DNA of 64,000 nt from Aphelidium insulamus (Eukaryota; Aphelidiomycota; Aphelidea; Aphelidiaceae): contig JAZDSV010000012.1 in NCBI GenBank assembly GCA_036784855.1, positions 62,001 through 126,000 of the forward strand, in the 5' to 3' direction. How positions within the stretch are numbered: position 1 is the stretch's first letter; each line of letters opens with the position of its first letter. A program made the translations under genes and the position numbers. Under the pieces are notes generated by a model. That model had not been told where the DNA came from. It worked only from the letters and a program-made list of their open reading frames with translations, and did no database searches. Of this stretch, positions 1 through 64,000 are shown piece after piece.

Positions 1-91
1 GCCATCTTCTTCTTCTTCTTGTCGTCTGCTTGCCTCTAGCCGTCGCCCAATCAGCTTGCTTGCCTGCAACGCGTCCCCGCCATCACGCAAA

Positions 92-2296
92 ATGTCTGCC
101 TCTGCCGCCTCTGCAGCCGCCTCTACTCCCTCTGCCACCGTGACTGATGGCGCTCAGTTTGCTGCGGCCGTCAGTCTTGGCGCCAGTCAGCAGCAGTCTC
201 AGGCCGACAAGCTGCACTTGATTACGCGTAATCTGCAAGAAGTGCTCGGCCAGGACACCATCAAGTCCGTGCTGGAGCAGCGTGACCTGGTGGTGTACTG
301 GGGCACGGCCACCACGGGTAAGCTACGTGTCATCGTGTATAGCTGCTACATGCACAACTGTTTTACCTACATCTGCAGGCAAGCCCCATATTGGCTACTT
401 TGTGCCCATGTGCAAGATTGCCGACTTTCTGCACGCTGGCTGCAAGGTCAAGATCCTGCTGGCGGACCTGCACGCCTACCTGGACAACCAGAAGGCGCCG
501 TGGGATCTGCTGCGGCTGCGTGTCCAGTACTACAAGCACATCATCACGGCCATGCTGCAGTCGATTGGCGTGCAGACCGAGTCGCTCGAATTCGTGGTGG
601 GCACCGACTATCAGCTGTCGCGTGAGTACAACTTGGACGCGTACCGTCTGGCGGCCCTGGTCACCGAGCACGACGCCAAGAAGGCCGGTGCCGAGGTGGT
701 GAAGCAGGTTGATCACCCGCTGCTCAGCGGCCTGATCTACCCGGGACTGCAAGCGCTGGACGAGGAGTACCTCAAGGTCGATGCACAGTTTGGCGGCACT
801 GACCAGCGCAAGATCTTCACCTACGCCGAGAAGTATATGCCGCAGCTGGGCTACAAGAAGCGCGCCCACCTCATGAACTTTATGGTATGCATGTGTGTAA
901 CTGAAGGTTCTTTGTTATGCGCCCCCCCCCTGCAATGTGTGTATGCTGTGAGGTGTCTGGTCCCTCTCTCAAGCATTCACCTGTGGATGGCTGTCACTTC
1001 TTTCGTTTTTCTGCTGTTTTACTTTTCTTTATTCTTTCGTTGACTCTGTTTCACCTGCTGGACGTTTGCCCTTTCCCATACATTCACCTCGCTAATACTG
1101 TTTCACCTCATCGATTATTTTTTTGATTATTTATTTATTATTTGTTCCTTGTGGTGGAATCTTATAATTTAATCTCTGTATCAACACATTACTACTAGAT
1201 GTTCCCGATTAACTCACCTACTTTTGTATAGGTTCCCGGGCTGATGGGATCAAAGATGAGCTCGTCGGACCCAGACTCCAAGATTGACTTGCTGGACAGT
1301 GCCAAGGTGGTGGAGCGCAAGATCAAGAAGGCTTTTTGCGAGGAGGGCAACGTCAAGGACAACGGCCTGCTTTCGTTTGCCAAGCACGTACTGTACCCGC
1401 TGTATGAGCTGCAGCCCAGCACAGCCGCGGCCGACAACGGCGGCACCCCCGCGCGCTCACTCAAATTCACGCGCAAGCCCGAGTTTGGCGGCGATGTCGA
1501 GTACGCCACATATGTCGAACTGGAGTCGGCATTTGCCGCAAACAGCCTGCACCCGGGCGACCTCAAACGCGGCATCGCCGATGCCATCAACGGATTCCTG
1601 GAGCCCATTCGGCAGCACTGGCAGCGCAACCCGGAACTGCTGCAGCTCACCAGCCGCGCCTACCCGGAAATCCCACTGCCAGCCGCAATCGCCGCGGCAA
1701 AAGGCAACTCACCCACCGGCGGCGCCAAGAAGAACAAGTCCGGATCGGCCGCACAGCCAAAGGAGGTAGCGCCGGTGGCCAAGGAGGTGGCGCGGTTCGA
1801 CCTGAGGGTGGGCAAGATTGTGGCGGTGGACAAGCACCCGGACGCCGACGCCCTGTTCATTGAAAAGATCGACGTGGGCGAAGCGGAGCCGCGCACCATT
1901 GTCTCGGGACTGGTGGCGCACTACTCGGCCGCCGAGCTGCTCGGCCGCTCCGTCCTCGTGCTGTGCAACTTGAAACCGTCCAAGTTGCGCGGAATCACTT
2001 CGGCCGGGATGGTCATGTGCGCCAGTGTCGCGTCCGAGGAGTCGGGCAAGAGCACGGTGGAGCTGCTGGAGCCGCATGCGGATGCAGCGCCAGGTGAGCC
2101 TGTGACGGTGACCGGCTACACTGAGCCGGGGGTGGCGCCGGACGCCGTGCTGAATCCCAAGCAAAAGTTTTACGCCGAGGTGCTGGATGGCCTGCGCACC
2201 AGCGACGATCGTACTGCATCGTACAAGTCGGCACCGCTATGCACCAAGTCTGGTCCGGTGCGCGCCAAGTCCCTGACCGGCGCCGTCATTCGCTGA
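92..2296 (+). CDS. YARS1: Tyrosyl-tRNA synthetase, cytosolic, with C-terminal EMAPII-like tRNA-binding domain
   Basis: Charges tRNA-Tyr with tyrosine in the cytosol. Exons 92-317, 379-884 and 1232-2296 join in frame to 598 residues. The class I core is clear: GKPHIGYF is the HIGH-type signature near residue 80, GTDYQLS and the [12 protein letters not shown] stretch follow, and the KMSSS loop opens exon 3. After a low-complexity linker (about residues 415-445) comes a complete EMAPII-like OB-fold domain, starting [10 protein letters not shown] and including HPDADALF and [11 protein letters not shown]. Yeast TyrRS lacks this domain; animal YARS1 has it. The start at 92 is chosen because only a non-ATG codon lies upstream in frame and the context is AAAATG. 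The second intron is unusually long at 347 nt. Identification is very secure. Confidence 0.96.
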
Positions 2297-2474
2297 TGGA
2301 CTGTGTTATCTGCTTGGATTGTGCTTGAATACAGTGCACATAATCCGGCCATGTTAGCTGCTGTGGACGGGAGATCACATGATTGGTCGGCGATTTGTTG
2401 AGCACATGTGCAGCCCCTTACAGACATTTATCCTACGTTGAAATTTACATTTACGCTCAACATATCGGCCGAAA

Positions 2475-3248
2475 ATGCGCTACAGGGTCAAAGAGTTGAC
2501 ATGCGCAGCTGCGTGGTGCATTGTGTGGTGCAAGGGTGTTTGCGCGTTGCTTGTTGCCTCGGTCGGCGACCCTCCGGCAACAGCCTATGTGGAAGAAGAT
2601 ACCGACGAAGCATGGAGCAATTTGATGCAAATCCTTGATGGTCATGTGCAACGAGGTGGTTTCCCTGCTCTGGGCCCCGATGCTAATCAGCAACTTGAAT
2701 TCGATTCGGGAACAGTTTCACCAGAACTGATCCAATCATCGACGACATCTACGTCGGAATTGCCATCATCTGATGAAAGCGAACAACAGCGAGGCACAAA
2801 GCGAACATTGTCTGCAGTGATGGAAGAAGTTGGCCCAGATTGCATCGCCCACTATGAGCGTCTATTACAGGAGGGAATGGGTCGACTAGAAGGTGTTATT
2901 GCCGCGCAGATGCCACGAAGCTGCAAGCTAATTACGATGGATGAGGCGTTTCAAGATATAGACACAGTCAGCAATCAGTTTCTGGATATTGATCAGGTGG
3001 TTCAGTTGGCCATGGCAACGAGAAAACGTCGCGACAAGGTTAAAAGGAAAAAGCGGCAAAAGCGCGGTAATAATTGCAAATTCCGATCTCGCGATGCTTA
3101 TAGCAACAAATATGAGAATTGGAAAGATTTGACCGAGGCCCAGAGACACCGCATCAGAATAGCTCATGACGCAAATGCCAGGCTTACGCACCTCAGGAAA
3201 ATGCACGATTGGAAAGTAGCTAGAAAGTGTCAACAGAATGCATCATAA
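2475..3248 (+). CDS. Unrecognised, probably nuclear, basic protein
   Basis: A single open frame of 257 codons that I do not recognise. The first 30 or so residues are cysteine- and hydrophobic-rich and may not be translated; an internal ATG such as that at 2625 could be the real start. The middle is acidic and Ser/Thr-rich. The region around residues 180-205 is a dense basic cluster (RKRRDKVKRKKRQKR) that looks like a bipartite nuclear localisation signal, followed by a charged helix to the C-terminus. The codon pattern is like its neighbours. It follows TyrRS on the same strand by 178 bp. No domain was recognised, so no function is offered. Confidence 0.55.
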   Translation: MRYRVKELTCAAAWCIVWCKGVCALLVASVGDPPATAYVEEDTDEAWSNLMQILDGHVQRGGFPALGPDANQQLEFDSGTVSPELIQSSTTSTSELPSSDESEQQRGTKRTLSAVMEEVGPDCIAHYERLLQEGMGRLEGVIAAQMPRSCKLITMDEAFQDIDTVSNQFLDIDQVVQLAMATRKRRDKVKRKKRQKRGNNCKFRSRDAYSNKYENWKDLTEAQRHRIRIAHDANARLTHLRKMHDWKVARKCQQNAS

Positions 3249-3753
3249 TTCGTTCGTATTCTTTGGCATGTACAGTTTGGCATGTGTCATTCAGAATCTT
3301 AAGAATATTGAACGTAGATAAAGCGTACACTCCAGTTTGACATGTGACATTCAAAATCTTGTTCAATCTTAGAATATTGAACGTAGATAAAGAGTTATAA
3401 ACTCCACTTTGACAAGCAGACCGTTTGACGAGCAGACAGTTGACATTCAGAATCTTAAGGTGAGTTGCCAAACTGTCTTATCAAACTTTAATATTAGAAA
3501 ATTTCAAGGCTTTTTACCCATCACCAGGACTTCAGCCTAAATGCACATGCAGAACTTGTGCATGCACAAGATCACTCTCGAGTGATCAATGAGAACTGTC
3601 TCTGACCTAAGTATTGTGCCTAAGTATTGCAAATAAAGATGAGACGGCTATGGCACTGGCCGCGCGGCAGTAATTGACTCACTTTAATAAACTCCTTCCG
3701 GACTTGAAAAAAAAATAAAGATTATTTAAAATAGACATTCCACACTGACTACA
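3249..3753. other. Intergenic region with degenerate tandem repeats
   Basis: No gene seen. Bases 3272-3460 hold two to three degenerate direct copies of a roughly 50-60 bp unit: CAGTTTG-CATGTG-CATTCA, then AATCTTA and AATATTGAACGTAGATAAAG. Each copy carries the ATTGAACGTAGATAAAG core once, with a third partial copy at the end. The rest is AT-rich and contains the promoter of the downstream riboflavin gene. Confidence 0.6.
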
Positions 3754-4496
3754 ATGACGAAACTGTGGGGCGACGTGGCGGCTGCGGTGCAAGACTTTCG
3801 CGCCGGCCGCTTCGTCATTGTGTGCGACAGCGAGGACCGCGAGAATGAGGGTGACCTGATAGTGGCGGCAGAGCTGGTCACCGAAGCGCAGATGGCCTTC
3901 ATGATCAGACACACCAGGCGCGTCCTCCGCTGACCACACTGCTTGCATGCACACTCACCCATCGGTATCGACGTGCAGTGGAATAGTGTGCGTGCCACTG
4001 AGTGCGGAAAAGGTGACAGCACTCCAACTGCCACCAATGTGCACCGTCAACACGGACCCCCATCACACGGCCTTCCTGGTGTCGGTGGATCACGTGAATG
4101 CCGGCACCGGTGTGTCGGCAGCCAGTCGCACTCTAACTGCACGCGCCCTGGCCGACAAGGCTACTACGCCCGATATGCTGACACGTCCTGGGCATGTGTT
4201 CCCACTGGCCGCGCGTGACGGTGGTGTCCGTGAACGTCCCGGCCACACGGAGGCTGCCATTGGTGCGTGTCTGCCATACATGTTATCTGTCGGCAAGTAT
4301 GCACACTCATACGCACACACATATTACAGAGCTGTGCCGACTTGCAGGCCTGCAACACGCTGCGGTAATCAGCGAGATCACTCGGGATGACGGCAAGATG
4401 GCGCGCCGCGACGATCTGGAGGTGTTTGCCGAGCAGCACAACCTGCGCATAATCACCATTGCAGACCTTGTTCGGTGGTGCGGGGCGCGGCATTAG
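3754..4496 (+). CDS. RIB3: 3,4-dihydroxy-2-butanone 4-phosphate synthase (riboflavin biosynthesis)
   Basis: Converts ribulose 5-phosphate to dihydroxybutanone phosphate plus formate, feeding lumazine synthase. Exons 3754-3917, 3979-4262 and 4330-4496 give 204 residues, the usual size of the monofunctional fungal enzyme. The acidic loop [12 protein letters not shown] (near residue 25) and GHTEAAI (near residue 145) are the metal and substrate motifs, and the region [11 protein letters not shown] is typical. The first intron can only be joined in frame as GC-AG (AG|GCGCGT ... GTGCAG|T), giving HTSGIVC. Left unspliced, the frame stops at once (TGA). Animals lack this enzyme, so its presence argues for a riboflavin-prototrophic lineage. 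The second intron is an ordinary 67-nt GT-AG. Confidence 0.94.
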
Positions 4497-4716
4497 CATG
4501 TCGATATAGAGACTTTTATAGACAAAAGCATGTTCATATATGGTTGTCTTGTTGATGTATTCCGAACATATAGTCGTGTAGACCACGCGGTGTGTGCTTC
4601 ATGCTTCAACATTCAACTATTGCTGTGCTCCTAAAGCATCACGAAATATTCTTCTACATGTGCCTGTCATAACAGTGCAACTACAGTCCTCAGTCAGTTT
4701 CATTACGGAAAGGCCT

Positions 4717-7700
4717 TCAAGGCTGCGGCCGCTTTTGTGCTGGGGAGGAGAGCGGTTGCATTCGGTACTCTGACTGCGAGTTTGAGTGGCGGCGGTTGTC
4801 TGTGCCGCTGTTCTCCTCCGCGCTGAACATCATCATGCTTCCTTCATCGGTGTCGCCAAACAGCGACGAGTTGCGGCTGGGTATTCGCGGTGGGGTGCGG
4901 TGGTTGGACGATCTGATGCTGCGCGGTGCCGATGTTGGCTGCTGCTGTCGTGCCCCAGCTTCTGGCTCTGCACGCGGAGACATGGGAACTGCCGGCAGCG
5001 CGCCCGAGAACACCGATGCATCACTGCCGGTATTTGCCGGCGCGGCTAGCTTGTACGCGGTTGAGCCATCATGTCGCCGAGCACCACCCCCATCACGAGT
5101 GTGCTTGCCTGCGGTCTTGGCCAGAGGAGTGGCGGGTCGCCGTCTGGAGTAGGATGCTTTGGTGTCGTACTCGCGTTCCACGTACACCACGCGCTGATCG
5201 TCGGGACCGTCATCTTCCTCGTCATCCTCGTCGTCTTCGTCGCCGTCGTCGGCCTCGTCCGCGGTGTCGCCGCCACCAGCCTCCACATCGTCATAGTCAG
5301 CCGCACCGGTACTAACGCCGGCGCCTGCCCCACCGACATGGCCACCAACGATGCCTCCGGCAGAAACTTTGGGGCTGGACCTGCCCACGATCTGGAACGG
5401 GAGCGGGATCTCCTTGACGGCGCGGAACATGCCGCAATTGTTCAGGTGCTCATTTTCGAGACGGAAAAAATTCCACTGGAAGCGCCGCAGCATCTCCATC
5501 ACCGCCAGCACATACACCAGCTCGCTGCGGTTCAGCGCGCCCCACGACCCCACCGACAGCTGAAACACCCATGCCAGTCGCAGCACCAGGTTTGACGCGA
5601 ACGCCCAGTAGTAAACCCAGTGCCACTCGTAGATCAATTCGTTGCGCAGAAACTTGTTTGTACTGCCCGGCTGCAGGAAGCCCCAGTCCATGTACACGTC
5701 CCAGGCGTACGTATAGCACGTGGTGGCCAGCGACACCAATATCCACGCAAACCTCGCCCCGTCGCTGCCCGTGATGTTTTGCACGGCCGACAGCCACACC
5801 ACAGACATGCTGAATGAGTACTTGCCGGCGTTGACCAGATGCGGGAACACGAGTTCAGTGTCGCGGTAGCGGCGAATACACTGCGCAAACCGCCACCACG
5901 CCGGCAGCATTGCGAACACGGGGGTCAGCCACGACGAGCTGAGCGAGCATCGGCTCTCTAAAATCATATTTAACCATGGTATAATTGATCTAAAATAAAA
6001 ATTACGCACCGGCATCCTCAAAGTTGACGGCATATGAGCAGGAAAACAGTTGCAGTGTGCCGATGGAGTAAACCAGCGAATTGAGCTCATCGGCAACAAA
6101 AAAGTCTCGGAACTCCACGTGGTAGTAGGGCGTAGTAACAATGCGGCCCTGCGGCACGCATTCAGCGGTCAGATAGCTACAACAAGTGGCACAATGACAC
6201 ACTGCTGTACCAGTGTGGAGACGAACCACCGCCGAGAAGACTGGTAAAAGAAGGGAAATGGCTGAAAGAGCATGCACAGCACGGCCAGAAGTAGCAGCAG
6301 CGGCATATAAATGGGCGCAATTCCGAAAACGGTAGACACGCCGGCAAACGTGGCATACATGGCATAGCTGAGAAGTAGCAGCAACAGGCCGCCAAATTCT
6401 GCGAACTGATGGTAGTCTAAATTGTCGCGGGGGTCAAACTCGAACACAAAACGGTAATTGATGTTCCCGCGCGACCAGAAGAGCAAATTCACCGCAAATA
6501 ACAAGGTGAATAATATCGGTATGCTGAAACCGGCGTAAATTTGTACAATAGACTTGTAGTTTGGGAATTGGAGACGAAATTCCGGCTGTGCCACTTTATA
6601 TCCATTAGTCAGTCTTGACAATACAATGCACATTCACTACAACTTGCATAGCTCAAAGGTACCAACAAGCACTGGGAGCGAAAGCCCAATGTAGAGTCCC
6701 AGTCGCCACGAAGTGTTGTGGTGCGTCTGATGCCGCAAATCGGGCATTCGCAGCTTGCGCATCCCATCCTGTCGTCTGCCATTCGCAAAGTGTGCAATGA
6801 ACAATTCCTGTGTGTGATGAGCTCCACGACTCCAGCAAATCACCTAAAAGTGATACCTCGGTGTCGCGCAACAAGTGATCGACTTTTTTCGACACCTGAA
6901 AGGGAGCTCGGTCCACGATGCCAGTAAAGAGGTCACTGCTTCGCCAGCCGGCTGTTTTATCAAACTTTTTCAGTATTTTTACAAATCCAGTGTAATTCAA
7001 AATCTTAAAATTCTTGACCAGCTCCAGGCTGCGATAATATTCTGACACGGCAAACTCCAATTTGCCGCGGGCGTTCTTGCCCTTTTGCCGGTACTCAGTG
7101 GTGTCTGGCTCAGATGAGCTGCGATCCCCATTTGGGCGTACGAGAGAATTTTCACTCTCGGGTCGGCGAATTTTGCTGATCGCTTGTCCCAGGCGCTGAA
7201 ACTCCATGCGGGCAAAGTTGGCTGGATTCGACGCCTGGTCACGTCGATTGCCTTTCTGCAAGCATATTAATTGACAGTCACATGCGCGTTCATATACTTG
7301 CGCCCTTTTTCCGTTTCCGTTCCCGCTCCATGATCTCTATCTGCGACCGCAGCTTGTCCCACTTTTCAGTGGCCTCCTTTTCCTTCTCTGCACAACTGTT
7401 TGCCACCGATGAGCAATTAAGATACATTTATCTCACCTCTGTAGAAGGAATCAATTTTGGTCAATTCACTGTACAACAGGTCGAAAAACTTTTGCTCCTC
7501 CGCCGATCGGTTACGCAAAATTTCATCCAGCTCTGCCACCAAATCGCCGCCCTTATCTGCCGACATAACATGAACTAAATACTTTGTGGAAAAAGCATTA
7601 ATGGTCCCAGATATTGAATGGATAATATATGATAGACATACACAACACGAGTAAACATACCAGTTGAGTAGAACTGAGGAGAACGCGACCTGGTCGGAGT

Positions 7701-8297
7701 GGCAATGCGACGAAAAAATCGATTTAGAGGACTGCCCTCACCACCGCCATCTGCCCTGACAATGCCACCAAACAGTTTAGGCGACTTTGTGTAGCGACGC
7801 TGTAGCGTGTCGGACGGCCCCGGAGGCGGTGACAGTAGCGCCGTACTGACGGTCGATGCGGCAATCTGGGGTGGCATTATAGGCGGACTGACGGGGCGAC
7901 GACTTGCGACACTGCGCAGACTGTGCGCAGAGTCGGACGCATTGTCGGCACTAGAAACAGCTACCGGCGCCGCGCTCCCGTGCGCCAGTAGCGGCACGGC
8001 AGGCGGTGGGAGATCCAGAGCAGATGGGACGCGACTGAGGCGACGCGACGGCGGGGCACTGCCGCGTCCAATTGAACCAGTGGCGATGGGCACTGAATCG
8101 CGACGCGCTTTCTGCTGACTATTCTGCTGTGCCGACGTGGGTGGCGATGCCTCGCTAGCCGGCGCCACGCCCACCAGAGCCTGAGCGGCGCGGACGGCAG
8201 CAATTTGCTTCAGCAGCTTCTTCAACAGCTTGTAGTTGAGGTACTTTTTGCGCCATTCCGGCACCGACTCGGTGGCCAGGTACTTTGCGAATTTCAT
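4717..8297 (-). CDS. XPR1: SPX-EXS phosphate exporter, XPR1/SYG1 family
   Basis: Plasma- or endomembrane phosphate exporter gated by inositol pyrophosphates through SPX. Eight exons (minus): 8297-7661, 7556-7437, 7387-about 7302, about 7255-6857, 6807-6663, about 6593-6211, 6148-6010 and 5957-4717; about 1049 residues. The SPX begins MKFAKYLATESVPEWRKKYL and is split by a long Ser/Pro-rich insertion. Its second half includes FFDLLYSELTKIDSFYR and LNYTGFVKILKKFDKT. Four or more membrane segments follow, then the EXS domain with FRDFFVADELNSL, WWRFAQCIRRYRDT, ELIYEWHWVYYWAF and RRFQWNFFRLENEHLNNC. A roughly 230-residue tail is strongly acidic, then Ser/Pro-rich. The exon 3/4 and 5/6 junctions are ambiguous by a few bases; exon 3/4 can be GC-AG (GGC|GCAAGT) or GT-AG with a poorer acceptor. 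Confidence 0.93.
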
Positions 8298-8550
8298 TTA
8301 AAATATGTAATTGTTGCAAGTGTATTATTATGGCTGTGAGTGTATTGCGCTGTTGCGCTTTTTAGTCTGCAGCCGTGAGAGAGTTGAAGTCACGCAGAAC
8401 AATAGTTTAAAAGTGGAGAAAGACAAGAAAACAATTCTTTATATAACAACAGCACAATAGCACGCTAACTTATCTGCTTGCTGTTAAATACCGCTCATAT
8501 GAATGTTTACAGCATTATGAGTCACTTATATCGCTCATTCATTCAGTAAC

Positions 8551-9282
8551 ATGATGCCGCTGCGCCAAACGCTTGCCCTTCAAACCCCTGCTGCGGCGCG
8601 CATCCAGCGTGGTGTCCGTGTCAGTCGGTTCAACAACATCTCCGCTGGCTACAACTTGTACTCTGCCAGTGCACGCAGCGGCGCGGATATTGATCAGCAG
8701 TCTGCGAGCGTGACGCGACCTGCGGCCTCTAGCACCACGGCGAACATCTCTGAGCAAGCCGTGCGCGACATTGTCCAGCGTCTCAAGAATGCCACCGACA
8801 CCCAACAGTCCCGTCATCCGGCCTGGGAACATGCTGTTGGTGTGCGTGATCTGCACGAGGCACTGTCACAGGTGTCACAGCCAGTAAATGTGGCCATACG
8901 CGTCCCAGACGAGCAGATGCGCGGTGGACACGTCGACAGTGTGCTGTCAATGACTTGTACGTTGCTGATATGATATTCATTTGATTATTGAATCTGAGAC
9001 TTGATGTCACTTCAGTCTATTTACTATTAAACAGCGTCAGAATTGGCTCACGTACTCCAGCCGAGTATCAATAATGAACATTTCCCGCTTTCCATTAAAG
9101 ACACTTGTGTACTGCGACTGAAACCAAATGCCGACGTAGAAGTGGAATTGAGTGCCAAGTCCCGTGTTCCGGCATCTGTGTTGGCCGAAGTGATGAAGCG
9201 TGGACAACGTATATCCACCAAGAGCGCTGCACGTGCCGGTCACGCCGAGGCGGCACTTGAACTTGATCGCAGCAACAAATGA
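8551..9282 (+). CDS. Unrecognised protein, possible organelle presequence
   Basis: Exons 8551-8956 and 9035-9282 (intron 78 nt, donor GTACGT, acceptor AACAG) join in frame to 217 residues. The N-terminus (MMPLRQTLALQTPAAARIQR) is rich in Arg, Ala and Leu without acidic residues, consistent with a mitochondrial targeting peptide. The remainder is mixed alpha/beta in composition with no motif I know; the C-terminal part contains VEVELSAKSRVPASVLAEVMKR. Two adjacent ATGs (8551, 8554) could start it. It is divergent from the XPR1 gene with 253 bp between start codons. I offer no function. Confidence 0.6.
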
Positions 9283-9993
9283 CTATGAATCTGACTAGTC
9301 GCAGTTTACAGAATAAGAACAGCTTATATCATTTTGGTTATGGGAATGGGCTTTTCCTGTTTGTTTGTTTTTTCAATATAATGGTTTTACGTCTTTTATC
9401 CATTACAGTACAATTAAGTAACGCCAAAGAAGAAGCCTGCAGTTAGGACTTATAATATAGGACGATTAACAATGCTCAAAGAATGACGAATGCATGAGAA
9501 CGATAACCAACCATAACCGCATTGAATTGCAATGAAGCCAGAACGAAAAAGAATGAACAAAGACTAAGTACGAATTGGAAGAAAAAAGAATGAAGAAGAA
9601 GACAGATGCCAGAAGATAGAACACAGAAGAGGAAGAAAGAAGGAAGAAGTAAAACAGGAGACAGGAGACAGGAGACAGAAGACAGGAGACAAAAGAAGGA
9701 AGAAGGAAGATATAAGACAGAAGAAGGAAGACAGGAGCAACAAGAAAAAAGAAAGAAGAAGGAAGAAAGAAGAAAGAAGAAAAACGAGCTCATTGTACAA
9801 AAGCTACAATATATGTAGACGGCGTTAACACACACAAACACAATCGGCGCCATCGCACCATCGGCCGCACCGTCCCGGCCGTCTGCAGCACGTGCCACCC
9901 ACCCCGGCCCCTCTTCTTCTCCTCCATCCACGCACAAATCCATTAATTTGCAAAGTATCATAATAACCGCCGTTACGCACACATCCATTCTAC
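9283..9993. repeat. Intergenic region with long purine-rich (GA) tract
   Basis: No gene supported. From about 9536 to 9785 the + strand is almost entirely purine, built from imperfect short units of the AGGAGACAG, AAGAAGGA and AAGACAG kind, including a run of near-identical GGAGACA repeats at 9657-9690. The reading frames across it encode only low-complexity Lys/Arg/Glu or Phe/Ser/Leu strings. It lies upstream of the flippase start, so it may be part of a promoter or 5' leader. Confidence 0.75.
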
Positions 9994-12900
9994 ATGGCAC
10001 TGCCCCGAATGGCGTCGCAGGTGCGCCGACGTTTGCGGAGTAGCGTGGGCGGCCTGCCGGGCGGCTCCACCTCGGACGGCGCCTCGCTAGCATCCAAGCG
10101 CGTCATCATGCGTGGCGAGCCGCGTGTACTGTATGTCAACGTGCTGCCGCCCGCCGACAAGCTGGACGAGCGGGGCCGCAATTTCATCACCTACGTGGAC
10201 AACAGGATACGCACCACCAAGTACACCGTCTTCTCCTTCGTGCCCAAGAATCTGTTTGAACAGTTCCGGCGCCTGGCCAACTTTTACTTCCTGGGCCTGG
10301 TGGTGCTGCAGTCGTTTTCGGTGTTTGAAGTGGCGGATCCAATCTACGCCGCCATGCCCATCACGGTCATTGTGCTCATCACGGCGTGCAAGGACGTGCT
10401 GGAGGACTGGAAACGCCGCCGCTCCGACCTCAGCATCAACCACTCGCCGTGCATTGTTCTCGCCAACGTGGACAACATGAACTGTATTGGCGCCGAGTTA
10501 CCGTGGTGGCGTCGCTTCTGGTACAATATCCGTACCACGCCGCAGAGGTGTGTGCGCGCGGCACTTCACTGGCGCCAACAGCGTCTCAAGCGTCTGCAGG
10601 CCGAAGAACGTGCTAGACAGCGTGCGGCCGCTTTGGCCGGGACAGGCGGTCGTTCGATTGCCGGCGCGCAAAAGGACGGTCGGCGTCTGGGCACTCCTGA
10701 TAGTCTGCGAGGCGGCGACATACAGCCCACCAGTCCCGTCTCGCTGTCACGCCCGAAATCTACGGCCAACCCACCCGTGTCACCCGGCACCGCCACCACT
10801 GCCGCGCACGCTCCCTGGGACAGTCTGTCAGTCATTGACACAAAGCCGCGCTGGCGCGACACGCAGTGGAAGCGGTTGCGCGTCGGCGACTTTGTCTACT
10901 TGAAGAATGACGAAACTGTACCCGCCGACATCGTCATTCTGTCCACCAGCGAGGCTGACGGCATCTGCTACGTCGAGACCAAGAACCTGGACGGCGAGAC
11001 CAACTTGAAGCTGCGCTGTGGCCTAAGTGCCGCGTCGCACATTGTCACCCCCGACGACTGTTCACGGTTCCAGTGTGAACTGCACGCCGAGGCGCCCAAC
11101 AACCATCTGTACACATTTAAGGGCGCCATGGTTGTCTTTCCCGAGGAGCCCACATCGGACGCTGGTGGAAGTGGCAGCGCGATTGCAGGCGGTGACACCA
11201 AGCAGCCCGATGCACCTCAACCGCAACCACCACAACCGCCGCCTATCACTCTGCCGATATCGGTCAATGAGCTGCTGCTTCGAGGTTGCATAATACGGAA
11301 TACCTCATGGGTCATTGGCATCGTGGTGTACACAGGCGACGACTCCAAGCTGATGATGAATTCGGGTGTCACGCCCTCCAAGCGCAGCATGATCGAGCGA
11401 CAGATGAACCCGCAGGTATGTTATGTTAACCCTATGTTGATGTTGTTATGCATCAGCTTATCTCTTCCCAGATTATGCTGAGCTTTGTGCTGACGTTTGC
11501 CATTTGCATTGTGCTAGCCATATGCAACGGCGTTTTTGAGTCGCAGTTCATTGGGCTGTCGGCTCCGTTTATCCCCGACACGTTCTTGGACTCTCAGATG
11601 GACCAGAGTGCGTTCGAATTGGCATTCTACACATTTTGGTACTATCAATCTTTTTTTATCTTTTTTCTCCATGGCACTTGTAATAATTTCGCAGGTCTTC
11701 ACTCATTTTGATACAGAATATCATTCCAATTTCATTGTACGTCACGGCGGAAATTGTAAAGACAATGCAGGCAAGTTGTATGTGCCCCTTGTACATTAAC
11801 CGATAATACTTTCCATAGTCATATTTCATATATACCGATGCCGACATGTACTATGAGGAGTATGACGCACCATGTGTACCGAAAACGTGGACAATTGCTG
11901 ATGACTTGGGTGCGTGACAAACTTTGTGTCTATTTTAATAATTAACGTCTAACATTTAGGTCAAATTGAATACATTTTTTCGGACAAGACGGGCACGCTG
12001 ACCAGAAATGTAATGGACTTTCGCAAGTGCAGCATCAATGGTGTCTCTTATGGTGGCTACCACGAACGCGACACTGACTCCGCCAGCGTGCTTTCAAGTG
12101 CAAAAACCAGCAAGACACCCGATTCATCTCCAGAACAACCGTTCCTGCATCGTCGAAACTCAAAGAGCAGCATGGTGGATAGGATGTCGCTATTCTATCG
12201 CAACCCATACATGTCGGACAATGTGACGTTTGTGGACGAGCAGTTCGCCAAGGATTTGTGCGACGAGAAGCGGGATCAGAGTAAAGTAATCAAGGAGTTC
12301 TTTACGCATCTGGCCGTATGCCACACCGTCCTTTCCGAATACCCGGACGAGAATGATGATTTCACCATTGTGTACAAGGCTCAGTCACCAGACGAGGCTG
12401 CTCTTGTTACCACGGCCAAGGACGTTGGATTCACTTTTATTGACCGCGTTGGAAATGAGCTTACCGTCAACATCTTGGATAACCTGGTCAAGTTTGAAAT
12501 TCTGGACATTATCGAATTCACCAGCACGCGGAAACGGATGTCTGTTTTGGTGAAGACCGGCAATGGGACTATTCTCCTCTACTGCAAGGGTGCCGACAGT
12601 ATTATCTATGAACGACTTAACTCGGAACAGAATGACCTGAAGCAAAAGACTCTGGAGCACCTGGAGTCGTTTGCCACTGAAGGTACGCCGTAGTGAATGA
12701 TGCTCTTTAAAGCACTTAAGTGATAATAACAGGTCTGCGCACGTTGTGCCTCGCATACAAAGTTATACCGCAGGAGGAGTATGCCGCGTGGTCTGCCGAA
12801 TATCAGGTCGCGCTCTCTGACCTAAATGACCGCGAGGCAGCGACGGATAAGGTGGCGGCCAAAATTGAACAGAACCTGGTGCTGCTAGGTGCCACTGCTA

Positions 12901-15404
12901 TCGAAGATCGTCTGCAAGATGGCGTGCCAGAGTGTATCGCCCGGCTTGCTAATGGTGGCATCAAGATCTGGGTGCTCACGGGAGACAAGATGGAGACGGC
13001 AATCAATATCGGGTTTTCGTGCAACTTGTTGCGCCGCGAGATGGTGCTGGTGGTGATCAAGGGCACTGATCTATTGTCGACGCGCATGCAGCTGAATGAG
13101 GCGCTCACCAAGTGTTTTGGCGTTGATCCAGCCACACTCGAGGAAACCGAGGTTGGAGATCCACCACCCAGCAGCAGTGCTGCAGCATCGGCATCGACTT
13201 CGCCCACTTCACCGACTATCACCCAGCCTGCCGAGTTTGTCTCGCACACGGACCACAATGACGGCCGGCCGCAGGTGTTTGCGCTGATTATCGACGGCAC
13301 GTCACTGAAATACGCTCTGGACAAATCTTGCAAGCGCCGCTTTGTCGAGCTGGCCTGTCTCTGCAAGGCCGTCATGTGCTGCCGAGTCTCCCCGTTGCAA
13401 AAGGCGCAGGTAGTCGGTGTGGTCAAGGAGCTAAAGTCCGCCATGACTCTCGCCATAGGGGACGGCGCCAACGACGTCAGCATGATCCAGCAGGCGCACA
13501 TTGGTGTCGGCATCCAGGGCAAAGAAGGCATGCAAGCCGTGATGGCAAGCGACTTTGCCGTGGCCCAGTTTCGATACTTGAATAGGCTGTTGCTGGTGCA
13601 CGGCCGCTGGTCCTACTTTCGCACGGCCGAGATGGTGCTGACAATGTTCTATAAGAACATGGTGTGGACACTGGTCCTCGTTTGGTACCAATTCTACTGT
13701 GGATTCTCGGCTCAGATTCTCTACGACTACTTTTTCGTGCTCCTCTACAACCTCGTATTCACCAGTTTGCCGCCAATAATGGTCGGGGTATTTGACCAGG
13801 ATATCCGCGATCAGTACTCGCTGGCAGTGCCACAAGTATATCGCCGCGGCATCCAACGTGAGCTGTATGGCACCAAGCAGTTTGTGCTGTACGTGTGTGA
13901 TGGAATCTACCAGAGCGTCGTGATCTTCTTCGTGTCAATTTGGGCGCTCGGCGGAGACACGTTTCTGTCTACTCGCGGTTTGGACATCGGGGCCATGGAG
14001 CTTGGCACTCTGGCGGCCACTTTAGGTGTTTTGAGTGCCAATTTTTACATTGGCATGAACACCTATCACTGGACGTGGATGGTGCACTTTTGCGTATGGG
14101 GCAGTCCCATCGCGTTCTTTATCTTCTCCGCCGTCTACTCCACCATGTATCAGTCAACGCTACTCGGTCTGGGGCCAAGTTTGCTCGCGCAGCCGGCGTT
14201 CTGGCTCACCCTGCCTGTGGGAGTGATTCTCTGCCTGATCCCCCGCTTCATTGTAAAGTTTGTGCGGGCTTGGCGCTTCCCAAATGATATTGATCTACTG
14301 CGCGAGATCCAGGCTTACAAACTGGATGAGTGGCAGTACATCCACGCCGACCTGGAGGGCTTGGAGTTGCAACACCAACAGCATCCTGGCCAGATACCGG
14401 CCGCCGAAGATAATCAACATGATGCCGACGTAAAGGCCAAACAACCTTCGAGTGACGATATTGAGATGCATGAAATAGCTTCTGGTTCAGCACGGGCCGA
14501 CGCCAAGCTGCCCGGAACCGTTGACACCGCGACAAACAAGGAATCTGCCGGAAGGCCGACGAGCGCATTCACTGGCCTGCTACCATCATCTCCGTCGGCT
14601 CAGGCAATTGCGCACCGGATCAATGCCGAATTCGACCGTATCATCGCCTCGCCCATCCGAAAAGGTTTCGAGTCGCTTAACACGGATCTGCGTCGTGCCA
14701 CGTCCGTTATATTCATGAAGACGGGCGCCACGCGGACCAACACCGGCTTTGCCTTCTCGCAGGAGCCGGGAATGGCATCGCACATATCGAATCTGGCATC
14801 ACCCACTGTCGGCACATTTCGGCGTCGCCAAGGCCACTTTCAATCGGTTGAGCGTTTGGCACGAATTGACACTGCTGGACTGCGACCTCCAGAAGCCACG
14901 GTGCCTGCTGGCGGTTCTGCACCGCCCGTGCTAGGTGCCAACACATCACCAGATAATGCAGGAGGCCAAGGCAGTAGTGGCAGTGGCAGCGTCATGCGAC
15001 CGCCTGGTCGAATGACAACCGTGGAGATGCCATCACCGTTGGGGCCCAACTCGGCCGCAATGTCGCCCCCGTACTGGTCGCCCATTGCCGCTGCAGATTC
15101 CGCGTCCAGCCCCGTATCGACCTCACCTGGAAATCCCGCCTTTAGAGGTGGCCGGCGAAGGCAGTCGTCACGCGTGCTGGAACAAAACTCCTCGCCGCTG
15201 GTTCGTGGATCCATAATTGCCATGGACACGGCATCCATATCATCGCTGGAGGGTATTCAGAGTGGTGCGGCGGAGGGAACAAGTGGTCCAAACTCACCGG
15301 CACCCCTGTCTCCCCTACCACCCTCACCTCTGCCGCCGTCGCAGGCCGGCGATGATGATGAAGCGGGACAAGGTTCCGCTGGGCGGATTCCCTCGCCCAA
15401 ATAG
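9994..15404 (+). CDS. P4-type phospholipid-transporting ATPase (flippase, DRS2/DNF family)
   Basis: Moves phospholipids from the outer to the inner leaflet. Exons 9994-11415, 11472-11638, 11695-11770, 11819-11909, 11960-12682 and 12733-15404 give 1716 residues. Seen in order: FITYVDNRIRTTKYTVFSF at the N-terminus, NLDGETNLKLR (actuator DGET loop), the phosphorylation motif SDKTGTLT in exon 5, YCKGADS (nucleotide domain), GDGANDVSMIQ and the final transmembrane bundle. A roughly 110-residue Ser/Pro-rich insert sits in the loop before DGET, and about 365 residues of disordered tail follow the last membrane span, making the protein unusually long for the family. Intron 3 (11771-11818) is GC-AG with a perfect CAG|GCAAGT donor; no GT alternative keeps the frame. 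The family is certain; the DRS2 versus DNF subclass is not. Confidence 0.95.
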
Positions 15405-15512
15405 AGGCAATGTTCTGTTATTCAGATCTATGAACATTTCTTCAATGTGTATCGTAGCCACCAGTGTTCGAGGCGTCGCATCTATATATATGGTATGTCA
15501 TAAATGATATTC

Positions 15513-16029
15513 CTACGTAGCAGCAATTACCGCTGCAGCAAAAGCATTGTCGCCACTCTCGGTGACAATCTGTTGAATGTGCACCGACACCATGCCGTTC
15601 AATTTGGCAAACAGCACGTCTGTCATTAAGCGGTCGCCGACCACGGCCACCTGGTGCGAATGAAGTCCTTTATGCCTTGACTGCAGGTGCTGCAATATAG
15701 TGTCTCCGCCTCCTGGTTTCTATATAATGTGGCAAAGTAAGCGAATGTACAATGTGGACAACTCAAGTATAGATATGCATACATACATACATACACACAC
15801 ACATACACATACATATATCCAACTATAGACATACACACATACATACATACATACACATACACACATACACACACACATACATACACACATACATATATAC
15901 ATACATACATACATACATACATATATCCAACTATAGACATACACACATACATACATACATACACATACACACATACACACACACATATATACATACACAC
16001 ATACATACATATATACATACATACATACA

Positions 16030-16063
<34 letters not shown>

Positions 16064-16097
16064 CATACATACATACATACATACATACATACATACA

Positions 16098-16131
<34 letters not shown>

Positions 16132-16659
16132 CATACATACATACATACATACATACACACATACATACATACATACATACATACACATACATACATATAC
16201 TACATATATACAAACATATATACATACATACATACACACATACATACATACATACATGCATACAGATACAACATATCAGACCTTGACGCGGTGCCTGAGC
16301 ACGGGAACACCGAGATCGGCTTCGACAATGGCCGCCTTCTCGTACCCAACATCATCGCGACTGCCTGCCGAGTTGGAGAGCAGATATATGCGGCCGTGAT
16401 ACCGTTCCTTGAGTGCAGACCACGCTGGTACGTACGGCGGATGGCATTGACGCGCGTACGGCGCCGTGATAGTATTGTCCTTGTCCAGCACCAGTACACG
16501 CACGCCCGCCAGAGCGTCTTGGCCAGCGGCATTCAGGAGCCTGGCCGGCAAGTCAGACAGTGTCTGCACACTCACCGCTGGCCGCAATAGATGATTCTGC
16601 CGCAGCAGGGCCCAGGCGACGCGCCACGCGCCAACTCCATTGAAACTCTGGCCGCGCAT
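15513..16659 (-). CDS. GEP4: Mitochondrial phosphatidylglycerophosphatase, HAD family
   Basis: Dephosphorylates phosphatidylglycerophosphate in the mitochondrial matrix on the way to cardiolipin. Exons (minus) 16659-16282 and 15719-15513 join after AAG to give 194 residues. The HAD signature LDKDNTITAPY carries the nucleophile Asp, LLSNSAGSRDD is motif II, LGVPVLRHRVKKPGG spans the splice junction, and VAVVGDRLMTDVLFAKL is the metal-binding motif. Length and motif order match fungal Gep4 closely. The 562-nt intron, ten times the local norm, is filled by a tetranucleotide microsatellite. An in-frame ATG at 16683 would add eight residues. The start codon is only 27 bp from that of the divergent ERD1-like gene. 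Three-prime ends converge with the flippase (108 bp). Confidence 0.92.
15771..16259. repeat. (ACAT)n/(ATGT)n microsatellite inside the GEP4 intron
   Basis: About 490 bp made of CATA units with islands of CACA and TATATC interruptions. A higher-order duplication is visible: a block of roughly 95 bp containing ATCCAACTATAGACATACAC occurs at about 15816 and again at about 15924. The open frames across it (Met-Tyr-Val-Cys strings) are an artefact of the repeat. The tract lies wholly within the intron of the minus-strand HAD phosphatase. Confidence 0.9.
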
Positions 16660-16686
16660 GGATATGTAGCCACCAGGACACACACA

Positions 16687-18283
16687 ATGGCCACGTCCGC
16701 TGTGTTGTCAAGCACGTCTTTGTCGATGGCGGCGGCGACGGCAACCACGACAATTTCTGCGCCAACAATGCTGCTGCTGAGAGTGGTGGCCGGGGCGGTG
16801 CTGGCGCTGCTCCTACTCACGGTCATGGTGTCGGAGCGGTGGCCGCTCGTGCTGGACCATTGCCGGCCGCTGCTGCTGCTGACCGCGTTGCTCTGGCTGT
16901 GGAGGGCGGCCAGGCGCTTTCTGCACAATGCCCGTGTGCCGCTGGATGCTGCGTGCAGCACGGACGGCGGCGGTGACAGGGCTGTGGCTGCTGTGGCTGG
17001 TGGTGGCGGTGGCGGGGAGGAGTTGCAGTTGTTGCCGGCCGTGGCTACTTCGCCGTCAAGTGGCACAGCAGCCGCGGGACACTTGCCCGAAGACTGCCTG
17101 GCAATTCCGCGCAGCATGGCCATGGCAATGTCTCTGTACACCGTGGCCGTGGTGCTTTTGGCAGACCTGGTGCTGCGGTGGCGGAGACCTGCTGGCAGTG
17201 TCAGGTTCACGGCGGACTTTGTGTTGGGGGCCATACTGTCACCGCTGTCGCTGCTGCTGCTGGCATTCGTGGCTGTGCTGCCGCTTCATCGCGCGTGGCA
17301 TCGACAGCGGTTCCGCTTTCTGCGCGCCATGCGGCGTGTGGTGTTTGGCGGCTGGTCGGTGGAGACGGCGTTCGTGGACGTGCTGCTGGCCGACATTCTG
17401 ACCACGTTCTCGCGGGTGTTTGGCGACGTGTACACTGCCGGCTGCACGGTCATGTTCTCCAAGAGTAGCCAGGACCTGCTGTCGGGTGCCGAGCGCTCTC
17501 ATTGCCGGCACAGCTCCCTGCACGCCGTGGCAATGCTGTCAGTGTAGATATTGTTCCATGTCCCACTGTACCGCTGACACCCCCACCCAGCTTGCCGTAC
17601 ATGTGGCGGTTCAGGCAGTGCGTGGCGGACTTTTCGGCAAGTGGAGGTCGCAACACCGCGCAACTGTTCAATGCCCTAAAGTATATGACCGCGGTCCCAG
17701 TGCTGCTGCTGGCGGTGGCGCTGCAACCGTCGAAGCACAATTGGTTGGAACATTCCTTGTCCTGGCTGCCGACTGCATGGCAAGTACAAGTTATAAGTAT
17801 GCATCAATATCAATAATTACTAGGATTGTCATGGCCACACTGAACTCTGCGTACTCGTTGGTGTGGGACGTGGTGTTTGACTGGGATTTGGGGCACTGGC
17901 GGCGGACACGGTACCCGCTACTCCGTGAACATATTACTCTCCGGTTGCATCATTTTTGGCGCGCCGCCGCAAGCAGCTCGAAAGCGGATGTTGATGTCGA
18001 TGCTGGAAGTGGCGCGCGGCTGGACGGTGGTGGAGGTGGCACTAGCGGTGGTGGCGGCAATGGCCAACCGGCATTCTACTACGCCATCCTCCTGTTCAAC
18101 TGTCTGGCCCGTTTTTCTTGGGCGCTGCGCCTGTATGCGGCTGCACGGTGGCGCCACCCGCTAGACTCGGCCGTGGGTGCATTTCTGCTGCTGGCAGTGG
18201 AACTGCTGCGTCGCTGGTTGTGGTTGTTGGTGCGTGTGGAGCGGCAGTGGCTGTACTTGAAGTCCTATTCTGTCAAAGAGTAA
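16687..18283 (+). CDS. ERD1: EXS-domain membrane protein, ERD1-like
   Basis: Multi-pass protein related to yeast Erd1, which exports phosphate from the Golgi and supports glycosyltransferase and ER-protein retention. Exons 16687-17537, 17591-17779 and 17824-18283 give 499 residues. EXS landmarks are LADILTTFSRVFGDVY, LPYMWRFRQCVADF, NALKYMTAVPV, AYSLVWDVVFDWDLG and, near the end, LLRRWLWLLVRVERQW; there is no SPX domain. The second intron is GC-AG (ATG|GCAAGT, 44 nt). It is the only join that restores the conserved Trp-Ile-Val at TAWIVMATL, where XPR1 also has WIV. A longer start at 16591 would read antisense through GEP4 and is disfavoured. This is the second EXS gene in the window, beside the SPX-EXS exporter. 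Confidence 0.87.
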
Positions 18284-19003
18284 TTGTTCTGTTGTTGTGA
18301 CGTGAGATGGATAATTTTTTATACGTACTGTAAGATATGTGACTACTTGGATATGTGGGTTTTCAAGAAACCGTTGAGGTGACAATTCCACCGTTGCACT
18401 TCTGCCATACTAGCTAGTCCTAGTATGTCAGAAGTGTGTTTGTCATCTAAGCTTAGCTGAGCTTAGATGACAAACACACTTCTGACATACTCCAGGAACA
18501 TACTTCTCACTGATCTCCGAGCTTAGATGACAAACATACTTCTGACGACTACAGGAACAACTAAACACTGATCTCCGAAATGCTCCGCCGCATCATTAAA
18601 TCACGGTATTATGGAGCAAACTGCTGGCGCTCACCGGCACGAGTCAGGAAGGGCAGAAGTAGTGTATGTCCCACCTCGGCATTTTGGCGGTCTCTTGGAA
18701 CCGGGCTGTCGAAAAGATATCTGCGATTACGCGGCAAGGCATTTCCCGCCACTGGAGGGTTTTCTCGGGATGCGACGTCGCAGTATTGTAAATAGAGTCG
18801 GCATTAACTGTCAGCTTAGCTAGTGCGACAAGCAAATCTGAATTACCCAATAATAATCATTAGCCGTACAAACTACTAGGTAGACGAGGCTAATCGAGAG
18901 ACGATATGTTCTATCTCGTCCTGTCCTGATTCTCCTCTCGGCTCGGTGCCCGCCGTACCATGCACCCACTAAAATAAGTATGTTATTAGAGTCTAATAGC
19001 ATA

Positions 19004-19036
<33 letters not shown>

Positions 19037-19126
19037 GCCATATTACATAGAATATACGCCATACGTATTTAAATAACGCGACGCGACAATCACGCCAAGG
19101 CGAACAATCCTCTCCAACTTGCAACA
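18284..19126. other. Intergenic region with inverted-repeat cluster and (AT)n
   Basis: No convincing gene; the short open frames at 18580-18823 have no supporting features. It contains the inverted-repeat cluster annotated separately, a near-perfect 17-bp inverted repeat at about 18975-19010 (ATAAGTATG ... GCATACTTAT) and an (AT)n run at about 19008-19035. The promoter of the next gene must lie at the right end. Confidence 0.7.
18397..18546. repeat. Cluster of a ~30-nt unit in both orientations forming a perfect 32-bp-arm hairpin
   Basis: Arms 18422-18453 and 18460-18491 are perfectly complementary over 32 bp with a 6-nt loop (TAGCTG). The unit core is GCTTAGATGACAAACACACT. A shorter inverted copy at 18397-18413 pairs with the start of the left arm (17 bp, one mismatch, 6-nt spacer CTAGTC). 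A further direct copy with one or two changes lies at about 18520-18546, embedded in a repeated flank ending CTGATCTCCGA. It could be a small non-autonomous transposon remnant, a hairpin RNA locus or a terminator-like structure for the ERD1-like gene. Confidence 0.85.
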
Positions 19127-20253
19127 ATGCCGCAGGCGGCCGTTGTGAGGCTTCCGTCCGGCTCGTCGGCTCCTCCGCCCAGCACGCCTCGGTCTCCTAT
19201 GCAGTGCCAGTTGGTGGAACCCGTGACCGCGCACGCAGGCAGTAATGCCACCGCCCGTCTGGAGCAGGCGATCGCGCGCACACCGCTGCTGGGCCGGGTT
19301 GTGGCGCGTTTTGCCGCCTGTCGTAGTCGGCCCGCGCCCGAGATGATGCCGTTGAAGCTGCAGTTTGGTCACTTGACTCCCGAGTTCATTGACTCGGTGT
19401 GTGTGACGCGCGACAAGGACGGCTTGTTGCGCACCGTGTACTGGCGCCTGTGCTACGCCGCAAACGTTGTGATGGCGCTCTGGTTCGTGTGGGGCTTCAT
19501 CTCCGATTTTTGGGTGCTGCTGCTGCTTGTGTGGCGACAACACTTTGAACTGGCCGGCCCGTATTTTGGCATGGTTGCCGTGAGTTTAATGTTGCTGATG
19601 GCGGACGTGTTGCGCACCAGGGATCTGGTCAGGCATGGCAGCGTGTGCGACGCTTTTACATGCCGTATCGCCTACAACTACTACATTATGCAGCGGAGCT
19701 GGCGAGGGGCAAACAAGCAGAGTGTGACGGCGACGGAAAATAATATTACTTCAAGTCATACCTGCCGCGACGGCTACCGCAACTATTGTCTGCTCACTGC
19801 GGTGTGGCAGACGCGGCAGTGGCGGCAAAAGCTTGCTTTCTTTGTGTACTTTACTCTGCGCGGCGGGCTGCGTCTACTCCTCTGCGATCTGTCGCGATTT
19901 GTATTGAATGTGCTGGCACTTTTGTTTCTGGTGAGCGCCGTGTCGCCACTCAAGATTTTGATCTTGTACTTGAACGTGGTGGTGCTGGGATTGTTTTTGC
20001 TGGAGTTGTCGTTTGCCTTGGTTTGTTCGCTGTGGACACGGTGCTATGTCCGGGGGAGTTTGGCAGAGTATTGCGCGCACGTCATGAACGAAAAGTATGT
20101 CTGTTTTTTTTCCTTATTGCCGTCAAATTAAATGATTTCCACAGCTTGGTACTGATGCTGATGCGGCACTGTAGCGATCCCGCAGAGTTGAAGGAGTTGC
20201 AGAAGCAGTATCAGCAGTACTCGGTCGTTGTGCCGGCTCCAGTTGCTGTTTGA
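19127..20253 (+). CDS. Unrecognised multi-pass membrane protein
   Basis: Exons 19127-20094 and 20145-20253 (50-nt intron, donor GTATGT) give 358 residues. After a Pro/Ser-rich N-terminus, at least four long hydrophobic stretches appear at about residues 112-140, 147-162, 250-285 and 288-315. The C-terminus is hydrophilic and Gln-rich. The region MPLKLQFGHLTPEF before the first span is the most distinctive. I do not recognise the family. It follows the two EXS-type genes in the area but shares no motif with them. Confidence 0.7.
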
Positions 20254-20341
20254 ATACATGCAATACAATTAGTAATGGAAAGTTTATACATCCATGAAGC
20301 AGCTATATTGTCAGGCGCGAAAGAGACAAATAGCAAAAAGT

Positions 20342-20415
20342 AGGCCCTTGAGAGATTTGAACTCTCGACCTCGTCGTTACTAGCGACGCGCTGCTAACCA
20401 CTGAGCTAAAGGGCC
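20342..20415 (-). tRNA. tRNA-Thr (anticodon AGU), copy 1
   Basis: Read on the minus strand the 74-nt sequence folds as a tRNA: acceptor GGCCCTT/AAGGGCC, D-arm GCTC-GTGGTTAGCA, anticodon stem CGTCG/CGACG around loop CTAGTAA, T-arm GAGAG-TTCAAAT-CTCTC, discriminator U. The anticodon is AGU (read as IGU), decoding threonine ACY/ACA. There is no intron. An identical copy lies at 24610-24683. Confidence 0.95.
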
Positions 20416-20466
20416 TTGATGGCATTTGCGATCATGTAGTCAATTTATTTGCATTTACTGATGCAG

Positions 20467-23400
20467 CTACTTTGCAAGCCCGCCCAGGCGTTTCTTTGGC
20501 CTTTCGCCGCAGTCGCCGTTCATGATCTGAAAGCGTTCGTCGGCTTGGATTTGTTTCCGTACGGCAATCAGATTGCTATAATTGATATAAGCGCACATTT
20601 ACCAGTATGCTAATATTTACCGGATGGCGTCTTGGTTCTCCTCCAGCCGCGAAGATTTGTCGCGGTTAAATTGTAGTGTTGCATTGTGGTTCTGCAATTT
20701 GAGGCGATCAACTACCACATTCAAGTGCGTCTTCTGTCGTTGCCACTCGCAGTGGACTTGCTGCTCGTCTTCTACTGAAGCTGAAACGAGAGAGTCGTTG
20801 CCACAATAATTGTGATGCAGCGCCATGGACGCTTTCTAAGCATTTTAAAGTTACAGCACAGTTGAGCTGCACCAGTACCTGAAGTTCCCGAGGTTGACTT
20901 TGAAACTTACTCTGCACCAGAACTTCGAGATCTCGTCGGAACGTTGCGATTGTTAGGTTCATCTTTTTGCTCTGCTGTTTAGCATCTTCAACTTCCTTCT
21001 TTGTCTCGGCCAGCTGTGCCCGATATTCAGCAATCAATTTCTCTAGCTGTATATTCTTGGCGAAAAAGGATTCTAGACCAGCACTCTTTTCAGAAATCTT
21101 GGATTGCTGGTCATTGATTGCCTCGTCTTTAGGATCGATCTGGCCGCGCAGGGTGAGGATCCGGTTCTCGAGTACAAAGCGAAACTTCTCCAATTCTTGG
21201 TTGGCCCGCTTCATTTCAAATACTCGTTTCTCTTTTTCCTGAATGAACTCGTCTCGGTCTTGGATTTCTTTCTATGCGAATATGCATCAACACAAGGTAT
21301 TCATAATATCGGCAAGTCGCATACCTTGTACGTAAGGATCTCCTTTTCGATACCTCGCACAACTTCATTCAATCGCTGATGACTAACTTCCATGCGCTTG
21401 ATGTCGGATATGCGATCCTGGATATCTTTTTGCAGGGCGATAAATTTCTTCTTCAATATTCCATTTTCGCCCTTGATGCGCATGTTGTCACTGATGGCTG
21501 ACTGGAGCTTCGTTTGAAATTGTTCGTGAAAATGCTGAAATTCAGCCTCGATGTCTTGTTCGGTTTGCTTTTTAACTTCGTCGCACTCGGCAAGCTGCAT
21601 GCTTTTTTCATCCTCTAGCTAACATATTACTCAGAAATGCGGTGTGAAATACATATACACATACGCGGTTAATATCGCCAGCTTTAGTGGCTAAACGTCC
21701 ATCCAATTCTTGATTAAGTTCAAGTAGCGCTGCAGAGTGCTCTTGTTCCTTTTCGCGGACAGTGGCTTCAAATGATTTTTGCTTCTCCGTGGTGGTTTGT
21801 TGCAGACTTTCGTACCGCTCGTACTCGTCAAGCAATTTCTGATGAAACGAATTCTCCAACGACTGCAGCTCGGATAGATTCTTTTGCGTAAGCGCGGTAT
21901 ATTGCGCCTGATTCTGGGCAGTTGTTTGCGACAAGGACGTGGCGAGGAGAGCATTGGCGATTTTGAGTTCATCAATTTGCTTCACATACTGATCGACTTG
22001 TTCTCGCATCGTTTCATTGGCTTCAATGTCTTTCAAGCGGATCTGATACTCGTTGGCGACTTTCAGCTCCTCAAGTTGATTGTTGCATTCTCGAATAGTT
22101 GACTTGATCTCCTCCAGATCGGATTTGGTCACCATTACCTAAAAATGTGTCAATAATCAATCTTGCATCACCACCAAACAACGTACGTCATCTACGGCAC
22201 CGGCAAGGATTGGCTGCACCGCCTCATCGTCAGTGAAGGAAAACATGGCGACAGTTCCATCAGCCCCTGCGCTAAAGATATACTTATCATCGTGCGAGAA
22301 GGTGATGTGTGTCACCGCGCCGCCGTGGGCATAAACTTCGGTGAAATCCTGTGAGCTTTCCAGCGGATAGTTGAGTGACCGAATGGCTCCAGACTGCATT
22401 CCGACCAGGAAGCTCGTGCCAACAAACGACATGGCCACTTGTGTAGCCACGTCCGTGAACAGCAGCTCCTTTGTGATGGTGGAATCCCGTATTTCCTGAT
22501 GGTGAGCACGGCGAGTCTTCAAGACATTATGACACTTACCCGCAAGGATTTGTCCGAGCTGACTGCATACATGGTGAACCCGTCCGAAGTGCAAATGGCG
22601 GAATTGTAGCTTGTTCCACGAATAATGCTCTCGTTTTCACGTTTCCAACTCTCACGAGACCAGCTGTACACCGCGCCATCATTGCCCGCAGATATCAGAA
22701 ACATGTCATCTTTTGACCAGTGAAGCGATCGAATTTTGCCATTGTGTGCTTTGAGCGTCGCCAGCACTTTGAGCGTCCAGGTGTTGAATACCTGAATTGC
22801 AGCTCCATTGACGGCTGCAAACATTTGTCCGCCATTTGAGAACGAGCACTGGTGTGTGGGTTACGTTACACGACAACATTAATGTGCAAGTTATACCTCT
22901 CGGCAAAATCTCAGCGGCACCTCCTTGTGCAGGCGCAGACCATCTTTCACAATGTCCATCATGGACAGCCGATCCTGATATCCAATAATTGCAAAGTGGC
23001 CCGCGGGATGCAGTGACAACGAGAGCGGCTCCTCGCCCAAATTCTCAAACAGTTCCAGCGAATTGGTGGAGTAGTCGTATACGCGCATGGTGCCGTCCTT
23101 GCTGAGCGTGGCCAGCCACGGTTTTCGCACGCACGTCGCCAGTCCGGTAATGGTGTCGTCGTGCGATGGGATATTCCACCGTTCCCAGGCACGAATCTGA
23201 TGGGCTTTTTCATGCACCACTGCATATGCCTCGTCGTCGGTATCGAGGAAAAATAGCTGCCGGCGCCCATTGATCACGGCAATCACGTCTGAGGCAGCGT
23301 TGCATTGCACTGACAGAATGTCTGCTCCGGCATCAGTTGGGTACGGGAGTTTCCGCGACAGAATCAACTGCTGCTGTGGTTCTGCAGCCTTTTTCGGCAG

Positions 23401-24254
23401 CGAGTAGACACTAATGTCGCTCTTTGTAGATAAGAGCAATCCATCCTTGAACTTGCACACGGACACAAGGTTCAGGTCGGCGGTTATAGTTTGAACAACC
23501 GCGCCACTTTGCATATCGACAATTGAGACTGTTTTATCCGCGGCAATAGCCACCTTGGCCGCAGAGAGCAGCACGATTGAACCGCTGGCAGGCTGGATGG
23601 AGATAATTAGCAAGGGCCAACACTTGTAACTGTAACTCTTACCTTGTTGTCTGAGAATCTAAAGTGATCTGCAGCCGATGGAATAAGAGCTCCTTCAAAG
23701 TAACGACAGCTGTAAAATCCATCTTGGTCCAGCACGTGAACGTTGGTCATGTCATCCGCGGAGAAGGATATGTGCAGGGGTTGCGGGTTGCGCAGAGTCA
23801 GCGCTGCCAGCAGTCGATTGCGCTCCCAGTTCCAGTACAGCAACTCCCCGGTGCTGCTCGAATACGTAAACATGAACGAGCCGTCCGCAGAAAATCCAAT
23901 TTGAGACACTTCTGGCGCGATCGCCGCGCCGCCGCTAGTGACTGCAGCAGCTCTCTGTGAAAAGTCCAGCCGCTGTTTCAACCGCGACGTCTCCATATCG
24001 TAGATCAGCACGGGACCCTGGGCGTCGCGTCGGAACACGGCCACGCACTCCTTGATCTCGCAGACGGCTATGCCGCGAATATTTGCAACATTGTTGGCGA
24101 CAATGGTTTGTGACTGCGATGCCAAGTCCCCGCTGATCACGCAGCTGCCGGCCCAATACACCACGGATTGAGTGTCGGTGACGTGATATGTGCTGCGGCC
24201 CTGGCAATTTGCCTTGCCGAATCCGTAGATTGCGCGCAACAGTGGTTTGCTCAT
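20467..24254 (-). CDS. CFAP57: Cilia- and flagella-associated protein 57 (WD40 plus coiled coil)
   Basis: Axonemal scaffold for inner-arm dyneins near the nexin-dynein regulatory complex. Minus-strand exons: 24254-23643, 23592-22897, 22848-22540, 22495-22187, 22138-21665, 21618-21325, 21271-20911, 20780-20621 and 20575-20467; about 1107 residues. Roughly the first 640 residues are WD-type repeats (e.g. SFSHDDKYIFSAGADGTVAMF, ATLSKDGTMRVYDYS). The rest is a long coiled coil with family signatures VMVTKSDLEEIKSTI, NEYQIRLKDIEANE, KGENGILKKKFIALQKDIQD and NQELEKFRFVLENRI. The start at 24254 (MSKPLLRAIYGFG) matches the family N-terminus. The intron before exon 8 is about 130 nt, long for this gene, and may hide another small exon. 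The gene lies exactly between two identical tRNA-Thr genes. Confidence 0.93.
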
Positions 24255-24609
24255 GTGAACGTTGTATATGTGAAGGCAGTGACGATCGTGCGTGTGAAGC
24301 AATGGCCTCAAGGTGCAAGGAATTTGTTCATCCCGTTGGCAAGCACAGCTGATCGATGCGCCGCTGGCGACAAACACTGTCCAGTCAGGTGGCATGTGAC
24401 GCGTTGGATATGCCGTCTATACTCTATAATTGTTGGTTGGATGTACTTGTTCGATAGGCTGTGAATAAAATGTGCAGGTGAGATTTACAAGTAAGTAAGC
24501 TGAGTGTAGTTGAGCACCACTCCACTGCTTCACAAGCATGTAATGAACGTGACATAAGTATCTGCAGCACATAGGGACCACAAGGCGTGCCCGGCAAAAC
24601 AGGAAAAAG
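24255..24609. other. Intergenic, nothing recognised
   Basis: About 355 bp between the CFAP57 start codon and the second tRNA-Thr. The open frame continuing upstream of the CFAP57 ATG (to 24395) lacks family resemblance and is taken as leader. No repeat or motif stands out. Confidence 0.5.
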
Positions 24610-24683
24610 AGGCCCTTGAGAGATTTGAACTCTCGACCTCGTCGTTACTAGCGACGCGCTGCTAACCACTGAGCTAAAGGGCC
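24610..24683 (-). tRNA. tRNA-Thr (anticodon AGU), copy 2
   Basis: Identical over all 74 nt to the gene at 20342-20415, same strand. The flanks match for only a few bases (CCTTGATG on the 5' side), so any duplication was short or the flanks have diverged. Confidence 0.95.
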
Positions 24684-24732
24684 TTGATGCGTCCCTGCCT
24701 AGCTTTATTCTTTTTGTTTAGCAATCTTCTCA

Positions 24733-25203
24733 ATGACGATTCCTGCCAATGCCTCTCCGGCCGCCACGGTGCCCTATTCCCGCGTAGTGGTCAGCGATCG
24801 TGATGCGGCGACAATGTCTGATGGTGCGTGCGTGCATAGCTTCCTGCTTCACTTGTATGAGTGGCTAATAACCATGTGCGCAGTCGACAGCGCCCTTATC
24901 AAACAGGTCATGGCATCCATGCCGCCGCTCCCCGCACCTCAGTGGGCCATTGTGGTTCCGGAGTCCAGCTGGATGCCTCGGGTGAGCCGTGCTGCAGATG
25001 GTAATGCCCACATTATCGAGGTGGGGGATTCAGCGTCGACTGCCGCAGTAGACGCTCATGTCAATGGAGACATCTCCGCTAGAAGCCATACTTTGACATA
25101 TGAGTACGCCCCGCTTCCCGCTCAACCAGATGATGGTAAACATGATGGTGCTGACGGCAGCGATGTGGATGATGCCAATTCCGCGAGCACTATCCATCCG
25201 TAG
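24733..25203 (+). CDS. Small acidic protein of unknown function
   Basis: Exons 24733-24823 and 24884-25203 (60-nt intron, donor GTGCGT, acceptor GCGCAG) give 136 residues. The intron is inferred because the join removes an odd hydrophobic insert and keeps the frame. The C-terminal third is acidic and low-complexity (Asp, Gly, Ala, Ser). The central QWAIVVPESSWMPRV is the only ordered-looking part. It is 49 bp from the tRNA-Thr and 95 bp upstream of the EFHC gene on the same strand. No family recognised. Confidence 0.55.
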   Translation: MTIPANASPAATVPYSRVVVSDRDAATMSDGACVHSFLLHLYEWLITMCAVDSALIKQVMASMPPLPAPQWAIVVPESSWMPRVSRAADGNAHIIEVGDSASTAAVDAHVNGDISARSHTLTYEYAPLPAQPDDGKHDGADGSDVDDANSASTIHP

Positions 25204-25298
25204 TCGTCAAGGGACGGAAAATAGATTTGGTGTATCAGAGTGCGACTGACCAGCTTTGCACCGCACTCTGCTCTCTACTTGCACACGCACCACCTAGA

Positions 25299-27522
25299 AT
25301 GTTGGACAAGGAGAAAATCACGCTTCCGGCCCTGCCTGGCTTCAAGTCTTCCGCCCCGCAAAAGGTAGACATGGGACTTGAAGGCACTATAGACACACCT
25401 GACTGACACAATCAGCGCGGCCAGTCCTTCAACCGCGCCCAGACACTGCAGTACAAGAATGGCTACCGCGTGGACCAGATTGCCGAGACACTGCGCACAA
25501 ACAGTCCCGCAAGCGCTTCGAGCCGCGTCACCGAGGCCGATATTCAGCACGTGTTGGAGAAGGCAAATGATCTTCGGTTTGGCGGGCGCGTCCACTTTCT
25601 GCCACCCAAAGTGACACTGGAGATGAAGGCGGAGGCGCCACTACCACTGCCGCCCACCCAGATCGACCCGCGCGTCAATAAGGCTCCAATGAGCGTTGAC
25701 GAGGTTGTGCTTCGATTCGAGGGGTACGTCAAGGAGCAACTGCCGCCCGGTGTCCGCATCGAAACAGCGGGTGGCACCGACACCATGATCCGCCGAATGG
25801 TCATCTCGTACTACATGAAGGACGGCACGATCGCTGTTACAGAGCCGCTGATGGAGAACAGTGGCTTGCCGCAGGGCAGCGTGCTGAAACGTGAACGTAT
25901 CCCCAAGAGCGGTCAATACGGTTCGTGCGTTTGCTTACGTCCCGTATATGTTTAAACTCACGCAGGCACTGAGCCGTACACAATCTACGACTTTCAGCTG
26001 GGCAAAGATATCGTGTTCTACGGGCGCGCGTATCATATTTGTTCGTGTGACCAGTTCACGGAGGTGCGGCCTACTAGCAATACCGTTTCTTTACTGACGG
26101 CACTGCACGTAGAATTATGTGGCGCGCGAGTTAAAGCACTCGCTGGGCAAGTCTGACGGTGCCGTCCCCCCAGACTCCTACCTGCAGTCCCGTTTGAAGA
26201 ATCTGCAGTGGGTGCAAATACAAATGATCACTGATCTATACTCACTTGTTCAGAATTGCCACGGCCGACACTGCTCGCCACGTCGACAAGGATGGACATG
26301 ACAAGCTGCGCAAGTTCATTGAAGATGATAAGAAAGTTTTGCGCTTCTTCTGCACCTGGGAAGTCCGCCTCTCGGAATATCAGACCGACATCTCCAACTT
26401 TGTATGTGATTACTACCTGCTGCCATGCATTTGTATAACCAACGTTGTGCCAGGAGGTGCATTACTATCTGCTGGATGATACGATTGAAGTGCGACCTGT
26501 CAAGCGAGCCAACAGCGGTCTGGATGCCTTCCCCATACTCATCCGCCGTCAAAAGCTGCCAAAGCACATGACCGGCATGGAGGATCTAGCCAGCACTACG
26601 CCAATCGGTGCTGCGGCGTACTCGCCCGCCAATTCCAGTGTCAACAAGTTCTACAACTGGCGCGACTTCCACGTTGGCCAGTATGTGGAGATGCTGGGCC
26701 GGCAGTTCTTTGTGTACGACGTGGATGGCTTCACGCGAAACTTTTACGTGACGCGCGGACAGCGCTCAGCAGCCGAGATGATGCCTGTGACGAGTCCTAC
26801 GAGTGTCCAGCGAACTTCCCGTTCCGCAGCTCAGCAGTCGTCCAAACCGAGCAACGATGGCGCTGAAGATGAATTCCTGAAGCCGCAGTCCCGGCGTCCA
26901 AATATATTCCGCATGTTGCAGAATGAGGGCAAAGTGCTGCGATTCGCGGCACAGTTTGCCGAAGGTGTCAACGGCCCTGTGGACGAGTACGATGCTAATC
27001 GTCGGTTCATTATCAACTATCGTCTGGCTGATGACATCATGTCCATCTACGAGACGCCGAATAAGGCGGCAGGCATTGCCAGCGGCAAATTCATGGAGCG
27101 CGGCACCCCGATCGATCCAGTGTCGCACAACTACTACGAACCAAATGACTTGTTCGTTGGCGCTCAGCTGACGGTTCGTGCATTGCATACCATACCTAAA
27201 CCGGCGCTCATGCACACAGGTCCACGGCCGTGTGTTCCGCTTGATTGATGCAGATGAGTTTGCACTCAACTACATGGAGACCCATGCAGCGCAATTCCCT
27301 AAAGCCAACTATCCGCTCATCGTTAATAACCTGCGCGGCAAGCCCGATTCCATTGCAACCTTCAAGTCAATGCTATCTCCAGACATGAAGGTGCACGAGG
27401 CGGCGGCAATGCTGGCATCCGCCGCTGGAATTTCTGTTCACGAAGCCATGACGGTGGTGAGAAAGTTTTCCAGCCGTGAAAGTGGCAAGGTTAATGCTGC
27501 GGTGCTTGGCCGCGAGCTCTAG
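25299..27522 (+). CDS. EFHC1: EFHC1/RIB72-type DM10-domain protein (axonemal microtubule inner protein), apparent one-base frameshift
   Basis: Lines the lumen of flagellar doublet microtubules. Exons 25299-25364, 25417-25920, 25966-26063, 26113-26207, 26254-26401, 26454-27173 and 27220-27522. Three DM10 domains are visible: VLRFEGYVKEQLP to YDFQLGKDIVFYGRAYHI; KVLRFFCTWEV to WRDFHVGQYVEMLG...YDVDGFTRNFY; and KVLRFAAQFAE to NDLFVGAQLTVHGRVFRLIDADEF. No C-terminal EF-hand is evident. In exon 2 the family motif F-x-R-x-QTL-x-Y-x-NGY is split over two frames. FNRA ends at 25439, and QTLQYKNGY continues one base short, at about 25440 in a C run. With one added base all later splice phases agree (about 644 residues). 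A sequencing or assembly error is likeliest; a real lesion is possible. Confidence 0.88.
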
Positions 27523-27602
27523 AACTCCCCATAGACAAGGTGGAACGAAACAATCAACAATAGAAGAGAAATGGTATGAGATGCATAGCCGCTCTACTGA
27601 TT

Positions 27603-30600
27603 TTAAAGTATTGCCGACTTGATGTGTGCTGAAGGTGCAGCATTGCTGCTTTTGGCCGCCATGGTCGCAGTCGTTTTTGTTTCTCTAGCTGCAGTCACAG
27701 TGTCAACTTGCTCCTCGACTTGCGTCATTATTTCCTCCAACCGCGGAAAGTTCCGCAGCTCGGGCCTTCGTACTGCCACTATGAGCAGTGCCCGCGGTGA
27801 TCGCGCAAATTTGGCGGCGATGCGGCAACTGAGCGGCATGAACATGTTCTGATAGATCTCGTACAAGTCCATGACAATCATTGCTAGCGAGGCTTTCTTC
27901 AAGCTTCGCAGTGTTTTGCGCGCCGCGTTCAGGTACCGTAATGTAGCTGTAACATGTGGGCGAGACACAAAGGCGCCTTTTGCGGTGGCTGTCTCGTCCG
28001 TCATTAATATCACGTAGAGTTGAAGCAGCGGCGCAAGTAGGTTAGTCATGCCGAAAATGATGTTGAGCGGCGCAATTTTGATCTTTTGCAGCAGCGCCGT
28101 GGCGTTATTTAACCTAATGACCATTTTTCGGAATCTTTGCCCGATATCGACGCCGGCGTTCGATGCGCTTTTCAACAACTCAATTTCCACCGCGACGGCC
28201 AAAGTTTCCAAATTGATGCGGTCTGCAAGATCGAAATGCTGCGCTGAATCCGAACCATTCTCGCAATGCGCCATTGTGGAATCCAATATCGATGTCATCT
28301 GTCCCAGGCTGTCCAGTGTAAACTTGTGCAGGTGGTGCGATAAGTGTAATAGGGCCGTCTGTACACGACACCTATTGTCATCCTCGGTGCCGTGGGGAAG
28401 TTTTTGCTCGATTGCATTTACCGGGGTTGTGTCTAGACCAAGCAGCCACTCCAGCCAGTATTGATATACCGCGGCCGAAACAAGATGCGCAGTGTCGTCA
28501 ACTATCTCACTGTATGCCAGTATCGAGCGGAACTTTCGAAGTGCCAACTCGGCATGTCCCGTGGCTAGAAAAACTATGCCGATGCATGACGCAATCGTGG
28601 AGCACTGATTAATATCGACGACGGTCTGTTGATGCATGAGTTCTTCGGCTGTTTCGACGTACTCAAACACCTCAAACGCGTTATCGCAATACTTCCACCA
28701 AAATGTTGCCACCAGTGCCATAAGTACCGCATGTCCACCGTCTTTTGGCAGCCGGTGAGATGCATTCAGCGCGGCCAGCATTGCTATTTCGTATTCATAT
28801 TTGCACCCGCAATTGCTGCGGCTAATGACACATCCCAGTGATGCCAGCGTGGATCGCAGTTCGGTCAAGGTCTGATGTTGTGCAATCTCTCCAGAGTTTA
28901 CATCAAAAACACTACCGTTGGACGCATGAGTCCGCTGAATCCGCATCTGCGCAAAACGTTCCCGCCGCCTGCCTAACGAATTTCCGGGAAATCTGTATCC
29001 CAACTCTTTTGCAGACTTTACGAGGTACTGCTTTGCCGCCTTGCAATTCCGATCGGCCAAGTAATGCGCCTCTCCCAATTCACGGTACCAAACCGCTAGT
29101 TTGCTGACCCGTGTCACGGACGATTGGGACGAATCTTGACGTGCCATACTGTTTCCATCAATCAGCAGACGATAGTGCTTGATTGCCTGTTCGAATGCGC
29201 GCGTGTCAAAGTAAAAGTGTGCCACGGTCTCCAGATATGATCGAGTCTTGTCGACTTCGCCGGCTTCTCGATAATGCTCGTAAATGAGCACCAACAGGCG
29301 CATGCGATTCTTCGAATCAAGCAATCTTTCGAAATGTACAGCTAGCTCGAGATGAAGCTTTTTTCGCTGCTCCTCGTGCATCATGGAGTAGATTGTTTTC
29401 TGTATCATTGAACTTTTGAACGAGTACATGACCACATTGTCCATTATCTCGCATTTCAAGAATCCGTACTTGTCCATGATACGAAGATTATCCTCCCAAA
29501 AAGCCGTCTGCATGTTTTTCTGCACAAAGTAGATTGCATCCTCGATCAGAAACTGCTCGCCGATCACGCAAGCAACTTTCAACAACTGTTGGAACCGCGT
29601 GTCCAACTTGTCAAACTGGGAGATCACCACACTTTGCAAGTCTAGGCCGGGCAATATGTCGCCGAAATCGAATTGCTTCCCGTTCGAGTTTTGACAAATG
29701 GTTATTTGACCATTACGATCAACATTTACTGCACCCGATTCCATGAGCGACAAGAGCAAGGAACGCGCGAACAGTGGATTTCCATCGGATATCAAGTGAA
29801 CTTTCTCCACTATTTTGTGATCCACCGATAATGCCATGTGTGCAGCCGCCGAGGGTGTCTCCATCCTGGACACCATTTCGTTCCAGTAGAATAGCAGCAG
29901 ATCGGGCATGTCGACAAGCTTGAATCCTGCAATCTCGAGGCTTCTGGTGTGGGGCAAACTTTTCAGCGCCTTAAGTATTTCTAGTCCGGTAGAGTTTTCG
30001 TATTGTCGCTGATAGCGCGAAAATATGCACAGCATCACGTTGGGGCATCCGGCGGCGATCTCATCAAGTAATGCCCAAGATACATGATCGCTCCATTGCG
30101 CTTCCTCTACCACAAGCATCATTGGAATGTCTTCAGAAATGATGTTGAGCAGCCTACGCAGCAAATCAAATAGCTCTCGCAGCGCGGTACGTTCATGAAA
30201 GATCCTCGATGCATGGTCGTCGAAAAAATCGGCAGGGAATATTGGACTGAATAGGTGGGCAAGGTTTGCATTTTCTCCTAGTTTGGCCAGCATTGCGCGA
30301 ATCTGCCCTTCTAGGCTGGAGTAGCGTCCCGACGACCGCGCCGAGTTATCATCATGAGAAAATGTCGCAACTGAAGCATTGGCAAGCATCGTGTCAATCT
30401 GGCCATCTTCCAGCATGATCGATTGTGCCCGACTAGCCCTACCCGATGCTATTTCCTTCGCAGACATGGCACCCGCAGATGTTCGAAGCAGAGCTGTAGA
30501 GGGACTTAGAGTCTGTTCAAGACCATACACGGATTTTGCTCGCTTTCCAACGTTATCCTCATTTTTCGGCAGGGACGAAAATATTGGCGGGTCTTGCGGT

Positions 30601-33083
30601 AAGTACGATAGTGACCGCGCAGTGCTATGCTTGGCAGCGCTAGCCGCGATGAGATCATCAACCTCTGTAATAGGTGGCGATTCTGTGATTTCCGTGACTG
30701 GGAGGTCACCCTGGAAGTCGCTCTGATCGTTGTTGGAACGATTTTCTGTGGATAAAACACCAATGGTTGGCACGGCACTATCTGTCGGCATTTCGGGAAT
30801 TATCATGACTTTTTCTGCACTCTGTAATGCGCGATCTTCGACAAGCTTTAGCTTTTCTGATATAGCCAGCAAGTCATATACGATGTCTTGGAATATGTAG
30901 AGTGGTGTTGTCTTGTTGATGTCGGAAGCGATCCCAGTGCTTTATGGTTAGCAAATATTGTTCTACAAAAAAATCACATACCACACGACAATGTCCCGAA
31001 CGGTAGCCTGGTCCTTGAGGTATGCATAAAATGTGGAGAGTCCTGCGCCGGCATCTCCTTCCACAACAAGGATAGACTGCTCACCGTCGATGTAGTGATC
31101 TAGAGCTTCTTGGAACTTGGCCTTCTCGTAGGACCTGCCAATCACCTGATCCTTCCGTTTGATCGTCGGGTGATCTGCGGACGTGGGGTCCAATTTGGTT
31201 TCGCTGCCGGTGCGTCGCATGCGCTCCTTGTTATTCCCAGTGACCTTGTGCACTGATATGGGTTTTGATTTGCCTTTGACCGTGACTTGCACCGCCTTGT
31301 CATAGCGTATCCCCCGGTGAGACAAAATGTATGTCCGGTCGTCGCACACCGTGGATCGCTTGGCAATATCGAGTAGCATGAGTCGCGCGGCCATATTGAT
31401 GGAGTCTCCAAACTGCAATGAGCTATAAGAGAGAGGTATATATACAAGTACTTGATGTACATACCAGCGCATACTCCGTCCTGTTCTGAACTCCGATGCC
31501 TCCTATGGCCACGGTGCCGGTGGTGACCCCGATGGAAAAGTGCTGGAATGACGCCTCAAACTCTTTGGCGATTTCCATGGCAGTCTTGACGCCATATCCG
31601 GCGTCATCTTCGTGCGCTAGAGGCGGCAACCCAAAGAACACCAGCACCGTGGTTCCCTTGTCGTCCACGTGAAACTGGCGCAAACTTCCCTCGTACTTTG
31701 TGACGGCGCGCTGTACGGTTTCAATGGCCGACTGAGTCTTCTCCAGCTCGTGCACCGATGTGAACTTCAAATCGCCAATGCGAATAAAGACCGTGGTGAG
31801 CTGGCGTAGTTCATTCAGCGCCATCAAGTTGTCGAAACCGCTGACAAGCTTGTTGATCACGGCGTGGTTGATGTACTTTTTATAGAGCGAGATGCGCACG
31901 CCGAAGGGAATGTGGCCGGCCACGGGGCTCATGGCCTTGACGGGCCAGGTGACGCGCCGGCCAGACAACTCGGACGCCTCCAGTATCGCGTACTCTTTAT
32001 CGATCTTGAGTATCTGCAGTGTGGACACGGCTGCCACACGATTCAGCAGGTCCCACGCGGTGGTTGATATGCCGAGTTGTGCTGCGAAGACACAGAGACA
32101 GTCACGTCAGTCAGTGTCAGTGCAGCCGTGCGAAGATTACGTACCTGGTTTGGCGCGGTCCAACACCAACTCCAGCTGGTTGACGGCCGGACCAGCGAGA
32201 AAGTGTTCCCAGCGGTCATCGTCGCCAAACACGTGCACGTCAAACATCTGGCCGGCGCCGACGCCCAGGTGAATGTTCAGGTGCTTGACGGAGCAGTTCT
32301 GGATTTCCACGGCGAAGCGGCCAAGTTTCTGCAGCAGCTCCACGCAGCATGTGGCCGCACGCAGCACCACCTCGCCGTGGGTGCACTTCAAACACTCGCA
32401 CGGCTCCCACGGGCTCACCTCCCATACGCAGTGAAGCCTCTGTCGCCGCTCCAGCTCCACCGGCTCACAGTCACACTTCCAGTAGGCCACCACGGCGTCC
32501 CCAGCAAACTTGACAATGTCTCCATTGTGCCGCATGATGATGTTGACGATCTACGAGCGCGCGTCTGTGTGAGACAGGTGTGGCTGCACAGGTGTCACGG
32601 AGGCCCACATACACTGTCCAGATAGCGCTTCATGGTGCGCGACAGGATCTCGGTGCCGGTGTTGCCGCGCTCGGCCAGCAGCGCCGTCAGCTTGGAGTAG
32701 CCGCTCACGTCGGCCATGACCACGGCCGCGAACGAGGTGATGGCCTCTGGCTTGAACACGGGCACCTTCCAGTCGTGGCGCGCGGCAACTACGGCCAGAT
32801 CCACGCCGGTCTGACGGCTCTCGGCCTCGATGTCGGCGGCGTTGGCCTCCAGGAGCCGCGAGTCGACAAATTCTTGCACGTGGTTGCTGATGAATGAGGG
32901 GATGATCTCGGCGAACTGGCGGTTCAGCGAGCCGGTGGAGGGCGGCAGGTCGCGCTGGAACAGTCTACGCGCGGACACCCTGAATCCGCTCGCGGGTCCC
33001 GGCGGTGACGAGGACACGCTGTTGCCAACGGCAGCCGTAGTAGCAGCCACGCCACCGCTCGACTGCATCAGCTTTGCATCCAT
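27603..33083 (-). CDS. ADCY10: Soluble adenylyl cyclase (class III, bicarbonate-type)
   Basis: Makes cAMP, typically in response to bicarbonate, and drives flagellar beating in animals. Minus exons 33083-32613, 32550-32145, 32081-31465, 31412-30982 and 30939-27603; 1753 residues. Cyclase domain C1 holds both metal Asp motifs (VVMADVSGYSKL and IVKFAGDAVVAYW). C2 holds TTVFIRIGDL, GVTTGTVAIGG and FGDSINMAARL. Then comes a STAND-like ATPase segment, with QVIGRSYE and VVEGDAGAGLSTFYAYL. Here the Walker A lysine is Leu (GAGLST rather than GxGKST), though a Walker B-like MLVVEEAQWSD follows. About 850 residues of helical repeat-like sequence complete it. It converges with the EFHC gene (80 bp) and is divergent from the fibro-slime receptor (351 bp). 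Confidence 0.93.
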
Positions 33084-33434
33084 GTGCCTATGGGTCTAGG
33101 TGTCGCGGTGGGTGTCTATGTTATGAATGTGTGTGCCGACGGGCAGCAATCTGGCAATCTTCGCTGCCAAGCTGCCATGGCAACCGGCATGGAGGTCCTT
33201 GGCCTGTCTGCTAGTGCCTGCGGGTGCCTGCCGCCCGGCTCACACATGCTAGGGTAATAGAGAGGCATGTGCAAATGCCCACTCGACGAGGACTACGGGC
33301 CGTAAGATATTCCTGGCGCTCGATCGCCAGTTTTAGGCCGCGATCTCCTTACTTCGCCTGCCCCCTCCCCAGCAACACCCACAGCTCAAAGACAAACACA
33401 GCTCCATTCTCCGCGAACTACACGTACCGACCGA
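33084..33434. promoter_or_regulatory. Divergent intergenic region between adenylyl cyclase and receptor genes
   Basis: 351 bp between the two start codons. No open frame of note, tRNA or repeat. A pyrimidine-rich stretch (33335-33370) precedes the receptor start. It presumably carries promoters for both genes; no specific motif can be named. Confidence 0.45.
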
Positions 33435-33975
33435 ATGTCACGCTTGCTGCAGGTGCTCACGGTTCTGGCAAGCACTGCTACAGTGTCGATGGCCGCACTT
33501 CCGCCCTCCATCACACTGCAGGGACTGGCACGTGACTTCAGGTACCCTTGGCCAATACATAGCTCTAATGCCCACACTTAAGTCACGTGTAGCGCGTCTC
33601 ACGTCAACTTTGAGCCGCCGGTCGAGTTTTGCCGAGAGCAAATAGGCTTGCTGGCACCGCGTTTGGCCAGTAGCGACGGTCGGCCAGTGTTCACACCGCC
33701 CGAACTACGCGCCGCGGACGCGCTCACAATCTACCCGTACTGCAATGATACTGCGCGTCAGACTCCGTACGCACTATCCATGTTTGGCCAGGCGTATTTT
33801 GACGAGATGTATCAAGACGTGCCCGGGGTCAACATCGCCATCCCCATCGAGATCGTGCTGGACCTCGTGGACCCCGTGCTGGGCCTGTACGAATACCAGT
33901 CGGACTCGTTCTTTCCCATCAACGGCCAAGGCTACCAGCGTGAGGTGTGTGCCTGTTAATTGATTAAAATATCGG

Positions 33976-34032
<57 letters not shown>

Positions 34033-35396
34033 GAGCTTGTTTCGTCCAACTCTTACGCCTTGCGTTCTTTCCCTTTTCTACTTGCTACTGGTTGCATTAT
34101 TTCTTATAGCGTTCATGTAGCTGATGGACCCGGCATCAACATCGGGCAAGGATCGCGTGCTAAACTACTGGTTCACCACCGAGTTCCGTGTGCAGTTCTT
34201 TTACCGCGCCGGCCAACAGTTCCAGTTCACGGGTGACGACGACCTGTGGGTTTTCATCGACGGCCGGGCTACAGCGTGCGATCTGGGTTCTATACACGCA
34301 GCGCGCTCCTGCAACGTGCAGCTGGACTCTCTGGGTCTACTGCAGAACGCCTCGTACGAGATGGCCATATTCCACGCAGAGCGCCACTATCGCGGCAGTA
34401 CATTCCACATCACCACATCGATAGTGCCGGAGAACCGCGCGCCTCAAGTAGGCACGTTCAATGTGCTCACCACCGAGAATACGGATATCACATTCGCTCT
34501 CCAAGGGTTCGACCCCGACTACAACCCGCGGCTGCAGTTCATGCTGCTGTCCATGCCTGCACACGGTTCCGTCAACCAGCCACTGAACACATGGTTTCCC
34601 GCAGAGACCGCTCTCACATACACCCCTGATCAGTATTTTGGCGGCAATGATACCATCACATACATCATGACGGACCGCCAGGCCAATTCTACGGTCGGCA
34701 CTGTAAACATCCTGGTAAACCGGCTGCTGCGACCACCAGTCGCACAAAACACAACATGCACCATGCGACAGGGGGATGTAGCAGACATTGCACTCAGTGC
34801 CATGGACCCGGACACGGTTCCACAGGACTTGCAGTTCACCATCATCTCCACACCGCAGCTGGGCTACGCGGACATGGCTATCGTCGGCAATAACAACAAC
34901 AACAACAACCAAAAGAGTAATAACAACATGCTGCACTACAAGGCGGTGTCGCCGGGTGTCGAGATCATTCAGTGGCAGGTTAGCGATGGGACGTCGCGCG
35001 TTTACGCCTCGCTGGTCATTACGATAGGTGCGCACGGTGGTAAAGCTGGTTTTTCTACTTGAACTGATATCTCTCGCTCACTAGATCCACCGCTCACTGC
35101 CGATGTGCCGGTGTTGAACTCAAGTGAAGTAGCCGGGCTGGTGGTTGGCAGCGTTGCCCTGTTTGCCATTGTCGCTCTGGTGTTGGTGTACTTTGCATAC
35201 TACTATATTGCGGCGTCAAAGTTTGAGAGCACGGTAAGTGAAGGTTTACTCGTAATTGGTTGTCTTTATATTGATGTAGTGGCGGAAAGAGTTTTACGCC
35301 GCCAACGTCATGTCAAACCCGCTGTATAAGGGGACTTGCACCGAGAGCTTTAATCCGCTCTACTCGCAGCCTGACGCACATTCCTCTCTGCCATGA
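33435..35396 (+). CDS. Type I membrane receptor: PA14/fibro-slime ectodomain, cadherin-like repeats, integrin-beta-like tail
   Basis: Exons 33435-33541, 33593-33944, 34121-35027, 35085-35233 and 35280-35396 give 543 residues. A signal peptide (MSRLLQVLTVLASTATVSMA) is followed by a fibro-slime/PA14 domain: GLARDFSASHVNFEP, then DSFFPINGQGYQ, then YWFTTEFRVQFFYRAGQQF and FTGDDDLWVFIDG. Two Ig/cadherin-like modules follow (ALQGFDPDYNPRLQF...TYTPDQYFGGNDTITY, then a second ending WQVSDGTSRVY). One membrane span, with GLVVG (a GxxxG) at its start, leads to a short tail with KFE, a Trp and NPLYKGTCTESFNPLY. The two NPxY motifs are eight residues apart, as in animal integrin beta tails. Dictyostelium Sib adhesion proteins have a comparable GxxxG plus NPxY layout. 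Function as an adhesion receptor is inference. Intron 2 holds a (CTGT)n microsatellite. Confidence 0.85.
33974..34032. repeat. (CTGT)n microsatellite in receptor intron 2
   Basis: About 14 uninterrupted TGTC units within the 176-nt second intron of the receptor gene. This explains why that intron is three times longer than its neighbours. Confidence 0.95.
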
Positions 35397-35431
35397 GTGG
35401 CTACACAACACAGATACGATCAGCAACACAA

Positions 35432-35464
<33 letters not shown>
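35432..35464. repeat. (AT)n microsatellite between convergent genes
   Basis: Roughly 16 AT units in the 94-bp gap between the receptor stop codon and the stop of the minus-strand small axonemal candidate. Confidence 0.95.
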
Positions 35465-35466
<2 letters not shown>

Positions 35467-35490
35467 CTGGGCATTATTGTAGCCTGCTCA

Positions 35491-36093
35491 CTACTTGCGG
35501 AATCGCATCTTCACATCCAGCAGGGTGTTCATGTTCTTCTCGTCGAAACGCGCTTGTTTCCCCGCCGCCTTCTCCACCTTGTCCAGACGCTCCTGCGCGT
35601 CCATTGTCCACCAGCCGATCTCGCTGTTCTTGGTGGGCGGGAACGTGTACTTGTCACGCGGCCCTCCCAGTGCCTTTTGCAGCCTGTTGATGTTATGTGT
35701 GAGCAGGTAGAAGCTCTTCATCTCGGCGTCCGTTAGGATGGTGTCTTCGGGGAGGCGACTGGTGATCGGTGCCAGGTCTGCCACTAAGCGCTCGCTCCGG
35801 GTGGGCAGATTGGATGCAGCCGCACCAGCCGTGCCCACTGCTGGCAAGTGATTTGCGGCTGTCGAGGACGTGTTCTGCTTTTTCTCCGCGTCCTGTGAAT
35901 ACAGTGGTGGTCAGTGTGGTGTTGACATGTACTGTACTGTACACTGTGTGCTAACCAGTTCGTTGTACGCAGCCATCATGAATCCCCACTTGTTTGGCCA
36001 GTTTAGCTGCCAGTCCAGCTCCGACTTGATCATCTGCCGGCGGATGGCATCGTCGTGCACGCTGTTGACAATCTTGCTCTTTTGTTCACTCAT
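35491..36093 (-). CDS. Small protein with C20orf85/CIMIP1-like N-terminus; candidate axonemal protein
   Basis: Exons (minus) 36093-35956 and 35892-35491 (63-nt intron, donor GTTAGC) give 179 residues. The segment LDWQLNWPNKWGFMMAAYNEL resembles the NWPxxWGF motif of small microtubule-inner proteins of the C20orf85/CIMIP type, and KNSEIGWWT near residue 147 resembles the IGW motif of the same group. That resemblance is from memory and short, so the family call is tentative. The four other flagellar genes within 16 kb make the idea attractive but do not prove it. The rest is helical and charged. Confidence 0.6.
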
Positions 36094-36900
36094 GGCACTG
36101 TTTCAATCTGTGTGGTGAGAGGCGCGTTATAAATAGCATCACGTATCAATAGTCACAATTGGAATTTATTACACACATCCTCCGAAATGCTGTAACTCAA
36201 ACACCGAGCCCAGCACCACTCCCGGACCGATGCCGCCAATCCTGTATCAGTTAGTACTTTCCAGCAATGATAACTGCACTTATCTTGGCTAAATGTGCGT
36301 CTGCCATAGAATCATCTGCACCTACGCGGCAGTAACTGCACTCACAATATAAATAATCACAATACGTACCAGTGATAAAAAAAGGTCTACAAGGTCGTTC
36401 GCACCGGATATCTACATGCGTTCTCGTAGCGCGATATTGGATCCTATGACAAAAACTCTCACCTGACAGAGAACGCACGGCACATCAACCGGACTACTGC
36501 CACCGGCCCTGCAGATATCAATCCAGCCATTACTCGACGGCACCTACGTGGAAACTGGCTGAGCGACGAAACAGAATCTTTTGAAGCACGAACGCGCGTT
36601 TCACTGTCACGTCTTAAGTGACACAAAACTGCGCGCTGATTGGCTGATGCAAATCAAATGACTTCCAGCCAATCAGCATGCTTCAATTTATACATGGGCG
36701 TACCTTGTAAAAAATAATTATAGATATCACTAGAACCATATCTATTGTCGTTGCTGCTTAAATTACCATCCAATGTGTCTAATAAGTAATCTAATAAGAA
36801 CACCATCACTTAAAAATACTAGAACCACATCTATTGTCATTGCTGCTTAAATTACCATCTAATGTGTGTCGGTCGAGCACAACCATGAGTGCTGCTCACG
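36094..36900. other. Intergenic region: paired CCAAT boxes with octamer, and a 49-bp direct repeat
   Basis: No gene supported over about 807 bp. Two inverted CCAAT elements, CTGATTGGCTG (36636-36646) and CAGCCAATCAG (36666-36676), form an 11-bp palindrome pair with the octamer ATGCAAAT just inside. Near 36606-36622 GTCAC and GTGAC flank GTCTTAA. Two direct copies of a 49-bp unit starting CTAGAACC lie at 36730-36778 and 36819-36867 and differ at only a handful of bases. The CCAAT elements lie about 550 bp upstream of the small axonemal candidate, which is far for a promoter, so a missed 5' exon or small gene is possible. Confidence 0.6.
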
Positions 36901-38920
36901 CTAAAACGGCAGGATTCCACTGTCAAACTGGCTGGTGACTTCGGGAAACTGCTCAAAGCTACTACCTTGCCCTTGCTGATCACCATTGCCCGCATTCTTT
37001 GTGGATGGCTGTGTAGACGCCGCCGCAAATGTCAGTTCAGACGCCGACGACGGCGGCTGCAGCGACGGGCTGAGCACGGTACCGCCCTGCAGCTGCTGAA
37101 TGAGCAAGTCGGACCGGTTGCCGTCCATTGCTGTCAGTTGCGCGTCGTTCAGCGGCGAGTAGCCGCCGTTACTGCTGCCCGTGGAGAACAGGGACGGCGC
37201 AGAGTTGGGCGCCGTGGCGACCAGTGGAGTATCGGGTGAGTCGTCTCGGCCGCCCTGGTTCAGCGACGCGGACGGCGGCGCCAGATATGATGTGGGCCGC
37301 GAGTTGAGCAGGTAGGCGCTGGGCGACTGGAGCGTCATCGAGTCGGCGCCGAATCCGTTCAGTCTGTTCAGGGTGTGCGCGCTGAGCGGCGGCAGTATGG
37401 TCGACTCGTTCTGCATGGCGGAGGATGAGTTGTAGAGGCGCCCGGCGGCCATGTCCAGACTGAGCGTGCTGAGCTGCGAGTCCCGCTGCGCGTAGAAGCG
37501 CGACGGCGAGTAGGGGTCCTGGAATGCGGCTGCCGACGCCGACTGCAGAGTGTGCACCTTGTACGGGTGTGCGCGCACTGATGTCGGCTGCTTGGCCATG
37601 ATGGGCGACGAGGTGTAGCTGCTGCCGCCGTGCGGGGAGAACACCTCGCTGTCACTGTCGGCATAGTGGCCGGGACTGCGGCCACGGACCACCAGCGACG
37701 AGGACGTGGCGGAGGCGATCTTGACGGAGCGCATGCCTTCCCCCGACTCGTCCGCCACCTCGGCGTACAGGTCCAGCGACACCACGTAGTACTGCTGGGC
37801 GGCGCGGCGCTTGCCATTGTTGGCGGTGGCGCTCTTGAACTGGATGCGCTCAAAGGTCACCACGGACATGGGCGCGCCGATGCCACCTATGGGACCCCCC
37901 TGCACGGTGGGGCTGCTGACCATGAGCTGCGGCAGCTGGGAGTGCAGGACGTTGCCGCCGCACCGCACCGGCAGACAGCACGGCGACAGCGTGGGGCCCT
38001 TGTCGCGCTTACTGGTGTGCTGCACGAGCGGCACGGCTTTTTGTCCCTCGCCGCTGGACGCCGATATGCCCATGGTGTAGCGCACGATGGGCAGGTAGCG
38101 CTCGCCCAGCTGCAGCACGCACGGCACCTCGCCCGACGCGTCATAGTCAATGGGTCCGTGTGGGCCCTGCACAAACGCCGTGAAAGCCCCGCTGGCCTGG
38201 AAGTAGTTGCGACGGTAGCACGCCCAGTCGCTGCCCGCCAGGAAGAAGCCCTTGTCCACGCGGCCGGCCACGTTGAACGCGACACTGGCGGAACTGTCAC
38301 CGGTGAGCACATTCTCGTGCTGCACTGTCGGGTTGAACGCCGGTCCAAAGTCACCGGTGGTGTAGTTGTTTCGGCGGCGCAGCACCGGACTCGCCGCCAC
38401 CTTGTCCGCACCACCCAGCTGGCGCGGCTTAGTGTCAATCTTTAGCCGGCGCTCGTGCAGACCCGACTTTGGCCGGTCCTGCTGCTGCTGCTGCTGCTGA
38501 TTGTCGAGTCCATGCAGCGGCTGCAGCATCTGATACTGCGCCTGTTGCTTTATCTGCTGCTGTTGCTGTGCCATGAGCTGCTGTTGCTGCTGCTGGTACG
38601 CCGACGGCAGCGAGGGCATGGTGTCGTGGAACCTGCATTCAGACAGTTATGAGAATAAGCGCGCACAATTCCTGCGACACCTACCCCGCCTGGGCAAGCA
38701 TGTTCTGCACGCTGCTGGTGCTGCTGTGCGCGTTCACATTGAAGCTGCTGTTGTTGTTGGAGTCGACCAGCGCGTAGAATCCTTTGCCGCCGCCGCCAAC
38801 ACTGCTATTCTGTTGCAGTGGCGACGCCGGCAAGTCCGTGTTGGGCAACAGTGTCACGTAGCGGCCGGCGGCATTGTTTGCGCGCTGCTGCTCCTCGATG
38901 GCGTGCACAATTTGTTCCAT
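36901..38920 (-). CDS. NDT80/PhoG-type transcription factor with polyglutamine tracts
   Basis: DNA-binding regulator of the NDT80/VIB-1/MYRF fold family. Exons (minus) 38920-38685 and 38632-36901 give 655 residues. The NDT80 domain spans about residues 145-350, with GRVDKGFFLAGSDWACYRRN, then TFERIQFKSATANNGKRR, then YYVVSLDLYAEV and SLVVRGRSPGHY. The N-terminus has Asn/Ser-rich stretches and three Gln runs at about residues 85-125; the C-terminus is Ser/Pro/Asn-rich and probably an activation region. No coiled coil or intramolecular chaperone domain like that of animal MYRF is seen, so it resembles the fungal type. Family members govern meiosis, nutrient response or cell differentiation; its role here is unknown. 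Confidence 0.85.
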
Positions 38921-39700
38921 GTCGACACCTGTGCGTACGTATGCAAGTATGACCCGTGTCTCTGTGTCGTCTAGTCTGTGAAACGTGAGGCTGCGCGTGG
39001 ACTCTTGGCACACAACAACGATGTATAGCGAACGATGCGACGTTGCACTGTCACACAATGTTGAATGGCATTTCGCCGCGGCCAATCGGAGCATTCCGCG
39101 ATATTTGACCACAATATTATTTGCAGGAATATATTAATAATGACAGAGTCGGCGAAACTATCCCATAAGTATATATAATAAATTTTGCGAAAGGTTACAG
39201 TCGCGTATTGATACCAATTATACAGTCGAAACTATACTGTACCCCAATGCTGCTTACTTATGTATGAGAAGTAACAATTTATTACAGTTGGCGTACGTAC
39301 GTACCCGAGAAACAAACCCGTGGTCTATGCAATGGATTAAAAAACGAGCCACTTCATTCATAGCCATAATCTATGTCTGCATTATGCTGCGACTATATCC
39401 ATTGATCGTGCAGATCCAACACCTTGGTTGGAGTACATACAATCATTTGGTATGTACTAGTGTGAGCTAGTTGGCATGTTATAGCAATCTCCCAACTTCA
39501 CACTAACTCAGTGTACACAAACCGGCATGCATATATACATACATATGGTTCAAAGTGATCGACGTTACGACGATTTTACTGCGAGCATCAAGTGCCGTCC
39601 ATCCATCCATACACATATGTAATCAAGCAGCAATCATCAGCGTTGTAACACAGAGCAATCACACTCTACATACGGCAGCCAGCCACACGTGCACACTCCA
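38921..39700. other. Divergent intergenic region, no gene recognised
   Basis: 780 bp between the NDT80-like start (minus) and the WIPI start (plus). The minus frame remains open upstream of the chosen NDT80 ATG to 39112, so a longer N-terminus cannot be excluded. A small inverted repeat AGTACATAC/GTATGTACT lies at about 39430-39457, followed by a looser inverted pair around CTAGTGTGAGCTAG. Otherwise AT-rich without features. Confidence 0.5.
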
Positions 39701-41310
39701 ATGTCCTCGTTGCAGGCAGCGGGCAGCGGCGGTTCGGGTGGAGGTGGTGCCGCCGCATGGTCGTCAGCATATACATCTCGCTGCGTGCTCTATGCCGGCT
39801 TCAACCAGGACTGCGGGTGCTTCGCCGTGGGCCGCGAGGACGGCTTCAGCATACACAACTGCGACCCACTCGCTCTGCAGACGCGCAAAGGTGCGTCCGT
39901 GCGCGTCTGCACAGCTGCTTGATGCCTGCCCGTATATGTACATATGCTCCGGCTAACACTGCCGCATTCCCGCAGTCTATAATGCCGGCATTGCCATATG
40001 CGAGATGCTGTTCCGCACAAATGTGGTGGCCTTGGTGGGCGGCGGTCGCAACCCGCAATTCCCTCCCAACAAGGTCATGCTGTACGATGACGTTACGGGA
40101 CGCACGGTGGCCGAGCTGGAGTTTCGGTCGGACGTAAAGTCTGTGCGGTTACGCCGCGACAGGTAAGCTATTTATGCACAAGTATCTCATAATGCACGAC
40201 CTGCCGTAGGATTGTGGTGGTGCTGGTGCATCGGGTGTATGTGTTTACACTGGCCGCGACACCGGTCCAGCTGGCCATGTATGAAACAGCGCCCAATGAA
40301 CGTGGAATGTGCGCCCTGTGCGCCGCCACCGACAACTCCATACTCGCCATACCCGGCCGCCAACCCGGCCACATACAACTAATTGACTTGAGCCGGCTGC
40401 AGCCGCTCGCATCATCTACATCCGCGCCGCCTCAACACCATCAGACATCCCAGTCATCACAGGCGCCGCAACCAGTTGCCCCGTCCATCATACCCGCACA
40501 CGCCACCATGATTGCCTGCATGTCGCTCAACTTTGACGGCTCGCTGCTGGCTTCCGCCTCCCTCAAGGGCACTCTCATCCGGATATATGACACTGCGTCG
40601 GGTAGGCAGTTGTATGAACTGCGCCGCGGCTCCGACCACGCCGTCATCTGGTCCATGGCGTTCAATGGCGACTCGTCGCGGCTGTGCGTCGGCAGCGACA
40701 AGGGAACCATCCATGTGTTCACCGTGGCGCAGGCTGGTGGCTCCACCGACACCCCACCTGGCTCCGTGGCGGTTGGGGGCATAAATGCTGCTGCTGGTGG
40801 TGGTAGTGCGATTCCACCGCGGCTCAGTGGCGCCGCTGTCGATGGCACCGGGCGGTGGCTGCAGGGCACCGAGTCTAGGCGCAGCAGTGAGTCGTCACTG
40901 TCACAGCTGGGCACTTCGCCCTCCTCCTCCTCCACCTCCAACCGGCAGTCCACGTATGTGCAGTTGTCCGTTTGATGGATTTGTATTTAAATAATGCCGA
41001 TGCAGGTTCTCCTTCATGAAGGACATACTGCCAAAGTATTTCTCATCAGAGTGGTCATTTGCGTATTGTCACGTGCCGTCGGAAGCGCCGTTCATCTGCT
41101 GCTTTGGCAATGCGCCCAACAGCATAATTGGTGCGTTACCTGTACATATTTATAATGTATAATTTGTATTAACGACTTAATTAAGTCGTGTGCGCCGACG
41201 GAAGCTACTATAAATTCATCTTTGATGTGGACAAGGGTGGCGAGGCCAGGCGACAAGTGTACAGTCGCTTTCTGTCGCGGGACAATGATGCTGACGACGG
41301 GGCCACATAA
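39701..41310 (+). CDS. PROPPIN autophagy protein, WIPI3/4 (WDR45/WDR45B)-like
   Basis: Binds PI3P and PI(3,5)P2 on autophagic membranes as a seven-bladed propeller. Exons 39701-39890, 39976-40162, 40210-40953, 41006-41130 and 41186-41310 give 456 residues. Seen: [20 protein letters not shown] (blade 1), [41 protein letters not shown] directly followed by the lipid-binding LRRG, then [19 protein letters not shown]. The LRRG form and this blade are closer to WDR45/WDR45B than to Atg18, which has FRRG. Two low-complexity inserts enlarge it: a Gln/Ser/Pro-rich loop at about residues 190-215 and a Gly/Ser-rich one before the last blade. Confidence 0.92.
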
Positions 41311-41502
41311 ATACAATCGGTTATATTGCTGTGTTGCTCTTTCACTGCCTAGCTCGTCGCTCCAATTTAATTGGAATTGCGTTTCACAGAATCAATTGGT
41401 AAGTGCTAATGTATCAAAAGGAGGCATCACAAAAACGCTTCTCCATGCCATAGCATGGTATCAGCAATGGTTTTTTATAATTGCGTGGTATTGCAGGCAT
41501 TC

Positions 41503-42072
41503 TCATCGTCGAAGAAACAAAAGAAATTTCCATTTGCGGCTTGGAACAATGCTGTCGTCAAGAGCATCGAGACTGGTCAGGCCACGAATATTATTGTTAT
41601 CAACATCTTGACTCATCATCTTCATTAATCGGGCCTTCACGTGCTTGGTATACTTGATTTGGCACGCGTCAAGCAGAGTTTGCGCAATGGACGCGTCTTT
41701 GCCACTGCCGAGTGCCGTAGCAAGATATGCGACCTTGTGATACCGCAAGCATGGCTTGTACGCACATATCGCCTTGATAGCATCCAGATCCGCTGATTTA
41801 ATGGCGATTTCCAGAGACCCGTGTATTGCAAGCCGATATACCTTGCAGTTGGGACAGCGTGGACGAGTAAGCAGCCACTGCTCCAAGCAACTGATGTGAA
41901 AGGCATTTTTGCACTGATGGCACCGCGTGGCAACATCTCCTCCTTCAGCAACCAATTCTTCCCGACATATAGTGCACAGCTGCGTGTCCAACTGTGTGTC
42001 TGGGGGCGAGGCGGGCACCAAGCGGAGAGAGAGAAGCGCGGCGACAAGCGGAAGCAGCACCATGAATATCAT
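41503..42072 (-). CDS. Small membrane or secreted protein with a C4HC3 RING-like zinc finger
   Basis: Single exon, 189 codons. A hydrophobic N-terminus (MIFMVLLPLVAALLSLRL) looks like a signal peptide or anchor. Zinc ligands follow as CTIC, then CHQC-x4-H-x2-C-x10-CPNC. The order C4HC3 is nearer to RING-CH or NSE1-type fingers than to classic RING-H2, whose third ligand would be followed by C-x-H. The remaining 100 residues (LEIAIKSADLDAIKAI, ATALGSGKD) resemble degenerate ankyrin-like helices. Probably an E3 ubiquitin ligase, by analogy only. The start codon is 53 bp from that of the divergent HIR3-like gene. An ATG at 42063 would shorten it by three codons. Confidence 0.7.
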   Translation of the reverse strand: MIFMVLLPLVAALLSLRLVPASPPDTQLDTQLCTICREELVAEGGDVATRCHQCKNAFHISCLEQWLLTRPRCPNCKVYRLAIHGSLEIAIKSADLDAIKAICAYKPCLRYHKVAYLATALGSGKDASIAQTLLDACQIKYTKHVKARLMKMMSQDVDNNNIRGLTSLDALDDSIVPSRKWKFLLFLRR

Positions 42073-42125
42073 GTCAGTGTTGTCGGCCTTAGCCCAATCG
42101 GTGTCTGATCACACGCTGGCACAAT

Positions 42126-45100
42126 ATGAAGTGGGCCACGCTGAATGCCCCGCAGTCGCCGCAAGGAACCCATTCTGGTGCCGGACACTCGGCGGAGCAG
42201 CCATCATCCGCCGCAGCTTTGCAACGCCTCACCGACCACTACACCGCCGCATTGGGTGCGCATCTGCGCGGCGATGTAGCGGTGTCAATCGCAGTTTATG
42301 ACACCGTCCTGCGTGATACCGCCGCGGTGAAAGTTCTGGAGTCGGCGCAGCGTCGAGTGCTCGACATTTGCAATGTCTCGGGGAACATGCCGCCGCCTGG
42401 AATAACATCCCTGGAGCGCATCGTCTACTTGTCGGCACGTAATCTGGCGGCGCTGCTCACCGGAGATGATGGCGAGGCGCGGTGTACCTCGCTGCTACGT
42501 CAGGTACGCTGAAATAGTGTATGCTACACAAATCTCATATGCGCTGTACAGGCATTATCGCTGGACTCCTCGGACGCGTCCACTTGGTTGCAATTGGCGC
42601 GCTTGTATGGCCGCCGGCACAACATTCGACACGCTCTGGTTGCTTATCAAACAGCCAGCGGTCTCATCCAGCGTAATCCCGCGGCACATACCGACGAATT
42701 GCGCTTTGAGTGCTTGGCGGGGCTGGCAGAGGTACTGTTGATAATGATCTTGCCAGTCAAGCATGTTCATTTCAATTAGGCTCACTTTGTTCTGTGCAAT
42801 GATGAAGCTTGCAGGCGTGCTGCATCTGCCGCGCTCAAGTTGCGCCCAAATTATTCTCAAGGTCAGGAGATATTGCGATGCTGTTCAGAGCAACTTGATT
42901 CCAATTCGGCGACCGATGTTCTCAAAGCAACGCGGCAGAAGGTGCTGGCAAACATGTACGCCGGCGCCTTCGAGCTTGAGAGTGATGGTACCGTTTCCAC
43001 CGGCACATACACTCTCACTACCAGCGATGCGTCGTGGGCATCAGTTGGCAGAGCACTTATTGATCGTTTGAAATCGATAACGGAGCTCGCTGCGTGCAGC
43101 CGATTAATCCAGTTCGAGGTTAAAGAACAGCAAAATACTGTAGAGACTGGAACTGTGCCGGCTGTAGTGCAGACAACTCGTCTTGTAATCGATGATATGT
43201 CCGATTTGAACTTGAGGTCTTCTGCTCGTCGTTTGGGCAGGTCGGCGGTGAGCGACGCGGCTGCGGAGGATGTCTCGTTTGCTGGTTCACTTGATGCCGA
43301 GGCTGAAGCTGCTATCGATTCGAACATCCGTTCGATTACTGCGTTGTTCGCTGAGCAGGTGTTCTCCGGCACTGCAATATACACAGAATATGACCCGAGT
43401 GCGATTAAAGGGATTCGACGACTCATCTATCTTGGAGCACGAGATGGGGATAGTGTCGATGTTGATGATCCCGCAGATAGTGCCGAGTTGCGATGGAAAC
43501 GATTGACTTCCGACTTGCAGCGGGAAAATTCGGTCCTTGTAACAGAACAATCGGAAAGCTATGTGGAGTTTGTCAACCGGTCAACCCGATTCGATATAGT
43601 ACAGTGCAGTCTGCTATTTTTGAAACATGCACTGCACGATGCTCATGAAAATACTTCTCTGCAACTGACGTGGTCCGAAATGTTGGTTTTGCTTATGGTC
43701 CAGAAACCATTTTTATCCGGCGACCGCACTGTCGAGTACATCTCCTCGCTTAATTGTGACACGGAATATGAAACCTGCCTGAGCATCGCGAGATTATTGA
43801 ATGGCGCCGCAACGGTGTACAAGAGTCGATATGTTGCCTGGGAATCGGATAACGTAGTCAGTAATCTTGCGACCTGCTCCAGCTCGTTTCTGGCGGCGTT
43901 CATTCGCCAGTATCGAGCGGCACGCATTGAGAATCCTTGCCTGCTCGCAGAATATCACTGGCTTATGGCTAATATCGTCGACACAGATGATTCCTTTCAA
44001 CGAATACTAGACTCTTTGGAAGCTTGCTACTCTATTCTGACCGGACCTAGTACTCACGCACTTTTGAACACATCGTTACCCAAGCTTGATGTAATTCAAA
44101 TACAAATTGCGGATGTGCGCAGGAAAATGTACATTGATCAAGTGGATAAGCTGTACAAGAGCGAAAGTTACACTGATGTCGTGAAAGAGCTTCAGAGTAT
44201 GCTGCCGAAGCGGGGCTCAGATTTCACTCCAGAACTTTTAGAGTGGCAGAAGAGACTTTTTGATGCACACTTGGAATTGGCAAACTATTCCGAGGCATTG
44301 AGTGTCGGTCTCGATTTCTTGGTCTACAGCTATAATAACATGAGCGATTCCGAACCGTTTGGTGATTTGGCAGCAGCTACTGAAGATGATGTATTAAACA
44401 TGGACGGCTCGCATTACAAAAATGTACGTGGCAGCGTTTGCCAAATTTCACTCGTTGTACTCATATGTAGCTGTTTTCACAAATATTAAAACAACTTTCG
44501 GTTCTGCAAAGTGTAGCTGATCTGGTTACACGAAAGAAGCTATATAGCCATCTACGGGAAATTCTAATCAAAGGACGGGCCGCCACGTTGTTTGCCGTAA
44601 TGCAACTTTGTATTGATATAGGCGGTCGATATGAACTGTTTTACAGCTTGTGCGAAAATCAGTCAAATTCTAAAAGCGATTTGAAGAATATTCCATCGCA
44701 ATTGCTATGTTCTTTAAAGTTGTTGTTTCAATGCGGCGCGCCGGAGTCGTCCACGGAAATGTTAAAATTGATTCACGAATTGCACGAGTCCCTAGCTGTT
44801 GGAGGAATGTGCATGGTCGATGGTAGGTACTGAATAAGATATCTTGCTGTTGCTGCTTAATGAACGATATTTAGGGGGAAAATTCCTGCAGCTTCTCTTG
44901 GAACGTTTGCTGAATGTAGACGGTTCAATCTTGGTACCATCCGATTTGAAATTACTGCTAGAAGTGCTCCTATCGATCGTTTATTGTATATACGGAATCA
45001 AGGTCAGCAAATAGTGTTTTTTGGCTATAGCATAACCCTGACTTTTCAGCTGGCTCCGATGGCAGATGCACATACATGCACCGGCGATATTGAGCACGGC

Positions 45101-47928
45101 AAGCTAGATTTGGAGACTGCGAGCAAGATTTTCGGTGTCATGTTGCTGTGTGATGATGAGTTTGGCACTGTCACGAGCTTTGAGGCTGTAAAATTTTTCT
45201 CGACATTTTTTGCCGACTATATGACGGATAAAATGGAGTCTACGGCACTTTTATCGTTCAACAAATATCAATTGGAAGCTTTATTGAGTCTCGACATTGA
45301 TCCTTATGTGGATTTTAGAGCACGAAATACCTGTTCTGCTGCTCATGGTGGCTTGGTTGAAGTTCCAAAGTCGCTGCTTCTTCCTTGCACATACATTTTG
45401 TACCGTATCGCCGCTGAAAAGTGTTATGACCAGCTTTTGGCTGAAAAAGCGGACCCTCAGCGCAGCAAATCTATTCTGGCAATCACACGTATGGTCACCG
45501 AGTCGGCCATCACAGATATTTGTTTAACTCCTTCGCGCTTTGAGTCTTGGCTGATATTGGCGGCCGTCATTTCGAACCAGTTGGATTACACAATGTCGTT
45601 CCAGGACGTGGACGATAATTACAGTGAAATAATTCTGTTGCAAAAACAAGCATTTCGATCGTGGAGCACCTGCCTTCAGCTTCTGCCTCACAATCAAAAC
45701 TCTACCGGGAAAGCACTCTATGCGATGGTTGTGGCTGAGGTACCATTGGTTTGCATTTAGCATTTGCGGCGAACTAACTATTAGCTTGCTTCACTATCCT
45801 ATCGAATGGCCACATCTCCATTCTGTGGAAGAGTCTGTCTCAAATCAGTTGCAGCGGCAAAGCGCCGACGCGAAATGACGAGCAGTTCAATTGTGCAGCG
45901 CCGTTGTGGCGCGGGTGACACCCATTTCGGTTTCAATGTCTTTTCAAAGCAGCAAGGCGTTAATGTTACCGCTGATGGCGACAATCAAAGTGATGACGAT
46001 GCAGCTACGCACACGTCCTCTCCTTCCAGTAGCACGAGTCGCGCTGACGTTGCCATTCCACCAGATTCATTTTCTGCTCACGCCTGGGAGACAGGGGCAA
46101 ATCACTACTTGTTGAGCTTTGCTGGTGCACAGGCTTGCCACGCTTTAAAAATTTGCAGTGCGATCCTCAAGCACGGCTCAGCTGGACCTATGGAAATTGG
46201 TGTCGCTCCAGTCGAATGGATAGTTCTTGTTGCCAAGTGCTTGTGGAAACTGGACAAGAAAAAGTTTGCAAAGCGAGTATTGATGTACATGTGTTGCGCG
46301 ACTCGTTCAGTGCTCCTTCAAGAACGCTCCCCTTTGCTTTCTTCGACCTCAAGACACGGCAAATATTTCACCACTGTCACGTCATCACTGAGTGCACACT
46401 TAAAAACTTTTATTATGCTAAAGCATATCGACTTTTGCGCCAAAATTGTACTTCAAGGAGGAGAAAACTTGGTGCGCGTAAGCTTGACGATGCTGGGCAA
46501 AGAACTACTGCCACAGGAATTCAGGCCCATATCAGAGCAAAACATCGACTTGGCATCATCATTAACGCACTGCATGGAGTTGATGGCGGCGCTGGAAAGC
46601 AAGCACGGATATCATTATCTGATACCATATCGCAAAGCCTGGCTTTGGTTTCAAATATCCTCGCTGAGTCGCACTGGTGACGATTCAGTTGCTGCAGTCT
46701 CGGCACTCAACCGAGCCAAGGAAGAAATTATGCGCATAGTCAGTAAGTGGAACTTTCAGATCGTATATGACACTGATTAATAATAAATAATAAATAATAA
46801 AAAATAGGCTTCCGTGCTCGATCGCTATTCCACTTTTGGAAGGGAGAAGACGATGGCGCCGGCAAGTACTTCATGCACGCATACCGAATCTTACGACTGC
46901 TCGTGGTCATACTGCTGAAATGCAATGACATTGAATCGCTCATTCTCGTGATCAAACGGTTGAGTGGCACGTCGCGCCGTGACGTTGTATGGTGGCAAGA
47001 AAGCTACATCAAAAGCGTAATTGGAGTGGCTATGCTTTTCTCAGCGGAAGTGGCCGCAGCACTTCCGCTCCCGTCTTGGTGGAATCTGACTGATGGAGTT
47101 TCGAAAAAGACTTTCAGCAAGGTACTGGGACCCATTGAACGCTCGCTATTTGAGCTGGCACGCACCGAAGATTCCTCAGACACAGTGCCAGAGGACGCAG
47201 TTTACCCGGCCGGACGCTTGTTTTGCTTCCCAATGCCACGATGTACCAATTTAATCGTGCTTCTTAGGCGCATAAACGAGGTTCGAAAGACCGTTGATAC
47301 GTTTGGCACGCTGCATCCATCCGAAACTGGCGACCTTGACCATATTGGCACACCCGTGTCTGATGTGGACGCCGCAATGGACCTGATGGATGAAATGATG
47401 TCTAGCATCTACTCGTTCCTGATCGTGGTGGTCGGCCTGGGCGAACGACTTCTCCTCAGACACCTGAATAGTGACGAGACCTTGGTTGATGTTGTGGGCG
47501 GCGGTGACCAGAGCAGCACCGAACAGCCTGACTCACATATGCAAGATATGTTTTCCTGGCTGATAGACAAGATCAAGACAAATAATATTGCAACTACCAT
47601 ACAATGCGGTGATATCGAGGCACGACTGTCGGGCGACTCTGTAATCACTCCTTCGGGTGCCTTGCTGACCTCTGCCACTGTCGCTGCCACGCAGCAACCA
47701 GGAAAGTCTCCGGAGAAGCCAGATCGGCCTTCCTCGCGTGGCCAAGTCACACGCATTGAAACGGTGAATCGCGCTGCGGCATTCTGTCGGAACCTGCGTG
47801 CACGTGCAGCCACTACAGCAGCAGCACCGCAGGCACTTGCAGTGGCGGCAGAAGCTGGGCCGCCCGCCACCGTCGATACCGAGGACATTCCTGCACACGA
47901 TGACGCAGGTTCTATTGCAATAGATTAA
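42126..47928 (+). CDS. Large TPR protein, putative HIR3/CABIN1 histone-chaperone subunit
   Basis: Exons 42126-42503, 42552-42731, 42780-44423, 44471-44822, 44875-45002, 45050-45739, 45785-46742 and 46808-47928 join in phase to 1816 residues. TPR-like helices occupy the N-terminus (DSSDASTWLQLARLYGRRHN; NDEACRRAASAALKLRPNYS). The rest is long, helical and without clear motifs, except late segments such as SLFHFWKGEDDGAGKYFMHA and a disordered Ser/Ala/Pro tail. Size, the MKWATLNAP-like start and early TPRs recall HIR3/CABIN1 of the HIRA complex, but I see no decisive signature, and other large TPR scaffolds remain possible. The gene model itself is strong: every join keeps the frame with 45-65 nt introns. 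Confidence 0.72.
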
Positions 47929-47954
47929 TGAACTGATCGAATGATTGTGTACAT

Positions 47955-50900
47955 ATGCGACCTGCGCCGCCGCCACCAATTACCGTCCGCACAGGCGCCC
48001 CGACCACGGCGTCTAGGCAGTCTCCACCTAAAAGCAGTGGCCATGTGGGTGGCGCTGTCAGTGCTCTGGCCACATCAGCCACTCCTGTAACCACCACGAA
48101 CCCCGTGTCTGAGGCATGGCACATGGAGACGGAGCAGCTGTTCATGCGGCACAGCGTTGCCGAGCTGGAGCACATGGAGCGTCGCACTAGGCATGTCACG
48201 GTACTATTGATGCATAGCAGTTGATGCTCAATATGCATGCGCATCGGTAGGCAGCAGACGGAGGAGAAGCGCAAAGAGTTACGACGTCTTGTCGGACAGC
48301 GATATCGCGATCTTATCGACGCCGCCGACTCCATAGTGGCCATGAGACGGCTGAATACAATGGCTGTCGACTCGTTGAAACAAGTAGCTAGCGCCAGCAT
48401 TGAGCAGGGAATCTCGGCGGAGCTCGGTGGTATGCTATATGTGATATATCTCAAGAACAAGCTAAGGTGCCAGAGGAGAAGCAGCGCTCAAAGCCCGCGA
48501 ATGCCAGCAAGCATTCAGACTATCAGACTGTGGTGCAGGTGAAACTACTCTCTGATATCCCCGAGCAGGTTGGTCTTGGAGTTTTTCACTGCGATTTTAC
48601 TCACTACCCACACCAGATTTGGCACTCCATCGAGTCCCGCTCGTACCTGAAGGCTGCATTGCTTCTCGCGGTCGCCACTCAAACTTATCACAGCTTAAAG
48701 ACCTCCGTTCCTAGTGCGCTGGCAAGTCTCGGTAATCTTTAACTCTATATTGCTTCATTGCCGCACAGCAAATGTATCCCGTATGTGGCCGATTGATGGA
48801 GTCTGCTCGGCAACTCCGGCCACAGATTGCTGAAAAATGTCGCGCTTATCTAGGCAGCTGGGAGTTGGACAGCAAATTGGTGGCAGACTCTATTGGAGCG
48901 CTTGCCGTACTGGAAGGTGCTGCATCGGCGCTGTCACGGTTTTTGGAAGCGCGCCTGGCTGCTGTTGGTGCCTATCTGGAACAGGGAAATATTTATGGTA
49001 TCTGTGCCGCTGTGCAAACCGTGCGTGCCACTGTTCTTCAGACGGTGGCCGTGCTATTGAACGGCGCTGAAGATGTTGTGTCAACTCCACTCATTGCGCA
49101 TATTGTTGCTAGCTTGCGTGGATGCCGCTACCCAGACTGGTCATCTTCTTGTGGTGAAATCAACGCATCCGAGAGTGCAGCTGTCGGCGCTCGGAGTATC
49201 TTGCACTCGCTATTCGACCCGGCCAAGACAAATGTGCATTTGGTGTGCAGGTATTTGCCCGAGCGACTTCAACGGTTTTCGGTCGACGTTGCCGATGGAA
49301 TCAGTGCCGCAATGCCGTCAGCTGGCGTACTTTCCGATGCGCTAACAGCGTGGATAGAGCGTGTCACCGCTCTGATTTTGAATACTGGTTCGAAGCGGCT
49401 CGAAAACTGTTTGTCCACCTGCACATCCGTCACCCAGGCTCAGCATGAATTATGGACCCTAGTTGCTGACGACGAAGGCACAAAGATCGGCAGCTCGGAT
49501 AAGCACATTTCGTGGCAATCGGTACGTCGAAACAGCCTTGCTTTGCATGTCATTAACATTGTCACTGCCAGGCTTGCACTGCAGTGCTAAAGGACCGCCT
49601 TTCAATATGGGATTCCATGTTACGCCCAGTATTTGCCGGTCAGAAGCGGCGCATATTAGATGCACAGTTTGCCAGTGCCGCATCTGTAGTCACGGAATTG
49701 CTGGACGAACGGCTGCAACGCTCACGACAAGACACGCTCATACCACAAGTGACCACTGCGCAATTCATGTGGGAAATTCCGAGTGCGAAACATTTGGACG
49801 CCGCTCGCACGATTGCCAATATTGATTTTATGGCAGCCGGCACGACGCCCGAGTTTCAAGAGATCGCACTAGAGATTGAAGCGCAGCTCTCACGCATCAT
49901 CACCGACTATGAAAAGTCGGTCGAAGTGCTTTCTGGCACGTCGCTACCGCACTCTAGTCTCTTTCAGGAACGATGGCAAGTTGTACAAGTTATGCTCAGA
50001 GTAGTATCGCTAATGTTTTTTAGTGATGCGGTTGCCGTGGCCGAAGCATTTGATACATCATTTACGGCATTCTTGCGCGATTTGCATCGCCACTTGGCTG
50101 CCGGTAATAGCTCAGACGCTGGAAATGATACAGCTATTTCTGGCTGTCTATTTCGCGCAAAAGTGAGCCGACTGGTTGTCCATTCAAACCAAGTTCTGCA
50201 CATTGTTCAGCACCACCTCACAGCAAACGAGGCTGGAGTCGCAACTGAAGTTGCCGCAATGGACGAACTGTGTCATTGCGCGTACGGAGAATGGGCGCAG
50301 AGCATTGCCAATGATTTCGCGCTTTCGCTGCACGGTCAACTTACCGATACGACATTTGCCGTGCAGGCTGGATGCCTCGGAGATGTAGCGGTAAATAGCA
50401 CTGCGCTGCAGCGTGGTCATTGGGAGCCGAGCAGTCGTGGTGATCAGCTGCTTCCGTCGCAACCAACAACACAACTATTACGCGCGCTAACCAATGTGGC
50501 GATGGCAATTCAGCGCGAAGGCGGCTATGCGCTAGATGTCAGTCACGCAATACAGCAAGTGGTCCGGGCGTGCATGGATGCCGCAATCAAGTTCTACGGC
50601 GGAGAGACCGTGACATCCAGCGTAGCAGAGCTGCGACGCCAATACGGCGACAATGCAATAACGCAGCTCTACTTCGATGTACTGTTCTTGGTGGCGCTCT
50701 TTCCCGCAGACACCGAGGCCAGCTGGGCTCCCATCCAGTCAAAGTGGCGGGCGATTACGCCAGAAACGGTGGATGATACGGCATTAATAATCAATGCCGA
50801 AAAGGCGGCGGCACGACATGCTCTCCTACTTGACTTTATTGGCAGCGGGCGCTCTGGCACAGAGAAGTCCCGCTCTCAGCCGCGGCGACTGAGCAGCAAA

Positions 50901-50999
50901 GGCTCCTTCAGCTCGGCAATTGTCGGCTCTACCGAGTCGCACAGTCTGGTCGCAGTTGCGCCTACACCGCCCCGATTTGCGCTATTGCCCATAAAATAG
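47955..50999 (+). CDS. COG1: Conserved oligomeric Golgi complex subunit 1
   Basis: Tether subunit for retrograde traffic in the Golgi. Recognised from ELEHMERRTR, EEKRKELRRLVGQRYRDLID and AADSIVAMRRL in exons 1-2, and VKLLSDIPEQIWHSIE across an intron. Exons: 47955-48194, 48255-about 48426, about 48467-48568, 48617-48721, 48769-49521 and 49572-50999; roughly 930-950 residues. Intron 4 (48722-48768) is GC-AG with CTG|GCAAGT; a GT donor cannot keep frame. Intron 1 can be GT-AG or AG|GCATGT GC-AG with equal protein length. The exon 2/3 junction is unresolved: the obvious donors would give an intron of only 29-40 nt. The stop codon lies 3 bp from that of convergent TAD2. Confidence 0.88.
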
Positions 51000-51002
51000 C
51001 TG

Positions 51003-51670
51003 TTACTGACTAGCGCTACGCTCTTGTACTAGTTCTGCGCTTAATTCTTTGCCTTGATTATCAATCGTTGTGGCAGGTAGCGGGGCTATATCCGTCTTTA
51101 ACTGGCGGCCAGTCTTTCGCTTTGGTGCCGGTGCTATCATGTGAACATATCATAAATGTTCATCATGTAGCCATACATACCTCTTTCATTTTCGCGCAGA
51201 TAAAACTTGCGTAGCAGTAATATTGCACGTTCACGGTCAAAGCCGCCCAGGCATTCAAACGTATTGATTCCGTTCATCAAGCGCGTGTCAGTGTGTACTT
51301 GCAGAATACTTCCCGCGCCGCCAAACCGTTCATTCCAGCATCCAAAATGCACGTTGCCAATACCGATTTCGCGCAGCGCAGCGGCGCACATGATACACGG
51401 CTCAACCGTGACATAAAGGGTGCAGTCGCTAAAGGAAACATTACCCAACTGCAAAACCATATCAATGGCCTCTAGTTCAGCATGCCGGGCTGCCTATACA
51501 ATTGTAAACCTTCATATACAAAACCGTCGGGCACGTACATTGCGCAGTTCGTTAGTGCGATTCCTGCCGCGTCCAACCACAGCACCGGTACTATCTTGCA
51601 CTATCACACATCCCACTGGAACCTCGCCGCAGTTGAGCGCTTCCTCGGCCATTGCGAACGCGTCTTCCAT
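51003..51670 (-). CDS. TAD2: tRNA-specific adenosine deaminase 2 (wobble A34 to I34)
   Basis: Catalytic subunit of the TAD2/TAD3 heterodimer; makes inosine at position 34, which tRNA-Thr(AGU) in this window requires. Exons (minus) 51670-51539, 51493-51181 and 51133-51003 give 191 residues, the length of human ADAT2. The deaminase core is complete: EVPVGCVIV, then HAELEAID (zinc His and proton-shuttle Glu), VEPCIMCAAALRE (two zinc Cys) and GCWNERFGGAGSI. The C-terminus is basic. The start at MEDAFAMAEEAL is the first ATG in the family position. It is divergent from eS30 (139 bp) and convergent with COG1. Confidence 0.95.
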
Positions 51671-51809
51671 ACTTTTAATAGTTCCAATTGAAGAGCAATT
51701 CGAAGCCGTCAGCCAATCAGCAGCCGTTATTTTAGTCAGGGCTCCCGCCACCGCTCGCAAGCAACCATCCACCGCCGCTCTTTCATCCGCACCACACCGT
51801 CAACCACAA

Positions 51810-52135
51810 ATGGTAAATACACGGGCTATGCCTACAGATGCTTACTGCCCCATGAACCGATCTCTGATGCACTCGCGTAGGGAAAAGTTCACGGATCTCT
51901 GGCCCGTGCCGGTAAAGTCAAGTCGCAGACTCCCAAGGTGGAGAAAGTGGAGAAGAAGAAGAAGTGCGTCGGCCGCGCGAAGAAGCGCATTCAGTACAAC
52001 CGTCGCTTCGTGAACGTGGTCACCACTTTCGGCAAGCGAAAGGCATGCAAATTTTTCGTGGATGCGATCTCATGTCGAATATCTGACCATTCCATGTAGA
52101 TGAACCCGTCACCGCCGGGAAAGAGTGGAATGTAG
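51810..52135 (+). CDS. RPS30: 40S ribosomal protein eS30
   Basis: Small-subunit ribosomal protein. Exons 51810-51812, 51881-52042 and 52100-52135 give 66 residues. Exon 1 is the start codon alone (ATG|GTAAAT), a split common in ribosomal protein genes. The body [20 protein letters not shown], then [19 protein letters not shown], is unmistakable. There is no N-terminal ubiquitin-like fusion of the animal FAU type. The last intron is best read as GC-AG (AAG|GCATGC ... ATGTAG|ATG), which makes the end [15 protein letters not shown], like fungal eS30. Reading straight through instead gives a foreign tail ending at a TAG near 52099, or a GT donor after TTC adds ACKFF. Confidence 0.93.
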
Positions 52136-52707
52136 AGTGGAACGTTGGCCGGTTCATGTTGTCGGCGCCATGTTGGTGCGAGTCAACTTTGCTAAACTTG
52201 GATACAATACAATACTACTATTCGCTCCGCGCTGCTGTCGGTATTGCTTTCATGGCACAGTTGTAGACTGCAGGATATTTTTGTACATACATGATTTTGT
52301 AGCATGCATGATATAGCGGTATATATATGACTAAATGCAAATAGTATGCCCGAGATGGACATCATATGGTCTACTAGTTTGCATGTATGTATCCATGCTT
52401 GTATGGATGCAGAACGTCGCTCTCGCGCAGTTTACAGTCAGCACAACATTGCACATTGAGATATATATGTACAGCAGTAGCAGCTCTGTGATGTAACGAC
52501 GTTGCGCAAATAAGTATGCATATAAGCAAACATGCTTATTTAGCTGCACGAGTTCCTAGAATGAAGTTTCTAGAGGGTTTACAAGTCACGAATGATTGTA
52601 TCAAATTGTGCCGTCCAGTGCTATCAATGCCAACCGCAGACACTACTGACTCTGAATGAATGTGGGACTCAGCAACTCGTCCACTCTCGCACTTTTCACA
52701 ATCTGAT
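52136..52707. other. Intergenic, AT-rich, nothing recognised
   Basis: About 570 bp after eS30. Short AT and CATG-rich stretches occur (ATACATACATG, TGCATGTATGTATCCATGC) but no open frame, tRNA or ordered repeat that I can support. Upstream exons of the following gene may lie here. Confidence 0.5.
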
Positions 52708-53826
52708 ATGCTGTACCGTCGGCATATCACGACACCTCGGTACTCATCAGTGCTGATGAGGACGGCCTTTCGCACTTCTCGTTCGCTAATGTGGAGTCGA
52801 TCGATGTGACTGGAGAATTGAAGGGTAAGCAGCATGAGCTTGTGGCCATACTGATATTCTTCTAGTTACTTCTTGGACGGAGACACAACGTGCGCTTGTT
52901 CAATTCGCTGATTCGGCGGACACACAACGAGTGCTTGCTAAACTCGCCGACAGTCAGGGTAGGTAGAAACATCTTTTGATAATGGCGACCAGCTGACCAC
53001 GTATATTAAAATTATATAATGTAATGACGACCGAGTGACCACGCATGTTGATAGATAAGCTCGTTGAAAACAGCTCAACTTCACTGCGCTTGCAGCGCGA
53101 AACGAGTTCCCGTTGCAAACTGATCAATCTGAAGTTTACAATCTGAAACTATGTGCCGCGTGGCAATACTGTCTCGTTCCACGGACGGTGACGCAGCTAG
53201 GAAATGTCAATATCGGAAATGTCAATATTCGCTGCATGCTGCTTGGGATTGATTTCCCGGCTTATCAAGTTACCTGCGCGCACGTATTCCATCGCAGCTG
53301 GCGGAAATTTTCGGATATCCTGAAGCTTGACAATGTTGATGATTTTAAAAACCTGGTATTTCTGTACAAGCCGATCAGGCACCACTTCAACCGCGGAAAT
53401 ATCATTTTTCTGTGGGATCGAAAGGTGTCGAAATTCGCTTGCAAGGTGTTAAATCCAAATGTGAAGAAACGCCGCATTGATGACGAAGGTATTTAGATAC
53501 TAACATATTACTCATTCAACTAAATAACTTGATAAGCTGTGCTATACATTCCTGGAGATGAGACTGAGCAATTGTCTCCCAGATATGTCGCCACTAATAT
53601 GACTCTGGATGATTTAGACGGCATGCATTTGATTATTGCGGAACATCTTCGTCCGTACAAGCGCTGCTTTGCATTTCACGCCGCCGTGGCAAGGATCGCC
53701 GCTATTTCAAAGGGCTACATAAAGAACAAAGAGGAAGTACCAATCGATGACTCAATGTGGAATGACATGTCCATGGACGATGCGCCCATTAGAGCGTGGC
53801 TGGACAACGTCGTCGTCGCCGAATAA
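52708..53826 (+). CDS. Putative HNH-endonuclease-domain protein
   Basis: Tentative exons: 52708-52712, 52751-52824, 52866-52958, 53055-about 53110, about 53206-53488 and 53537-53826. The core VTCAHVFHRSW, followed 20-30 residues later by FKNLVFLYKPIRHHFNRGNI, fits an HNH_2-type site: His in AHVF, Asn in KNLV, His in RHHF. This fold recurs in fungal and oomycete nuclease and effector-like proteins. C-terminal residues DSMWNDMSMDDAPIRAWLD are acidic. The first exons are weak: the frame before 52751 is blocked by a TGA, and the join from ATGCT at 52708 needs a 38-nt intron. The exon at 53055 runs into a stop unless spliced near 53110. Confidence 0.6.
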
Positions 53827-54058
53827 CTTGAGAAGTTACGATGCTACTAAATAAGGTCGAAATAATTATATCGTCGGCGCTTGCAACTGACTATCGACAA
53901 ATTATTAAACAATGCTAGCTTAGCTTTACCTTTATATCATTTATGTAATTCACTTTAAGTATTTAACTTAATTTCTCATTTTTCTTGCCGCATTGTGTGA
54001 AAGTTCAACGTGTTGAAATTCACAGGAACTGGCACAACCGTAACCCTAAAAACAAAAA

Positions 54059-56704
54059 ATGCTGTCGTCGATCGCTGCGGGTCGGAGCGGAGCCGCCTCG
54101 GTAAGCCTTGGTGACGTGCTTCTTGCCAGTGTGGTTCAACGCTCCTGTGAGCTTCACACGCTCATGGACAGCATTATATATACATGTTAATATACAAGTA
54201 CTTGCTCACGCCGGGTTGTGCAGGCGGTAGCACGACGCCATTCCCACGTCAGGTGCCTGGCCACCGCGGCCACGGGCAAGGTGGATGCCACAGTGCCCAG
54301 GTCCAACCTGGAAAAGAACAAGTACATCAACTACAACAAGATGGCCGACAATTTGAAGATTGTGAGTGACCGGTAGGTGCTGCCGCAGATGTCATCTTGG
54401 CTTGGCGTGTGTGACACCTTTGCTGGCAGTTTGGGCCACCCGCTGACTCTGGCGGAAAAGATTGTGTACGGCCACTTGGACGATCCCGTGAACCAGGAGA
54501 TTGCCCGTGGAACGTCCTATCTGCGCCTACGTCCCGACCGCGTGGCCTGCCAGGATGCAACTGCTCAGGTGCGTTCGTGGTCACTTATATATACATGACG
54601 CTTAATATCTCCGTGCGACACAGATGGCCCTGTTGCAGTTCATGTCGGCGGGAATGCCCAACGTTGCCGTGCCGTCCACCGTGCACTGTGACCACTTGAT
54701 CGAGGCGCAGCTGGGCGGCGAGAAAGATCTGACCCGCGCCAAGGACATCAACAAGGAAGTGTACAAATTCCTGGAGACTGCGTGCGCCAAGTACGGCCTT
54801 GGTTTCTGGAAGCCCGGAAGCGGCATCATCCACCAGATAATTTTGGAGAACTATGCGTTCCCCGGTGGTCTGATTATCGGCACAGACTCGCACACTCCGA
54901 ATGCCGGCGGTCTGGGCACTGTGGCCGTGGGTGTTGGTGGGGCGGATGCCGTCGATGTGATGGCCAACATTCCCTGGGAGCTCAAGTGTCCCAAGGTCAT
55001 TGGAGTGAAGCTGACGGGCAAGATGAGCGGGTGGACGTCGCCCAAGGACGTCATCCTCAAGGTGGCTGGAATTCTCACTGTCAAGGGCGGCACCGGCGCC
55101 ATCATCGAGTACTTTGGCCCCGGCGTGGACAGCATTTCGTGCACCGGCATGGCCACCATCTGCAACATGGGCGCCGAGATCGGTGCCACCACTTCGGTGT
55201 TCCCGTTCAACAGCCGCATGGCCGACTACCTACGTGCCACCAAGCGTGCTCCGATCGCCAAGCTGGCCGAGTCTTTTGCGCCGCACTTGCGCGCGGACGC
55301 CGGCGCCAAGTACGATCACGTCGTGGAGATTGATCTGAACAAGCTGGAGCCGCACATCAACGGACCGTTCACGCCCGACCTGGCCACACCAGTGTCCCAG
55401 TTTGGCGCCACGGCGGAGAAGAATGGCTGGCCGCTGGACTTGAAGGTTGCGCTGATCGGATCGTGCACAAACTCCTCGTACGAGGATATGACGCGCTCTG
55501 CCAGTCTGGCCAAGCAAGCGCTGGATGCCGGACTAAAGGTGAAGTCGCAGTTCACGATCACGCCCGGCTCTGAGCAGATCCGCGCCACCATTCAGCGTGA
55601 TGGTCAGATCGACGTGCTGACCAAGGCCGGCGGAATGGTGTTGGCAAATGCGTGCGGCCCGTGCATCGGCCAGTGGGACCGCAAGGACGTGAAGAAGGGC
55701 GAGAAGAACTCGATTGTCACCTCGTACAACCGCAACTTCACCGGCCGCAACGACGCCAACCCGGCGACGCACTGCTTTGTGACCTCGCCTGAGATTACCA
55801 CTGCGATGGCGTTTGGCGGCGACTTGCGTTTCAACCCCATCACCGACTCGCTGCCCTCACCGAGCGGCAAGCCGTTCCGCTTCACGCCGCCCAGCGGCAA
55901 CGAACTGCCACCCAAGGGCTATGACCCGGGTGTTGACACGTACCAGGCACCGCCCACAGACCGCTCCGCCATCAAGGTGGTGGTGGACCCCAAGAGCCAG
56001 CGCCTGCAAATGCTGACCCCGTTCGCCAAGTGGGACGGCAAAGATGCCATGGACATGCCGGTCTTGATCAAGGTCAAGGGCAAGTGCACTACCGACCACA
56101 TTAGGTATGGAGTGATGTTTATACTTATAACAAAAATCTATGTGTTAACATGCATGACAGCGCCGCCGGACCGTGGCTAAAGTACCGCGGCCACCTGGAC
56201 AACATCTCCAACAACATGCTCATTGGCGCCATCAACATTGAGAACGGCAAGGCGAATGAGGTCAAGAATGTGCTCACGGGCAAGTACGAACCGGTGCCCG
56301 CAACCGCGCGCCAGTACAAGGCCAAGAACCTGCCGTGGGTGGTCATTGGTGACGAGAACTATGGCGAGGGCAGCAGTCGCGAGCACGCCGCATTGGAAGT
56401 GCGCCACCTGGGCGGCCGTGCAATCATTGTCAAATCGTTTGCGCGCATTCACGAGACCAACCTGAAGAAGCAGGGTATGCTGCCGCTCACATTCGCCAAC
56501 CCGGCCGACTACGACAAGATCTCGCCGGAGGACCGCGTGTCCGTGGTGGGACTGACCAAGTTTGCGCCGGGCAAACCGCTCACTCTGCGCGTGAACAAGA
56601 AGGATGGCAAGACCGTGGACATTCCCGTCAACCACTCGTTCAACGAAAACCAGATTGGCTGGTTCAAGGCCGGCAGCGCCCTGAACCACATGGCGTCGGC
56701 GTAA
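54059..56704 (+). CDS. ACO2: Aconitate hydratase, mitochondrial
   Basis: Isomerises citrate to isocitrate in the TCA cycle using a 4Fe-4S cluster. Exons 54059-54100, 54224-54372, 54430-54568, 54624-56104 and 56161-56704 give 784 residues. The N-terminus [20 protein letters not shown] is a typical matrix presequence. Cluster ligands are Cys in [13 protein letters not shown] and both Cys in [12 protein letters not shown]. Also present are [26 protein letters not shown], the swivel-domain [15 protein letters not shown] and the final RVNKKDG region. The codon bias is strong (GC-ending), as expected for an abundant enzyme. The first intron (123 nt) sits between presequence halves. Confidence 0.97.
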
Positions 56705-56840
56705 AGTGAACCTGTGGGCGACTGAGCGATGGTGTGTCTGCGTGTGAGAGAGAAAGTGTTCGATATGCACCTGGCAACCACCAACCATTCCCCGCAGTAA
56801 TAAACACACAGCGTAATCCATCTGTGCCACCTCAGCACCA

Positions 56841-58658
56841 ATGACATCGTTCTACTCGCTGAGCCAGCCGGCTATAATCGATGAGGACATGGTGCAGGCG
56901 GCCATCCGTGCCGATATCGCGGCGGCCGCAGCATTAGAACATGGTACTGCGTATTCTTCCGACAGTGGCACCGCGGACAATGGCGCCCAACCCGTGCACG
57001 ACACCGCCTATGTCACCACACTGAACCTGCAGTACAAAAGTGCGTGTGTCATACTTTGCTACACTGTGAGTATATATGTGTGGCGTGAGTAACATGCGGC
57101 GCGTGTAGACATATTGCGCATCGAGAACCTGTGGACACTGAGCGCGCTCACAACACTCCGCCTGGACAACAACATCATTGAGCGCATCGAGGGTCTGGAC
57201 GCCGTGCCGAACCTGCGATTCCTGGACCTGTCATTCAACAACATTGTCAGCGTGGATGGACTGGACGTGTTGCCGCACCTGACTGATCTCAGTCTGTTTG
57301 AGAACCGTATCGAGGAGCTGGCCGAGGGGTTGCGCAGGGTGGCGCGTGTCAGCACGCGGCTAGAGGTGCTCTCTGTCGGCAACAACAAGATTTCCGCGCT
57401 GTCCCAGGTGTGTCTGATGTTATATCTGTATATGGGGGGAGTGTTCTGGGAGTGCAAGTGTCTCTATAGAGCTCCATGATATTACTTGGCGTCTATAAAA
57501 TGTTTAATTTATAATTCAGTTTGAAGTGCTGGCCGCCTTTCGGCACATTAAGATATTTAATGGCGAGGGAAACGCCGCGTCCAGCGCCCCAGATTATCGG
57601 CACTACGTGCTGGCACACACTCCGCAGTTGCAGTTTCTCGACTGGAAGCAAGTCGATCCCGCCGAGGTGAGTTTTACAGAACCGCATTTATAGTTATTTA
57701 TATATTTTTTAATCGGTGGCAGCGAACAGCCGCGCAGGAACAATTCAGCGAGGTGGCACAGCGAGTGAAGCAAGAACGCGAGCAAGAGGATGAGAAGGCA
57801 GCAGTGGCGGCTAAGGAGAAGGAACGTGACGCAGAGTGGACATCACTGTACCTGGATCCGCGAATGCGGGATCTGGTCTGTGACAGCGTGGTTGACGACA
57901 AGGCGGATGTAGATGTTAAAGTAGAAGCAGAGGGAAATGATGCGCAGACACCGCAGCCAAAGTCTATGGAGACCAAGAGTGCAATGGACCAGTTTCGTGA
58001 CACTCTGGCCGCCCTACATCGACTGCGCGCGGATGAAGAGGCCGAGTTGGATCTGTGCGTGCGGAATGGTCGTGACGCCGTAGATCAAGAAAGCCGAACA
58101 AAAATTCGCGCCTATGAAAAGAGCCGCAGAAAGGTAACTACTACCTTTTGCATTTCTTAATTAACCTGTTTTCATAGACAATGACAGAGTTGAAACACGC
58201 GGAGGATGACAAGCTGGTCGCGCTGAAGGAACAGATACTGTCTGCCACGGCCGAACTCTACAACTATCTCATGACGGAGGAGCTGTCCATATCGGAGCGA
58301 ATCGAAGAGTGCATCCAAGAATTCAAGCAAAACTATCTCACTCTGTGTCAAGAGTGCCGCTCGAAAGGTGAGGCCGCCTTTGACGAGCTGGTACAGAAGC
58401 ATTTTAGTCGCGCTGATGCGCAGACACTGGTACGCGGTTGTTTTGCATGGCCAAATAATTGATGTAGTTCTCTAATGTTGACATGCAATGCAGGAGATGC
58501 TGGCAGAGAGAAAGCGAGAATATCTGAGCCAGCTGGATGAAGAGGCGGAGCGAGTGCCGGCAGGCAAGGCGCGGCAAGAGTTCCTTCTGGACCGGCAGCG
58601 GGTAAACGAAATCAGAAACTACAAGATCTACTGCGAGCAGGCGCTGAACGAGGTGTGA
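56841..58658 (+). CDS. DRC3: Dynein regulatory complex subunit 3 (LRRC48)
   Basis: Subunit of the flagellar nexin-dynein regulatory complex. Exons 56841-57039, 57109-57407, 57520-57666, 57723-58133, 58178-58429 and 58494-58658 give 490 residues. SDS22-like leucine-rich repeats occupy about residues 60-165 (LWTLSALTTLRLDNNIIERI, NLRFLDLSFNNIVSV, LTDLSLFENRIEEL), closed by a cap around YVLAHTPQLQFLDWK. A long coiled coil follows (from about residue 215), rich in Glu, Lys and Arg. The IIDEDMVQAAI opening resembles the family N-terminus. It lies 136 bp after aconitase on the same strand. Confidence 0.9.
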
Positions 58659-58708
58659 CGACAATTACACTTGATACAATTGACACACAGCAATACCGAG
58701 GCCATTGT

Positions 58709-60113
58709 TCATTTCACTTTGGATTTTGCACCGCCTAGCACGAGAGCGCGGTAAAGTAGATAAGTGTACAGCGTGAGCTTGTCCTTGATCACAAATAGTA
58801 GCGCCTGCGACAGCACAGCCTTGACAATCTGTGCCGTCATGCCCTACAGTACAGATTATTAGTTAATCAGATAGTAAATGGCGCAACACAGCAATAAGGA
58901 GTGAACTCGCACCTTGTACCAGCCAGCCACGCCATCCGTCTTCAGAATGCGAGTGAGAATATCCAGCGCGCCGCTGTAGTGCACCTTGTCGTTGATGGCA
59001 TAGTCGGCCGGCTTCCACTGCATTCGCACTTTGGCCATGATGTACGGATAGGTGACTACGGTGGCAATTGTCTTGGACAGCACCCCAAGTCCAAATATTT
59101 CCAGCGGTGCCACGCCAGCAGCTCCACCAGTTTTCGCTGCACGCGAGCGCACGAGACTGCCCTTTATCCACTCAAATAGTCCGTATGTGATGGCGCTGCC
59201 CGGTGCATGTTAAAGACAATATAATAATGCACTTGACTTACGGATTAACCTAAAATAGTCAATATTATTGTGCAAGTTAACACTGGACGCACCGTCAGCA
59301 CCAGAGATGGACGCAGACCAGTCCACAGCGCCGTGACACCCTCCTCATTGATAATTTGCAAAAAAGTCTCGCCGATTGTTGTGCGTCGAGGCGGCGGCCT
59401 AACTGCCGCTGCTGCTGCAGAATCAGGTGTTTTGCGTTTAAACATCAGCGGCAGCCGGTCATCATCGGCTTCATCAAGAGTATCTGCAGCATCGGGGAGT
59501 GCCACCACTTGAGTCTGCTGTCGCGTGGTCACCACCGACACGGGAATGGTGAACAGCTGGGCAAGTGCGCCCGAAACAGCGCCCAGCAACAGTTCCATCG
59601 CCACGCCGATTTGTGCCTGTGTCGCATATATGGTTATCTTCTGTACATACGATAGATATCTATATGTATATGTATATGTATATACATATACATATATAAC
59701 ACTTTACCTGCTGGGAGGAGCCAGACTGAACTTGACGGCGCAGAAAGCCCAGATACCACAGCCGAATGAACGAGTACCAGTAAAAGTAGGCAAAGTTGGT
59801 GGACGCCACGCCGACCACCCCAGACACCAGCCCGGCATACAGACCCGACACCCCCTCCGTCTTCCAGATCTGCTGCAGAGCGTCCGTGGCCGACCTGTAC
59901 TTTGTGCTGAATGCCGAGTCGGCCGTCTGCACTTGCAGCCGCGTCTTAATGCTGCATGGACACAGACACACAGTGAGTGAATGTGGGTGTGTGGGTGCAT
60001 GCCACACGTATGTACATGTCTAGAGGGTAGGTGACCACCAGGGCCAGCACGGCACCGCCAGCACCGGCCAGCGCGTGTCCAAACGGCGGCAAAGAGCGTC
60101 CCTCCGTGGCCAT
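58709..60113 (-). CDS. SLC25 carrier, probably peroxisomal (PMP34/ANT1-like), with an 8-nt micro-exon
   Basis: Six-helix solute carrier. Exons (minus) 60113-60016, 59951-59708, 59616-59293, 59249-59242, 59195-58913 and 58843-58709 give 363 residues. Three carrier signatures are visible: TYPLDIIKTRLQVQ, then TIPVSVVTTRQQTQ, then TYPYIMAKVRMQW. The degenerate second and third signatures (VVTTRQQTQ; PYIMAKVR) are more like peroxisomal adenine-nucleotide carriers than inner-membrane ones; substrate unproven. A roughly 45-residue acidic insert follows signature two. Exon 4 is only GTTAATCC, and with it the protein reads SLVLTVNPAITYGLFEW, the conserved NPxIxY helix; without it both frame and motif are lost. 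The start is 46 bp from that of BBS8. Confidence 0.9.
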
Positions 60114-60159
60114 TGCGTGTAAGTGTGTGTATGTAGGTTGTCTGGCTGCAAACAGCGCG

Positions 60160-60730
60160 ATGACGGTGAGTGGCGCAGCAGCGGCAGCAGCAGCAACAGT
60201 GTCCCCACTCTTCCTGGCACACTACCATCTACGCACGAGGGACTATGACCGCTGTGTCGATGCAGCAGACGCCATCCTGCTCGGCAAGCCGGACGATCAG
60301 GTGCGGGCCGATGGCGTGCTCTCCTTAGACGTACACACTAGTAACTGTTGACAGGCAGCCTGGCTCCTAAAGACACGGGCACTGGCGGCCAAGAGTCTGG
60401 CAGAGAACGGCGACAGTGATGAGGCGGCGCTGGTTGACTCGTTCCTGGAGGATAATGCCATTGCCACCGCAAGGTCAGTGTATCCCGTACATACATCGAC
60501 ACGCCTTGACACACCGGCATTGCAGACCAGGCACGTCTGTCAACACTGCAACGGGTCCGCGCTCTGCTCAGCGCACGGCTGGCGGGGTATTACCTCTTCA
60601 CTCGGCAATCATACAAGCACTCAGGCTCATGTGCAGAGCGAGTTCAGCCAGAGCATACGGCCAGTGTCCCAGTCTGGCCGGCCCCTCACCGGTTATGCGC
60701 GTCCCGGTACAAGCGGCGCCGGCCTTCGGA

Positions 60731-60766
<36 letters not shown>

Positions 60767-62344
60767 ATACCTATGTATAATCTGACAGGACCGCAACGGC
60801 AATGGCGCGCGGCTTCACGGCCAATATGCGCCGACAGACGGCAACTGCGCGGCCAATGACCAGCATGGGCGCGGGTGGAAAGTATGACGCTATGTGCTGC
60901 ACAGATGTACGTATCATCTCACCGGCAAGTGTAATGCGCTTGAACACGGCGTCAATATCGGCACAATCGACGGCACATAGCCTCGACATTGACCGGTTGG
61001 ACTTGAAAAAGTATGCGGCCAACACAGCGCTGTCCAGGGTACCTACATTTTATCAAATTATTGTAGGCCGAGCTGTTGACATCCACCTGTTAGTCCCTGT
61101 TCGACTATATATTCCACCATTTGAATAATCCTCGAAAAGCCCTGGAACTGGCCACAAATGCCTCGATGCAGTGTTCACAGCGCGACTGGTGGTGGCTGGC
61201 CATGTGCGGCAAGTGCAATTTCCGGTTTGGCATGTATCGCGATGCGGAGAAACAGTTTACCGCATCGCTCAACGTTACTGTACGTGTATCTATCTATATA
61301 TGCGCATTTGTAGTATTCATTGCTCATTTGTGTATAATCATTGTATTAGTTCATGCCGGCGACAGTTGTGGATCTTGCCAGGCTTTACGTCAAGCTCGAC
61401 CAGCCAAACACAGCTCTGGATCATTTGCAGCGCTATTTAAGAGATCGGCCTGCCTCTATTCAACTTTTAACTGCCGTAGCACACGTTCACGAAGAGATGC
61501 GCAACTACTCGGAGGCCATTGATACCTACAAGAAGGTTTGTCGCGGTGCCAAGCACAATAATTGGCTAATTTTTAAACAATTGAAAACAGGTTTTGGCAA
61601 TCGATGGGGGCCACATCGAGGCTCTGTCGTCCATTGCCAACAACTGTTTCTACTCGGATCAGCCAGAGGTTGCGTTGGTGCTGTACAGGCGTCTGCTACA
61701 AATGGGAGTGTGCACGGCGCCGGTGTGGACTAATCTGGCAATGGCGTGTTTCTACTCGCAGCAATACGATTTGGTATTTGCCAGTTTTCAGCGCGCTCTG
61801 GACGCTGCCGAAGAAGATTGTGGCGACAGCGACGACGTCAAAGCCGATATCTGGTATACTAACACATATGTGCATCACATGGGGATACATAACACAGTGC
61901 AGGTACAATTTGTCACATGTGGCGGTGGCAATGGGCGACACTGCGCTGGCAAAACAGTGCCTGAAAAACTGCTTGTTCATCAGAGACACGCACGCCGAAG
62001 CACTCAACAACCTTGGCGTGTTGGAGTGCAGAAAGCGACCGACAGCCGAGATCAAGGCCAGCAGCATTATTGGCAGTGATTGCAAGGGTGGCGGATACCT
62101 GTTGGGGATGCGCGGCGGTACAGCAGGCGCCGCTCTGCAATCGGCCTCGGGCAGCTTCACCGAGAGCAGATTGGCATCGCCGCATCTCTATGAGCCACAC
62201 TTTAACGGTGCGCTGGCAGCTTTGGCGCTCAACGGCGATTATGTGGCGGCAAAGGAATTGCTGGAGAAGAGCCGTTCGCTGTACGCCGGCCACACGGCCA
62301 CAAATGTGTGGCTGCAAGAGGTCGACAATGTTTTCAAGTTGTGA
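60160..62344 (+). CDS. BBS8: BBSome subunit 8 (TTC8)
   Basis: TPR subunit of the BBSome, which carries membrane proteins along flagella. Exons 60160-60300, 60355-60473, 60526-60586, 60637-60731, 60789-61038, 61094-61279, 61350-61535, 61591-61853 and 61903-62344 give 580 residues. Family landmarks: DDQAAWLLKTRAL, the repeated RP-motif linker (QSIRPVSQSGRPLTGYARPG), SLFDYIFHHLNN, QRDWWWLAMCGKCNFRFGMY, YSDQPEVALVLYRRLLQMGV and LYEPHFNGALAA. TPRs fill about residues 220-575. The linker is encoded in three short exons and requires the 50-nt intron 60587-60636, as the two halves are in different frames. A roughly 30-residue Gly/Ala/Ser insert after LECRK, before HLYEPHFN, is not typical of the family. 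Intron 4 holds an (AT)n run. Confidence 0.94.
60735..60764. repeat. (AT)n microsatellite in BBS8 intron 4
   Basis: About 14 AT units making up roughly half of the 57-nt intron between exons 4 and 5. Confidence 0.9.
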
Positions 62345-62418
62345 AGCAGAACTGTGACAGATCTACATATACTGGATGCTATGTTTTATCGTAGAATATG
62401 TAATGCTGCTGAGCGGGA

Positions 62419-64000
62419 TTATGCCTTGCGCCGCTTGCCGCCTTCTGATGAGCCAGAGGTCGCGCCTTCATGAGCAGGTGGTGCATTGAGGCCCCGTTTG
62501 CCCTTCTTAGCCTCTGACAGGAACTCGTCCAACCCAAACGGATCGGGAGCAGGTGCAGCTGCCTTTTCAAACAGCACAGCGCCATCCCGAGGCTGTATCT
62601 ATGTATCAGTTTTATGACAGACAGATCGATGCTGTACGCACCTCTGCGGTCTCGGTACCGGAGAAGCCCTTGTCCGGCACAAAGCTGTTCTTGGCCAGGA
62701 TCGAGTCAATGTCCACAGCGGCACTTCCACCGTACAGGTCAGCGTCCAAGTTCTTGGGACGGTAGATGGAGGCGCCCGCTGTGCCCATGAATAGCGGCTT
62801 GTCATACAGGTTGTACGCATCGTCGTCCTTGAAACCAGACGACATGCCGGCACTCTGGTTGAACAGCCGCTGGTCGTACATGGTCTCCTGGCTGACAGTG
62901 GGCGCCGCTTGGCCCAGCGCAATCTTCTCGCTGACGTCGCGATCAAGTGCACGTGCCGCGTACTTGCTCTTGGCCTCGGTGCCCATATGTGACATGCGGA
63001 TCTTGCGCTGGATGTCGCGTTCACGTTCTTTGCGAAGACGTTCACGTTCAAGGTACGCCGCATCGTCCTGGTCGTGTGTTGATGTTGAGCGCCGTCGTGG
63101 CGGGGAAGGCGATCGGCGACGAGTGCCGCGCGAGGAACTGCGTGAGCGGCTACGATTGTGCCTTGATCGGCGACGTGGACTCGGCGACCGACTGGCGTCT
63201 TCTCGATTATCAGGTGACGATGGCGAGGCGGCATACGGTGCAGAAGTATCTTGCAAGGAATCCTCGGCGAATCCGGCCTTCTCAATGCGAGCCTTTTGCG
63301 CCAGCATGCGCAAATGCTCCTCCTTGGCCTCCTTGTCCTTTTGGGCAATCTTCTTCTGCATCTGCGCCCGCTTCTCCACTTCTTCGCGCGCATGTCTGTC
63401 GGCAATGTACAGCGCCTCGGCAAACTTTGCAAAGTTGTCGTTGATTGTCACTTCCTGCAATCCGCGACCGTCGGCGGCCAGACGCTTGTCCAGCGGGATG
63501 GTGTAGCCTTTGGCATTCTTCCAGTTGGATATGCACGGAGGAATGTACCAGGCGTTCTTTTCCTCAATGGTGATCTTGCGCGGCGGCGAGTGCATCACTG
63601 GCGCCGGGGGCGATGACGGTCCTGGCACATTAATTGATGGAAGATATATATATATAATATTGATAGTACCTTTGGGGAGTTTCTTGTGTCGGAAACGTGG
63701 CGGTTCAAACGGGTCTTCGGGCACTTCAACCATTCGGACAACGCGAGTGGCCCCCGCCTCCCCGGTGCCCAGAATCTGCGGAGTGTATCGCACATATTGA
63801 ACCTGGCGCTCCGATGTTGTAATATGAGTCGCCTTCTTGGACTGCACTTTGCCTGCACACCATATTATACAATTATAATCATTACTATGCACGCCGACAT
63901 AATTAAGTACCGTCCACAATACGCTCCAGAGCCTCCTTGGTCTTTTTAGTAACGGCTTCCACCTCTTCGGGAGAGGGTCTCTGCAGCGCCTCGTCGCCGT
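62419..64000 (-). CDS. SNW1: SNW-domain splicing factor SNW1/PRP45 (5' end outside the window)
   Basis: Spliceosomal B-act/C complex scaffold, also a transcription coregulator. Minus exons in view: 64000-63911 (partial), 63852-63670, 63621-62642 and 62592-62419; about 475 residues. The SNW core is complete: RYTPQIL, VRMVEVPEDPFEPPRFRHKK, then NAWYIPPCISNWKNAKGYTI and PLDKRLAADGRGLQEV. It is followed by coiled coil, an Arg/Ser-rich stretch (SPRRRSRHNRSRSRSSSRG), the RDVSEKIALG region and a C-terminal DPFGLDEFL motif. A Ser-Arg-rich insert of about 45 residues is larger than I recall for the family. The N-terminal region lies beyond base 64000. It converges with BBS8 with 74 bp between stops. 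Confidence 0.93.

Follow-up and report, generated by a model that had tools for sequence, protein, structure and literature searches.

Receptors that are not integrins and yet carry an integrin-type, talin-binding tail are a kind already known. The links between SibA of Dictyostelium and talin, and between the integrins of Capsaspora and talin, are established in the available portions of PMC12686525, PMC9197732 and PMC6450878. Binding of SibA to talin A requires the membrane-proximal NPxY (PMC9197732), and the integrin tails of Capsaspora recruit human talin via NPXY/F (PMC6450878). In the Dictyostelium proteins SibA-SibE a single, glycine-rich span leads into a tail that bears two NPxY motifs (PMC9197732), and how SibA relates to the integrins and whether convergence acted is a question raised in PMC12686525. 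The available text of the latter also reports that Dictyostelium talin heads have too low an affinity for mammalian integrins to engage them, and binding can therefore not be assumed from likeness.

Judged by its predicted domains, the receptor described here, from the aphelid Aphelidium insulamus, has an integrin-type tail and is not an integrin. It shares with the Sib proteins a single, glycine-rich span and a tandem NPxY tail, a parallel drawn in the preliminary description of this DNA; the likeness is one of layout, and the Sib ectodomain has a VWA domain whereas that of the receptor combines a fibro-slime domain with cadherin-like modules. The gene lies on the plus strand at 33435-35396 of the window (the whole stretch of 64,000 nucleotides analyzed here, about 53% GC). 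In the spliced model five exons, separated by four GT-AG introns of 51, 176, 57 and 46 nt, encode 543 residues and end in a stop codon at 35394-35396; the coordinates, exons and motifs are all as first described (Table 1). Introns this short look usual in the genome, in which gaps between talin matches measure ~44 and ~53 nt. The signal peptide, judged by eye, covers approximately residues 1-21, and an RDF motif runs on from exon 1 into exon 2, matching relatives. A TCTG tetranucleotide repeat occupies window 33975-34035 in intron 2. Elsewhere in the window lie, on the minus strand, a neighboring gene at 30963-33095 that by eye resembles a soluble-type class III adenylyl cyclase (two exon frames scanned have no Pfam match at E 0.001), a small FAM183/SPMIP11-like frame at 35491-35910 that falls just below Pfam cut-offs and is possibly a flagellar microtubule inner protein, and an NDT80/PhoG DNA-binding protein at 36901-38646 (112.7 bits).

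Table 1. Features of the receptor gene (window positions) and of a second receptor gene on contig C98
Feature	Position	Strand	Basis or remark
Exon 1: start codon, signal peptide, start of ectodomain	33435..33541	+	hydrophobic N-terminus; spliced model
Exon 2: N-terminal part of fibro-slime region, residues 36-153	33593..33944	+	model and relatives
Exon 3: fibro-slime domain and two cadherin-like modules	34121..35027	+	model and domain matches
Fibro_Slime (TIGR02148), residues 168-254	34163..34423	+	89.3 bits, cut-off 45
First Ig/cadherin-like module (Big_9), residues 258-350	34433..34711	+	46 bits, over cut-off
Second cadherin-like module (Cadherin_3), residues 358-451	34733..35014	+	31 bits, over cut-off
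Exon 4: linker, span (residues ~469-498, GxxxG), membrane-proximal KFEST	35085..35233	+	model and AF2 helix
Intron, 46 nt, GT-AG	35234..35279	+	retention would cost the tail both NPxY motifs
Exon 5: WRKEFYAANVMS-NPLY-KGTCTESF-NPLY-SQPDAHSSLP and stop	35280..35396	+	model and relatives
First NPLY, residues 518-521, predicted talin F3 site	35316..35327	+	NPL[YF] in 9/9 rows
Second NPLY, residues 530-533	35352..35363	+	NPLY in 9/9 rows
Second receptor gene, contig C98	L019 exons 5816-6199, 6280-6447, 6520-7605; contig ~161816-163605	+	frames and domain matches

The fibro-slime and cadherin-like matches cover most of residues 168-451, and a Cadherin_4 match (31.6 bits) is also over its cut-off. 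The signal peptide, the two Ig/cadherin-like modules and the one span with its GxxxG thus agree with the earlier account, which had further named a fibro-slime/PA14 domain: the fibro-slime part stands, whereas PA14 reaches 16.6 bits, under its cut-off of 24. Neither the I-like/VWA ectodomain of integrin beta (Integrin_beta, PF00362) nor a VWA domain is among the five Pfam families that the whole receptor matches at E up to 1, in line with the original view of an ectodomain that has no integrin-type VWA/I-like domain. AF2 predicts one helix over residues 469-517, from the span through to the first NPLY, which we take to be the geometry of a talin-bound beta tail.

The same head and tail recur in other organisms. 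A search of the protein collection (8000 candidates scored) gave 165 proteins at E up to 0.001, with 120 of them listed, and eight of the ten best relatives (P0001, P0003, P0004, P0005, P0006, P0008, P0009 and P0010) combine both. They include P0001 of Amoeboaphelidium protococcarum, at 49% over the whole length, P0008 of Sorochytrium milnesiophthora, P0009 of Blastocladiella emersonii and P0010 of Catenaria anguillulae, in which the head is shortened; these four are hypothetical proteins for which the sources name no function, and we place them in the same receptor family. Of the other two, P0002 shares head and span and its model departs from the family just before the tail, as if it had read into an intron left unspliced; P0007, which is a eukaryotic transcript, lacks an integrin-type tail. 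Alignment A1 comprises eleven rows; A2 excludes P0002 and P0007, leaving nine (the window protein and eight relatives), and A3 also drops P0010, leaving eight. C206 and C217 of the fibro-slime domain are invariant across A3. An Asn-rich (AAC/AAT) repeat in exon 3 (window 34886-34930) is an insert in the second cadherin-like module and is missing from the other A1 rows.

In a tree of ten rows and two outgroup rows (P0011 and P0013), P0006, P0008, P0009 and P0010 group together in a single clade (100/99); the remaining rows, the window protein included, have no resolved branching. Sorochytrium belongs to Blastocladiomycota and Aphelidium to Aphelidiomycota. Where a lower-ranked relative among the matches listed bears an organism name, it is a fibro-slime protein from a bacterial genome (P0012, P0075, P0077 and P0091, and P0152 from the wider profile search described below). 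Three metagenome fibro-slime proteins, P0011, P0013 and P0046, which we take to be bacterial, share the fibro-slime and Big_9 modules and have no visible integrin-type tail, their ends being possibly incomplete. A search of the collection with the tail alone (106 candidates scored) returned only P0001, neither integrins nor other family members; since known members were missed, this is no proof that the tail is rare. A wider profile search (207 proteins, 120 of them listed, from the 8000 candidates sharing most words) yielded no new full-length member. It can miss members, because P0006, a row of its own query, was not listed, and we therefore make no claim that chytrid or dikaryan relatives are absent.

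The cytoplasmic tail has 45 residues, and across the nine A2 rows it follows the pattern [KR]-F-x3-W-x2-E-[FYW]-x4-[VMLI]-x2-NPL[YF]-x5-E-x2-NPLY. All nine rows have tandem NPx[YF] motifs spaced by eight residues, the integrin-like spacing noted at the outset. The first motif is NPxF in four of them, including the three from Blastocladiomycota, which have NPLF where the window receptor has its first NPLY; such a motif is still compatible with talin, since the Capsaspora tails use NPXY/F (PMC6450878). Other points of likeness in the preliminary description fared less well. KFE and Trp are both present in the window receptor and the Trp is found in 9/9 rows, but the full KFE occurs in two (its Phe in all nine), and 11 residues rather than 4 separate the Trp from the NPxY, placing it at Y-15, not Y-8. 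The Lys after the first Tyr, offered as an integrin-type feature, follows NPL[YF] in 2/9 rows, and the KFE/Lys likeness is mostly peculiar to the window sequence. Mean pairwise identity over the 28 pairs of the eight A3 rows is 0.48 for the tail core and 0.49 for the fibro-slime region. The span (0.36), the Ig modules (0.33-0.34), the linker (0.24) and the final ten residues (0.13) all score lower. Because the tail core thus equals the fibro-slime region in conservation and exceeds these other parts, its motifs appear to be under selection. The chance of NPx[YF]-x8-NPx[YF] in a random tail of 44 residues is ~6e-7 to 4e-6, with conservation left out of account.

By the comparisons that follow, the likeness to integrin beta tails is real and is mainly carried by NPxY-x8-NPxY. 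With the A2 profile of span and tail, integrin beta chains were the first seven of 16 matches listed from 177635 PDB sequences: two b1 (E 7.6e-5 and 8.1e-5), b7 (5.5e-4), b3 (0.041), b2 (0.058), b1D (0.086) and a b7 peptide (0.088), the first non-integrin protein following at 0.25. As membrane spans inflate profile scores, shuffle tests were run on the cytoplasmic parts alone, and of the 20000 shuffles in each test 17729 to 19919 obtained a score. The real score of the family profile was reached by none of the 20000 for b1, b7 and b2 (the last a fragment) and by 20 for b3. In the reverse test with a small profile of four integrins, the nine real scores were reached by 0 (window), 0, 0, 7, 52, 1, 25, 33 and 7 shuffles, five of the nine results thus being modest (7 to 52 of 20000). 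Margins are thin: 17.8 against 16.6 for the best shuffle with b7, and 15.9 against 15.8 with P0001. Animal and holozoan integrin beta chains share with the family NPxY-x8-NPxY, a membrane-proximal Phe, a charged EKE stretch and a single span before the tail. They differ in that the receptor has no Integrin_beta match, and its tail alone scores 13.6 bits against Integrin_b_cyt (PF08725), under the cut-off of 23.4. In the tails of integrin beta 1, 3 and 7 the Trp stands 4 residues before NPxY, whereas 11 intervene in the family, so docking would not be identical to that of integrins in detail. The profile alignment places the family Trp opposite the integrin membrane-proximal Phe and not opposite the integrin Trp, and none of the integrin tails compared has an equivalent of the invariant Glu ahead of the second motif.

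As to how such a tail came to sit beneath this head, the account we lean towards is that it converged on the integrin pattern through selection by talin F3, a domain that is strongly conserved. Integrin-like tails also occur on other heads, in SibA and, reportedly, in an Entamoeba lectin and the Acanthamoeba mannose-binding protein (available text of PMC12686525 and PMC9197732), and a second receptor of A. insulamus has the tandem motif without KF or W. Convergence does require that chance and selection yield the eight-residue spacing each time. A possible but more doubtful account is that domain shuffling brought in the tail of an integrin beta chain, which would imply shared ancestry beyond function. 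Integrin beta chains being the best PDB matches to the span and tail profile, the identical spacing, and the coupling of a weak VWA match to an NPLF-x8-NPTY tail in the second receptor all speak for it; against it, the tail is short, most of the likeness comes down to the paired NPxY motifs, the EKE stretch and the hydrophobicity of the span, and the integrin tails compared differ from the family in where the Trp sits and at the Glu that is invariant between its motifs.

This second receptor gene, on contig C98, came to light as a match of 19.3 bits (cut-off 23.4) in a genome scan with Integrin_b_cyt that scored only two candidates and is evidently insensitive, having missed the window's own tail. 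Its predicted product has a signal peptide, a VWA domain, one span and the tail described above. The VWA match (24.4 bits) is barely above its cut-off of 23.8, VWA_2 (25 bits) is below its 27, and the best PDB matches are to the bacterial fimbrial protein Mfa5 (E 0.022), not to integrins. The Sib layout is closer to this receptor than to that of the window. Its tandem-NPx[YF] tail makes it harder to claim the window gene as the sole talin receptor; the C98 receptor could be the partner of talin instead, and it fits the view that integrin-type tails persist in the lineage. A match on contig C118 (L015; HDRKEYARFQK, 16.9 bits, below cut-off) was set aside by eye as a coincidence at the end of a seemingly many-span protein. 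That apparent protein ends near THDRKEYARFQKRSKLEF, resembling the integrin membrane-proximal HDRREFAKFEKE.

The genome (17.95 Mb in 169 contigs, with genes read exon by exon) encodes both talin and vinculin, so the parts for a chain from receptor through talin and vinculin to actin are present. On contig C108, Talin_middle matches at 87.9 bits and the F0, FERM_M and PTB domains are over cut-off; the talin head, its exon frames joined by hand, scores 426 bits to talin-1 of 6r9t, and two long rod frames follow, the last of which by eye ends like a talin C-terminus. Vinculin lies on contig C97 (123.8 bits). The talin F3 domain is identical to that of talin-1 of 6r9t at 65/96 residues, and 19 of the 25 positions compared are unchanged, including R358, W359, A360, S365, Y377, S379, Q381 and I396, which we take to be beta-tail contacts, with numbering anchored on W359. 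The six that differ (K320E, L325M, K357R, Q374A, G376A and L400V) count against a talin receptor. Talin, whose absence the preliminary description would have held against its proposal, is thus encoded with a well-kept F3 pocket. Its wording that such tails bind talin and kindlin holds for the talin part and goes too far for kindlin: Kindlin_2_N, like Integrin_beta, Integrin_A_Ig_1 and Paxillin, had no match in the genome, and as the control genomes were equally silent we claim absence for none of these, although for the integrins it is likely. A FERM frame on contig C106, with weak matches to moesin, myosin-VII, KRIT1 and merlin, was not called kindlin. The only FG-GAP match was rejected as an integrin alpha chain, being on contig C148, a contig of genes that by eye are intronless and bacterial-looking. 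By eye C148 carries genes of sigma-54 activator and LysR type and is probably a contaminant. When the genome was queried with the tail or with the Fibro_Slime family, the receptor gene alone came up among the best candidates scored. A further point against an adhesion receptor is that in Orpinomyces grown on cellulose talin and vinculin mRNA were lower, and the authors speculated on non-adhesion roles (available text of PMC5042518).

We favor, at a probability of about 0.68, a model in which this family represents talin-linked, type I, single-span adhesion and/or phagocytic receptors that aphelids and Blastocladiomycota use in their amoeboid stages. Two cadherin-like modules would space the fibro-slime head from the membrane, and the head would bind an extracellular ligand, most likely a polysaccharide, whether on the algal host, on the substrate or in the coat of the cell itself; a carbohydrate-rich surface is what the likeness to fibro-slime/PA14-like proteins suggests. 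We envision that the tail docks on talin F3 (PTB) via the first NPL[YF], aided by the membrane-proximal F/W helix, that talin and vinculin connect the receptor to actin, and that the second NPLY may engage a different PTB/FERM protein. The job of an integrin beta chain would then be performed without an alpha chain or I-like domain. The original proposal of a talin-linked adhesion receptor is borne out in its non-integrin ectodomain, integrin-type tail and talin gene, and not in its KFE and Lys details. In the aphelid Paraphelidium the zoospores bear filopodia and the trophont is amoeboid and phagotrophic (available text of PMC6299283), and a receptor of this kind would for that reason be useful for algal attachment, crawling or engulfment.

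The phagotrophy of Paraphelidium (PMC6299283) would also suit a reading that we consider unlikely, in which the protein is an endocytic cargo receptor, its NPxY motifs binding clathrin/sorting PTB adaptors and not talin, and its head taking up carbohydrate. Other FERM/PTB-type frames in the genome, some MyTH4-FERM-like by eye and one of them on C106, are consistent with this. NPxY is, moreover, a general PTB ligand that serves endocytic adaptors too. The classic endocytic motif, however, is FxNPxY with an aromatic residue at Y-5, and none of the nine rows has this aromatic in either motif. To our knowledge endocytosis needs neither the eight-residue integrin spacing nor the invariant membrane-proximal F and W. 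That exon 5 is foreign to the receptor gene, the one separation from the membrane-span exon that the preliminary description had feared, we hold to be highly improbable: intron read-through likewise leaves the tail frame open in this predicted gene, but [KR]F-x3-W-x2-E-[FYW] reads through the exon 4/5 junction in 9/9 A2 rows, and this homology in eight relatives (Amoeboaphelidium, Sorochytrium, Blastocladiella, Catenaria and other contigs) favors the join.

Our literature searches found no paper on a fibro-slime receptor family with an integrin-type tail; integrin paired with early-diverging fungi gave none, aphelid with integrin gave choanozoan phylogeny only, and fibro-slime with integrin gave Fibrobacter only. 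The words "adhesion" and "cadherin" do not occur in PMC8657485, a dual RNA-seq study of Amoeboaphelidium protococcarum. Within the reach of these searches, the receptor family is new in its head, its lineage and its tail layout, and a further family with a different head bears directly on the question of convergence between SibA and the integrins.

More speculatively, and only tentatively, the receptor may be the integrin stand-in of the fungal branch, an ancient talin receptor predating the split of aphelids and Blastocladiomycota that unites a bacterial-type glycan-binding head with an integrin-type tail; together with the C98 receptor, it would make the tail a module that persisted after integrin heterodimers were gone and moved from one ectodomain to another. 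On its predicted features, the receptor makes a good candidate for the outer partner that talin of early fungi has been missing, and one that is testable both in the lineage sister to fungi and in Blastocladiomycota such as Blastocladiella emersonii.
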